64,000 nt of DNA from Asterias amurensis (lineage: Eukaryota > Echinodermata > Asteroidea > Forcipulatida > Asteriidae), in the NCBI RefSeq assembly GCF_032118995.1, contig NC_092663.1, forward strand, positions 9,176,001 through 9,240,000, in the 5' to 3' direction. A program made the translations under genes and the position numbers. The notes under the pieces were generated by a model that was given only the letters and a program-made list of their open reading frames with translations, had not been told where the DNA came from and ran no database searches. Each line of letters begins with the position of its first letter. The stretch's first letter is position 1. Shown one piece after another: positions 1 to 64,000 of this stretch.

Positions 1-340
1 GACCCTATTGGTAATTACTCAAAATATTTGTTAGCATAAAAACTTACATGGTAACTAGCGATGGAGAGCTGTTGATAGTATTAAACATTGTGATAGTTTT
101 TGAGAAAGAAGTTACTTCTCAGTAAAATATTCAAATTGAAAATTTGAGTTTCGAGTTCAAGGCATCTGAAAGCAAACAATTTGTGCGACAAGAGTGTATT
201 TTCTTCAATTGTTCTCCCCAACTTCGAGGACCAATAGAGTTCAAATTTTCACAGATTGGTTATTTCAAGCATATGTTGAGATACAGCAAGTGAAAAGACT
301 GGTCTTTGAAAATTACCATAGGTGTCAAGTGTCTTTTTAA
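1..340 (+). mobile_element. MITE-A copy, truncated at the window edge
   Basis: It shares GGTAATTACTCAAAAT, TTAGCATAAAA, GAGAAAGAAGT and the CTGGTCTTTGA end with nine other copies. The 5' terminal bases are outside the window. Confidence 0.8.
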
Positions 341-594
341 ACAGTCAGGCCATAGTATTAATGCTATGATAATTGGGGTTTATTTATTGTTATTTGACAC
401 AGAGAACAAAACATAAATGGTATCTTAGTATTATATACAGGTCTTAGATACTTTGGGCTATGGTTGAATTTGGGCATGATAGGCCTTGGCTGAGAGACAA
501 CTTCACAAATAATGGGGGTGGGCGCATAGCCATAAATGTGCACGCTTGTGCAGTAAGAGACAAAACTTTGTCGCTAACTAACTAGACCAGCAAA

Positions 595-676
595 CAAAGA
601 GTCTCATGGTCGAGCGGTCTAGGGTGGTGAAGTCAAGTTCTGTATTTTGCTAAATTTGAGTTCGAGTCCAAGCCTG
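595..676 (+). repeat. tRNA-like SINE head fragment
   Basis: ATGGTCGAGCGGTCTAG and GAGTTCGAGTCCAAGCC; a SINE body GAGCAAGACACTTTATCC continues at 952 after the foldback at 677-925, which split it. Confidence 0.7.
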
Positions 677-925
677 GGCCCAATTTCATGGCTCTGCTTA
701 CCGTAAGCACAGAATCGGCGCTTACGGAAGCACGGAATTCTGTGCTTACGGCAAGCGTATTTCACAGGTTAGTGGAGAATTTGCGCTTCTGCGCGTGCGT
801 ACTCCAGGTTACTAGGCATTCTACGCATACAAGGCTTGCGCAGAAATTTGGCGCTTGCACGAAAGCGTGGAATCGTGATCATAAGCGCAGAATTCGGAGG
901 TAAGCAGAGCCATGAAATTGGGCCC
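677..925. mobile_element. Foldback D family (GGGCCCAATTTCATGGCTCTG ends)
   Basis: GGGCCCAATTTCATGGCTCTG to CAGAGCCATGAAATTGGGCCC, arms with GGTAAGCACAGAATTC-like motifs. Confidence 0.88.
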
Positions 926-2029
926 TGGTCAGATGCCACACTTGTGTTCTTGAGCAAGACACTTTATCCTAATTGCTTCTCTCCAACCAGAAGTACAAAT
1001 TATGTGTACTGGCATTGGCAAGAGCTGGGAAGTAACCTGGAATAGACTGGCATCCTGTTAAGGGGAATACAAGTTTTCTCAGTCGTCCAACACGTACCCA
1101 GGAAACTGTATATAAATACCAGCCTGATGAGCAATATTGGCTCCAGACAGACGTCACCTTTTTCTCTTTCTTGTTTTGACCAGCTAATGCACACATTCCC
1201 AGTATTTGCAAAGTTGTTTATGGCCGGTCAACGGTTGAAGGCTCCTGTTTTACCAACAATTGCCACTTCAGCCAACGACAACGCCATCGCCAAAGTCAGT
1301 CATACAAGGCTTAGGACCCCATTCTTTTGATTATAACATAAATGTTAAGTGTTTATAGTACGGAAAACATTTATAACAGAGGTCTTACCACATAGTCCAG
1401 TGACAAAAACTAATCGTAAAATAAATTACAAGTTTGTGAACAAAAAATGCAAAAGAAAAAGAAACTTTAAAAAACACATAATCTACAAAAAAAATTTTTA
1501 GGCTAGATCGGTCATAAAAAGAATTTCAAATTCAGATGAGTAATCTGAAAACGTTATCAACGAAACAGCTAAGCATTTGTGCACAAATGCATTGTTTTGG
1601 AAAACACTTGAAAACCAAACCTTTTGTTTTCAAGGCGTAAATTCAAAAGTGACTCAACTTACTGTAATAACAAATCTGATTTTTATATAGCACTTAGTCC
1701 ATTGGCACTTCAAAGTACTTGTTATTTAATCAACAGGTATGCAGAACGCTTGAATCATTTGACTGACCCATCTATCGAACCACCTCGTATGGGATTCAAG
1801 TTGTGAGGGGTTACAAGGAGATGCAGAGTGAAACCAGCAGCCAACAACGCAAGAAACACAGGAGCAAACCCTTTCTCTTACGTATCAGGTTCGTTTGTTA
1901 CAGTGCAGATCTCGATGTGACCTGCATGTTCCACATCTGGGGCTGCAATTGGTCATGGCTAGCGAGGGCGCTATCACACATAAATGCATATCACACCGTG
2001 CGATAAGGCACAGGTACACTGATTCCAAA
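926..2029. other. SINE body remnant and unique-looking sequence
   Basis: The first 200 bp look like a SINE body (GAGCAAGACACTTTATCC, GGAATAGACTGGCATCC). The rest is AT-rich, with no supported exon. I searched this stretch on the minus strand for the next SLC38 exon (an LPY-A-M-like motif) and saw none. Confidence 0.5.
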
Positions 2030-4501
2030 GCGGCCCCCCCTCCCCCTTTACCACAAACCCAGACGTACCTATAATCCCAGACCCCAACATGCTTCAAACA
2101 AATTACTAGCTAGGTAGGACGCCCAAGCATCCCTTCCCCCTTTACCACAAACCCAGACGTACCTATAATCCCAGACCTCAGCATGCTACAAACAAATTAC
2201 TAGCTAGGTAGGACACCCAAGCACCCCTACCCCTTTACCACAAACCCAGACGTACCTATAATCCAAGACCCCCAGCATGCTACCAACAAATTACTAGCTA
2301 GGTAGGACGCCCAAGCATCCCTTCCCCTTTACCACAAACCCAGACGTACCTATAATCCAAGACCCCAGCATGCCACAAACAAATTACTAGCTAGGTAGGA
2401 CACCCAAGCATCCCTTCCCCTTTACCACAAACCCAGACGTACCTATAATCCAAGACCCCAGCATGCCACAAACAAATTACTAGCTAGGTAGGACGCCCAA
2501 GCATCCCTTCCCCCTTTACCACAAACCCAGACGTACCTATAATCCAAGACCCCAGCATGCCACAAACAAATTACTAGCTAGGTAGGACGCCCAAGCATCC
2601 CTTCCCCCTCTACCACAAACCCAGACGTACCTATAATCCCAGACCCCAGCATGCTTCAAACAAATTACTAGCTAGGTAGGACGCCCAAGCATCCCTCCCT
2701 TTACCACAAACCCAGACGTACCTATAATCCAAGACCCCCAGCATGCTACCAACAAATTACTAGCTAGGTAGGACGCCCAAGCATCCCTTCCCCTTTACCA
2801 CAAACCCAGACATACCTATAATCCAAGACCCCAGCATGCCACAAACAAATTACTAGCTAGGTAGGACGCCCAAGCATCCCTTCCCCCTCTACCACAAACC
2901 CAGACGTACCTATAATCCCAGACCCCAGCATGCTTCAAACAAATTACTAGCTAGGTAGGATGCCCAAGCATCCCTACCCCTTTACCACAAACCCAGACGT
3001 ACCTATAATCCCAGACCCCAGCATGCCACAAACAAATTACTAGCTAGGTAGGATGCCCAAGCATCCCTACCCCTTTACCACAAACACAGACGTACCTATA
3101 ATCCCAGACCCCAGCATGCTACAAACAAATTACTAGCTAGGTAGGACGCCCAAGCATCCCTTCCCCCTCTACCACAAACCCAGACGTACCTATAATCCCA
3201 GACCCCAGCATGCTTCAAACAAATTACTAGCTAGGTAGGACGCCCAAGCATCCCTTCCCCCTCTACCACAAACCCAGACGTACCTATAATCCCAGACCCC
3301 AGCATGCTTCAAACAAATTACTAGCTAGGTAGGATGCCCAAGCATCCCTACCCCTTTACCACAAACACAGACGTACCTATAATCCCAGACCCCAGCATGC
3401 CACAAACAAATTACTAGCTAGGTAGGACGCCCAAGCATCCCTTCCCCCTCTACCACAAACCCAGACATACCTATAATCCCAGACCCCAGCATGCTACAAA
3501 CAAATTACTAGCTAGGTAGGATGCCCAAGCATCCCTTCCCCCTCTACCACAAACCCAGACGTACCTATAATCCCAGACCCCAGCATGCCACAAACAAATT
3601 ACTAGCTAGGTAGGACACCCAAACACCCCTACCCCTTTACCACAAACCCAGACGTACCTATAATCCCAGACCCCAGCATGCTACAAACAAACAACTAGCT
3701 AGGTAGGATGCCCAAGCATCCCTTCCCCCTTTACCACAAACCCAGACGTACCTATAATCCCAGACCTCAGCATGCTACAAACAAATGACTAGCTAGGTAG
3801 GATGCCCAAGCATCCCTACCCCTTTACCACAAACACAGACGTACCTATAATCCCAGACCCCAGCATGCCACAAACAAATTACTAGCTAGGTAGGACGCCC
3901 AAGCATCCCTTCCCCCTTTACCACAAACCCAGACGTACCTATAATCCCAGACCCCAGCATGCTTCAAACAAATTACTAGCTAGGTAGGACGCCCAAGCAT
4001 CCCTTCCCCCTTTACCACAAACCCAGACGTACCTATAATCCCAGACCCCAGCATGCTACAAACAAACAACTAGCTAGGTAGGATGCCCAAGCATCCCTTC
4101 CCCCTTTACCACAAACCCAGACGTACCTATAATCCCAGACCCCAGCATGCTTCAAACAAATTACTAGCTAGGTAGGACGCCCAAGCATCCCTTCCCCCTT
4201 TACCACAAACCCAGACGTACCTATAATCCCAGACCCCAGCATGCTACAAACAAACAACTAGCTAGGTAGGATGCCCAAGCATCCCTTCCCCCTCTACCAC
4301 AAACCCAGACGTACCTATAATCCCAGACCCCAGCATGCTTCAAACAAATTACTAGCTAGGTAGGATGCCCAAGCATCCCTTCCCCCTTTACCACAAACCC
4401 AGACGTACCTATAATCCAAGACCCCAGCATGCTATCAACAAACTACTAGCTAGGTAGGATGCCCAAGAATCCCTACCCCTTTACCACAAACCCAGACGTA
4501 C
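2030..4501. repeat. Minisatellite of about 94 bp, about 27 units, starting at the SLC38A11-like exon 2 splice donor
   Basis: The motif AGACGTACCTATAATCC recurs every 93-95 bp from about 2061 to 4494, giving roughly 27 copies. Read in the gene's direction, each unit contains ATTATAG followed by GTACGTCTGG, identical to the exon 2 donor. Upstream of that is a diverged copy of the exon end: by eye 21 of 28 bases match between a typical unit and the real exon. The unit next to the exon matches in its intronic part too. The array therefore seems to have grown from the exon-intron junction into the intron. It contains no credible gene. Confidence 0.93.
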
Positions 4502-4649
4502 CTATAATTCCGGATCCAAGAATGCTATTAGCGATATTGAAGCTAGCTCCGGGGATGCCACTGCGATCTTGATCTTTGGAATCATCAAGGGCTGCCTCTG
4601 CCCCTTTCTCAACCAGCTGTGCTGTGTCATGAGTCGCCATCGGCATCAT
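4502..4649 (-). CDS. SLC38A11: SLC38A11-like exon 2 (start of TM1, ends inside the GSGIIG motif)
   Basis: This exon is 49 codons plus one base. The splice donor splits the glycine codon after GSGII, in the region that is unwound in TM1 of this fold. The last ~28 exon bases and the donor are the first unit of the tandem array that fills the following intron. Confidence 0.8.
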
Positions 4650-7600
4650 CTGAAAATCATCAAATAAAAACAAAACCTCAATGAATGTAGACAAATCCTG
4701 ATACTTCACGTAGCCAACAGAGGGGATAGCCCCTATGCCCCCAGGGGCCAATTTCATAGCGCTGCTAAGCACAAAAATTTGCTCAGCATGAAATTTTTGC
4801 CTCGATAAAAACAAAATTACCAACCAAATTTCCACATGTTTTGAGGATTTAAACAAACAACAGTTGAATACAAGTAACAAGCAATATATGCAAAAAATGG
4901 AAATATGGTTGGTAACCCTGTTTTTATCAAGGAAGATATTTCATGCTAATTTCATGAAATTGGACCCTGGTCTTGCCTTGGTGCCCTTGAAATGCTCAAG
5001 TAGAAATTTACAATTTCCTTATGCCTTGGTGCCCTTGCCCTTTCAAAAACGAAGCAAACAGGGATGTGTAGTCAGCCTAATAGATTGGGTGAAATACTCT
5101 AAAAAGTAACAACCACAAACAACTTAATGTATCTGGTAATGGTAAGAAGCACTGCAGCAGTTGATAGTATAAACTTTTTACGAATAACAATTTTACAAAG
5201 ATTTTAAAAGACACACCAAAAAGAACTCCAAAGGAAACAAAATAGGTTTTTCATAAAAAAAACTAAAAATGCAAATTATTCATTTCAACTTGAAATATGC
5301 CCCTTTATATGCTAACCCTAGGGTTGGCTCACTAACAACTAACAATGTAACTCTACTCTCAAGCACGGGTAGCTTTTCCAAGAAAATAGCTGTTCCCGGG
5401 ATATGGCTATTCCCAGGAATTGGCAATTCTCCAGGAGTTTGCCAGGGTTAAAGACAGTGGACACTATTGGCATGATTGGTAATTGTCAAAGACCAGTCTT
5501 CTCACTTGGTGTATCTCAACATATGCATAAAATAACAACCCTGTGAAAATTTGAGCTCAATTAGTCATCGAACTTGCGAGATAAAAATGAAAGAAAAAAC
5601 ACCCTTGTTGTCACATGAAGTTGTGTGCGTTTAGATGCTTGATTTCGAGACCTCAAATTCTAAATCTGAGGTCTCAAAATCAAATTCATGGAAAATTACT
5701 TCTTTCTCGAAAACTACATTACTTCAGAGGGAGCCGTTTCTCACAATGTTTTATACCATCAACCTCTCCCTATTACTCATTACCAAGTAAAGTTTGATGT
5801 TAATAATTATTTTGAGTAATTACCAATAGTGTCCACTGCCTTTAATAACTCAGGTGTGAAAGGGGTTCAGTCAATGCCTGAGTGCCCCTTGAAACATTCC
5901 AGTGGGAATTGCACCCTTTCCCACAGAAACAAATTTCTTCCCCTTATGAGAAACCATGAATCTGGCAGTGTGCTCCACTTAAAAACTGTCATTATTTAGC
6001 TTAGAAACCATCACTTACATGAACTCTATGAAATAATAGGTTAAATTTATTACGGAATTGCCTTTGTAATTTCCTTTGTAATTTTAACCCACACGGTAAC
6101 ACCTGTCAGGTATAAAAACGGTTATAATGTATTTATAAATTATACATTACAGCTAAGAAAACAAGCAGTAAACACGAACTCTATTTAATAATAGGTTAAA
6201 TTTCTGATGGAATTTTCTTTTTAATTTTAACCCACACTGTAACAAACTAACACCTGCTAGGTATAAAAAGGACTCTAATGTATTTATACATAAATACCAT
6301 TAAAGCTTAGAAAACAATCAGTAACATGAACTCTATGAAATAATAGGTTAAATTTCGGACAGAATTTTCTTGGTAATTTTATCCCACACTGTAACAAACT
6401 AACACCTGCTAGGTATAAAAAGGACTCTAATGTATTTATACATAAATACCATTAAAGCGTAGAAAACAATCAGTAACATGAACTCTATGAAATAATAGGT
6501 TAAATTTCGGACAGAATTTTCTTGGTAATTTTATCCCACACTGTAACAAACTAACACCTGCTAGGTATAATAAGGGCTCTAATGTGTTTATACATATTAC
6601 AGACAAAAAAACAATCAATTCAATTGTTTTATTGTCACACATTACATACAGTGAAATTCACTCCAGCTTGCGAGTCTAAAAATATTAAAAAATTACAAAA
6701 AATACAGAAAATCAGTAACATGAACTCTATGAAATAATAGGTTAAATATCTGACAGAATTTTCTTTGTAATTTCCTTTGTAATTCTAACCCACACTGTAA
6801 CACCTGCCAGGTATAAAAGGGCTATAATGTGTTTACAAATACATAAATACATTACAGCCTAGAAAACAATCAATTCAATTGTTTTATTGTCACACATAAA
6901 GTGAAATTCACTCCAGTCTAAAAATATTAAAAATTACAAAAAATTACAGAAAATCAGTAACATGAACTCTTTGAAATAATAGGTTAAATTTCTGACAGAA
7001 TTTTCTTTGTAACACCTTCCAGCAGATGCTCTAAACCTCACCATCCTTTTTCAATTTTAATGGATCACCCTATGAATAACTAGCCATTGTACAACGGCGA
7101 GAGTTATTAAAATCTTGTGGACAGCATCTGACCGCAAACCCGTCACACAATATCAGCCCATATGGTGTATACATGTCTAATACACCACCAATCAATATGA
7201 TAATTTGATTTTCATTCCGCAGCGGATCAAGCAGCATGGACTGATGAAGGTGGGGAGGCTGGGGGACAACGCTGGCATGCAAGGACCGTCTTCACTCCCT
7301 GTTCAGGAGAATTTCCTCCCACGTAGCTTTACGATAATAAGAAATAGACACACAGAATATCAGACGGTGGATGATGCTACATTATGCACCGGTAACTAGA
7401 AACATATGAAGATGTTCACCAGCGTGTTGACTGAAACGACAAATCACCAGGCCTGATACCTCATGGAGACAACAAAGGCAATTGCCCACATGTCATTGCC
7501 TTGGTGCCCCTTTCCCATACTTTAAAGACACTGGACACTATTGGTAATTGTCAAAGACCAGTCTTTACACTTGCTGTATCGCAACATATGCATAAAATAA

Positions 7601-10600
7601 CAAACCTGTGAAAATTTGAGCTCAATCGGTCGTCGAAGTTGCGAGATAATATTGAGAGAAAAAAACACCCTTGTCACACGAAGTTGTGTGCGTTCAGATG
7701 CTTGATTTCGAGACCTCAAGTTCTAAATCTGCGGTCTCGAAATGGAAAATTACTTCTTTCTCGAAAACTACTCCACTTCAGAGGGAGTCATTCTCACAAT
7801 GTATCAACCTCTCCCCATTACTTGTTACCAAGTAAGGTTTTATGCTAATAAATATTTTGAGTAATTACCAATAGTGTCCATTGCCTTTAAATGTGCCCTG
7901 TAATTTTGCCTGTAAGCATTGTGTTGACAAAACCCAATCTATGGCCCTACTTAAAAGCAGCTTTCGATTCATGCGCTAGACGCCTACGCTAAAAAATTTA
8001 GAAAGCTTTTGCGTAGAATCCTGATGCCATTTTGATACACAGAATACTTCAATGTGGACGCAGGTATCGTAATATCTTAATTTAATCGACTGAGTCCATT
8101 TGCATACATACATGTATTTTGACTCTTGACATTTACACAAGTGCGAGACATTCGATACAGAAAATCATTTTTGTCAGGATATCGACATATTTTGGCATTA
8201 AATGATCATTTCACAAATTTTGCAAAAAAGTTCACAAAGGCATGATGTTGAGCTACATGTACGGTAGGCCTATATGAACATATTAAAACCTTTTTCACTT
8301 TTGTATTTCTTATCCCTGTGGAGGCCGATGACATACTTTCAGAATGTGTCCCTACATGTATATCACGGGGTTTCGCTAGCCGATACACAAACAAATTATG
8401 ATAAATAAATCTTGATAGGCCTAACTATTTTTTTTTCACAAAAAAAACATCAAGAGAAAAACCATGCTCCAGATTGCATAGTACATTATAGGACAAGATA
8501 AACGATAAACACCAAGTAGAAAACATTCTAAAAAGTTGTGACCAGGGCCCAATTTCATAGCGCTGCTAAGCACACAAATTTGCTTAGCATGAAATTTCTT
8601 CCTTGATAAAAACAGGGTTACCATTTACCAACCATATTTCCATTTTTTTCACATTGCGTGTTACTTGTATTCAACTGTTGTTTGTTTATCCTCAAAACCA
8701 CGTGGAAATTTGGATGGTAATTCTGTTTTTATCGAAGCCAAAATTTCATGCTAAGCAAATTTTTGTGCTTAGCAGCGCTATGATATTGGCCCCTTGTTCC
8801 CATTCAGCTTGCTTCAGCCAAACGTCAACAAATTTGGGTTTAGAACGCCCCAGGGTTTAGACAAATCCTAGGTAGAACCCTGGGAGTAACCATTTAATTG
8901 CTTGATTTGTCAGTCCAGCCTGCTCACTACATCAGCATTAGGCCAAATAAAATAAAAAACCATTTGATCGTCCCCTCCCTCATCCTTTTTTAAGGTTGCA
9001 CCTTTCTTTAAAAAAAAAAAATTCTACTTTTTTTTTTCAAAAAGAGTGGTTACCTTAAACTGAAGAATTGGTGGCCAGTTTTAATTGAAATGCTTGGATG
9101 CAATCTTTGAAAGAAATAAAAAATAAAAAAGCCCTCATCCTCTTCTTTTTAAAAAACTCGGACGATCAACTGTTTTTCTTTTTTTCTTACTTGGCCTTAT
9201 GTCCATGTCATGTATTCTGTGAAGTGGAGCGTGACCCAAAGGTATTCTAGAATTTTTAACAAAGGTATTTGAGCCATTCTTTTCTTTGTACTATTGATTG
9301 GAAAAAGCAACAACCACCTTGCAATGTGCCGCACATTCATCCAAACACAGGCAGCAATGCTTACGTTCTGACATAATAAACATTTACAATGGAGGAAGGA
9401 ACGATGCCCAGTGTGCTGTAAACCACTTGCAGCCACTCTAATTAGATGCGCAGAGAGATGGCCGAAAGCCTACGGGGGCGACAGGCTGTGGGAATTAGTT
9501 GCAACTGAATCCACTTATATATTACACTTAAAACCCATTGAGGGGATTTGTGTAGTCTTACCGTAGAGGATTTAAGTATGGGCAGTACGGTTTATTATTT
9601 TCAAGCATTGTCCTTGTTCATTTTGTTTGCGGTTTTACTCTCCGAGATATTTACAATTCAATCTTTAAAAGTTCTTATTTTGAGAAAAAGGCTACCTTTG
9701 TTATTTCGAGCGATTCTTACAGTAACCTTTGGACTACCTGGTTAAGAGCCCACTGTAGAGCTGTTGATATTGTAAACATTGCTAGAAAAGACAACCTTTG
9801 ATGTATGTAGTTTCAGAGAAAAGGGGTTATTTTTCACACATCGTTTCTCAGACATACGACATGTATGAAAACACACAGTTCCATGCAACAAGGGTGTTTT
9901 TTTCTGTCAGTATTTGTTTGCAACTTCGCTGACCAGTTGAGCTCAAATTTTCACAGGTTTGTGATTTTATGCAACGAAAAATTGGCAAACATTTTAAGTT
10001 CCCACAGATTTGTTTACACATGTTTATTTTGTTTTTATATTGCGATGCGAGGGCGTGATTTATCCTACACCAACTCGGGACTTGGTCGCAGCCCTCCACT
10101 CTTTTAATGTACTTTGTAAGTAATTTATTTGAACAAAGAAATTGACAAAATAGGGACACTGCCAACATAAGGCTAGATAGCTCAGTTGGTAGAGTGTCAG
10201 CATGTTAATATGGAGGCCATTGGTTTGAATATCACTCTAGTCAATAAATTCTTGGTTAAACCCCAAAATCATTTGAAATATTTCTGTTTTGGGGTTGAAC
10301 GGGAAATTGACTAGAGTGGGATTCGAACCATATCGTTGGTTCGAGTCCCACTCTAGTCGATTCTTTGTTCAACCCCAAAACTCATTTCAAAATTTACCCA
10401 GTCAGTTTCCCTTGTGGTTTATATTGATATCTGAAACAAAAAGTCACATCCCTTTAAGGTGATCCCCTGGCTGCCGCTTCCCAGGTTGTATCGTAATTTG
10501 GGTGTGATCCCTAGCTACACGGCAGTTAACGGTTGTTTGGCTTCTGACTGGCACCCCCGAACAAAGTTATTAACAAAATAGGGACACCGCCAATATAGCT

Positions 10601-12446
10601 CAGTTGGTAGAGCGCCGGCACGTTAATCCGGAGATCGTTGGTTCGAATCCCACTCTAGTCAATTCTTTGTTCAACCCCCAAAACTAATTTATTTGTAATA
10701 AACCTTTTGTGACAGTACTCAAAGAATATACATTAAATGAAATTTTTCAAAATGAACAAAATAATAAACAATCAATATTCTGACAAGATTAAATTCTTAT
10801 GGGGTTTTAAAACAAAGAGAAATTGACAATAGAGCAGGATTTGAACCATGGACCTCTGAATTAAACGTGCCAGTGCTCTACCAACTGAGCTATGTAGTGC
10901 ATTGTTGGGTTTCCCTATTTTGTGGTGCCAGTCAGAAGCCATACAACCGTTGCAGGGTTCACACCCATGCCTCCTGGCTGGCACACCAGTCTATAATATG
11001 TAATTGTGACAGCAAACCAATAATAATACACATCATTTATGAAATGAGAAGAACAGTGTGGGAACCATTGGGCGCTCCTCATTGTTCCATTGTTGGGCTG
11101 CATGAAACTACAGAAACATCCCTTACCCAATATCAATAGACTTACTGAACTATTATATTTGGCGTGTCGTTTTATTATTTTTGGTTTGTCTGGCTGGCTG
11201 CTGGTGTGTGAAAACCACTAACAGGCTGATCAAAAGATTTATCAGTCTGTTTTGGGGTAAACTTCTTTTCATGTCTTCAGTTAATTGAGCATGTCCGTTC
11301 AACCGTGTTCATTTTCCAATGGATTTAACAATGGATAAGCGACCACCTCTGAAAAGTATGCTTCAGAAACACTTTACTGAAGCATCCTGAAGTAAAGGGA
11401 AAATTCAACTGTGTTTTTAGCCTTTTAGACCTTGCATGGTGCACAAAATAACTTTCAAGAAGAAGCCTCAACTCTGAGTGAAGCTTATTTTTTTCTCAAT
11501 GTTTCATCACCCAGATTGCTTGACTCGGTTAACTGAGCATGTTTATTCAACTGTGTTAATTTTCCAATGGGATTATAACAATGGATGAGCGGCCTTCTTT
11601 TTATCCAAAGATTTTAGTGCAGAAAGAAAGTTCCTGCCTACCCACAACGCATTGCGGTTCTGCATCCCGATAAACCTTATTCACAACATCACAAAAATAT
11701 TGGCACTTGCGATTGATTTAAGGACATTGCATGCATCTTTGCATACATGCGCATAATAATATAACGACAACACACAATGTCTGCTCACTTTTATAGTTTC
11801 ATGACATCCCACATGTCTGTGTGCATACAAAATGCTCAGATAATTTTCAGCAGTATGCAATGTCTGTTCAGGGCACCATAGATCATTGTTTGTTTTTTTG
11901 TTTTTTTTAATGATCCATATCTCACTTTCTCACTCACCTTAAAAAAAAAAAGGAGTATCATTTGAATTAAATAGGCCTACTACTAGGCCCTACTACTACT
12001 ATTAGTACTACCTAGGCCTAGACACTAACTAATTTAATAAACGAATTTCATAAATAACGAATGAAAAAGTGGTGGCAGGATACAACATTTTCCCTTACTA
12101 ACTTAGCAAGTGAAAAGTGAGGAAAACCTGTTAAAAATTGCAAACATAATAATAATATTAATTATTTAAAAACAAACAAATTTAGTTATTGAATATTTCA
12201 ATGACCATGATGATGTTCATGCTACATATCTGATGACATTGACAAGTTACTTCAAGTAGAAAGTCAAGAAACTAGTCGACACCTGGCCCCCAGGTAAATA
12301 CAAATAAACGAAGAACGCAACAATACAATACAAAGCTTGTATTTTGCAGAGAGGTTTATTGTGTTTCTTTTTTCTTTCCATCTTTTGTTTTTTTAATTTA
12401 CCTCATTGCTGGCTATGTGCGTCTTCTCGGTTGGGCTTTCCGCCAT
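4502..12446 (-). CDS. SLC38A11: SLC38A11-like sodium-coupled neutral amino acid transporter, 5' part (two coding exons)
   Basis: Coding exons are 12402-12446 (15 codons from an ATG, donor GAG|GTAAAT) and 4502-4649 (acceptor TTTTCAG, donor ATAG|GTACGT). They join in phase 0 to give about 64 residues. Residues 1-48 are a polar, acidic cytosolic tail. Residues 49-64 hold SFNIANSILGSGIIG, the start of transmembrane helix 1 in the SLC38/AVT amino acid transporter family. The NSI(I/L)GSGIIG form is closest to SLC38A11 as I recall it; SLC38A7/8 have a GAGLLNFP form. The family moves neutral amino acids across membranes with about eleven helices, and all remaining helices must lie beyond base 1. Exon 2 itself begins with two Met codons, so a shorter start is possible. 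Intron 1 is 7.8 kb and filled with MITEs and SINEs. The family assignment is firm; the exact paralogue is less so. Confidence 0.8.
4744..4975. mobile_element. Foldback C family (CCAATTTCATAGCGCTGC ends), SLC38A11-like intron 1
   Basis: GGCCAATTTCATAGCGCTGC to TTCATGAAATTGGACCC, arms with GATAAAAACAAAATTACC / GGTAACCCTGTTTTTATC. It begins 95 bp upstream of exon 2. Confidence 0.87.
5448..5845 (-). mobile_element. MITE-A copy flanked by TTAA
   Basis: TTAA-AGACAGTGGACACT at one end and GTGTCCACTGCCT-TTAA at the other. About 390 bp, no coding capacity beyond chance 60-residue frames. Confidence 0.88.
6010..7020. repeat. Tandem repeat, six units of about 152 bp or about 242 bp (SLC38A11-like intron 1)
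   Basis: GAACTCTATGAAATAATAGG recurs at about 6020, 6176, 6328, 6480, 6722 and 6965. The first units are 152-156 bp. The last two are 242 bp because they include an extra CAATTCAATTGTTTTATTGTC segment. No coding capacity. Confidence 0.88.
7522..7890 (-). mobile_element. MITE-A copy flanked by TTAA
   Basis: TTAA-AGACACTGGACACT to GTGTCCATTGCCT-TTAA. Internal GAGACCTCAAG and GAGGTCTCGA-type inverted motifs as in other copies. Confidence 0.88.
8545..8795. mobile_element. Foldback C family copy
   Basis: GGGCCCAATTTCATAGCGCTG to CAGCGCTATGATATTGGCCCC. Confidence 0.88.
9750..10000 (+). mobile_element. Degenerate MITE-A copy
   Basis: Scattered matches such as AAGGGTGTTTTTT, CAAATTTTCACAGG and TTATGCA in the right order, but both termini are lost. 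Confidence 0.55.
10160..10700 (+). repeat. tRNA-derived SINE cluster (two or three tandem copies)
   Basis: TAGCTCAGTTGGTAGAG (pol III A box) occurs at 10178 and 10597 and GGTTCGAATCCC (B box) at 10641, with a shared tail ATTCTTTGTTCAACCCC. An extra body fragment lies at 10312-10400. The anticodon stem does not fold properly, so these are SINEs and not tRNA genes. Confidence 0.82.
10790..10985 (-). repeat. tRNA-derived SINE, antisense copy
   Basis: GGATTTGAACCATGG and CTCTACCAACTGAGCTA are the inverted B and A boxes of the family at 10160. Confidence 0.8.
10986..12401. other. SLC38A11-like intron 1, 5' part, no feature seen
   Basis: AT-rich DNA with short duplicated segments, for example GAGCATGTCCGTTCAACCGTG at 11287 resembling GAGCATGTTTATTCAACTGTG at 11536. 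No gene or complete element is supported. Confidence 0.5.
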
Positions 12447-12850
12447 GATGATTGATGATGAATCGACGAGACGACCTCTTCACGTCAAAAGGACAACTTC
12501 CCGACTACAAAATCCTTAAATTTGTCTCTTGCGTCTATCTCCTGCCAATTCCAACAAGATGGTATGAAATGCAGCACAAACCCAACTCAAAGAGACATCC
12601 ACAGGGAGATGAAAGCAGTCAGCAGCAGAGCAGGCAGGAGATGGTGGTGTCACTCGACCGTGAAGAGGCGCAGGATCACGGCGCTCGGAGGAGGTCGAGG
12701 AGGCAGAACTGGCAACCCGTTTAGCGAGTCAGAGTCTTGTACACTGCGGTCGTCGATGTTGTATTTACCTTTGCTCTCGGTTCGGTAAAGCCTGGATGCA
12801 ATGTATCTGAAGATGACGAGGGAAATAAATTATGACAAATTAGAGACCTA
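12447..12850 (-). promoter_or_regulatory. Probable 5' UTR and promoter region of the SLC38A11-like gene
   Basis: This is relatively GC-rich, repeat-free sequence directly upstream of the ATG at 12446 on the minus strand. Plus-strand open frames here (90 and 88 residues) show no family motif. The transcription start cannot be fixed from sequence alone. Confidence 0.35.
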
Positions 12851-13046
12851 GACCAAGTGAGCCCAATACTCAAGATTCGGATAAACACTTGTTTGTCAAA
12901 CACATTTAAGATGAGAATCGCTGCTGATTAAAAATTCACCGGGCGGTCGGTACTTGACTGTTTCCGTATCGTACGCGCACGATACACGGACGTTTCGCGA
13001 CAGTCGCCAAGAGAGGGCTCACTTTCAATCTTGCGATAAGGTGTAT

Positions 13047-13182
13047 AAGGCCGTGTCCGAAACGGCGACTTCGGCTACAGCTACGGCTAGATCGCGCGCG
13101 TCTGCCTATTCTTCAACACTGGTAGACGCGCTGATCTAGACGTAGCTGTAGCCGAAGTCGTCGTTTCGGACACGGCCTTAGT
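13047..13182. mobile_element. Hairpin element, arms of about 47 bp
   Basis: AAGGCCGTGTCCGAAACGGCG is mirrored by CGTCGTTTCGGACACGGCCTT; GCTACAGCTACG and CGTAGCTGTAGC pair inside. Confidence 0.85.
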
Positions 13183-13204
13183 GGCGCACCCACTTACAAC
13201 AGGT

Positions 13205-14062
13205 ACACACAATGGGCCGGATAAATAAAAACTAGCAATTACTTATCAAGTTAAAGGTTCAGCATTAGCAAGAAGACTGAAAAGTAAAAGATCAGGCATG
13301 AACATTTTGCTCACTGGATTACCTTTCACTTATAGACATATAAATAAAACCGACATTTTACTAACATACTGTAGCAATTACTTGTATTTTTACAAGCTAC
13401 TGCATGAGGAGCTTGAGATTTTACTTGAACAACAGTGTTGCATATATGGCTCGGTATCGGGTCAGTATTAAAGGGTTATTTTTCCCTTGGTCTAATGATC
13501 CAACGATAAATGTTACTTATAAATTTGTTGTGTACTTTAATTGCTCTAAAAGAACCAATCTCTCGAGCGCTGGCTTGGAGATGCTGGCTGTTTCCTCATC
13601 ATAGCCACTGCCGCCATCAAAAACTTGAGTAAGTGGAAACTGCCCCGCCTGCATTTCAGTTAATCGCTATTGATCAGCGAGTCCATGCCTCTATTGTTAT
13701 ACTCCTGAATACCCCGCTATTGTGCTTTTCTCTGACCATTTACTAATCCGTTCAAGTAAATGGTGTTTTTCCAGTAAAAGGTTATTTATAGAGATTTTAG
13801 CAAATTCTCATGCCTGATCTTAAACTTGTCGACATTTTGGTAATGCTGGCCTTTACACGGCCCAGTATCTTGTGAAACTATCAGGTAATAGTAAAATGTC
13901 GGTTTTATTTACATCTCAATAAGAAGAGTTCCTCAAGCATTGATTTTACCTACTAGTTCGACCAATTACTAGCAGTATTAAGGCTTACTTTTATTTATAA
14001 GGATTTAAGTAAAAGACTAGTAAAAGCAAATGCTAGTTTTTATTTATCTGGCCCAATGTCTA
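13205..14062. mobile_element. Long foldback of about 850 bp
   Basis: AATGGGCCGGATAAATAAAAA on the left is mirrored by TTTTTATTTATCTGGCCCAAT on the right; TAAAACCGACATTTTACTA and its inverse lie inside. Confidence 0.75.
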
Positions 14063-14730
14063 TCAACTTACTTTTTTTTTACTTTCCGTATTCTGGCATG
14101 CCACTATTTTCACTCAAATTTACAAAGAGAGAGAAATAAAATTATCTCTTTCAGGTAAATTAGATACTATTTAATTGTAATATCAAAGGAAAAGGTGGTG
14201 GCAGGATTTGGAAACTTTTCTATCAAAACTATATCCGAAGGGGGCTCTGTGCTTCAACTTTTGTAAAGATTTTCTTATGAACACCTTGGAGGGGGGTTCT
14301 GTGAAATAAGCCAACATTCCAAACGGCTGACCTGCCGAAAATACAAATAAAAAATCTTAAATGTATTTTGTATGAAAAGATTTAATTTGTGTTCAATAGG
14401 CTGAGGCATTTTATTTATTTGTTCACTGAGTTTTTAGTTTTTATTAATAATTAGCATTTAGCATTGGTTACTCTTATTGGTTCCTGGCAGCTTATTTAGC
14501 GTGTTTACCATAAAGTTTTTTTTAAATATAACTTTGTGATCATCGGTTGGCTTTGTTTAATTATTTTTTTATTGAAAAACGCACACACAAACAAAATGCA
14601 AAGAATAATTTTATTTTCAAAATAATTTCAATTAAAATAAAATACAATCGAATTACTTCATCAAACAAAAATAATTGAATTTCACACTCAAAACGCAAGC
14701 TTTTTATAACACAGTTAAATCGACGTGTGT

Positions 14731-15045
14731 CTTAATATAACTATTAGCATAAAACCTTACTTGGAAGGAGTAATATTGGGAGCTTTTGATAGTATAAAAC
14801 ACTGTGAGAAACGGCTCCCTCTGAAGTAACGAATAGTTTTCGAGAAAGAAGTCATTTTCCACGAATTTGATTTTGAGACATCAAAATTAGATTTTGGGAC
14901 TCAAAGCACACAACTTCATGTGACAAGAGTGTTTTTTCTCCATTATTATCTCGCAACTTCGAGGACCAATTGAGTTAAAATTTTCACAGGTTTGTTGTGG
15001 ATATGTTAAGATGATGACTGGTCTCTGACAACATTACCACAGATA
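14731..15045 (+). mobile_element. MITE-A copy with eroded ends
   Basis: TTAGCATAAAACCTTACTTGG to GACTGGTCTCTGACAA without intact TTAA termini. Confidence 0.75.
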
Positions 15046-15339
15046 ATAATTTATGAACAAAATAAGAATCACAGTTGCATAGACCATGGGGTAGAGTGAG
15101 AACTCCCTCCTCGTCAGCTGTCCAGATTTTTAATGAACTATGATTCTTGGCAATTCATTATTACGGGAATTGGAAGTTGGCATGAACCGACATGAATTCT
15201 TCTTTGGAAAAGCAATCATATATTATGTTCAGCTTGTATGGAGTAGTATTATTTTGTTGTTGTATATATTGTATTGTATTTTTTGTTTTGTTTAATATGT
15301 AAAGCCGAAATAAATGTCCCATCAGGGAACTTAATAACA

Positions 15340-15745
15340 ATAATAATTACACAGCATTTATAAAGGCGCACTAAATCTGGTATAAAACCATTCAAAGGCG
15401 CCAGTCAAGATGGAAAAGAGGGAATTCTCAAGTGTTAGGGAAAGCAAGTGTGAACAGGTGTCTTTGCTGCTGAAAGGTGGAGATGTTATGTATTTCTCTG
15501 AGGTTTTTAGGGAGTGAATTCCAGAGCCTGTGTGTTGTAATGGAAAAAAACCCTGTCCCCGTAGCTGGCTAGACGAGACCGGGGAAAAAGGAGCATGTTG
15601 CTTGTGAAAGACCAGGGGTCGATTTTCTCTTTGTGAAATCCACTCCTGGTCTTGTAGTACGGGGAGTCCACAGGTTTTGAATTTAGAGTTGGGCTGAACC
15701 TTGGAGTGCCTTGAAAGGGAGAATGAACTAATAAAGCCAATATTC
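15340..15745. repeat. Probable decayed interspersed repeat with GAGTGAATTCCAGAG
   Basis: TATAAAGGCGCACTAAAT and GGGAGTGAATTCCAGAGCC resemble 36175-36430 (GTAATGCGCACG, GGTAGAGAGTTCCAGA). No clear coding frame. Confidence 0.45.
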
Positions 15746-16979
15746 TTTTGAAAATTTAATTAAAAAGAGGGTGCTGACTGAGCCCCTAGGTTCGGATAGA
15801 TTGTTTTGCACAATTTGCATAACCCCCCAAAATTATTCGAAGTAACTGTGGGATTAAGGAAATATGGAGGACAGACAGACTTTCCTTGTATAGCCCGACG
15901 TGACGATCGTGTAATCATCGCACCACGTGGACTTGGAGTTGCCATTCAAAATACCGCCCTCTATTTGAATTGTGCTGCGAGCAAGGCGTTCGCATGTGTT
16001 TGTAAACGTCTTTATTATACAAAGTGCATTTTTACCTAATATTGGTGATCAGAACAAAAATAGAGAGCGGGGAAACGGTTCTTTGATAGACCGAAACAAG
16101 TGCTTTTCACTCGTATACAGTCGTTGCTGTCCTTCCTCTATGGTTGCACATACATCCTGTTAGCTACAAAATCACAAGGGCGTTTCCCATGGCGCGGCGC
16201 CCACTATAGTTTTTAGAGAATATTTAGCGTGATCTTTATCCCCCCCCATTACTTCTAAAAAACTAAGTAGGAGAACCATCTATTCTAGATATATAATTCC
16301 CCATATCACAATACCCATCCCAGTCCCTCTTCCACTACCCCCTGTGATATAAACCCCAACAACTGAGGAAACCATGCCAACAGAAGTTTCGAGTGCAATG
16401 ACAATTCTTTTTTAGACATTGGTGGTCAAAGTTTAATCATGGGTTTGGTATGGTAGTCAGCATGAAAGTTGAAAGTTGGACCTTTCATTGTGTGACGTGC
16501 AGAAAATGTGCCTATCTGTTGGAAGCAATACTTCCGCCCCAGAGAACGTTTTTTTTTTTTTAGAGTATGAAGTCATAGTCCAAAAGCGTCGATTTACGTC
16601 ACCAGAACTTGCGCACAGGAGGAACGTCGGTCAAGTCGTCCTCAAGTGCCGAGTATAGAGGTCGAGTATCTCAGTACATTATACTGCAAAGTGTCACCGC
16701 GTGTGGTGCCGAGTTGGCAGATCAACGTGTTTTTGCGCGCTTGCGTAAAAGATGTGACGTCATCACTTTGCGTGTATGGAAGTGTTATTGCATTGCCATG
16801 ATGTTTTGTGTACAAAGTGTCCAAGGATCAGCATTGAATGACTAACACTGTTGTTGTGTGCTCGTGCAGTTTGGAACGCGCAAAAAAACTGTTAAATCAC
16901 TACTGCCTTCAAACTCAGTTCATCTGCACGCCTTTTATTGACATCGAGGATTTTCGGAGGAATTTTTTTACAACAAAAC
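15746..16979. promoter_or_regulatory. Upstream region of the VOPP1-like gene
   Basis: Little repeat content, several short chance frames, the TGACGTCA octamer at 16755 and a G/C-richer stretch from 16560 to 16950. It likely contains the promoter and 5' UTR. Confidence 0.4.
16755..16762. promoter_or_regulatory. CRE-like palindrome TGACGTCA upstream of the VOPP1-like gene
   Basis: A perfect TGACGTCA lies about 220 bp upstream of the VOPP1-like ATG, in a repeat-poor stretch. This is the consensus for CREB/ATF factors. The same octamer also occurs at about 17784 inside intron 1, so chance is possible. Confidence 0.35.
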
Positions 16980-17039
16980 ATGGGTAGAGATAATGCCTGG
17001 AGTGTCTTATTTTCGTTTCTTTTTATATTCGTAACACAG
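16980..17039 (+). CDS. VOPP1: VOPP1-like exon 1: start codon and signal peptide
   Basis: ATG in the context AAAACATGG opens 20 codons ending CAG|GTAAGC. The hydrophobic core SVLFSFLFIFV is a typical signal sequence and cleavage is likely just after VNA in exon 2. Confidence 0.8.
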
Positions 17040-20000
17040 GTAAGCATTTCTTTGGTTCTTTCAGTTTCTTTTCTAATTTTGACTGTGTCTGAGACAAACT
17101 CTGTCTAATCCTACCTCCATGGTCTAATCCTCCTACCTCCATGGTCTGGTTAAATTGAAACTCAACTCACTAAACTAGATAGCCATCAGTCCATCATGGC
17201 CATGCTAGCTATTTCATGTATTTACTATCGGAACTTCCACTGCCATTATGCTAGACAGATTTTTAATATTGCTCAAAATGTTTAACCCTCAACTCAACAC
17301 AATATATGGCAAGCCTATGGGGAAAAGTTTCCGTATGGCGCCACCACTTTTTCATTCGAAATAAAATAATATAGTATCTAATTTACCTGATTGATATATC
17401 CCTTTTTGTAAAAATGAGTGAAAAAGTGGTGGCGCCATACGGAAAGTTATCCGCCTATGGTGTTGCAACACGTACACTTGTTTTTTTTTAATGTTTGTAT
17501 GTTTGTATCAGTAGGCAGTTTCATCAAGTTGATTTCACGTGTACCAAAACGCACACACACACAGCCCCGAAAAAAAAGAACGAAACATATTAAATCATAA
17601 TTCACATTTGTACAACTCACAACTATGAGACTTGACAGCAGGCAAGAGCATTCTCTCCTTGTGCTTACATTTCAAAAATATTCGAAATCGGATGAATAGT
17701 TTCTGAGATATTGTAAAAAATAGAGAGCAACGACAAAAAACAGAGGCTTGGCCTCGCGTGCAGCGCCCATTCGTTTGTGCATGACGTCACCTATGAACCC
17801 CGTGGACAACGGATTTCGGAAATCTTCGGAAAGTGCCGAAGAAGCCCGAAGACGTTTTTTTTGAGATGCAGGAGCACATGTTTACACTAAATGAGATAAC
17901 GATTACATCATCGTGTAGCCGATAAAATTCCGCACATCGTACAGCTAGTGGCATAGCTTTTACCATAAAAACCTATTTTTGTCGGCGTTTTCCATTTTTT
18001 GAATCAAGATTTCTTCCAGAGAAAATCATCAAAATTGAATGCGACTTTGTCAGTGCTAATTCCCATACTTTTAAGTTTAACTTGTGAAAATTTGGTGTAA
18101 TTTGATTATGTCTCTTCTCCCTCCGAAAGGTTTTGTTCGACCATTTCTTGCAAACTTGTCCTAAATAAGCACGATTGTCCATGTACGTCGTACATCTTCG
18201 TGTTTCCGTGATGTGCCACCACAAGAGGGCGTGTGTTACAATAAGTTTGATAGGCTGGGGCTCTAATAATGTTTCGTCTTGGCTGGGGGAAAGCTGCCCG
18301 ATCTTCTTTTTGATAATTTCTACGTTCTGAATTGATAATAACAGACTGCTCATCTTGAGACAAAAGAAACTAGTATTATTATATATTTTTAAAGGCCTGT
18401 ACTAATTGAAACGAAAGTAGAACAAAAAATTGATTGTATAGCCACTAGTTTTTAGAAATTGTCTTTGTAAGTATAACAAAAATAATCGATGTATACCAAT
18501 GCCTTCATCCTCAAGTTTTTTAAAGATTGTTCTAAATTTTTACTGTGTTAATGCTACAATTTTAAATCAAAGGATCAACTGATCTTAAATTAAAGAAAAC
18601 ACCAGTCATAAACTCTTTGTATTTTATTCCATTCTGGTTAATTTAATAATGCTATTTGTTGACATAATTAATAAAGAATATTCACACAAACACCTGCAAA
18701 ACTTAACACATATTTAATTTTTATAGTTAACAATTTCCCCCACGATGCCGCTCCTCAGTTTGATTCACAAAATATCACTTTTTGCCGTTCATAAAAAATC
18801 ATACTAGCACCTCAAAGCACAGTTTGTAAACCTCCCCATTGATAAAGGGCGCTCGCCTATTGTGCGCCCTCTATTGCCATAGGCTGTGCATTAAACTTGG
18901 CCGTGGTCGATATGAAGAAAAACATAACAATTGAACTTGAACACAGGTACGTTTTTTTCACGATCCACGCTCATTAAAAACGGTGTATCTCTGCAACCAA
19001 ACATCCGATTTCAAAATTTTAAATTGATTTTTACTCCTAAGAATACACCTTAACAGACCACATCTTGTCAGAGAAAAAATCATCTGCATTAAATTTCACT
19101 GAAACAGCCTAGTATCAGTGTATAGACGAGTAATACTTTCAATAACTGTGTAGACTTTTGTTTGGATTAATTATAACCGTCTGTAAATCAGCATTCCATT
19201 CCTACATTTGTCGGACTGGTCACATGCTGGTCGCATAGAGGATCATTACAGAATTGGTAAGAAAACAAAATCGTGAAGATCACCATGCTGCAGACGCCGA
19301 CGGTCGCCTGCTGTCAAAGAGTCAAAGATTTCATAAGTTAATGAGATACTGCATGATGAACAGCACGTCATCATGTGTAATGAGATGTGATTCCCTGTCA
19401 ATAAACCATAAGTGAGAACTCGGGATTTAATCTTTCTTTCTTTTTGATGTCTGGTCTTTTTTATTTCCAGGTTAATGCAGAGCTGTGCCCAAATACAGAT
19501 AACGTTTAGTAAGTATAATAGAATTTTAAGTCTACTGATGAAGGCATAATACACTATAAATATTTATTCACCATCAATCTCATGCTAACATCCAATTCAG
19601 ACAAGGAGGGCATTTTGGCGACCCAAACCAGAAACATTGGTTATAATCGGTTGAGGGTTTTCGCATGTTCGGTTGAGCGCGGTGACGATGCTGTTCAGAC
19701 CAAAGGGTAACCGACTTGTTGAGCTGGTTGGGCTTTGGTTGGGGTCGCCAAAATGCACCCCTATTGTACAACATAATTGTTAAAAACTTACTGATTATGA
19801 AGTTCAAACTTGAACAATTTCAAATCCCAATGAAAGGAAGTCATATTCAAGAAACCTGTCACCGAAAACCAGTAACCAGTCTCTTCTAATCAAAAGGATT
19901 TGAAAAAAACAGAAATATTGTTTGAGGCCTTTTAATAATATGCTTGATAGAAGTAAAATCATGGATTGGAAGAGAGATGAAATAGTCCACATTGTGTCAG

Positions 20001-23000
20001 AACCTTAGTTGAGTATCTGGTGATGGCAGAGGCACAACAGAATCTATTATCTTCTCGAATTGTACAGATGAGAAATTTCAGACTTTTATCTGAATTTAGA
20101 CTCCTTAAAGTCTGCCTTGTGAACTAAACTTTGAGTATTTTTCTTAAAGAAAATAAGTCCAGTGGTCGATTTCACAAAGAGTTGGAACTAGTCCTAACTT
20201 AGGACCCTCGGGTCCTACATGTCCTAGGTAGGAGATATATAAAATGTATTGCAAGTCCTACATGTGTAAGTTAGGATGAGTAACTTGTCCTAACTCGATA
20301 TAAGACTAGTCTTAACTCTTTGTGAAATCGACCCCTGCTCTTTGATTCTCTATTTACGAGGACACTGTCTTAAAGCTTATTGGAATCTATAACTCCAGGG
20401 GTTACCAAAAGGTGGAAATGCACTCATTTCAATGTACCTCATCAGATCTGGATCCCAGTTTTGCACTTTTTTTTGTCAGAAACGACTCGGCCCTGATTGT
20501 AACAATTGGGTCTAGAATTCATATAGGGGGGAACCCAGGCCTTCGTCTGCAAGCCATTCTTCAGGAATTGTTCACACTCGTCATGATCAAATCATCCCTT
20601 TAACAGTTTTGACTCTAATCTGCTTTCATGAAAGTGAACCTTTGTCACATGATCACACCTAAATCAACAAAGGGCGTTAAGTTGCACTAGGGGGTCATCA
20701 TCTGTATTTGTCCCCAACATTTCCAAACTTAGGGTTGACTGAGTAAACAGCTTAACCCATACTAGATGGATAACGTGATATTATGATAAACATGAGGAAA
20801 AGGCAAACTGTAGCTTGACCATTCTTCAGGAAGGACAAAGATTAGGATTTGTTGGTAGTGTTGTGCAAGAATTTGTCCCTCGTGCCAATGTGAAACTGTT
20901 TTGGGTTTCTTTTTCTGTGAAAAGGAAGGGATACAATTTGCAGAGTTAAGGAATCTTGAATACATGTAGATTCAGCATGAATAAAGGAATAAAAGGGTAG
21001 TGACAAGTTCTTAAACGGCCGTTTAAAACCAGCAGGGTTGTTGCTGTGTGAAGGTGAGGGCCTTGGGGCCTTTATCACACCGCCACAACCCTGTAAGGTT
21101 TTAAACAGCAATTTAAGAATGAGTCACTGTTTTATTCTTATTCATATGCCTTTTTGGTTAAAAGGCGTAACAAAGTAAGAAACTCTGTAAAACTTATCCG
21201 TTTTTCGATGTCCTTGAGCTCCTGTCTGTTATGTGTGTTGCATTTTTATGACTGAGACAGTTTTTGGATATGCATTCATGCGCGTAGTAGTAGTAGTAGT
21301 ATGCTTCCTCGTATACATGGGCCAAAATAGCACAGCGAGATCGATCACCCCTGTTACAAAATGTATCTCATATGAAAGGACACAAACAAAATCTACTGAT
21401 CCAAGTTCTCTTGCAAAATCTTGTCAAACATAGGTACATTTTACAGCCATGCTAAAATTTAGCTAGGGACCCCGGTTAAATTGCTTTCGTGTGAATAGCA
21501 CTTAATAATAATGCAACCACAAACACATTGGACAGATAGGAAAAAAAGGTTTGAATCACATCAACAGTGAACAAAACAGAGAAAAAGGTAGAAACAAATT
21601 GATTTACTGAATGTAGCAAGTTATTTGTTTCGTAAGACGTAAATTGTTTCCCACTGGCTGAAACCACCCAACTTTGCTTTGGTTGGAATTCTTGTTAATG
21701 TTGAAACCATTCAGGATCTTTGGGGTCATATATCCGGATCAAGTCTCAAGTGGTATGAATCACAATATCTTTATTGCATCTAAAGTTACAAAGTACAATT
21801 TGAATGTATGATATCGCATTGCCAAATTCATGGAAGCGTAGGAAGTACATGGGTTTGGAAATAGTTCGAAGGCCAAGTCGGAGATGGCACTACTGCCCTA
21901 CTGGACGTCTAAAATTCCATGTTTGGGTTTACTGTCCTTACTCTTTGACATGTCACAGGCCTCGAATTTCATCTTTGAATATGTTGAGAAGAGCAAGGCC
22001 ATTTTCATTTTGCAAAGGGCACTTCCATAGGAAAAATCTTAAAGTTAATGGGAAACTTTTGAAGGGCACCAGGGCCAAGACCAGGGGCAACGGAGGCAAT
22101 GGCCTCCATGGGTGTGTGTAATTCCATGCCTGATGTTATTGTCGTACATGTGTTCCAAGTTTCATGCTTTTACCACAAAGTGTAGGATTCTTTTGTATTA
22201 CTATATATTCATCACTTTCTGCAGGCATCAGGCCTGTTGTTGTGTCTTTGTGCTGAATATGGGGCATGGACGTGACCCCCCTCTTGTCTTGTGTTTTGGA
22301 TCACTGCATGCTCGGAATCCTAGAAATTCTTTAGATGAGTTTAGGGTGGCTGTACAAGAGGTAAATAGGGCTGTCAAGCACTCTGGACTCCGCCAGGACT
22401 TGAGCTCTGGTGGTTCTGATCAGCCGACTGTGGGTTCGAGTCCCTGAGTCTCGACCCTTTTGCCTATAAAGCAGGACACTTCCATTTTTGGTTCATCCTT
22501 TGCATGGGATATAAAGCTGACGTTCACATGTGTTATGAAAAGCACCTTAAAGAGCCCAGTACAGACATCTGTCGCTAAGAGAAGGGGTTACCACTGGTGA
22601 TGTCTGGCATGGTTGACTGCACATAAAGTTTCTCTGGTCTTTTCTCTACATGTATGGGTTGTACTACCACAGTACCTTGCAAACCGTTGCATAATGGATC
22701 AATGTATGTAAAATAGGTCTTATATAATTTCAAACAAACACTCTGCATACCTGTACATATACAAACATGATGAATGCTTTCAACTTTGGGATGCCTTGAG
22801 GGTGTCAAAGGCCTATCATAGCGTATTGTTGGATTTTATTACATGGCACATACGCGCTCTTGGAGCGTTATTGTGATCACAGAAACTGCCGACACATCCC
22901 TTTTATCATGAAATACAGACTGCGAGTATACAACACACAAAACATTAAGTACATCATTGTATAATATAAATCCACACCCATCTTCCCTTAATGTACTGAA

Positions 23001-25836
23001 GAAACTACATACACTGCTGTGTAGGCATAGTACGTGCGTCTTCATTCGCAATGTATGCTGTTTTACTAATGAGTTTCAAGAACGAAAAAGAATTTGCCTT
23101 GGAAAATATTTTATATCCAGCATACATTGTTCTTTGGTGTCTTCCCCAACGATGTAAAAAACCAACCACTGAGTTTCTGGCCTTTCATATTCTGTTCTCT
23201 ATTTGGGTCATTGCACAGTGTTTCCTCGGTTTAGGGAAAAATGGAACTCTAATGAGGAAAATATTAATTTCTATCGGAATTCTACAAAGGGCTCCACAGT
23301 CAGACAGCCAGAACAATGTTGGGACACCCGTGGCAAGAATATATCAATCATGAGTCACACTCACAGTCATCGGTACCGGAGGTTGAATTGGCGGTTTTCG
23401 TTTTGATGAAACGGACGGAATAATGATTGGATCGCAAAATCCAATACTCCCTTGAAGGGTTTATGGAGAAATTTTCATGGTTCAAAGTTCTCAGGCCATA
23501 GCCTGTTCTCAGTCTGTCCCAAAATCAAGATAGAATTATTGGAGGTACATGTACAATGTGTTGGAATTGTGCCTTTAATTATACATGTATGATGATGCAA
23601 GCTACAATGTAAGAACATTGCGTACAGCCAGTGTATGTCAAATTTTCCGTTGTTGTCTTTTCCAATGCTGGACTCTTGGATGTGTTGTGCAAATCAATTG
23701 TCACGGTTCACAGAAAACGTCTAATGGGGTTTTGTCAGCATTTTATTTACACACACTCTTAAGGCCTAATGGCATTTCCTACACCATGGTTTACCTTTCA
23801 GGTTGAGTTGGCGTGTCATTTCACTAGTCACCGAGTGTTAAAAAAACTTACATTGTGGCTCTGATGCTTAGTTCTTGAAAAGGCAATGGCATTGAGGCAA
23901 TTTCACCTTTGGCGTATTGTGGCCGAGCGGATAAGAACACAAAACTCAAGCTCTGGTCTTTTTGATCAGCATACAGTGTGGGTTCAAGTCCTGGTCGTGT
24001 CCCTTGTGTCCTCCGGTCCTTGAGCAAGACACAAATGATTGCTAGGTCCTTCAGATGCGATATTAAGCCGTAGTCCTGTGTGTTGTGTAGAACCCAATAT
24101 GCTTTTCGTAGAGCATAGGGGTTAGCCCTCTTTGAGGAAAATATAAATTTCTATTGGTATATTTCAAGGGGCACCAAGGCATTAACCTGGGGCAGTGGAG
24201 GTGATTGCCTCTGTTGCCTTTGGAAGCATCGGGTCTGGTATTGGGTTTGAGTTTGTAGCCATAGGAATGCTCTTTGCTTGCAGTGGTTTACATCTTCTGA
24301 AAGCAACAACTTATCCAGCTGGACCACTTTAGACATTATTTATTACAAGTCCCAAGAAGTTTAAACTTGTCCAAGGCTCTTTACGCAAGCACCGACCCAC
24401 TTGGAACTCACAAACTGCATAGATAGTATACTGCACGGATAACAGTACTTGATACCGTGGGGTCGAATCATGGCTTTTCGAGGTATCAACGAGGTTACAA
24501 CAAGGCCGGATCTTTGCAGCCTCTTTGTATGAGGTACAACAACCTGGACAAGCCATGCTTCGACCCCACGATATCAAGTACTGTTATGTGCCGTGCCATA
24601 TAGTATCTATGCAGTTCGTGAAATCATAGCAGCGGGCCGGTGCTTGCGTAAAGAGCATTGTAAAGAGGCTAGTATTGCTGTGGAAAAGAGTTGGGAAACT
24701 TCATGTAGAGCTACTAGTTGTACTTGTGGCCTTAGTGGTCAACCAAGGATATTAGGTGCTGTGTACATCCTTGTTTAAACCCATAGAGCTTTCAGTTTGT
24801 TTACGAAAGAGTCCTTCCTCCATGGTTGAATACAACGCAATCAAACCATGACAAAAACATGACTCTGCTATACTGCTGAAATTTCACAACTGCGATAACA
24901 ATGACATCCCTTAAAGGCAGTGGACACTATTGGTAATTACTCAAAATAATAATTAGCATGAAACCTTACTTGGTAAAGAGTAATGGGGAGAGGTTGGTAG
25001 TATGAAACATTGTGAGAATTGGCTACCTTTGAAGTGGAGTAGTTTTCGAGAAAGAAGTAATTTCCACGAATTTGATTTTGAGACCTCAAGTTTAGAATTT
25101 GAGGTCTCAAATTCAAGCATCTGAAAGCACACAACTTCGTGTGACAAGGGTGTTTTTTTTCTTCTACTGATCTCGCACCTCCGACGACCAATTGAGTTCA
25201 AATTTTCACAGGTTTGTTATTTTCTGCATGTTGAGATACACCAAGTGAGTAGACTGGTCTTTGACAATAACCAATAGTGTCCAGTGTCTTTAAAGGGAGT
25301 GTAAATGTTTATTGCTCCATGGTATAGACACTTTAAGTGATTTTCACTTATTTTTCCCAAAAACTTCATGACTTCTCAATGTTTCGACTAGCTTGCTCAT
25401 ATAGTCATCTGCAGGAGACTGAAACATGTTGACATTCTGATATTACAATGCTCTAATCAACCTAATTGCAAATTGCACTCTAAAAAAGAAAGTGATTGGG
25501 TCGGTTTTCAACATATTATATTATGCTAAACACGATCCAAACTTGTTATATCCAGGCACCTGCTGATTGTGACCGTGTTGGTGGCAAAAGTCGCATACAA
25601 AATATTTGGGGTTTCATGTTGTCATCCCAACTGTAATATACAGAGATAGTCCTAAACAAAATGTCTTTTTTTTTTTCCTTCCTAGATTGATCTCGATTTG
25701 TGTGCATATTGTACAGAATGTGTTTTCCATGCTTCGTGCATGTGGTGTACATGTTCATGTACATTGCTTTTATTAGGTGTTCGGGCCAACAGCCCGGAAC
25801 ACCTCTTATTTTTGTTCGTTTTTTTTTTTTTATTGA

Positions 25837-25868
<32 letters not shown>

Positions 25869-28800
25869 CTTCTTCTGTACGTCCCTTGTCCCCCTACAAA
25901 AACATCTTTTCAAACATCGTATGAACTTGAAACTTAACACATAGTTAGATATTTATTAGGAGAAGAAACCGTGTGAGTTACGTCATGATGACGTCATCAA
26001 TTCTTGAGTTATGAATATTCAAAGTTTATTAATTCAAAAAATCATAACTTTTGATCTACATGAGGGATTCTTACAATCGAAACATCATCGGAATCGTTAT
26101 TGAAAACTCCGTAAACGCCCCACAGACATGACCCCATTTCGGTGTTGTCTTCTGGCTCAAAAAAGAGGTTGAAAATTTCAAAATTCACGTCTAAAGAACA
26201 GAACGTAAATCCCCATTGGTATGTGCATTAAACATTGCACGTAGGCATACACACAACGTGTAGTGTATTAGCGGTGCAGCAGAGTCACGCTCCAGTGATT
26301 ATCCATAGAGCGCGAAAAAGCTTTATGAAGAACAGTCTTCAATCAAGGCGGTTAAAACATACATGCCCATTACAATCTTTTCTACAGTAGTCAATATTTC
26401 CTAAGTTCATAAATTATTTTCTAAACTACATAAGCTATTTTGACAATCTATACATCATATGAAAAGGCTTTACGTACTTTACAGAAATGGATATGTTGGT
26501 GAAATTTCGTTGACCTTTTGACCTGTTTAAACCGGAAGTGACTGTGAAATGATTTGAAAGGGCGTTGTTTATTGCCTTATAGGTTGAAATCATGGAGGAA
26601 TAAACAATTACATCCTTTGATGCTTTACCATCACAGCATACAAGTCTGGCAAAGGTCTGGTTTAAAACAAATATTACCGACGACGTCACCAAACATTTTT
26701 TACTAGAGTAATCATGTTGTTTTGACAGTTTTTGCAATTTGAATAATTTATTACAAATCTTGAGAACAAAGCAAGGTGTAACTACTTGTTTTTTAATCCA
26801 GGCTTTTACTCCCGGAAACCGAACACCTTGAGTTTGTTCACAAACTCTCAATCTCTAGTTTAGTACTGTAGGCCTATTAGAACAGAACGCATCCGAACTG
26901 TGCGTTGTAATCTGACTGTATTTTTATGTTCGTGCATTCAATGAAACAATTTCCATCCAGGACCCTGTTTTTGTCGTCTGATCATTGCCATGCATGATAT
27001 ATTTATAGTAAATAAAGATTAGGAAGCCTCGCAGACACAGTGCCGAATCCAGCACAATGCGCAGTCTGGGGGCGTGGAGCATACAGCTCTAGTCTTGAAG
27101 GGCAATTTCTCAATCATGTTTACGGGTTGTGCATGGGTGCTTGTGTATCAAAATACAAACACTAGTATAACATTGCATTGTGACGTTGAGTTGAGTTATA
27201 ACAATAAATTGCAAAAACCGTGTCCCAGTTTAATGTAGATAAGACTTTCCCTACTTGTCTGGTGTAAAGTACATAAACTGTTTGAAGAGTTGATTTATTA
27301 ACATCGATTGCAAGTCATGAAAAAAATTTGCAAGTTGTTACCAAATTTGTTGAGATGGTGCTTAAGTACATATTGGACTACTTGAATGTACAATTGTAAT
27401 TATCATCAAAGGCAGTGGACACTGTTGGTAATTACTCAAAAATAATTATTAGCATAGAACCTTTCTTGGTAGCGAGTAATGGGGAGAGGTTGATGGTGTA
27501 AAACATTGTGAGGAACGGCTCCCTCTGAAGTACATGTAATGTAGTTTCCGAGAAAGAAGTAATTTTCCACAAGTTTGATTTCGAGACCTCAGGCTTAGAA
27601 TTTGAGATCTCAAAATCAAGTATCTGAAAGCAACTACATGTACGTGTGACAAGGGTGTTTTTTTCTTTCGTTAATTGAGCTTGTGCTCAAATTTTCACAG
27701 GTTTGTAATTTTATGCATGTGTTGAGATACACCAACTGTGAAGACTGTCTGGTCTTCATGGCAACTACCAAAGGTGTCCAGTGTCTTTACGTACATATTG
27801 GACTACTCGAAATGTACAATTGTAATAGTCATTAAATACAAATTGCATGTAATGTATACAAATTGCGGGCTGGAATTTTGCACTTCCAAAAAATATACCT
27901 TTACCTCTTGCATAGAAATTCTCACGAATCGGTAGGAGCCTTTATATATTTATCACAATGGTACGTTTCCTTGACCAGCCAGGAGGCCATAAATGGGAAC
28001 CGTTGAAAGAGTCAATTTACTCATGTGTGGTACCAGGTAATCTATTTGTTAAACTCCTACCTACCTTGACACTCATAATCTGCAATGTCACAGAAAAATT
28101 TATTTCAAGTGCTATTTCAAACACAAACATTAAATTTTGAGTTTTGGCATTAAACAATATAACAACCTTTAAAAACGCAATGAAAAACCCCCCAGCTTTT
28201 ATAGTAATTTATTTCCCTGTCATCTGCGCAGTATTGTAACAATAAAATTTCAATGAAAATGCATTTTTGTCACTGATAACTCTTGTACGTACCAGAAATA
28301 CACGGTACATTTATAATACTAATACACTGCTACACAAACCACTGATTGTTCAATGGCTTCAAGTCTCAAGTAAATTTAATTATAATAAATAAAAAAACTA
28401 CCCCTAAAGGGAGTACAATAGTGTAAAAGTTGATGGACCCGCAAATAGACAATCTTAAAATGGCCAGTCATTGATCAAGTTAAAGGCAGTGGACACTATT
28501 GGTAATTACTCAAAATAATTATTAGCATTAAACCTCACTTGGTAAAGAGTAATGGGGAGAGGTTGGTAGTATAAAACATTGTGAGAAACGGCTCCCTCTG
28601 AAGTGGAGTAGTTTTCGAGATAGAAGTAATTTTCCACGAATTTGATTTCGAGACCTCAAGTTTAGAACTTGAGGTCTCGAAATCAACCATCTAAACGCAC
28701 ACAACTTTGTGTGACTAGGGTGTTTTCTTCTTTCATTGTTATCTCGCAACTTTGATGACCGATTGAGCTCAAATTTTCACAGGTTAGTTATTTTATGCAT

Positions 28801-31800
28801 ATGTTGAGATACACCAACTGTGAAGGCTAGTCTTTGACAATTACCAATAGTGTCCAGTGCCTTTAAGGGCAAACCCAGCAAGTGAGCATCTCTGAAAATG
28901 CCACATTACATCTTTGAGAGGGCAAGGCCACTTTTTTTTGCAATGGCCACTTACATGAACATTTGACAATCTCAAAAGTCTATGGGAAACATCTGGAGGG
29001 GCATCAAGGCAAAGACAATGGGCAACATTGCCTTCATGGCCTCTGTACAGTAATACCAGGCGAGACATCATTTTCATGTTTTGAAGAAGCCGTCTCATAA
29101 TTTTTTACTGTTTACTGGACCTGGTATTGAGTCCCAACCGAGTGATTTGCTTTTTGTCACAGAACTCAGGAAAGTTTTGAGTAATAGTGTTTAATATCGA
29201 TGCAAATGGTAAAAACTAAATTACACTCAAATAGACCTTTATCAAGCTGTAACTATCTTGGTGTTCCTTGTTTCCATGAGTTTGAATGGAGTAAAATCAA
29301 GATGGCCACACCGTGATAAAGATCTATAGACCTTTATCATGCTGCCTCCATCTTGGTCACGTTCCTCGTATCAAATAATAGCAGTGAACGCTAATAATCA
29401 TTGTGCAAATAGGAACCATACTTTGTTTTTTCCCTCTACCCTCGTTTTGATAACAATGATATCAATGGGAAAAAGTCAAGATGGCTGCACCATGATAAAG
29501 GTCTATTACCTCTGATGCAAAGATTAGTATAAATCGTCTCATCTGTGTTTGTGTGTGTGTGTTTTTTGTTTTCACTAGCTGTGACTACGACCAATACTGC
29601 TGTGGATCGTTATGCTGCGCTAACTATGACGGGGGATACTACAGCTATGGCTTCTGGAACATCTGGTATTTCTGGTAAGAACGTGACTCGTGACATTAAT
29701 GAAATAATTATATTAGCCCACGGGTGAGAGACTTCCAAGGGTCCAAAAAGCAGGGCATTAACTATTTATTGATATGCTAAACCTATCTTTCTGAAAGTTT
29801 GTAATACTCAGCGCCTTGAGTACCTTGTTTGGTAGATACGTGCGCTATATAAAACTTCAAATATTATTAAGCACTTTCGTTTTTTTAAAACTTGAATATC
29901 ATCTGCTGCACTGAGTTATGGTCCGTTGATGTGTTAACCATAGAAATAGAACCCAAAGAACGCCGAGTGTGTCATTGTTTGTGCGGTGTCATTGTAAGAC
30001 CATTTTTATGGACGCGCGTATGCCATTTTTTTTACGCCTGTAAATTTGCCATACAATAGACGTCCCATTGACCAATGAAAACAGTTAAAACGGTCTATGT
30101 GCGATTCCATTTTGCCATACATGCGGTCACGTGATGCCCAGGTTGCCATACACGCGTGTCGCGCAATGACCATTTTGTCATACACGCGTATCGGTACGCG
30201 GTATATATACGGTCATATACGGTATGCGGTATATATACGGTCATATACGGTATCGGTACGCCGAGTCCACAGACAACACAGAGGGCAGCCGAGCTCAGCG
30301 TTTTCCGGGTTCTAATTTCTATGGTGTTCACCCCTAAGAGTCCATAGTGACCACAAGCTGTTGAATACACAAAGCGATCAAAGTAGGTCGTGTCCAGATA
30401 TGAAGTTGACCCATCTTCCCTATGTTAACAAGTAAAAACAATTCCAAAAGTTATCACAACCAAACTTTCTGTTTCATATTATTTTCAGTACTCTAGTTAT
30501 TTTTCTCCGTTCAACCCCAAAAAACATTTAAACTTTACCCAGTCAATTTCCCTTGCGGGAAATTTTTTTTTTACTTATAATAATCAAACCATATCAGCGG
30601 TATTTTGGTGTTAAATGAATGATCACTAAAGGGGTACTGCGCCAATTGTTGATGGGCGTCAACTGTGACGGCAGGGAGGGCACTTAATCCCTCGTTCAAA
30701 TCTCAATCAAAGAAGCTCGTTTAATTTTACGATTTTTAATATTTTTTTCCCACCCCAACAGGTTCATCGTTTTCTTCATCTTGATGACATGCTGTGGAGG
30801 GTGTGGTTTCTACCGTCGCCGCCAGGCATACATGAACGGCAACCGCAGCACCATCATTGCCGGACCAGGCACCATTATTCCACCCCCACGAGGGGGCACT
30901 GTACCCACGGGGGCTTACCCCGCTCAGCCGATCTCAACTGGCCCTCAGAGTTACTACCAAGGTCCTCCTACATATGATGAGGTGAAGATCTTTTTTGTTG
31001 TGTTTTCTTCCTTTTAAGTTGTCATGTCTTCCCTGATTAGTCAGGTTTTTTCTTGATTTAAATTTATTCAACCCTGTGGCTTAAGATTTTCTGGAGAGAG
31101 ATGAACCCCCACAAAAAAAAAAACCAACCTCAAAACACAGCAACAAAAAACAAAAACAATATTTTGTATTATCCCGATGCAAAACTTACATCTGTAAAAT
31201 CATTGCTAACACCTAGGATTCCATTTGCCTCTAGCCACCGGGCTAGTTCGAAGGTTTAGTGGTAAGACATCGGCTCTAGAAATGCAAAGGTTGTGGGTGG
31301 AATGATATTGAATTGATCAGATAGTACATGTAGGAGGATTGACTGTGCACTGTGCACTGTGCACTGTGGATCCACGTTATTGCAAGTTGGCATAGGTTAT
31401 CCATCATTCCAATCACAGTGGATGAGATTGATTGGTCAGACAGTAGGAGGGTTGACTGTGCACTGTGTAGATGCACCCACCTTATTGCAAGCTGGCATAG
31501 GTTATCCATCATTCCAATCACAGTGGATGAGGTTGATTGGTCAGACAGTAGGAGGGTTGACTGTGCACTGTGTAGATGCACCCACCTTATTGCAAGCTGG
31601 CATAGGTTATCCATCATTCCAATCACAGTGGATGAGGTTGATTGGTCAGACAGTAGGAGGGTTGACTGTGCACTGTGTAGATGCATCCACCATATCGTAT
31701 TACAGGCTGGCAAAGGTTATCCATCATTCCAATTACAGTGGATGAGAATTAATGGTCAGACAGTGAGAGGGTTAATTCTGCATTCTACAGAAGATGATCT

Positions 31801-32272
31801 TCCCTCGGAGTAGAGGGTCATGGCTTTGAATTTCCTAGAAATGCAGGATAGTTTATATTAATAAGTATTGTCTGTCTTTTTTGCTTTACAGGCGGTGAAC
31901 AAACCCTACATGTACCCAAAGACAGAACCCTATGGCCAGCCACCAGTGATGCCAATCAATGGAGCCACACCCTACCCACAAGCCAACCCAGCGTACCCCC
32001 CAACCTCGCCCAACCCTGCCTACCCCCCAGCTGCACCTAACCCAGCCTACCCTCAAGGCGCTCCCAACGCAGCCTACCCACCAACCTCACCCAACGCTGC
32101 ATACCCCCCTACCACTGGGTATCCTTACCCTGCTACTACTGCCACGCCCTCCAACCCCACTGCCACGCCCTCCAATCCCACTGCCACGCCCATGCCGGAA
32201 CCTCCACCCTATACGGAGACGGTGAGCAATGCAACCCAAGCCTCAGCTGCAGTTGATCCCGTGGCCTCATGA
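16980..32272 (+). CDS. VOPP1: VOPP1/WBP1-like small type I membrane protein with PPxY motifs
   Basis: Five exons join in phase: 16980-17039, 19471-19508, 29579-29674, 30762-30981 and 31892-32272, giving 264 residues ending in TGA. Residues 1-23 are a signal peptide (hydrophobic VLFSFLFIFV). Residues 25-48 form a short Cys-rich lumenal part with QYCCGSLCC. A transmembrane segment spans about residues 60-76 (IWYFWFIVFFILM), followed by TCCGGCGFYRRRQ. In VOPP1 the same order is CCGSRCC, YFWF, CCGAGF and RRR. The cytosolic tail carries two WW-binding motifs, PPTY at 133-136 and PPPY at 242-245, around a Pro/Tyr-rich repeat. Family members sit in endosomal/lysosomal membranes and bind WW proteins; that role here is inferred. 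Intron 2 is 10 kb. The VOPP1/WBP1 group is well supported; exact orthology is not tested. Confidence 0.83.
17309..17456. mobile_element. Hairpin element with CCGTATGGCGCCACCACTTTT arms (VOPP1-like intron 1)
   Basis: The arm and its inverse AAAAGTGGTGGCGCCATACGG flank an AT-rich spacer. Related GAAAAAGTGGTGGCAGGAT fragments lie at 12062 and 14190. Confidence 0.82.
19586..19768. mobile_element. Hairpin element with GCATTTTGGCGACCCAAACC arms
   Basis: The arm at 19610 is mirrored by GGTTGGGGTCGCCAAAATGC at 19735; 75 bp after VOPP1-like exon 2. Confidence 0.78.
20158..20340. mobile_element. Foldback E family (CCAGTGGTCGATTTCACAAAG ends)
   Basis: Inverted arms carry GGACTAGTCC-type motifs and end GAAATCGACCCCTG. 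No coding capacity. Confidence 0.82.
20997..21150. mobile_element. Short foldback with a TTTAAAAC core (copy 1)
   Basis: AAAGGGTAGTGACAAGTTCTT and its inverse flank AACGGCCGTTTAAAACC / GGTTTTAAACAGC. Found again at 60744. Confidence 0.8.
21960..22110. repeat. Interspersed fragment with GGAGGCAATGGCCTCCATG
   Basis: AAGGGCACCAGGGCCAAGACC through GGCAATGGCCTCCATG recurs in variant form at 24125-24225, 28900-29050, 40210-40300 and 4970-5040. Confidence 0.6.
22340..22595 (+). repeat. Type II tRNA-like SINE (third family)
   Basis: GTGGGTTCGAGTCCC B box with a long variable arm, then CTTGAGC-like body. Two related copies lie at 23915 and 61771. Confidence 0.65.
23915..24130 (+). repeat. Type II tRNA-like SINE (third family), best copy
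   Basis: GTGGCCGAGCGGATAAGA (Ser/Leu-type A box), GGGTTCAAGTCCTGG (B box), then CTTGAGCAAGACAC and AGGGGTTAGCCC tail. Confidence 0.78.
24366..24660. mobile_element. Hairpin element of about 295 bp (VOPP1-like intron 2)
   Basis: GCTCTTTACGCAAGCACCG pairs with CGGTGCTTGCGTAAAGAGC; AACAGTACTTGATACCGTGG pairs with its inverse. Confidence 0.85.
24911..25293 (+). mobile_element. MITE-A copy flanked by TTAA (VOPP1-like intron 2)
   Basis: TTAA-AGGCAGTGGACACT to GTGTCCAGTGTCT-TTAA. Confidence 0.9.
25783..26845. mobile_element. Non-autonomous element of about 1.06 kb with GTGTTCGGG ends
   Basis: The left end GGTGTTCGGGCCAACAGCCC and right end GGAAACCGAACACC are imperfect inverted repeats. A (CTT)n run lies at 25837-25875. 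The 138-residue minus-strand frame inside has no recognisable motif. I recall similar GTGTTCGG-ended repeats in marine invertebrates, but cannot verify that here. Confidence 0.6.
25836..25876. repeat. (CTT)n microsatellite
   Basis: About 13 CTT units inside the 25783 element. Confidence 0.9.
27408..27789 (+). mobile_element. MITE-A copy (VOPP1-like intron 2)
   Basis: Starts AAAGGCAGTGGACACT and ends GGTGTCCAGTGTCTTTA; its flanking TTAA is eroded. Confidence 0.88.
28480..28866 (+). mobile_element. MITE-A copy (VOPP1-like intron 2)
   Basis: Starts TTAAAGGCAGTGGACACT and ends GTGTCCAGTGCCTTTAA; about 85% similar by eye to the copy at 24911. Confidence 0.9.
29232..29512. mobile_element. Inverted repeats with TAGACCTTTATC ends, 67 bp before VOPP1-like exon 3
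   Basis: AATAGACCTTTATCAAGCTG, CCACACCGTGATAAAGATCTA, TAGACCTTTATCATGCTGC and ATGATAAAGGTCTATT occur in alternation, as two adjacent hairpin elements. Confidence 0.75.
29579..29674 (+). CDS. VOPP1: VOPP1-like exon 3: Cys-rich lumenal domain and start of the TM segment
   Basis: The acceptor is TTTTCACTAG and the donor TG|GTAAGA. The exon encodes residues 33-65 with CDYDQYCCGSLCC and the aromatic stretch GFWNIWYFW. The reading frame that matters differs from the longest open frame here, and phases 2 and 2 match the neighbouring exons. Confidence 0.8.
30175..30262 (+). repeat. Short tandem repeat of GGTATATATACGGTCATATAC
   Basis: Two full units and part of a third, 37-40 bp apart, in VOPP1-like intron 3. 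Confidence 0.75.
30762..30981 (+). CDS. VOPP1: VOPP1-like exon 4: TM segment, RRR stop-transfer and first PPxY
   Basis: The acceptor is CCCCAACAG and the donor GAG|GTGAAG. It encodes FIVFFILMTCCGGCGFYRRR and ends in PPTYDE, a WW-domain ligand. Confidence 0.85.
31228..31305 (+). repeat. SINE head fragment (second family) in VOPP1-like intron 4
   Basis: GCCTCTAGCCACCGGGC through GGTTTAGTGGTAAGACATCG matches only the tRNA-like head; the tail is replaced by a 105-bp tandem repeat. Confidence 0.65.
31335..31780. repeat. 105-bp tandem repeat, about 4.2 units (VOPP1-like intron 4)
   Basis: GGTTGACTGTGCACTGTG recurs at 31450, 31555 and 31660, with degenerate units at both ends. The period is a multiple of three, so frames stay open on both strands (153, 145 and 128 residues); these are artefacts. 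Confidence 0.92.
31892..32272 (+). CDS. VOPP1: VOPP1-like exon 5: Pro/Tyr-rich tail with NPAYP repeats and PPPY
   Basis: The acceptor is TTGCTTTACAG. The exon has 126 codons and a TGA. Residues 169-212 are five N-(P/A)-A-Y-P repeats of 9-10 residues, followed by short TP-S-N-P-T-A repeats and EPPPYTET. Low-complexity tails of this sort change length quickly. The position of the polyadenylation site is uncertain. Confidence 0.85.
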   Translation, partial: AVNKPYMYPKTEPYGQPPVMPINGATPYPQANPAYPPTSPNPAYPPAAPNPAYPQGAPNAAYPPTSPNAAYPPTTGYPYPATTATPSNPTATPSNPTATPMPEPPPYTETVSNATQASAAVDPVAS

Positions 32273-33391
32273 GTAATGTAAAGGCAATAGTACTTTTTTG
32301 ATATATTATTGTTGTCGGACTGGCAAACTACTTTTATTGTAATATTTTTCCTGTTATAACTGTGCAAGTCTCGCACGTATCGAAAAATTAGATAAAAATA
32401 ACTGGATCGAAGACAGTATTTTCCTATACACTTTGAGTCTTCTTTTTAAATTATACATTACCGGTACTTCAAAATTCTTGAAATTAAAAATACCCACACC
32501 ACTTTATCATAGATTCAGTTTCAACTTTTTTTTAGAATGAAAATATTATGTTCTAGTAACCATTGAAACACAATTTAAACCTAGGACTAGGCGTTATTAA
32601 AAAAAAAGAAAAAAAAAAGGCAATTAAACCTGATTTTGGGTGGTCATTCTATGAGTTTGGTAAACAGCTGGGTCAGTTGGGCAAAGGTAACTAGAAACAG
32701 AGGTTGAGTCTTCTTCCTTCGTTGATTTGTTAAATTTACTTTACTCTCATATATTTCATGGCATAAGGTTACTTTCCGACCTCGTACGATATAACTAATT
32801 TGTACAGCCATAAATTAAAGAGTTTGAAGAAATGCACCTCGTAAAACACCATATGGTTGGGACCAACTTGGTCCCGGAATTTTGAATATGTGCGAGACTA
32901 GCACACTTGTCTATTGAAACAAAAGAATGTTTGGGAACATTACAGACAAATTTCAACTTTTAATAATGTACTTTGCAACTGGTGTGCGGTATTTTTTCAA
33001 AGTACATGTTTGTTTTTAATTTGAAATCTTCGCAATTTTTACACAGAAATGTTTGTACGAAGCCATCTTGTTATGCGGTTTCGGGTTCAAGTATACAGCT
33101 TTGTTGATGGGTGGAAAATCTGGTATACCATTTAAAACTTTACTTCCCAAAATGGCACAACCAACATTTTCAAGTAGTGATGAATTAAGGTGAATTGGGT
33201 CGAGAGAAGAGATTTATTCATTTGAATTTTGGCTATAACGTGAGACCAATTCATTTGTGCCTTATCAAAATAACCACATTCAATCTTGCTCATGAAATAA
33301 TAAATAATAATAATTAACCATTCTTATATAGCGCATAACACATAGAAATCAAACATGTCCCTAAACGCTCTGAAACCCAAACAACACTATG
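32273..33391 (+). other. VOPP1-like 3' UTR and flank
   Basis: AT-rich sequence after the stop with no other gene. An AATAAA occurs near 33298 at the start of a repeat, and AATTAAA-like words occur earlier, so the cleavage site is unclear. Confidence 0.4.
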
Positions 33392-33545
33392 GATGCGTTC
33401 GTTTAGCTTCCTTGGGTCGACCCCGGTGTGTGGGGCGTTTTTTTTCCAGGACCAACGTGTGCAGATAATAACCCACGTTCGTTCTGGAAAAAAACCCCGC
33501 CACACACCGGGTCAACCCAGGGAAGCTAAACGAGCGCAACCATAA
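33392..33545. mobile_element. Foldback G family copy (GGGTCGACCCCGG core)
   Basis: GCGTTCGTTTAGCTTCC to GAAGCTAAACGAGCGC inverted ends. Confidence 0.85.
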
Positions 33546-34979
33546 ACAATATGGGTGACTTAAAATACAGAGCGCCCTCTTTGGTTGGCCCTGGGGAGGC
33601 GGTTTCCCCCAAAGAAGCGGTCGACTTAAAATAATTTCACTCTCAACTCAAAACGGGAGTAAATTGTTAAAAAAAACAAGAACAGTTGATAAAACATACC
33701 CTTATATAAACTTGTTCAGACAACAATTCAAAGACAAACAGTCTGTTTGTTTCTGTAAATATTTTTTGATTCATGTATTAATGACTATACAAATAATTGG
33801 TAAACAATGCCTGGAAGTGTAAACAAAGGGTGTGTTGTTGATTAGGGTAAACAACATGTATGTATTTTTAATCTTATAGTGTGGAGATCTAATATACACC
33901 AGAATTAACAACCGAACATCATTAGGTTAAAAATATATCTGTGTTTAAATGAGTTATTTAGAGATTTTGAATTGTTTTGTTTGGGCCAAATCATTTTGTG
34001 ATCTGGCGTGGGTTTGCATTTTTTTTTTTCTGAATGTAGGTAGGAATTACACTGTTTACTATTGCAATGGTGATGTGTGTTTGCGTATGTATATACGGAT
34101 ATACTGTATAAAATAATTGGTATGTTAATTTTTTATTAATTGGGGAATTCAACTGAAGCTTTAAACAAATCTCTGATATCAATTTCAATTAGTATGTAAT
34201 TTATCTGGCAATTTCAAGCCAATATTTATAGGTGAATATATGGATCAGTCGCTGTAGATTCTTGCAGTCGGGCTTTAATCCCACCTTTTGGCTCTCAGAA
34301 GGCTTGTCCAAACTATTATAAATCTTGACTAGTCCTCATCCCAACTTAACTTAATCCAAACCACTATCATTAGCACTGGACAGACAAATGAAGAACGTTT
34401 CAAGAGTCATCATATAAGTACATTTACCTCAGTTATCTTCTTCCATTAATCACAAATTCTTTTTTAAATCTGTACATGTGAAATGCAATTTTATATAATT
34501 CAATGGTTTGAAGTAGTTTCTTCAGTACTTTTGCTTCCTTTCCAAGTTTACACTAACACTACCACAAGCTCGGAAAAAAACTTGTCTCTGACTGCTAGTT
34601 GCGACAGACTTCAACCCAGAATCAGAGTTGAGTTTACCAATTATTTGTAAAGGGTGAGTGTTGAGTACAGGCTCGGAGAAAGTACGAGAATAATGAGGAC
34701 AAGGCTTAGGAACTCAGAAAGTAGCTTCTTAACACAGCAGAAGATGTGAAGTGAAATTTTCTTTAAAAAAGCCCAGATGAATGGAGTTTCACATCATAGC
34801 CTTTGTGTCCTGTCGGGTTTTGATTTCCCAAAGCGCTTTAGCCCTTTTCACCGTTCTCCACCTATTGTAAAAGCCCCAAATTTCTGCTCTAGCTGTGTTG
34901 GCGAATAATAACAAGTAACATGGAGTAAGCAGGCAAAAATTCTCTGCTCACCTGTGAAATATGCTTACCGTAAGCAAGA

Positions 34980-35178
34980 GCGGCCCAATTTCATAAAGCT
35001 GTTTAGCAGAAAATACTGCTCGACAAATTTGTTTGCTTGGAAAAAAATTAGTGGGGCACTAGCCACAACAATGTAAACTTCATGTAGTTTTGGCTGCTAA
35101 CCTTTTTCTGCTAAGCAATACTAGTCTATGCTTAGCAAGTTTTTGTGCTTACATGCTTTATGAAATTGGGTTCTGGAC
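34980..35178. mobile_element. Foldback C family, diverged copy
   Basis: GGCCCAATTTCATAAAGCTG to CTTTATGAAATTGGGTTCTGG. Confidence 0.75.
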
Positions 35179-35875
35179 ACTCTTGTGCAATAACAAACAT
35201 TGTGACTGGTGTAAATACAGAGACGAGGCTTTTAAAGACCTCAAGTTGATGAAGTAAAAAGTAGAGCGTTCTTGAAGAGTGTATCTTCCATTTAAGAGGT
35301 TACCCCTACCACCTTTCCAACAGGAACTTTGAACCACATTTTCCTCAAATCCTTCGAATACCTGAACTGTGCTTAAGCAGTTTGTTTTTATAATTTATTT
35401 CCCTATTTATGTATTAAATTTCTTTTTAAAATAAACTATCGGTGTTTGTAGAGAATTTTTCAGTAGATTTCCAGTGCAAAACTTGTACTTTTTGCAATCT
35501 TTCGAGCACTGGATTTGCTTGTCTACTTTTGACTGACAAATTTAACGTTTGTATTTTGGCTGTAAAGCTTTGTAAATTACACAGTATTGATGAATGTGGT
35601 GTATAATTCTTTTTTTTTTTGGCTGTAAATTTTATGGTTGCGACATGTGTAATCAGAGATACTAATTTTCCAGAATAAATTTACATTAGTTTTAACAAGA
35701 GAAAATAACCTGTTACGATTGCTTGATGTGTTCTTTGTCCTCCTGCGTGATTGACCATTTTTAACCATTCAAAAATCCGTTCCTCGAACCTCATTCCTAG
35801 GGGTGATCGATCACGCCGTGCCATTTTCCCCCAGCATGCCTTTTTCGCTCAAAATCTCCTGGAATTGGTTCACTA

Positions 35876-36085
35876 TGGGTGCGTTTGATTAGCTTGCACA
35901 GGTCGACCCCGGTCTGCCCCCGGTACTTTCAAATAGCTTTGATGTCATTCCAGAGGCTCACCCGGGTCAGCCCCAAGTGCCCTGCTTGTGGAACGGGTCA
36001 CTTGGGGCTGGCCCGAGGTGCATGACGTCACCACGAGAGGGCGAGTGATCGTACGATTAGCACTGGGGCAGCTAATCAACTACAC
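35876..36085. mobile_element. Foldback G family copy
   Basis: GGGTGCGTTTGATTAGCTTGC with a CCCGGGTCAGCCCC / GGGGCTGGCCCGAGG palindrome. Confidence 0.82.
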
Positions 36086-36127
36086 CCTAAAACTGGCACA
36101 TTTTAACAGGTCCTGTGGCCAATCCAC

Positions 36128-36435
36128 TCAAGTTTGGTAATCCACAAAAAAATTAAAATAATAATAATAATAATAATGAGACTTGTAATGCGCACGTACC
36201 CACCCTGCTGGGTGTTCAAGGCGCAGAAAAACCAACAACAAACAAAACAAAACAAAGAAAAACAGATACAAAAAAATTAGTCCTTGAAAACCTGTGACAT
36301 AAGATAAGTTTTGAGAAGAGATTTGAGTGTTTGGTACAAAGACAACATCTAAGATTAAGTGGTAGAGAGTTCCAGACAAGAAGTCAAAGAGCAACTGGTC
36401 CCCTCTTATTACTCTTCTTTGATCTTGTGACATGT
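36128..36435. repeat. Probable decayed interspersed repeat, related to 15340
   Basis: Begins with an (AAT)n run, then TGCGCACGTACCC and AGAGAGTTCCAGACAAG. The 101-residue minus-strand frame shows no motif. Confidence 0.45.
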
Positions 36436-37277
36436 CTAACTTTATGCAGTCTAGGGTGACCGTGTAAACACATGAATTATTCGAAATAGAAGCGAGTCAA
36501 AATATTTTCATTTTGACTCGCACATACTAAGCATCCTACAAACGCCAAACAAGACTTTGAAACGGCCGTGCACACAACATGGTCAATTTTGTTTTTTAGT
36601 ACATCCCTACAATTCTGTCCCTACATTTTCAAAGTTGCTGTTTGCTGAACTGCCAAAAGCTGTGTCCCATGTCCCTTTTTTTGAACACTGCTCTAAACTG
36701 CCTTTGCATTTTTTAGCAAATTTGTTTCGGTTTAATATGAAATAAAATATTTTTCTTAAACAAATCACAAAATAAACAATACTAAAAATAAATCTAGTTG
36801 GAGAAGAATTTATTCAAATTTGTTGAAATAATACAAACTTAGGGGGTCATCTTTTGTCGAGTGTATACGAAACATGCTGTGGAAAGGGGGTCACACTATC
36901 AAATTTGACATAAAACAATGAAGATGACTTTGGTGTATTCTATACATGTAGATGACACTTTGCATAATTAAATTTATGAAAAATAAAAAACATTGACATT
37001 CCATTTACTTCAAAAGTTATCAAAAATTCCAAATAAGCATAATGTACTACTATCTACAAGTTGACTTTAACCCAGAGTATTTTGTCACGAATTGTTTTAA
37101 GGGCTAGAAAAAAAAATTAATATAAAAACTCAACAAAGTAATGTGTGCGGATTAAACAGTACATGTACATTAAATTGTTAAAAGCAACTGTGCAATTCGA
37201 GTACAGTTTTATGCTATATTATATTTTATATGTTATATTTGCTATTTCTAACACCTTCATGTATTTTCTACATACGG

Positions 37278-37667
37278 TTAAAGGAACACGTTGCCTTGGA
37301 TCGGACGAGTTGGTCAAAACAAAAGCGTTTGTAACCGTTTTTTATATAATGCATATGGTTGGGAAGATGTTTTAAAAGTAGAATACAATGATCCACACAA
37401 GTTTGCCTCGAAATTGCGTGGTTTTCCTTCTACTGTGCGAACTAACACGGTCGGCCATTTATGGGAGTCAAAATTTTGACCCCCATAAATGGCCGACGTG
37501 TTAGTCGACGAGGTAAAAGGAAACCACGCAATTTCGAGGCATGTTTGTGTGGATCATTGTATTCTACTTTTGCAACATCTTCCTACCCATATGCATTTTA
37601 TAAAAAACGGTTACAAACGCTTTTGTTTTGACCAACTCGTCCGATCCAAGGCAACGTGTTCCTTTAA
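37278..37667. mobile_element. 390-bp near-perfect palindrome, TTAA-flanked (foldback F)
   Basis: TTAA-AGGAACACGTTGCC to GGCAACGTGTTCCT-TTAA. The arms of about 190 bp meet near 37480 at the motif GGCCATTTATGGGAGTCAAA and its inverse. Confidence 0.93.
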
Positions 37668-37884
37668 ACGCACTTGAGCAGTGTGTGGCACAGGTGTTGG
37701 TCCAAGAACGTAACATTTGCAGCCCTCGAGACATCTCTGCTGAGGTCAGGCCATTAACTATTTTTGCATTTATACCCTTTTGGTTGGTAAGCAGTCTGCA
37801 ACAGCTAATTCTTACACATGTGCAGGTTTCAGCACATTTGCAACCTAATTTACAAGTAGTATTTCATCACACCTGCAAAACTTA

Positions 37885-38270
37885 TTAAAGACGCTGGACA
37901 CTATTGGTACTTGTCAAAGACCAGTCTTCTCACTGGGTGTATCTCAACATATGCATAATATAACGAACCTGTGTAAATTTGAGCTCGATTGGTCGTTGGA
38001 GTTGCGAGATAACTATGAAAGAAAAAAACACCCTTGTCACACGAAGTTGTGTGCTTTCAGATGCTTGATTTCGAGACCTCAAATTCTATACTTGAGGTCT
38101 TGAAATCAAATTTGTGGACAATTACTTCTTTCTTGTAAACTCTTCACTTCAGAAGGAGCCGTTTCTCACAATGTTTTAATTTATCAACCTCTCCCCATTA
38201 CTTGTTACCAAGTAAGGTTTTATGCTAATAATTATTTTGAGTAATAACCCATAGTGTCTACTGCCTTTAA
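37885..38270 (-). mobile_element. MITE-A copy flanked by TTAA
   Basis: TTAA-AGACGCTGGACACT to GTGTCTACTGCCT-TTAA in the VOPP1-like/NMT intergenic region. Confidence 0.9.
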
Positions 38271-38486
38271 GTGTGGAATTAAACGCACTTGTGCACACCC
38301 CCTCTGTGTTACATACACTTTGTGGACATCCTTCTATTCTATGCTTCAACACTGTAAACAACACTATGTGGACGTGTGTCAGTCCACAATGTTTCAAATG
38401 CAAACATTTTATATGGACTGCTTTTGCTCTCAGGTCCACACTTGATATATAGCTTAAAACATTTCAACAAGCTCATGTGTTAAACT

Positions 38487-38655
38487 ATGGGTGTGTTCGA
38501 TTAGCTTCCCTGTGCCGACCCTGCCGGTGCTCATTCAGTTCCACAAGCAGGGCCTTTGGGCTGACCCGCTGAGCTCCTTGAATGACGTCAAAGCTATTCA
38601 AACAGACCACGGGCAGACTGGGGTCGACCCAGGGAAGCGAACACACCTATAGATG
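38487..38655. mobile_element. Foldback G family copy
   Basis: GGGTGTGTTCGATTAGCTTCC to GGAAGCGAACACACC. Confidence 0.83.
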
Positions 38656-39357
38656 GCAAAACCAGGCAAAACCTTGGTGTTTTGGCAGCCAGCTAGAACG
38701 TGTATGAAATCTTACCATGACTACGCGTCTTTTTGCCCAGCGAAACCTGACGTGTACAGTGTTTTGTCAACAGAGGGCAGTTTGAATGTAAACATAGGTC
38801 ACATCGTCTATAGGTGTATGTGATTGTGGGTATTACATAAGTGTGGAACAAAATAGATCCACGTAATGCAGGGTTTTGAAACACTTGTGGACTTTACACA
38901 TATCCACAAAAGGTTTTCAAAGGTGTTGAAGAATAGTAGGATAGTGTATAGAACAAAGGAATCATTGGCCACAGATTGACTGAGCTGAGTATGTGTACAT
39001 GTGCTGTTTCACACACTTATTAAGTTGAATGCATTTAGGCAATTTATAATATTATTTTTAGTTAAGATGCACGCAATACCAACCATACAATTTTACACAC
39101 TATGTTGTAAAATAAAACCAAATAAATGTACCATGTTTCACATTTGTGCAAATTAACACACTACATGTATAAATGCAATTTTAATGCAAGATGCAATTTA
39201 CGGCATGACCCACCAAAATTTGTGCAATAAAATAAAATGTTTACTTCAAGCGTGTTCTGCTTGACGCACTTGTACAATTTGACATTTAAACGCTTTGGCA
39301 AATTAAATATACCTAATTCAATTTTACGACTTTGCACATCGAAATAAACGCACTTGA

Positions 39358-39540
39358 TGCAATTTTATACACATAATGAATGTTTATGAGTGCAATGGTG
39401 CGAATAATGTTCATGAGTTGAAAGATGGAATGTTCTATTCAACGAGGCGGAGCCGAGTTGAATGGAACATTCCAGCTTTCAACGAATGAACATATTCGCA
39501 CCATTGCACAAATGAAAAACATTCATTATTTGTTTTATAT
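39358..39540. mobile_element. Hairpin element with GGAATGTTCTATTCAAC core
   Basis: GCAATGGTGCGAATAATGTTC pairs with GAACATATTCGCACCATTGC around CGAGGCGGAGCCG. A related diverged copy may lie at 63745-63850. Confidence 0.78.
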
Positions 39541-39714
39541 AACATCCAAGTAGATCTTTGTCATTTTGATTGAAAGATACAACTTTCAAAACAAACAAAG
39601 CGTAGGCCTACAATTTTTAATTGTAGAAGCCGAATGCTAGTAATTTTACATAATATGCCTTGCAGTAACACTGCTGCGTTACCAAAGACACGCGCACGCA
39701 GTGATGTTTTTTTT

Positions 39715-39835
39715 ACTCAGCTTTTTCGTTCCATCCGAAAAGTACCATTGCACGCTGGCAGCGTGCAATGGTACATTTCGGATGGAACGAAAAAGCACGG
39801 TGAGTGACTCAGCGTGCAATGGTACTTTTATTTGC
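39715..39835. mobile_element. Hairpin element with TTTTTCGTTCCATCCGAAA arms
   Basis: The two arms meet at CACGCTGGCAGCGTG near 39765; the AGCGTGCAATGGTAC motif repeats downstream. Confidence 0.75.
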
Positions 39836-40457
39836 TATCACGTGACGGACAATCCTCCAATCAAATGGCAAGGATCTGCTTGGGTGTTATATAAAAGAAA
39901 ATAACAAGTGCGTGGTGATTGCACATGTGCAGTGCTACACAATAATGTATTCCACTATGGACTTAACGAAAACAACGTTAACGTTCAACATGGTGAAAAA
40001 GGCAACATTCAAATGACAAGTAAACTATCTGCCACGATTGTTAATCAATGAGACATCTATATTTCGTCCACACATGACTTGGGAAATATTGTTTTGGAGG
40101 ACATAATACATGCAAGACTGTTACACACCACGAAGCAATGGTCTTACAAACCGGTATTCACATTTCTGTTCATGTTTTGCAGTAGTCATGTCAACAAGCC
40201 AATTCAGGTAAGGGCACCAGGCCTGGTTCTTCACAGAGGCAACGAAGGCGATTGCCTCCATGCCCCCAGGTCATTGCCGTGGTGCTCTTGAAATGCTAAG
40301 GTAGGAATGTACAATTTTCCTCATATGGTGCCCTTTATCAAGGAGAGAATGCCTTGGTGCCCTTGCCCTTTCAAAAACGAAGCATACAGGACTGAGGCAC
40401 TGCGGCAACTCATTCACCAAGTCCTTTTGGTCATGTTTGGTGGCCCTGACAAAAGGC

Positions 40458-40640
40458 TCCGGGGTCGATTTCACAAAGGTAGTCCTAACTTAGGACTAGT
40501 CCTAAGCAATGCTAAGAGATAGGGACTGGTCCTAAGTTAGGACCAGTAACTCATCCCAACTCAGGACTGATCCTATCTCTTAGCATTGCCTATGACTAGT
40601 CCTAAGTTAGGACTACCTTTGTGAAATCCACCCCTGGAAA
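40458..40640. mobile_element. Foldback E family, copy
   Basis: GGGGTCGATTTCACAAAGG to CCTTTGTGAAATCCACCCC; arms rich in CCTAACTTAGGACTAGTCC. Confidence 0.88.
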
Positions 40641-40685
40641 CAAAGAACAGATAAACCTTATCAATAGATTTGTACCTGTCGAAGA

Positions 40686-40838
40686 CCAGGGGTGGATTTC
40701 ACAAGGAGTTAGGACTAGTCTTATATCGAGTTAGGACCGGTTACTCGTCCTAACTTAGGACTATCCATGCAATTTGTATATCTCCTAGGACTAGTCCTAA
40801 GTTAGGACTAGTCCTAACTCTTTATGAAATCGACCCAG
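40686..40838. mobile_element. Foldback E family, copy
   Basis: CAGGGGTGGATTTCACAAGG to CTTTATGAAATCGACCC, 45 bp from the previous copy. Confidence 0.87.
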
Positions 40839-41267
40839 GGCCCAAGTTCACGGCTCTGCTTACCACTGAATTCTGTACTACCAATCACCATTCTCTGCTT
40901 ACACATGCACATGTGTACGGGGAAAAGGATTTTTAACCCTGAAGTAAACTGGTTAAAGTTTGGCTTTTGATTAGATAAAAATTCTGTGGTTTTTCTTGGA
41001 AAAATTATAAAACAGGGGGGGGCACAGAACAGAAAAACAAACATGCATATACCAAGTTCTGTCTGGGACAATGTTAACTTATATTTGAAATGGCATTTGT
41101 AAAGAAAAAGGAAGTAGAAAAATTACACATTAGAATGTGCTGACACCAGTAAATATGTATAATAATTATATTTAAATATTTTGCAAATGTATGCAGTGGT
41201 ATACATTCATATTCATATTCCATCGCATGAAAGTAATTAATTATTCATTTAATCGTCCTAAACCTAG

Positions 41268-41638
41268 TTAAAGCCATTGGACCCTTTTGGTAAACAGTAT
41301 TGTCCAAGGCCCACACTTCGTGTATCACAACTTCTATATAAAATAACAAACCTGTGAACATTTAGGCTCAATCGGTCATCGGAGTCGGGAGAAAATAATG
41401 GGAAAACCCACCCTTGTATCCGCACGTTTCGCCGTGTCATGACATGTGTTTAAAATAAATCTGTAATTCTCGATATCGAGAATTGATAATTGTTTTAATG
41501 TTTTCTCAAAAAGTAAAGCATTTCACGGAATAATATTTCAAGAAGTCTTTCACCACTACCTTCTGTAAACCCTGTAAGTTATTTGTAAATCTGTGAACTA
41601 TTTTTTTTTTCTGTACCGAAAGGGTCCAATGGCTTTAA
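41268..41638. mobile_element. MITE-B copy flanked by TTAA
   Basis: TTAA-AGCCATTGGACCC to GGGTCCAATGGCT-TTAA. The interior resembles MITE-A in layout (CAAACCTGTGAACATTT, AATCGGTCATCGGAGT), so the two families may share an ancestor. Confidence 0.88.
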
Positions 41639-41758
41639 TTTTGATACACCAACATATTTCCATGTTTTTTTTTTCTCTCTAGATGCAATCAAAATACAAG
41701 TTAATTATTTCAACCCTAAATTAATCTTCGCACCAAAGTCTCTCACCAACATAGCTCA

Positions 41759-41905
41759 GGGTTCGATTTCACAAAGCATTAAGGTTAATCTTTAATGGAA
41801 TTGCCACGGTCACCACAGTGATTTGTATTGTGACGTCAAACTTTGCAGCAATTGAGATTGATAAACAGTTAAGATCAATCTTAGCTCTTTGTGAAATCTA
41901 GCCGC
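41759..41905. mobile_element. Diverged foldback E copy
   Basis: GTTCGATTTCACAAAGCATTA to TAGCTCTTTGTGAAATCTAG with TTAATCTT-type arms. Confidence 0.65.
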
Positions 41906-42119
41906 TCTGGAGCACTGTATACTAAATGCATGATCAGGGCCCAATTTCAATGAGCTGCTAAGCACAAATATTTGCTTAGCATGAAATCTTTGCCTTGATA
42001 AAAAAAAAGGATTAGCAACCAAATTTACATTAGGTAACTGGTAAACCTGGCTCGAGCTGATCAAAATTAGTTCGAGAAAAAAACACAAATCAAAATCTAC
42101 ATCACAAAACTTCATTTGT

Positions 42120-42619
42120 TTAAAGACACTGGGGTGGATTTCACAAAGGTAGTCCTAACTTAGGACTAGTCCTAAGCAATGCTAAGAGATAGGACTGGTC
42201 CTAAGTTAGGACCAGTTAGGACTACCTTTGTGAAATCCACCCCTGGACACTATTAGTAATTGTCAAAGACTAGTCTTCACAGTTGGTGTGTCTCAAAATA
42301 TGCATAACATAACAAACCTGTGAAAATTTGAGCTCTATCGGTCATCGAAGTTGTGAGATAATAATGAAAGAAAAATAACCCTTGTCACATGAAGTTCTGT
42401 GCATTTAGATGGTTGATTTTGAGACCTAAAGTACTAAATCGGATGTCTCGAAATCAAATTCGTGGAAAATAACTTCTTTCTCGAAAACTATGGCACTTCA
42501 GAGGGAGCCGTTTCTCACCATGTTTTATACCATCAACCTCTCCCCATTACTCGTCACCAAGAAAAGTTTTATGCCAATAATTATTTTGAGTAATTACCAA
42601 AAGTGTCCATTGCCTTTAA
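42120..42619 (-). mobile_element. MITE-A copy interrupted by a foldback element
   Basis: TTAA-AGACACTGG is followed at 42131-42245 by a CCAC/GTGG foldback, and the MITE resumes with ACACTATTAGTAATTG. It ends GTGTCCATTGCCTTTAA. The foldback is therefore the younger insertion. Confidence 0.88.
42131..42245. mobile_element. Foldback E copy nested in a MITE-A
   Basis: GGGGTGGATTTCACAAAGG to CCTTTGTGAAATCCACCCC inside the left end of the MITE at 42120. Confidence 0.9.
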
Positions 42620-43350
42620 ATCTACAATTGATTTTGATGTATTTTAGGAAGAGGGAGAAATTAAGGACATATTATTTTAAACCTGGGTAAGCATTTATTT
42701 TAAACAGCTGACTTCATAATCACTACATTATGGCATGAGCCCTAGCTTTCACTATGCATACACAGTTTGTCGTCCCATCATAATGGTACCCTGACTTCTC
42801 ACATGCTGACAAATCAATCCTGCATGCAGGAGGGGAACCGACCATTGATGAACCAAGCCTCACTTTCACCTCCAAAGTGCATTGTGCAATCAAGATAGCT
42901 TAATTGTTATCCAGATCAAATCTATTGACAAGCAATCCCAAAATAACCTGCATCTAAAAAAAAAAATAAAATAAAATAAAAGCCTTTTTGTGCGGACAAG
43001 TCAACGAATCAGAAAGCCTCTTACAAACGGCAAGATGACAGACCTATCTTGATTGGTTAAGTCCATAGCAACGCTGAGAACTCGGTGCAGCGTTCACGGA
43101 AATCCGACTTAACAGAAGAGAACAACAGCTGTTGAGGAAAACAGTCGATGTAGACAGTTCGTAGTAAACTCATTCTGATGGAGGGGGGATGGGCGGGGCC
43201 ATAGTGTCAGCAGGTGGGAGGTACTTCCTCTCCAGACATTGTAGTGGGTGAACACAAGTTATGGCGCCCTCGTGGGGTGGGATTTCCTCAGCAAGCACTC
43301 TCTGGTGGATCCTTTGGTTTAGACTCTTGAGCCCCTTCTGTGGGTGATGT
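42620..43350 (-). other. NMT 3' UTR and flank
   Basis: On the minus strand an AATAAA lies at about 42693-42698, roughly 650 bp after the stop, and is a candidate polyadenylation signal. The 93-residue frame across 43170-43451 is a shadow of exon 13. Confidence 0.4.
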
Positions 43351-43371
43351 CTACTGTAGCACCAGGCCGAT
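43351..43371 (-). CDS. NMT: NMT exon 13: 21-base terminal coding exon with the catalytic C-terminus
   Basis: The acceptor GTTTCTCAATAG is followed by codons for IGLVLQ and a TAG stop. In NMTs the chain's own terminal carboxylate acts as the catalytic base, so this tiny exon is functionally essential. Exon 12 ends in phase 0 and matches it exactly, as in vertebrate VGLVLQ. Confidence 0.88.
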   Translation of the reverse strand: MGLVLQ

Positions 43372-46300
43372 CTATTGAGAAACGAAACAGAATTGTAAAG
43401 CATCATATGACTTTGATCAGGGCCCGTTTTCATGGCTCTGCTTTCTGCCAAATTCTGCGCTTACTAGGCTCACCATTTTCCACTTGCAGGGCAAGAGCCA
43501 AATTTCTCGTGGAGTATGCACGCGCAGAAGCCAAAGTCAGCTGCTGACCTGTGAAATATGCTTGACGTAAGAGCGGAATTACCTGCTTCCGCAAGTGCCG
43601 ATTCTTTGCTAACGATAAGTAGAGCCATGAAATTGGGCCTTGTAGGATGCCCTCATACAAATATGAAAAATAAAATAAATGAACAGGCAGTGTACAGGTG
43701 GTCTATTTGCGATGCAGGTTCCTACTCCACGGAAGTAGAAATATATTGCAAGACAAATTCTCAATTCACCTTAACTTTTAGAGTACTTAGATGAATACAA
43801 AAAAACAAACAGACCAGACACTGGGGGATGGGGGTGGGGAATGGGTGTTTTTGGAGATGGGAGGGTGGGGGGGGGGGCATCCTACCTGATGTGGTTCCAT
43901 GGTTTTGCATCTCCAGTTGTACAGGTAGTATTGCAGGTTACCGTTACTGGTAAACAGACCAGACACTGGGGGATGGGGGTGGGGACTGGGTTCTTTAGGG
44001 GGTGTGAGAGGGGGGGGCATCCTACCTGCTGTGGTTCCATGGTTTTGCATCTCCAGTTGTACAGGTAGAATGGCAGGTTACCGTCAACGATAAACAGACC
44101 AGACACTGGGGGGATGGGGGTGGGGAATGGGGGTGGGGACTGGGTTCTTTAGGGAGTGGGAGAGGGGGGCATCCTACCTGCTGTGGTTTCATGGTTTTGC
44201 ATCTCCAGTTGTACAGGTAGTATTGCAGGTTACTGTTACCGGTAAACAGACCAGACACTGGGGGGATGGGGGTGGGGACTGGGTTCTTTAGGGGGTGGGA
44301 GGGGGGGGCATCCTACCTGCTGTGGTTTCATGGTTTTGCATCTCCAGTTGTACAGGTAGTATTGCAGGTTACTGTTACCGGTAAACAGACCAGACGCTGG
44401 GGGGATGGGGGTGGGGACTGGGTTCTTTAGGGGGTGGGAGAGGGGGGGGGGCATCTTACCTGCTGTGGTTCCATTGTTTTGCATCTCCAGTTGTACAGGT
44501 AGTATTGCAGGTTACCGTTACTGGTAAACAGACCAGACACTGGGGGGTGGGGGTGGGGACTGGGTTCTTTAGGGAGTGGGAGAGGGGGGCATCCTACCTG
44601 CTGTGGTTTCATGGTTTTGCATCTCCAGTTGTACAGGTAGTATTGCAGGTTACTGTTACCAGTAAACAGACCAGACACTGGGGGGATGGGGGTGGGGACT
44701 GGGTTCTTTAGGGGGTGGGAGGTGGGGGGGGGCATCTTACCTGCTGTGGTTCCATTGTTTTGTATCTCCAGTTGTACAGGTAGTATTGCAGGTTACCGTT
44801 ACTGGTAAACAGACCAGACACTGGGGGATGGGGGTGGGGACTGGGTTCTTTAGGGGGTGGGAGAGGGGGGGGGGGCATCCTACCTGATGTGGTTCCATGG
44901 TTTTGCATCTCCAGTTGTACAGGTAGTATTGCAGGTTACCGTCACCGATACCGAACTTGAGCTTCTCCAGGAATGACTTGTTCTCCATCAGGTCCAGAGC
45001 GTTGAACACATCAAAGTCATCCTGAATCACACACACAAAAATCAGTCAATATTCAATAAATCCAATTAATATCATCAATAAGCGATCAATATATTGTTCA
45101 TTATAACCATGTAATTTACAATAAATGTATATGTGATTTAGATCATTAGTATTAATCAATGTAATCATTTTAATCAATTCAGGAAATCAAATTAAATCAA
45201 TCAATCAATTAAATTCACTAATCCATGTTAATCAAATTCCTAGATTAATCTATTAAATTTGACCAACGAATGACAACAAATCAATAAATCTTCCAATACA
45301 TCCACCAATAGCTAATCATGTTATACAAATTCAAAGATCAATGTAATCAATCTGATCAATACCATCAATAAATCTTGTCAAGATAATCAATAAATGGAGT
45401 CAAATCATTCAAGTCCTCAATCCGAAATTATAACGTTTTCAAAATAACTGATAATTTATATCAATCGATTCATCCTTTGTTCAATCACATAAATAAAGTC
45501 AATGTGATCATAATTAATCATCAATCATTTCATCGATCAGATAAATAAAAGCAGCTTTAAGATCAATCAATCATAGCACTGAAAACAGTTTAAAAAAGAA
45601 TCAATCAATCAATCAATCAATCAATCACTCAATCAAACAATCAATCAAATACTCATTAAACCATCAAGTTATGCAATATATAAACCAATCAATCAATTAA
45701 TCCACACAGAATGTAATAATCATTCATTCTTTCAAACTGATATTTATTTCCATACTTCACGAAAACAGAGTACAAACAATGTTTTTAAGGAATAACCAAT
45801 AAACAAAGCTATTTAATGAGGGTAAGAAAAAAAGTAAATAGAGTATGGAGGCATCATCTGGAAGCCGAGGCTTATGTGGGGAATATCTTTCCTATCCTTT
45901 CGGTCAATTTGACTACAAACACAACTCTATTAAATTGACCCCAGTTTAGGGTACAAAACATTTACTGTGCACAATAATACAGTCCAGCGGAACCACCTAG
46001 TGGTTTAATCAATTTGCGGGTGTGAGCCCAAGGGTACATTCTTTTGCGCTTAGAGCAGCCCAACTTGCGATTAACTAAACAGTGCTGCAGTTTTTAGAGC
46101 TATTAGAGCTCAGCAAACATTAATGATCATGTCATTGATTCAAAATACAGTGTAAGCATGCAGCAACAAGACATTGTGATCTTGTAGAGAGTTTTTCTTG
46201 AGATTTTAGCCCCATAATACATAAATCTTGGTTCATACTTCCTATGCATGCTAATGAGATACAATTTGTAACAATTGATTCCCAACAGTTGAACTGTGTT

Positions 46301-49300
46301 CAACTCCTACAAAAGTATGCTGCGAAAACAGCCAATCAAATTTCACGTCGCATTCGCAGGGAGTCTGAACCAGACTTTACGTCTAATTTCAGCAATCGAT
46401 GTTCTTACCCGTTTAGCCAGTGTCAGAGCTGTTTGCATCAGGTCCACCATACTCGTCTTGGTGCTCACGTTGTAGAAAGCGTACGCAGCCTTTAGCTTTT
46501 TGTGTACAGGATGGTGCATAATGGAGGAGGGCAGTGTGTAGTAACTAATAAAGTCCGTCACATTGCCATCATCGTTCTGCAAAATAAGAAATACAAATAA
46601 CAAATGAAAAAAGAACAAATAGCATTCGGACTGCCTCTAGCTACCGGGCAATCTCGGCAGTTTAGTTAGTATGACACTGCTCTAGAATTGTAAAGGTTGT
46701 GGATTCGAATCCCACCCAAGTAATATGCCTGTGATTTTGTTTTTTCCACAGAACTCGGGAAAGTACCGAGTATACAGTGCTAACACATATTGGTGTATAT
46801 GGATGAAACCAAATGTGCACTAATGCAAACAAATTCCTTAAAAAATGACTTTACCGTACACACTCACCTCTAAGACGTATGTACTGATGATGCCCTCAAC
46901 GGGTGTGAACCAATGGCGGAATTCTTCCTGTAAACATCAAGGAAATAAAAGTAGACAAATAATGAAATCAGGTAAAGTTCGGAACTGTAGAGTTTTAGAA
47001 ATCAGGGCCCTAATCAATAAACATTTTCACAAATAATAATAATAAAATAATAATATCAAAGTCTTATATAGCGCATGTATCTACCAAATAAAGTACTCAA
47101 TGCGCTACGTATATACAAAGTTTCAGAAAGATAGGTTATTGCAGTGATAAATTTCGAGACCCAATTAGTTAGCACCTTACAAGGGTTTACAAGGTGCTAC
47201 GGCGCATACCGCAGCCACAGCCAGGAACACCGGGGTGAACCCCTTCTCTTTTCGATAAGTGCACTGGGTTCTTTTACATGCCTTACACAACACATAAGAA
47301 CAACGGCTTTACGTCCAATCAATAGGACGAAATACCCATTGCGCAAGCTGGTCTAGCTAGGGATCAAACTTGAGCGCTACCTAGACCAGCATGCACCTCA
47401 TTCAATGCCTACAGCGCGCATACCGAGTATTTGCGATAAGGCCTATGGCTCTGCTAACAGTGAAATTCCATGCCTAAAGAGAGATACATATCCGGGGGCT
47501 CCATTTTTACACTGGATCGTAGGCCCAAGGCTAATGGATTTAGAGTTAGGCCAGTAAACTTAGGACCAAACAAGTCCGGCAGTCTTTTGTTTTACAATTG
47601 AATAACAATACCTCACTGTGTAACATCTTGAACTGAAACAAATTATGTTCAGATGCTGACTTTTGAGTTTGGAAAATACATCTCACTTCTGTTGAATAAT
47701 AAGCAGGCAGCAACCTATTCAGCTTGGGGAATATTGGTGTATGTCTGTAGACATCACACCAATATACTTCATAAATAGGATTTGAAACTTTGCATGGTGG
47801 AAATTCGATATACATGTAGTTAGGTTTGCGGTAACACCATGTAATGACTATCTCGAAATGAGTTGGGGTGGTTCTAAAAAGAACCATTGGTTTCAACTAC
47901 TTGTTCTTTGTAGTTGAAACCAACAGTTCTTTTAAACCATTGGTTTCAACTACTTGTTCTTTGTAGTTGAAACCAACAATTCTTTTAAGAACCACCCCAA
48001 CTCATTAAGAGAAAGTCATTACATGGTGTTACCCCAAACCTTTCCGTATCCTACTTCATAAGCTTCACATTGGTACGAGTGAGTCGTTGGTTCTTACCTC
48101 GTTGAAGATCGGAGCCATGGCGAACTTCTTCTGGTAGGACTTGAGGAGTATGCAGCAGGCTGGGATGTCACTGTCCTCCAGTGGGCGCATGTTAAGCTTG
48201 GGTTTCTAATTAAAGAAGCAAAGAAAACAAAAATGTACAGTTTTTTTTACTTTAGCATTATAGTTTCTTCTGTCAAACTTGCAAAACTTATGCCATGTCA
48301 TGGTTGACATATAAGAGCACCAGACTACTCAAGCTGTGATGTTTTTGTTCAGCAGAGAGTGGATTCGGTCTTGACACTTGTGTCCTTAAGCAAGACACTT
48401 TAACATTGGGTGCGTTCGTTTAGCTTCCCTGGGTCGACCCCGGTCTGCCCCGGTACGTTCGAATAGCTTTCCCGGGTCAGCCCCCAGTGCCCTGCTTGTG
48501 GAGTGGGTCACTTGGGGGTGACCCGAGGTACATGCCGTCACCACGAGAGGGCTAGTGTGATCGTTCGATTAGCTCTTGTCAGGGGCTCACCCGAGTGAGC
48601 ACTGCGGGGTCGACCCCGGGGAAGCTTATCGAACGCATCCACAAGGTGCTGTGGCCCAATATGCAGCCAATCGAACCAGGAACATCGGGGTGTACCCCTT
48701 ATCTTTTTGATTAAGTGCACTGGGTTCTATTACGTGCAAAACACAACACATGGGACCAATGGATCTACATCCCAACAGAAGGACGATGCATCATGCCTCA
48801 AGTAGGAAGATTATCATGCCTACATTCATATCAATGTCACCAAACTGAGGCTTGATGGAAAAAGTGGTCTGGTGTCTTTTTGTTAAATATGAAACATGGT
48901 TTGTAGGTTAGTAAAGCACACGGGGTACATGACCCAAAATGGCTCACCTCAGGAAGCTTGTATAGTTTGATGGTGCGTTGTAGCGTCATATTTCTACCTA
49001 TGTGGGAGAACTTCACATCTATTAGCTTCTTTGGATTCAAGGATCGATGCCAGTACCTGCCATTCAAAATATATGCGCATAATTAAAGGAAGGTATCTGT
49101 TTGGAATCCCTCTTAAAATACATGGCAATAAAACCCTGTGGTTAGAACCTACAGTAGCGTTTGGTAGTATAAAGCATTTTGGAAAACATTTCATTACGCA
49201 AGAAAATTGCCGTGTCTCTTCAAGAGATAAGTTCTAGGCCCTGCCATTGAGTGGTTTCAAATAGTCAGTCAACTCGTCAAATATTTGTCTAGAAACTTAG

Positions 49301-52300
49301 TGCTAAAGAACTCTAAAGCTTCCGACCACTGTGGTTAAACAATGGAAATATGCACGAGTGCGTACCATGCACAGTTCTCCCAAACCATGTCTTCTTTTGA
49401 CCTCAGTGAGGGTGCTAGGTGAGTTTTTGATGTCACGTGCCAGCAGTCCATCATCATTATAAACTTCCAGATATGGTTATACAAAATTTCTAATACATTC
49501 ACAGGATAATGCTTTTGAATTCCAGCTTTACAGACTCATCTTGCTAAGGGTTAAAAAAAAAAAAACCTGGATGAGCGACTTCCGACACTCACCTACAAGT
49601 AGCGAGGGGTTTGGGTAGGACCACACCGGCTGTGTAGACAGCCTGGAAGATCCCCTGTTGGTGAACTCTCCTCGTGATCTCTCGGATCAACACAGGGGCA
49701 ACACGCTTTGATCTCAGCTTCTTGTGAACACAAAGGAAGTTGATCTCTACCATTCGTTGTGTCCTGACGAGAGAAATTGGTTAAAGAAGTTAGCGCCAAA
49801 ACATAGAATGACTATTTCACTACTTCGAACAATTAATGTGATCAGCTCGGAAAGTTTAGGGAAGAAACCACTTTGCTGACCTAGGCGTTATTCCCGTACA
49901 GCAGATGCAATGCCGTTATGAATCTTACCATGGATTTGAGTTTTGAGTGTACTCAAGAGTGCTCACAAAAGCAGTTGAAAATTTGCACGATTTGGGACGG
50001 GCTTGCGACAGGCTTGCGATGGATTCCAAAACGTCCAACTTTAGTGAAGTTTTTTTATTTATTTTTAAATCCATTGCAAACTTGCGACTGACTTTGCGAT
50101 TTGTGAAGGATATGGGCTGTTTGCGATTGATTTGAAGTTGAGTGAAATAGGCCCCTGGAGTCGATCTCTCCTGATCTCTTTATTAAGCAGTGACTGTATT
50201 TGCCGGGAGAAAGGAAAAAATTCAGAAAGCCACTTACTTGTTGTAGATTTGTATGTTGGCTGGTACTCCGCTGATGAAGCCAACCAGTTTGTTATTCAAT
50301 GCTACTCGGACTCCACAGTGCCACTCTTTTAACCAGCCCGGAGGGGTAAGAGCCCTGTCATGGCATAAATTGAAAAACAATTTAAGTTGTTAAAGCTACA
50401 GGTTACTGTGAATAATAATAATAATAATAGCAATAATAATAATAATGAACCATTAACTTTGTAGGTTTTGAAACTGTGCATGGTAGAAATAAGATATTGA
50501 AAGGTTTGCGGTAACACCTTGTAATGACTATCTCTAATGAGAGATTAAATAAATTCACTGTCTGAGCTTGTTTTATGTCGTCCGAAAGACTATTCCATAA
50601 TTCTGTTGCAGATGCTGCAAAAGCTCTGGCCCCATTACACTTAATGAAAGTCGAGGGACAAACTAAGAGAGACTTGGATTTAGAGCGAACACTACGAACT
50701 GGATGATATTTTTGGATGAGTTCCTGGAGATAAGTTGGGCCCAAACCTTGCAAACGTAAGAATTCTAATGAAAGTATCTTATACTGAATACGGTATTTTG
50801 TTAGGAGCCAATGTAAATCATGCAAAATAGGAGAAATGTGGTCACGCTTTTGAATACTTGTCACCAATCTAGCAGCCGAGTTTGGGATTCTTTGAAGCTT
50901 TTTAGTATGTACATCGGTTGGTCCATACAAAATGCTGTTACAAAAATCAATGCGAGACATTACATGTAAATGAAGAGGTGTCTATCATCAGATTCAGAAA
51001 AGCTAGCGGCCAAAACACCTAGGCCCTGTTAACTTACCAAATCAAGAAATCGGCCGAGTAGTCAAACCGAAACATGTTGTCGTCATCCTCAACGTAATTT
51101 TCATTCAGCAGTGTGTACAACTCTTGTAACTGTGGGTTGAAAAATCACAAGTTGATTTATTGAGACCAATTAATAACTTACTCCACATCAGTGAAGTTAA
51201 TAGTCCACTAACATGACTAGGCAAAAGTAGAAGTACCAGCTGATTTCCTAACATCAGGGCCCAATTTCATAGAGCTGCTTAAGCACAAAATTTTGCTTAA
51301 GCAAAACAAAACTTGCTTAGTAAAATCAGATTACCGACCAAGACCGACTCAATTGTTATGCTAAGTTAACAACAGCTAAATACCAGTCACAAGCAAAGTA
51401 TATGGCATGACATTTTTGCTAGTAACATGTGAAAATCAAGCGGGCTATTTTCGTGCTTAAGCAAATTTTTGCTTAAGCAGCTCCATGAAATTGGGCCCTG
51501 CCCAGGTAGTACTGAAAAAGCGGGACAGTTCTTTTCAGATAGAGAGAAGTATGCCAATAGCTACTCTGCGGCAGTACAATAAAAAGCAAGACCTAGTTCC
51601 CAAGAACAAAAAATCTACACAGCAAAGTAGATATACACATGGTGTTCCGGCAAACCGCATTATACATTGATATATACATATTTAGGTTAAAGGAACACGC
51701 TGCCTCGGATCGGTCGAGTTGGTCTTTGAAAAGCGTTCTGTAACCGTTTGTTATAGAATCGATATGGTTAGAAAGATGTTGTAAAAGTAGAATACAATGA
51801 TCTACACAAATATGCCTCGAAATTGCGTGGTTTTCGTTTTACCTCGTCGACAAACACGGTCGGCCATTTATGGGAGTCAAAAATTTGACTCCCATAAATG
51901 GCCGACCGTGTTAGTTCGCGACGTAAAATGAAAACAGTGCAATTTTGAGAGATACTTGGGCTGATCATTATATTCTACTTTGAAAACATCTTTCTAACCA
52001 TATGCATTTCATAACAAACGGTTTCAAACGCTTTTCATAGACCAACTCGTCCGATCCGAGGCAACGTGTTCCTTTAATATCAGGGCCCAATTTCATAGCT
52101 CTGCTTAACAGCAAATTTTTGTGCTTACTGTAGCAGAAAAACTTGCTAAAGTGTAAGCGCATTTCACAGGTTAGCCAGGAAATTTGGCAGCCATCTTGCA
52201 TTGTGTTGTCATTTATCTTCGTGCAGTAAGCACCGAAAGATTAGCATGCCTTTTTGTGTGCTTACAGTTAGCAGCACTATGAAATGGAAATCATTCAGTT

Positions 52301-55100
52301 AGCATAAAATTGGCTGTTAAAGACAGTGGACTCAATCGGTAATTGTCAAAGACTAGTCTTCTTACTTGGTGTATCTCAACATGCACAAAATAACAAACCT
52401 GTGAAAATTGGTCGTCGAAGTTGCGAGATAACAATGAAAGAAAAAACACCCTTGTCACACGAAGTTGTGTGCGTTTAGATGGTTGATTTCGAGACCTCAA
52501 TTTCTAAATCCGAGGTCTCGAAATCAAATTCGTGGAAAATTACTTCTTTCTCAAAAACTATGTCACTTCAGAGGGAGCCGTTTCTCACAATGTTTTATAC
52601 CATCAACCTCCCCCCATTACTCGTCGCCAAGTAAGGTTTTATGCTAATAATTATTTTGAGTAATTACCAATAGTGTCCACTGCCTTTAAGCAGCGCTATA
52701 AAATTGGGCCCTGTTCTCCGAGTACTTACAGTCTCTTGGTTGTGAATGTCCAGGGTATCCCAGACAAACTGTGAGGGTAATGAGAAGGGCTCGGTGCGGA
52801 CTTCTTCTTTGTTTGCCTCCACTGGCTCGTTCACAATGGGGTCAATGTCTTCATCTATGAGACAGAAACAAAAGGCGGCCATCAAATTAAAGGTAATAAA
52901 ATAGCGCGGGTTAGATATGAGATGGGAGAAAGAAGTGGCACATAGTGGGATGGAGGACGGAGGAACACCCCCAAAAATTTACGGGAAAAATTATGGGGGC
53001 TGGGGATATAATACGGGAATGGAAAAAAAGAAAAGGGACTTATAAACAATACAATACAGGAAAATAGTAAACTGAACAGGAAACAAATAAACAAAACGGG
53101 GTAAAGAATCAGAAATAAGATGGGCAAGTGTACGATTTCACAAAGCACTAAGATTCGCCTTGACTTAGGATTGGACACTTGCCAGAGTGATTTATATTGT
53201 GACTCGTGAGTGTCCAGAGAAAATATGGACCTTGAGGGTCCTTTTTAAAACAAGTCTTTAGTCCATCAGAAGAACAAGGACTTGGTTCGTACCTATTTTG
53301 GGGACAGGTTGGGTGTCCCAGAAGTTGTAGACCTTTTTCTTGGCATCCTCCATGCTCCTTGCTGGTCCCTGATGTACGAACATCTCCATCGCTCTCTGGA
53401 ATCACGCAGCTTGGCCATTGATAACTGGGCATTCTGCAGGAGGGAAACAACTCTGTCATAAATGCTGAACATTGCAAGTTCAGTTATTAATGAATGAGTT
53501 TGTACAAAACTTGCCCCCCAAAAAAACTGGGGCCTGGAGTGTGGCTGAACATCGGCAGCATGCCTGGGCCCAATTTCATAGAGCTGCTAAGCACAAAAAT
53601 TTGCTTAGCATGAAATTTTCTTTCTTGATCAAAACAGGATTACCAACCAAATTTCCATTTGTTGCATATTGCTTGTTACTGGTATTCAACTGTTGTTTCC
53701 TTATCCTGAAAAATCATGTCGAAATTTGGTTGGTAATCTTCTTTTTTATCAAGGCAAAACTTTCTTGTGCTAAGCAGCTCTATGAAATTGGGCCCAGATC
53801 CTTAAGCAAATTGTTATGCTTACTATAGCAGAAACATTTGCTTTTAGAGACAAAAAGTAACATGAGGTTAGAGCCGGAGCAAAAAAAGAACAAAATGGCG
53901 GACCTTAAGGTCGGATGCGTTTGTAGCTACTGCCGAGCCGGCTTCTTCAACCTCCTCCCCGGGCTTTTCTCCTCCTTTCTTCTTTTTCTTCTTCTTCTTC
54001 TTTTCTTTGGGGACAGCGCCACTTCCCACGTTGGCCTGGGCTGCCGTCGATTTGGCCTCGGAGGTGGAAGCGCCATCGGTGTCATCGCCGTTGGACTGGT
54101 TGGCCATGCTGTTGGATTTTATTGCATGATTGGATAGACTGAAAAGAAGACAGATAATCGGTTAACAGGCCTTGAATTATGATCTTGAAGGGGGACAGCA
54201 ATCTTTTGTCTGGAAATGGATGTTGATGGAGGCAATACAACTTCTGGGCTGGGTCACAAAAGATGTAATTTTATTTACAGAGAAGTTCACGCAAAATACC
54301 CAAACTTAGTTCACATAAAATAGCCGTTGATTAGTATTCGCGCCCTCACGGAAATTAGAGTCGGAGAAAGGTAGCAAAGTTATCGTTTTGTATTTGTTTC
54401 ACTTTTCAATACACACAAAGCAAGCTAAGACTAAGAGTTAGGTGAACACATTCAGCCGGTTTATACTGCCGAGTGGCTCGTCGTAGTCGTAGGGGAGGCG
54501 CCAGAATTTTTTTATTTTGGGTTATTTCTTAGCTGCATGAGGAAATGGGTTGGACGTGTGGATTCAGCTAGCCTTGGCCACACAAGTGGGGCTAGTACTA
54601 GCTACCTACCTACATAAAATACACATTAAAAATAAAATGGAAACCATTATTATTTTAAATGTTATTAAAGAAATAATTTATCACAATATATGGATGGGCG
54701 TGGCGAAGCAAGTTTGCAACAGCATGCAACAAACCAAGGAAACCGGCCGCGGCCTGGACGGAGCTCGACGGACCCTTCCTGTTGGTCCGATTGTGGGGTC
54801 CTACTCCTAGTCAAACAACACACGACCAGGCGCGGGGCAAAACGTCTTCATCATGTACAATCCCAATGGCAATGTCGCCCCCCAAAATAGTCAAGTCACT
54901 CGTTATTATTCCTTCGCCTTGCCGGGGCAAATGTTATCACAAATCCACACATTTTGGACTCTTTACTCACTTATACATTCCCAGAATACTTACTCTTTCT
55001 TAATGGAGGCATCTCCACTCTTTTCGCTTTCTACAGTTGATTTGTTTTGGTCACTATTTGTGAGTAAAATTTCACTACCTCCATCTCCATTCTCGGCCAT
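43351..55100 (-). CDS. NMT: Glycylpeptide N-tetradecanoyltransferase (N-myristoyltransferase)
   Basis: Thirteen exons join in phase: 54994-55100, 53904-54138, 53293-53433, 52730-52854, 51038-51129, 50238-50354, 49593-49763, 48948-49056, 48098-48205, 46868-46927, 46409-46576, 44884-45021 and 43351-43371. The product is about 530 residues if one apparently missing base in exon 3 is allowed for; vertebrate NMTs are about 496-498. NMT moves myristate from myristoyl-CoA to N-terminal glycines of proteins in the cytosol and at ribosomes. Visible landmarks are a Lys run near residue 85 (ribosome-binding tail), FWDTQPVPK at 152-160, WHCGVRV, the [18 protein letters not shown] signature (Phe-Leu backbone oxyanion hole) at about 279-296, [26 protein letters not shown], and a C-terminal GLVLQ. 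Calaxin lies head to head upstream. Confidence 0.95.
43420..43642. mobile_element. Foldback D family copy, 50 bp from NMT exon 13
   Basis: GGGCCCGTTTTCATGGCTCTG to AGAGCCATGAAATTGGGCC, inside the last NMT intron. Confidence 0.85.
43805..44883. repeat. Minisatellite of about 140 bp, seven units, built from the NMT exon 12 3' end and donor
   Basis: The motif TCTCCAGTTGTACAGGTAG recurs seven times outside the real exon, at about 43910, 44050, 44200, 44338, 44480, 44618 and 44765. The spacing is 130-155 bp. Read on the minus strand, each unit holds a near-perfect copy of the last ~57 exon bases ([15 protein letters not shown]), the donor CAG|GTAGGA or CAG|GTAAGA, a C-rich tract and a CCCCAG that could serve as an acceptor. 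Exon-length open frames in the array are copies of this unit and not separate genes. The plus strand is strongly G-rich. Confidence 0.95.
44884..45021 (-). CDS. NMT: NMT exon 12, whose 3' end is the template of a tandem array
   Basis: It encodes [17 protein letters not shown] through [17 protein letters not shown] to Gln-524, 46 codons, phase 0, with the donor CAG|GTAGGA. The last ~57 bases recur seven times downstream, each with its own donor. Confidence 0.95.
45030..45720. repeat. ATCA/TCAA-rich low-complexity region (NMT intron 11)
   Basis: About 690 bp dominated by imperfect ATCAAT words with a clean (TCAA)n run at 45600-45645. It starts just upstream of the exon 12 acceptor in the gene's direction. 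Confidence 0.85.
46409..46576 (-). CDS. NMT: NMT exon 11
   Basis: It encodes [15 protein letters not shown] and [11 protein letters not shown], the peptide-groove region of NMT. Phase 0 at both ends; the donor is CGG|GTAAGA. Confidence 0.95.
46634..46812 (+). repeat. tRNA-derived SINE, second family (NMT intron 10)
   Basis: A tRNA-like head (TAGTTAGTATGACACTGC, GGATTCGAATCCCACC) is followed by a body ending ACACATATTGGTGTATATGG. Confidence 0.8.
46868..46927 (-). CDS. NMT: NMT exon 10 (20 codons)
   Basis: It encodes [20 protein letters not shown], matching [20 protein letters not shown] of vertebrate NMT. The acceptor is TGTTTACAG and the donor GAG|GTGAGT. Confidence 0.92.
47035..47420. repeat. 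Interspersed repeat (TATATAGCGCATGTATC type)
   Basis: Shares CAAGGTGCT, GGTGAACCCCTTCTCTTTT, AAGTGCACTGGGTTCT and ACACAACACATA with 48643-48800, with further fragments at 33300 and 59620. The class is unclear. Confidence 0.65.
47800..48060. mobile_element. Composite hairpin: two head-to-tail 60-bp stem-loops inside longer inverted arms (NMT intron 9)
   Basis: GGTTTCAACTACTTGTTCTTT and its inverse occur twice in tandem between GAGTTGGGGTGGTTCT and AGAACCACCCCAACTC. Outer arms share GTAACACCATGTAATGACT. Sequence like the outer arm recurs next to the LINE at 50505. Confidence 0.78.
48098..48205 (-). CDS. NMT: NMT exon 9
   Basis: It encodes [18 protein letters not shown] and [17 protein letters not shown], matching the LRPMETKDIPVVHQLL region. 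Phase 0 at both ends. Confidence 0.9.
48407..48642. mobile_element. Foldback G family copy (NMT intron 8)
   Basis: GGGTGCGTTCGTTTAGCTTCC to GGAAGCTTATCGAACGCATCC, with internal inverted GGTCGACCCCGG. Confidence 0.85.
48643..48800. repeat. Interspersed repeat, second copy
   Basis: CAAGGTGCTGTGGCCCAATAT, GTACCCCTTATCTTTTTGAT and AAGTGCACTGGGTTCT align with 47190-47360. Confidence 0.65.
48948..49056 (-). CDS. NMT: NMT exon 8
   Basis: It encodes [19 protein letters not shown] and [14 protein letters not shown], nearly identical to the vertebrate segment [20 protein letters not shown]. The acceptor is GAATGGCAG and the donor GAG|GTGAGC. Confidence 0.95.
49593..49763 (-). CDS. NMT: NMT exon 7: [18 protein letters not shown] signature
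   Basis: The longest and best conserved exon, carrying the NMT signature with the Phe-Leu pair whose backbone forms the oxyanion hole, followed by [10 protein letters not shown] and the myristoyl-CoA-binding helix. It ends CysAr|g, and the Arg codon is completed by exon 8. Confidence 0.95.
50238..50354 (-). CDS. NMT: NMT exon 6
   Basis: It encodes [14 protein letters not shown] and [16 protein letters not shown], the central beta-strands of the first GNAT-like half. The donor AA|GTAAGT splits a Lys codon completed by exon 7. Confidence 0.92.
50403..50960 (-). pseudogene. CR1/L2-type LINE 3' fragment in NMT intron 5
   Basis: An open frame of 185 residues begins [12 protein letters not shown] and continues [44 protein letters not shown] and [15 protein letters not shown]. 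This is the C-terminal region typical of CR1/L2/Rex non-LTR elements. The catalytic domain is absent, so it is a 5'-truncated copy in the same orientation as NMT. An ATT microsatellite at 50410-50450 marks its tail. Confidence 0.85.
51038..51129 (-). CDS. NMT: NMT exon 5
   Basis: The acceptor is CAACCCACAG and the donor TTTG|GTAAGT. It encodes [18 protein letters not shown] and [13 protein letters not shown], the conserved ELYxLLxxNYVEDDD block of NMT. Confidence 0.92.
51256..51501. mobile_element. Foldback C family copy (NMT intron 4)
   Basis: AGGGCCCAATTTCATAGAGC to GCTCCATGAAATTGGGCCCT. Confidence 0.85.
51687..52077. mobile_element. Second copy of the 390-bp palindrome (NMT intron 4)
   Basis: Same TTAA-AGGAACACGCTGCC and GGCAACGTGTTCCT-TTAA ends and the same centre as the copy at 37278, with scattered substitutions. 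Confidence 0.93.
52083..52290. mobile_element. Foldback D/C-type element
   Basis: AGGGCCCAATTTCATAGCTCTG to TAGCAGCACTATGAAATGG. Confidence 0.75.
52317..52689 (-). mobile_element. MITE-A copy flanked by TTAA (NMT intron 4)
   Basis: TTAA-AGACAGTGGACTC to GTGTCCACTGCCT-TTAA, 40 bp from NMT exon 4. Confidence 0.9.
52730..52854 (-). CDS. NMT: NMT exon 4
   Basis: The acceptor is GTCTCATAG and the donor ACT|GTAAGT. It encodes [19 protein letters not shown] and [16 protein letters not shown], matching the NMT EPYTLPQGFTWDALD region. Confidence 0.9.
53293..53433 (-). CDS. NMT: NMT exon 3 with an apparent one-base deletion
   Basis: The acceptor CTCCTGCAG opens [11 protein letters not shown] in frame from exon 2. 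The remainder, [19 protein letters not shown] and [15 protein letters not shown], lies in the next frame. The two halves align without a gap to the family segment L-P-x-x-(K/R)-(L/I)-Q-(D/E)-(I/F)-Q-(K/R)-A. The exon is 141 bp but phases at both ends require 142. One base seems to be missing near 53399-53403. A short-exon alternative (acceptor TTCCAG at about 53397) would avoid the shift but loses conserved residues and has a poor pyrimidine tract. Confidence 0.8.
53563..53797. mobile_element. Foldback C family copy (NMT intron 2)
   Basis: TGGGCCCAATTTCATAGAGC to GCTCTATGAAATTGGGCCCA; a 118-residue frame across it is a by-product. Confidence 0.88.
53904..54138 (-). CDS. NMT: NMT exon 2: polybasic tail with a run of nine lysines
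   Basis: The acceptor CTTCTTTTCAG lies at 54139 and the donor is AAG|GTCCGC. It encodes [13 protein letters not shown] and then [14 protein letters not shown]. The Lys run corresponds to the (K)n block of animal NMT1/NMT2 used for ribosome association. An alternative start at the internal ATG (54107) would give a protein 46 residues shorter. Confidence 0.8.
54994..55100 (-). CDS. NMT: NMT exon 1: N-terminal acidic/Ser-rich tail
   Basis: ATG in the context GACATCATGG starts [17 protein letters not shown], resembling the MAE(D)/MAD starts of vertebrate NMTs. The donor AAAGA|GTAAGT is strong, and its phase 2 end joins exon 2 at 54138 to keep a continuous frame through the second Met codon at 54107. 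That agreement of phase is the main reason for choosing this start over the internal ATG. Confidence 0.75.
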
Positions 55101-55596
55101 GATGTCGCCCATTCAACCTTTAACCCAGAGATATCAAGCGCATAAGCTTTTTTCGAACCCACATGGAGGGCACATGTTGTGTGCATATCGTGTGAATTGT
55201 ACGTTCTCTTATATACACACAGTGCCATGCGGTCCTTGTCATCTCCACTAGTTTTGGGGAGAAAAGGGGAATTTGAAATTCAATTTGGTGTGAATCTGTC
55301 ATACTTATTGTCCTTCACAATTCTATCCTATACCCTAATGTAAGAGACATTCCAAACTATGTAGGTTAAATTTAGCCCAATCCGCCGCGCCTAGCCACCC
55401 CCCTCCAGACACAACCTCGGCAGCGGCTGATTGATTGCTGCATGTTAACAACGGGTGTCGAATTCACGGGTGTCAGCTCACATTGTATTAGTGTATCTTT
55501 CTTTCATTTTTTTGTGGCAGTTTTTTAATTTTTTTTTTTACGGTTTTGCGTTTTGGTTTTAATTATGCCTTCCTCACAGACTGGGAGGCGGGAGGT

Positions 55597-55627
<31 letters not shown>

Positions 55628-56185
55628 TTCGCAGAAGATAATCAAGTTTTGAAGGATGCATGCTGCCTGAACTTCATCCATCACCCCACAAGGAGCATTC
55701 ATCCATTCTACCTCCGTGGATCCATGGAGCATGGAGGAGGCCAACATAATCGCTTAGTAATTCCCTCAATCTACCTTCCAAGAGAACTTTTTGAATAACG
55801 AATTTGGAATGTATTACAAAATTATAATTATGCAAAGTTAATTAAGATTGAAAAATACAATTTTGACGATTCTTCAGACGTGACCATAAATACCGCATTG
55901 AGCGGGGTGAATGTACCAACACGCAGACTATAGGTGAATCCGTGCTGATGTGCCACATGGCACACTTACGAGGCGGAAATCAGACTCACTTGGTATTCAC
56001 TGGTACCCACTGGCTCAGTTTACCCTCTTCTCGGTAAACCAGAGAAATGTGTGGGAGCCAGCCAAATTTACATGCAGCGGATTTTTACGTAGCGACGGAC
56101 GACGCAAAAAGTTAGGACAACTCTGCGAGAGTGCAAGTAACTTTTTTAGATTTTGCACACTGTTTACTACCCGAAATTGTAAAAA
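55101..56185. promoter_or_regulatory. Head-to-head intergenic region of NMT and calaxin (candidate bidirectional promoter)
   Basis: About 1.1 kb separates the two start codons. It contains a (TG)n/poly-G stretch at 55592-55627, two T-rich runs and no recognisable transposon or gene. Plus-strand frames of 81 and 88 residues show no family motif. I looked for an RFX X-box, expected for a ciliary gene such as calaxin, and saw no convincing full site. Confidence 0.45.
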
Positions 56186-56204
56186 ATGGCGCCTGGGCTG
56201 CACT
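56186..56204 (+). CDS. CLXN: Calaxin exon 1 (proposed start, 19 bases)
   Basis: The ATG in AAAAAATGGCG is preceded in frame by TAA. The exon ends CACT|GTAAGT and its last base completes the Phe of the conserved HF pair at the exon junction. Another upstream exon could be used instead, since vertebrate calaxins have a longer N-terminus. Confidence 0.55.
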
Positions 56205-59200
56205 GTAAGTACATAGTCTTTGTGGAAGTAAATGAATGTTGTGTATAATAATTGGTACTCGTGAAGTACTGAAAAACATGAATATTTACTTGGCAGCGGC
56301 GTTGCTGTGATGAAGTGGCCGTGTAGTTTTTACCTTACCCAGTTGTGATATGGATGAGATATAAATCACAATAATTTGCTGTTTTGTATAAATATTTTTT
56401 TTATATAAAACACAATCACATTCCTCAAGAGGCATAAAGCCCTAGATTATATCTAGGTTTAAAATTAAAGTATCCTTGACAGAAAATGTCATTCTTCAAT
56501 TTTCAAAACTACATAGATTTCACTGAACTGTCAATCGAGGGTCTTTGTTGATGTTGCAACTTGCTTGTCGTTTGTTGGTGTCACTCCGTCCAACTGCTGT
56601 CAACAAATGTTAAATTACTTTAAGTTTTAAAACAACATTTGAATTGAACATAAATAAACCATTGAATGCATGTCCTGTCAGTCAATCAATTCAAAGAAAT
56701 GTCATTGATTGTCAACGGGTCAAACATTTTAAATAAATTGTATAACCAGAACTATCATAAAGCAAAATCTGTACTTAATCATGTTTTCTTTGGACAACTT
56801 TTTTATATCCTTTGTTATGTTTTACCAATCCAACCAAATGATTTAATTTCCTGATTTTCTGTCAATTTGTTTACAGTTACCAAAGAGGAAACGGAGTCCC
56901 TTATTAACATGTTCAGGAGCCTTGGAAAAGTCAATCCAGCAAGACCAGACAAATTAGAACGAACCCAGGTTCGAGAGCAACTTCATGTTAAGTTTGGAGT
57001 GACAGACGACCTCATTCTGGATAGAAGTAAATCAACGTGGATTTGTTACATTTTTATTTTTAAACTAAAGGATTCGGGTACTTTTTGAAATTGTCCACAG
57101 AGTTACATTAAACTTCAGGGTTTCAAGATAATGATAGTGGAAAGCTTCCCTTCAAATATTACTAACTGGGGTCGTGTAGTTTTTGTAGACGAAAATTATT
57201 TCAGCATGTATAATCCCATTAACCAGTTATGATATTATCCCAAAACCATAGCATAACTGGTTAATACGTTTTTACATGCTGAAACTGAGACAACAATTAA
57301 TTGTTTGACTCATTTCTCATAAACTACAGCACCTCAGTAAGTAAAATTTCAAGGAAAGCTTTCTACTATCATAATCTTCAAACTGTGTTAGTTTAGTGTA
57401 AATCTGTTGACATTGTGTTTTGTGTTTGGAAAAAGTACATAGACCCTTTAAATAAAAAAAGTTTACTGTATTTGATATTGGTGTCCGTATTTTTATTAGA
57501 TGTTATATTTGCATCAGGAATAAAGAATCTTAATATTGGTTTTACCCGTACACCAATGTGTTGTATTAGCACTTTGTACTTTCCTGAGCTCTGTGAAAAA
57601 AAATCACAGGCACGTTACTCGAGTGGGATTGGAACCCATGACCTTTGGAATTCTTTAGTAGAGTTGCTATTCTGACAGTGTAACTCACTAAGGATAAGTT
57701 GGCCTAAAGAGCAACTGTGTTTGACAAGGCCCTATTATTATTTAACTCTTTTTGTTTTTCTCCTTCCAGTTGTGAGAGTTTTTGACACAGACAGTGACAA
57801 CTATGTGAGTCAGTCAGAATGGCTTCATGGTCTCTCGATATTTCTACGAGGAACTATAGAAGAAAAGAAGCAATGTAAGTAAGATTGGTAGAGATTTTTG
57901 ATTGGTTAAATGTTCAGTACTTTGCATCATCAAGTGAAGCGCCATTTAGAAGCTCGAGCCTGCCCAGTGATTTGTTTTCCAGATGTTCCGATCCAGCATG
58001 CAGGAGCGTAGTTCCTCAGCACTAGCAAAGCCGGTGTCTCGTTTCAGTGTGTCTACGAAGGAGAGATATTTTCTCCCATGAGAAGCCTTGCCTTGTTTGG
58101 GCTCCAAGATGATGGTTGGGCAAGGGGTAAGCTCCGAGTGGCAGACACAGTGCCCAGCGAGCTTGAGGCGGCGTTCACGGATCTTCTCTGTGGCCTTTGG
58201 CCAGCCAGCATACAGGTTGGAGTTTCTCATGTGGTCTTGCCAGGGGATGTTTAGGGCCATATGCAGCATCCTGGTGTAGCAACCATCCAGAGACTTCTCC
58301 ATACTGGTGGTGAGGGTCCAGGTCTCAGCTCCGTATAGTAGCACTGACTCCACTGTTGCAACAAATAGTGATCTTTTCAGCCGGGCACTCAGCGTTGACG
58401 ACCACACCTTTTTCATGCTGTGGAGCACGGACTACGCCTGTACTTTTCGAATCTTCAGGTCTTTTTCACAATTGCCTTTCTCAGGGCATGGTCAAGGACA
58501 ATGATGAAGAGGAAGGAGGTATCATCCTGAAGTACTCCAACTCGGATGTGAAAGAAATCAGTGACACCATCTGGTGAAGTGACCTTTGCCCTGGTGTTTG
58601 CATATGTTGACCCGATCACCTCAACTAGCCTGTTCGGGATCCAGTAGGCAGTGAGGATGTTCATCATCTTGTCCTGGTGGATCGTGTCAAATGCCTTACG
58701 GAAGTCAATAAAGGTGATGACTGCAGGAAGTTGTTTGTGCCTGACTCCTCCAACGATTCTCCTCAGCGCAATGATGTGCCCCACTGTTGACCTCTCTTGC
58801 CTGAACCCATTCTGCTCTGCCCTTTAAGCCGACCTCAGGTAAACCTTGTGTCAACAAAAAACAGTTGGCGACTGACTTTTCAGGATCACACTGCGCCTGA
58901 GCTAAGACCATCGGGAACTTCGGTGATTATTTTCGACCTGAGCGTAACTGCGATGATTTTAAGACAATCTGAAACAGTCGCCGCGTGAAAAAATTAAGTC
59001 ACACGAGTAGAACGATTTCAACTTCTACGACGTGATCCCGACGGTCGGGAACCAATTGTAGGCGCACGATTTCTCAGTTGTTGAGACCTGAGCATATTTT
59101 GTCTGCGCCTTGCCGACGGTTTGTTGTGGGCGCAAGAAAATCGTAGGTCCACCTGAGGCCGGCTTAAGAGTGGGTCTAGCACTGGCCGTATCCGGTTAAG

Positions 59201-62200
59201 TATCATGCGGTTAAAGGTTATAAATAATGCACATTTCATACTCTATGAGTAATTAATATAAAAAAATGGGTTGTAGAAGGCTTGGGTTGTAGAAGGCTCA
59301 ACTCTTGCTGGTGGTCCCCCCTTCCAGTCACTATAGATAGCGGCTCTATGAAGCTGTCTATGAAGGCCTTGACAAAAGACTAAGCATCGACAGACTCAGG
59401 ACTATACAAACCGAGAAAGGGAGATTTGGGTCACATTCTGAAAATCCGGCCCGATTTAAAGGCGACCCGTACTTGTCCTTGGTGAAATACACCAAGCAAG
59501 TTTGTTTCTTCGTTCCCTCTCAACATGCAGAATATATATTAAGGTAAGGTTTGCGGTTGCTGGATAAGCCATTTGCGTGTAACATTTGAATATACTCAAA
59601 ACGTATTTAACAATTGTGGCTTCTTATTTAGCGCACATATTGCTCAAGGCGCTTTAACATACAGTATTTCCTGCAAGGTATGTCGGACTGTGTTTGAATT
59701 ATGAGACCTACTCTTTTTTTATAGCACCAGGTAACAGTTTACAAGGTGCTGTGGTGCAATATGCTGCCAATAAGCCATTTGCGTGTTAGATTTGAATATT
59801 ATCTGGTACAATGACGTGCTTGATCACAAGTTACTGCTTAAATTTGAATTCACCAGACTATAGAGACAGTTGGTATGTCACATGATTCGGGGCAATTTTG
59901 CCTAGTTACGTAAGAGACGGTGAACACCCATACAATATTTTGAAGGGAGGTGTGTGGCACAATGGTACCTGGGTCTGCTCATCTGGAGGTTGCTATGTGA
60001 CATAGCATCTGTCTCTATAGTCTAAGGAATTCAAATTTAAAGGGTATATGTACTATAGAAAGCTATCCTTGAAATTTTACTAACTGAGGTGCTGTAGTTT
60101 TTGAGATATGAGTAAAAGTAATAATTTTCGTCTCAGTTTTAGCATGTAAAAACGTATTAACCAGTTATGCTATGGTTTTGGTATAGTATCACAACTGATA
60201 AGGGGATTTTACATGCTAAAATAATTTTGGTCTCATGAGACCAAAATTATTTTGTGACTTGTTTTACTCATTTCTCAAAAACTACACAAACTTAGTTAGT
60301 AATATTTGAAGGGAAGCTTTCCACTATCATCTTCAAATCCTGTAAGTTTAATGTAAATCTGTGGACATTTTGAAAAAGTACCCGAATCCTTTAAGTGGTA
60401 ACTTGTGATCAAGCACGTCATTGTACCAGACAATATTCAAATCTAACACGCAAATGGCTTATTTGGCAGCATATTGCACCACAGCACCTTGTAAACCGTT
60501 ACCTGGTGCTATAAAAAAAAGAGTAGGTCTTATAATTCAAACTGTATGTTAAAGCGCCTTGAGCAATATGCGCGCTAAATAAGAAGAAGCCACAAAATTG
60601 TTAAATACGTTTTGAGTAGAACCAAGAACCAAGAACCAGTTTCAGAACCAAGACTACTCAAAATAGATTTAGAAATAGTGCAACTGCAAACCTCACCTAA
60701 TTATACTCCCACCATGTAAAGTTTCAAATCCTAATTATAAGGGAATTAAAGGGTAGCGACGAGTTCTTTAACGGCCGTTTAAAACCGGCAGGGTTGTTGT
60801 CGCGTGATAAAGGCCCGAGCCAAAGGCGAGGGCCTTTATCGCAAGGCAACGATCCTGCAAGGTTTTAAACGGACGTTTAATAACGAGTCACTACTCTTTT
60901 ATTTCCATTCATAAATGAAAGTTTAAAGTTTGAAGTATTTTTTTTCAAAAACTTTGTGAAGAATCTGTTTGATGCGCGTGGGTTGTGTGTACGCGCACGC
61001 GCTTAGAAATAGATTATGCGCTGTTACTAATAGCTATGAATTGCGCGTTCCGCATGATAATATTGCCGTAGGCGCACACCCGACACCCGGAAGCCAGCCG
61101 GTTATAAACAGCTCCAGCTGGTCATTATCAACCGTTTAAACACCCCCACGTGACCACTCTCCACCAATAGGAATAGCGAAACTGTCTGAGGTATTTATGA
61201 ATGCTAATTAAACCATGTTTTGCTCTCCACAGTCTGCTTCAAGGTTTACGATTTAAACGATGACGGCTTTATCACAAAAGAAGAAGTGTTTAACTTGCTG
61301 AAGAACAGCATGGCTAAGCTGCAGACAGAGGAAGATCCTGATGAAGGCATCAAGGACCTGGTTGATATAACCATCAAGAAAATGGTAAGACAAGGAGTTG
61401 AGCGAATAAGGGTGCCGGACTCAAGCCCAGCAGTCGATTTCACAAAGAGTTACGACTAGTCCTAACGATAAGAGATGTTAAATTTGCATCGGGGATAAAA
61501 AATATTAATTTTTGGTTTTTACCCATACACCGATGTATGTTAGCACTGTATCCTCAGTACTTTCCCGAGTCCTGTGAAAAAATATCACAGGCATATTACT
61601 CGGGTGAGATTCGAAGCCACAACCCTTGCAATTCTAGAGCAGTGTCTTACCAACTAGACTAACTAAGGACTAGTCCTAGGAGATGTTAAAAACATAAGGG
61701 TAGTCCTAAGTAAGGACGAGTAACTTGTCCTAACTCAAGATAAGTCTTTACTCTTGGTGAAATCCACCCCTGGTGTTTTTGATCAGCAGAGTGTGAGTTT
61801 GAGTCCCAGTGACACTTGTGTCCTTTACCAAGACACTTAAACCATTATTGCTGCATCCTTCGAATGGGACGTTTAGCTGTGGGTCCCTTGTGTTGTGTAA
61901 TGTACGAGGTGGATAATTCTAGTCCTACCAATAACAAAAAGACCAACTTCGTTCCTAGGGGTGATCGATCTCGCCGCGCCATTTTTTTCCAGCATGCCTT
62001 GCTTGATCATAACCCCTGGAATTGTGACTTAAAAATATCCAAATATAAGGGATATTACAATTAGTCCTGTGGTTGATCCGTTCTGTGTTGGGCGTTAGTC
62101 GTGCAAACGCTGGATGCGCTGTGTGTAATAAAAGTCATAAACTTGCCTGGCGTTCAGTGTTGCGTGATGAATAATTTTAAACATCTTTATACGCATGCGT

Positions 62201-63122
62201 TTTGGCGTATAGAGCTTTTTGAAGACGCACAGCGTTTCATATTTTGCGCGTATATGATAGCCAATCAAGGACACAGATCAGAGTTTCCCTCCTAGGGGTT
62301 AGAGACGTACACAGAGCTAGCGTGATACGGCGCGCTGCTTACGGTAGCGAAGTTGCAAAAAGACCTTATCGATGCCGAGTAGTCTGGTGCCCAAGATTCA
62401 AGTTCTAGTGTTGTATAAGTGTTGGTTCAAGTCCAGCCATTGATTTCACCAAACTCTTCCTAATTTAGGATTAATCTTGGGACTTAGGAAGTGTTCAGTT
62501 CTGCAACCATAGACCTTAGGACGTATTGAACCCATCCTATGATAACTCGAGATAGGATTTATCCTATCATTTTGTGAAATCGACTGCTGGTCATTGCAAT
62601 TGTGCAAAATATGTTGTGCAAGTTTGGTTTACACTCTCTATTAAAGCCATTGGACCCTTTTGGTACAGAAATAACTTACAGGGTTTACAGAAGGTAGTGG
62701 TGAAAGACTTCTCTTGAAATATTATTCCATGAAATGCTTTACTTTTTGAGTAAACAGTAAAACAATATCAATTCTCGATATCAAGAATTACGGATTTAGT
62801 TTACACACATGTCATGACACAGCGAAACGTGCGGATACAAGGGTGGGTTTTCCCGTTATTTTCTCCCGACTCCGATGACCGATTGTGCCTAAATTTTCAC
62901 AGGTTTGTTATTTGATATAGAAGTTGTGATACACGAAGTGTGGGCCTTGGACAATACTGTTTACCGAAGGGTCCAATGGCTTTAAAACTCTTGATATTTC
63001 TTTTGAATTTACACCAGGATTTGGACAAAGACAACAAGATCGGCCCTGATGATTTTTCTTCGATTGTCTCCGTGGATCCGTTGTACTTGGAGCATTTTGG
63101 TGCCTGCCTACCAGAACAAGAG
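56186..63122 (+). CDS. CLXN: Calaxin (EF-hand calcium-binding protein of outer dynein arms), 3' end missing
   Basis: Five exons join in phase: 56186-56204, 56877-57026, 57770-57874, 61233-61384 and 63018-63122, giving 177 residues before the sequence continues past the window; the human protein is about 211. Calaxin is a neuronal-calcium-sensor-like protein that binds axonemal outer-arm dynein and adjusts ciliary and sperm beating to Ca2+. Three EF-hand loops are visible: [12 protein letters not shown] (62-73), [12 protein letters not shown] (98-109) and [12 protein letters not shown] (143-154). Family landmarks include [41 protein letters not shown] and FGACLPEQ. The first and third loops have Asn in place of the usual Gly at position 6. 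The N-terminus is about 13 residues shorter than human. Confidence 0.93.
56877..57026 (+). CDS. CLXN: Calaxin exon 2
   Basis: The acceptor is TTGTTTACAG and the donor AGAA|GTAAAT. It encodes [17 protein letters not shown] and [14 protein letters not shown], aligned with the FGMTDDMIMDR block of EFCAB1. The longer open frame that continues past 57026 is intronic read-through. Confidence 0.9.
57066..57455. mobile_element. Palindromic element in calaxin intron 2
   Basis: Starts AAAGGATTCGGGTACTTTTT and ends AAAAAGTACATAGACCCTTTAA. The arms include CATAACTGGTTAAT and its inverse. Related to the element nested at 60040-60395. Confidence 0.85.
57508..57692 (-). repeat. Second SINE family, antisense copy (calaxin intron 2)
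   Basis: GTACACCAATGTGTTGTATTA, CACAGGCACGTTACTCGAG and GGATTGGAACCCATGACC match the inverse of the copy at 46634. Confidence 0.8.
57770..57874 (+). CDS. CLXN: Calaxin exon 3: first EF-hand and [11 protein letters not shown]
   Basis: The acceptor TCTCCTTCCAG and donor CAAT|GTAAGT flank 105 bp. The EF loop [12 protein letters not shown] is followed by [17 protein letters not shown], a hallmark of calaxin. Confidence 0.93.
57946..59240 (-). pseudogene. Decayed LINE reverse transcriptase inside calaxin intron 3, split by a TTAA foldback element
   Basis: Read on the minus strand, 59168-59239 gives [17 protein letters not shown]. It is interrupted at 58822-59167 and resumes with [48 protein letters not shown] and [15 protein letters not shown] frame change near 58440 leads to [27 protein letters not shown] and RRLKLAGHC, the usual end of this non-LTR type. 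The YxDD-type catalytic region is damaged and frames are broken. It is antisense to calaxin. Confidence 0.88.
58822..59167. mobile_element. TTAA-flanked foldback element inserted in the LINE
   Basis: The ends are TTAA-GCCGACCTCAGG and CCTGAGGCCGGC-TTAA, inverted repeats of each other. LINE protein continues on both sides, so the insertion point is unambiguous and the TTAA is duplicated. Confidence 0.82.
59540..60702. mobile_element. Foldback element of about 1.16 kb with a second palindrome nested in its centre (calaxin intron 3)
   Basis: The left end TAAGGTAAGGTTTGCGGTTGC is mirrored at the right by TGCAACTGCAAACCTCACCT. Arms of about 400 bp share AAGCCATTTGCGTGT, GGTGCTATAAAAAAA-type and TGATCACAAGTTAC segments. 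The 60040-60395 interior is a TTAA-type palindrome of the 57066 family. Confidence 0.87.
60040..60395. mobile_element. Nested palindromic element inside the 59540-60702 foldback
   Basis: TTTAAAGGGTATATGTAC to GTACCCGAATCCTTTAA with a central palindrome CATGAGACCAAAATT-type. Second copy of the 57066 family. Confidence 0.83.
60744..60908. mobile_element. Short foldback with a TTTAAAAC core (copy 2, calaxin intron 3)
   Basis: AAAGGGTAGCGACGAGTTCTT to AACGAGTCACTACTCTTTT; GGCCCGAGCCAAAGGCGAGGG forms the centre. Confidence 0.82.
61233..61384 (+). CDS. CLXN: Calaxin exon 4: canonical EF-hand [12 protein letters not shown]
   Basis: The acceptor is GCTCTCCACAG and the donor ATG|GTAAGA. It encodes [17 protein letters not shown] and [19 protein letters not shown]. 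The open frame beyond 61384 runs into a foldback element and is not coding. Confidence 0.95.
61429..61773. mobile_element. Foldback E copy carrying an inserted SINE (calaxin intron 4)
   Basis: AGTCGATTTCACAAAGAG begins 45 bp after exon 4 and GTGAAATCCACCCCTGG ends it. A SINE at about 61484-61668 sits between two AGAGATGTTAAA-like motifs. Confidence 0.8.
61484..61668 (-). repeat. Second SINE family, antisense copy inside a foldback
   Basis: CACCGATGTATGTTAGCACTG, GAGATTCGAAGCC and CTTACCAACTAGACTAAC match the family; it interrupts the element at 61429. Confidence 0.82.
62444..62590. mobile_element. Diverged foldback E copy
   Basis: TTGATTTCACCAAACTC to TTTGTGAAATCGACTGCTGG. Confidence 0.65.
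62641..62985. mobile_element. MITE-B copy ending 32 bp before calaxin exon 5
   Basis: TTAA-AGCCATTGGACCC to GGGTCCAATGGCT-TTAA, inverted relative to the copy at 41268. Only TTGATATTTCTTTTGAATTT-type sequence separates it from the exon 5 acceptor. Confidence 0.9.
63018..63122 (+). CDS. CLXN: Calaxin exon 5: third EF-hand
   Basis: The acceptor TTTACACCAG lies 32 bp after the end of a MITE. It encodes [13 protein letters not shown] through [12 protein letters not shown] and ends GAG|GTAAAA. Read-through would add 17 residues from a repeat, so splicing to an exon beyond the window is more likely. Confidence 0.9.
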
Positions 63123-63139
63123 GTAAAACCCTTTTCCCA

Positions 63140-63484
63140 TCCGGCTCCAATTTCATACAGCTGTGTAAGATGAAAACAACGCTCACATTTTCCTGCTAAG
63201 CAAAAAATTGCTGGATACCAGTCACAGATTGTACATGTTGAATATTATTTTGCCTGGTAACCATTTTTTGGGTGAGCATAATTTTGTTTTGCTTAGCTAA
63301 TTTTTGTGCTAAAGCTCTATGAAATATTGGGCCATGTGTCAAATTTTATAATGCTTAAAATTTTACATTGGGCATGGTATTTTAGCTGATAACGTTATTC
63401 TGGTAAGTGTTTGTTTGTGCTCAGCTACTTGTCATGCTTAAGCAACTCTTTATGCTTCAGCAACTCTATGAAAATGGGCCCTGA
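63140..63484. mobile_element. Foldback C family, composite copy after calaxin exon 5
   Basis: GGCTCCAATTTCATACAGC through an internal AGCTCTATGAAATATTGGGCC to CAACTCTATGAAAATGGGCCC; two right ends suggest nested or duplicated elements. Confidence 0.7.
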
Positions 63485-64000
63485 TAGCAATGTCTACACT
63501 GAACAAACAAAAAAGGGCTACCAGCCAAAAATACCATATCACATGTACCATGGTGATTGCATGGCGCATCGTGGTCGAGTCATACTCCAAACTATGTATG
63601 GCTTTTGATTTTAGTGGCAATACATATATTTCTGTGGGTTTGAATCTCACTAGAAATGACTGCGTTCGTTTGTTGTTGTTGTTGTTGTTTTTTCTTTTTT
63701 TCTATGGGACTCTAAAAGCATCAGACTACTATGGATGCGTTTGAGTGTATTGCTGTAGAACATAATCATGAGTTGAAATAGAGACTATTCTATTTCACGA
63801 AGCGAAGTGAATTTGAAAAGCCAGATTTCACCCAGTGACTATATATCCAAAGCATGAACAAAATGCTTTAAATAATCATTTCATATAGGCCTAAATCACA
63901 CATAGATCCTTGTCATTTGAAACATTTTCACACTAGACACAAAATAGACAAAAACTTGTCTAGACCCCACATTCTAAAAAAATAATAAAAACCCATTTCT
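63485..64000 (+). other. Calaxin intron 5 (partial), no exon seen
   Basis: It holds a (TTG)n run near 63673 and a diverged hairpin at 63745-63850. The terminal calaxin exon was not found here. Confidence 0.5.

Follow-up and report, generated by a model that had tools for sequence, protein, structure and literature searches.

Do splice donors that have been multiplied within an intron alter the way a gene is spliced, or does such an array do little? The question is raised by the N-myristoyltransferase (NMT) gene of the sea star Asterias amurensis, in which the edge of exon 12, its CAG/GT donor (the slash marks the exon edge) and the start of the next intron recur seven times downstream in the last intron of the gene, on the - strand. 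All positions below are those of the window, that is, the whole stretch of 64,000 nucleotides that was analyzed. Our main conclusion is that the array is a real tandem repeat that most likely does little: it is probably an intronic minisatellite that arose when a segment spanning an exon edge was duplicated in tandem, with donors that go largely unused and a presence that is nearly neutral.

The gene that carries the array

By its coding sequence, the gene carrying the array is that for NMT, on the - strand, and the identification first made in an earlier note on this DNA is borne out by Pfam domain matches and by a tblastn exon alignment. Both the NMT and the NMT_C domains are present together with an LVLQ end, and at E 0.001 or better the genome yields five exons that match PF01233 or PF02799, all of them in this gene, the only one for NMT that was found there. 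Exons were placed by tblastn with a human NMT1 sequence as guide. Among the matches listed, the best-scoring homologues were P0001, 91% identical, and the NMT of Acanthaster planci (P0002), 84% identical.

The LVLQ end, coded in the short last exon (Table 1), is invariant in 16 of the 16 homologues aligned, which were chosen from 120 listed. In human NMT1, catalysis relies on the C-terminal carboxylate of Gln496 as its base; the enzyme shortened by two end residues keeps its kcat and binds peptide more poorly, and activity is barely detectable once three are removed (PMC7048800). The view that the last exon is essential is thus upheld, in that IGLVLQ is coded there and its end matters in the human enzyme as described in that work (PMC7048800).

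Structure of the array

The array consists of eight units, the real exon edge (U1) and the copies U2 to U8, each of which begins with GGTAAC or AGTAAC. They stand head to tail, as in a minisatellite, at spacings of 138-152 bp, although the definition given in one paper limits minisatellites to 15-100 bp per unit (PMC3618361) and the unit of the NMT array is longer. Every unit has a donor that matches the consensus (8/8 CAG/GTARGA, the first being the real exon edge), with GTAAGA in two units and GTAGGA in the other six. Except at position +4, the first 14 intron bases are common to all eight donors. In all seven copies, a C-rich tract ends in CCCCAG and an 80-nt segment lies between this motif and CAG/GT, and the mini-introns between units measure 58-72 nt. 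The earlier note had described seven copies of the edge and donor in units of about 140 bp, at least two of them with GTAAGA (near 44456 and 44738), and the C-rich tract with a cassette-like segment of 80 nt; each of these descriptions is confirmed, the two GTAAGA donors lying at 44459 and 44740. Directly before U7, at the U6/U7 junction, TATCGTTGAC resembles the exon's TATCGGTGAC, so that the part of the exon that was copied probably measures about 67 nt and reaches some 10 nt deeper into the exon than the ~57 nt first described.

Table 1. Features of the NMT locus. Positions refer to the window; on the - strand, a unit starts at its higher coordinate. Mismatches are alignment counts against U1 over the 57 exon-end bases; spacing is to the next unit.
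Feature	Position	Strand	Donor GT	Donor motif	Pseudo-exon	Mismatches	Spacing (bp)	Basis or remark
NMT exon 12	44884..45021	-						138 nt, 46 codons, phase 0 end with CAG; tblastn guide, translation, length
NMT last intron	43372..44883	-						1512 nt, holds the array; sequence reading
NMT last coding exon	43351..43371	-						IGLVLQ and stop, acceptor CTCAATAG; sequence reading
U1	44798..44940	-	44883 (real)	CAG/GTAGGA			143	Real exon edge and intron start
U2	44655..44797	-	44740	CAG/GTAAGA	44741-44820	3	143	First copy
U3	44517..44654	-	44597	CAG/GTAGGA	44598-44677	3	138	Copy
U4	44374..44516	-	44459	CAG/GTAAGA	44460-44539	2	143	Copy
U5	44235..44373	-	44316	CAG/GTAGGA	44317-44396	3	139	Copy
U6	44083..44234	-	44177	CAG/GTAGGA	44178-44257	3	152	Copy; downstream junction nearest to exon source
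U7	43943..44082	-	44025	CAG/GTAGGA	44026-44105	3	140	Copy
U8	43807..43942	-	43885	CAG/GTAGGA	43886-43965	0		Last copy; exon part as in U1 (57/57); native intron beyond
G-rich strand of array	43823..44875	+						Regular-expression count of G-quadruplex motifs

Tandem Repeats Finder gave the array scores of 1386 and 1433, at periods of 143 and 281 bp, and a search of the whole genome (491,506,623 bases in 23 contigs) with one unit returned at least eight matches, all of them in the array, a count that is a lower bound for repeats. A tandem repeat of this kind is therefore not due to chance. The possibility that the copied unit is a dispersed element was rejected, as none of these matches lies outside the array. 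The count of G-quadruplex motifs placed 14 of the 15 found on the + strand of the window inside the array.

Strength of donors and acceptors

Donor scores were computed with weights for human sites. On these weights the real exon 12 donor scores 8.43; five decoys equal it and two (44740 and 44459) reach 10.99, in line with the suggestion that some decoys are the better donors. Since two decoys outscore the real donor, leakage to decoy donors is plausible. On the same weights, seven other NMT donors score 8.67-11.45, above the real exon 12 donor; those of the two NMT exons nearest the 5' end fall below its score and were not placed. Of the 581 GT sites in the span of the NMT gene, 20 reach 8.43 or more, namely eight NMT donors (the real one included), the seven decoys and five others, where sites were assigned to exons by the tblastn exon ends and scored with the human weights. 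Because five other GT sites reach 8.43, a strong GT site away from any exon end is nothing unusual in this gene.

The acceptors are another matter. Over the 22 bases before AG, those of the seven copies contain 73-77% C and 5-14% T, compared with 45-73% T in the four NMT acceptors examined; of these four, the shares for exons 10 and 11 are approximate, as the positions of their acceptors are some bases off. Judged by base composition, the decoy acceptors are weaker than those of NMT. The suggestion of usable signals on both sides of each copy is not supported, given T-poor acceptors and mini-introns of only 58-72 nt.

Predicted products of misuse

Pseudo-exons were translated in silico as single copies and as series in order from U2. 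Inclusion of one 80-nt pseudo-exon would shift the frame, since 80 is not divisible by three; the translations agree with the earlier note that this happens before the last exon. With U2, U4, U7 or U8 included singly, the frame stays open past the last junction, whereas U3, U5 or U6 ends it 14 nt short of that junction. Including at least two pseudo-exons, taken in order from U2, places the stop 58 nt or more upstream of the junction. Use of donor U2 alone is predicted to read through the last junction, and use of donors U3 to U8 to meet a stop at least 139 nt before it. A stop codon lying more than about 50 nt upstream of the last junction is consequently predicted for donors U3-U8 and for two or more copies in order from U2, but not for the U2 donor or for single copies, whose products would escape decay because they have no such stop. 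Much of the misuse of array donors, not all, would thus be open to mRNA decay. Every translated product of misuse replaces the normal end of NMT.

A single protein search for a cassette-bearing C-terminus, made with the new end only, yielded 17 candidates, but no match with an E value of 1 or better; only one named sea star figures among the 120 homologues listed. This empty search is weak evidence against cassette isoforms and does not decide which donors are used.

It is conceivable that these products serve regulation, decoy donors or poison pseudo-exons lowering NMT by unproductive splicing, perhaps according to tissue or copy number. Two decoys that outscore the real donor and five that equal it on the human weights would suit such a role, as would the early stops brought by donors U3-U8 or by at least two pseudo-exons from U2, and the length of the human MIR137HG VNTR is reported to correlate with splicing (PMC6692358). 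We nevertheless regard regulated unproductive splicing as unlikely, for the decoy acceptors are C-rich and T-poor with introns of 58-72 nt, the one protein search described above gave no cassette isoform, and neither donor U2 nor a single pseudo-exon falls under the 50-nt rule. We give still less credence to a copy-number rheostat, in which each added donor or pseudo-exon would divert a share of NMT pre-mRNA; if true, the amount of an essential lipid-transfer enzyme would be tuned by the length of the array, and this length should differ among sea stars in the wild.

Origin and expansion of the array

The units fall into a pattern. CATCAG is found in the two end units (U1 and U8) and CAGCAG in the six inner ones, U2 and U4 have ACA and GTAAGA in common, and AGT and AAA are common to U3, U5 and U6; U3 and U6 do not differ at any of the 129 ungapped sites compared. 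This distribution, with the period of 281 bp that spans two units, fits one duplication followed by growth from inside, partly by two units at once. The end units may be ancestral, as the MEPHQ of Acanthaster suggests, although the nearest homologue, P0001, reads MEPEQ. We propose that the array started with the tandem duplication of a ~143-bp segment across the 3' edge of NMT exon 12, made up of ~67 exon nt, the donor, the C-rich intron start and CCCCAGTGTCTGGTCTGTTT, and that it would then have expanded from inside to eight units. The G-rich strand, with its G-quadruplex motifs, probably helped the expansion of the array.

Minisatellites are common in the A. amurensis genome. Tandem arrays with a period of at least 50 and at least 2.5 copies numbered nine in a 200-kb sample of the genome, one of them a satellite filling its 10-kb piece, and four in the 64-kb window. 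As a rough estimate extrapolated from nine per 200 kb, there would be ~22,000 arrays in 491.5 Mb. The genome paper reports 16,531 genes with 10.07 exons per gene (PMC10625585), from which an exon edge would be met, again roughly, every ~1.6 kb; a 140-bp duplication would hence touch one in about 1 case in 12, if unselected against.

Other repeats were also seen. The window holds a tandem array of a 94-bp unit at 2037-4527 (26.6 copies; periods of 187 and 281 bp are also detected) and minisatellites at 6097-6596 (152 bp x 3.3) and 31349-31773 (105 bp x 4.0). One 10-kb sample piece, from contig C1, is all 325-bp satellite (30.9 copies, 96% matches). Adjoining the NMT array in the same intron, a dispersed repeat at 43412-43510 has at least 40 scored matches across the genome, of 420 first candidates, one being the window itself and the other 39 being 78-86% identical. 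At 40465-40830 and 42135-42250, palindromic repeats on AGTCCTAACTTAGGACTAGTCCTAA were noticed by eye and are perhaps small inverted-repeat elements.

A duplication that crosses an exon edge and copies its splice signals is what is looked for in intron gain, and the event is of the same kind as the edge duplication described in potato RdRp, where a new intron is spliced (PMC4974935). That the copies are on their way to becoming spliced exons by tandem duplication, an intron or exon birth in progress, is none the less improbable, given a segment of 80 nt, which is not a multiple of three, and acceptors poor in T.

Even less probable is that the animal has fewer copies and that the array is in part an artefact of assembly. 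Reading through a tandem repeat with C runs is difficult, and the identity of U3 and U6 at 129 sites could be taken in this sense, but most units differ from one another: pairwise differences among the eight range from 0 to 9.3% at ungapped sites of the unit proper, which we define as the alignment minus the 9 bases where U8 has left the repeat. Moreover, the assembly is described as made from HiFi reads (mean 12.5 kb, 22.7-fold), about 10x the array length (PMC10625585), and an error over the ~1.1-kb array is unlikely for this reason. Errors may persist in the exact length of the C runs.

Constraint on the copies

Seven sites vary in the exon part of the copies, six by nonsynonymous and one by synonymous change, where 30 of the 171 possible changes in the exon part would be synonymous, a ratio such as would be seen if constraint were absent. 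Four of the six nonsynonymous changes fall at G352, Q355, Y356 and C363, which are invariant in the 16 aligned homologues (from 120 listed). The mean pairwise difference in the exon part, compared with the rest, is 0.047 versus 0.056 for U1-U8, 0.049 versus 0.036 for U1-U7 and 0.039 versus 0.032 for U2-U6. We accordingly rejected the idea that the decoys are under selection for what they encode, 6 of the 7 changes being nonsynonymous and the exon part no less variable: no constraint at the protein level is apparent in the copies.

Two apparent hints of constraint were set aside. A difference of 0.047 in the exon part versus 0.087 in the rest disappears once the 9 columns where U8 no longer follows the repeat are dropped. 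As for U8, its exon part is the same as that of U1, which has P = 0.018 if the seven differences of this unit are placed at random over it; constraint was rejected here because all the differences are packed into 24 nt (P = 8e-5) and the non-coding bases beyond are identical too. For the same two reasons, the pattern of U8 looks like patchy conversion and not selection.

That included copies provide functional isoforms of NMT with another C-terminus is barely credible: donor U2 and the single inclusion of U2, U4, U7 or U8 do keep the frame open through the last junction, but the reading frame of the copies shows no constraint, LVLQ is invariant in the 16 aligned homologues, human NMT1 is described as using the C-terminal Gln496 carboxylate for catalysis and as nearly inactive after loss of three residues (PMC7048800), and the one protein search for a single-cassette product had no match at E 1 or better.

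Why the array would do little

Under the reading that we prefer, that of a nearly neutral minisatellite, the spliceosome would pair the acceptor of exon 12 with the nearest donor, 138 nt away, and the decoy donors would mostly be ignored because the exon is defined with its first donor. As pseudo-exons, the decoys would be largely silent because of their C-rich, T-poor acceptors and very short introns. If donors U3-U8, or at least two pseudo-exons, were used now and then, an early stop and decay of the mRNA would follow, and this would make the array nearly neutral. Its effect would then be an intron longer by ~1 kb, with seven donors that stay mostly idle. The earlier note had left a choice between suppression of these sites and the making of C-terminally altered forms, a choice that omits the simplest case, ordinary exon definition with the first donor.

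The locus offers a natural experiment on donor choice, with eight donors that follow a nearly identical 57 bases and of which two are better by consensus. Exclusive use of the first donor would mean that exon definition and position count for more than donor strength. Use of other donors as well would link enzyme dose to genotype through a repeat of variable length. The case also shows that a coding edge can seed an intronic minisatellite.

Comparison with known systems

A literature search for Asterias with N-myristoyltransferase gave no match, and none of the titles listed in further literature searches dealt with the NMT intron array. The human minisatellite CEB1 is G-rich and prone to form G-quadruplexes, and the NMT array resembles it in the many quadruplex motifs of its G-rich strand. 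That a minisatellite may supply several donors is already known from human IFI6, a close precedent; Turri, Cuin and Porter reportedly described this minisatellite, with its multiple splice donor sites, in 1995. The IFI6 unit is short, at 12 bp, whereas that of NMT is ~143 bp and includes 57-67 coding bases and an acceptor-like CCCCAG. In IFI6 (6-16, G1P3), two downstream repeat units are reported to act as donors and to give rise to three mRNA species (PMC4526556). The likeness is that a minisatellite gives one transcript several splice donors, those in the copies of the NMT array being candidates.

In potato RdRp, as reported, an intron-exon edge was duplicated and a new intron is spliced (PMC4974935). 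There too, a tandem duplication over an intron-exon boundary copied splice signals, but what was copied, once, is a 3' splice site with the start of an exon, whereas in NMT it is the end of an exon with its donor, in seven extra copies (PMC4974935). Human MIR137HG is alike in that a GC-rich VNTR lies beside alternative 5' splice sites and its length correlates with their use; these sites are described as lying in pre-miR-137 sequence, outside the repeat, whereas the NMT donors are inside the units (PMC6692358). What is new in NMT relative to IFI6 and potato is the much longer unit, the presence in each copy of coding bases and an acceptor-like end, and the location of the array in a housekeeping gene.
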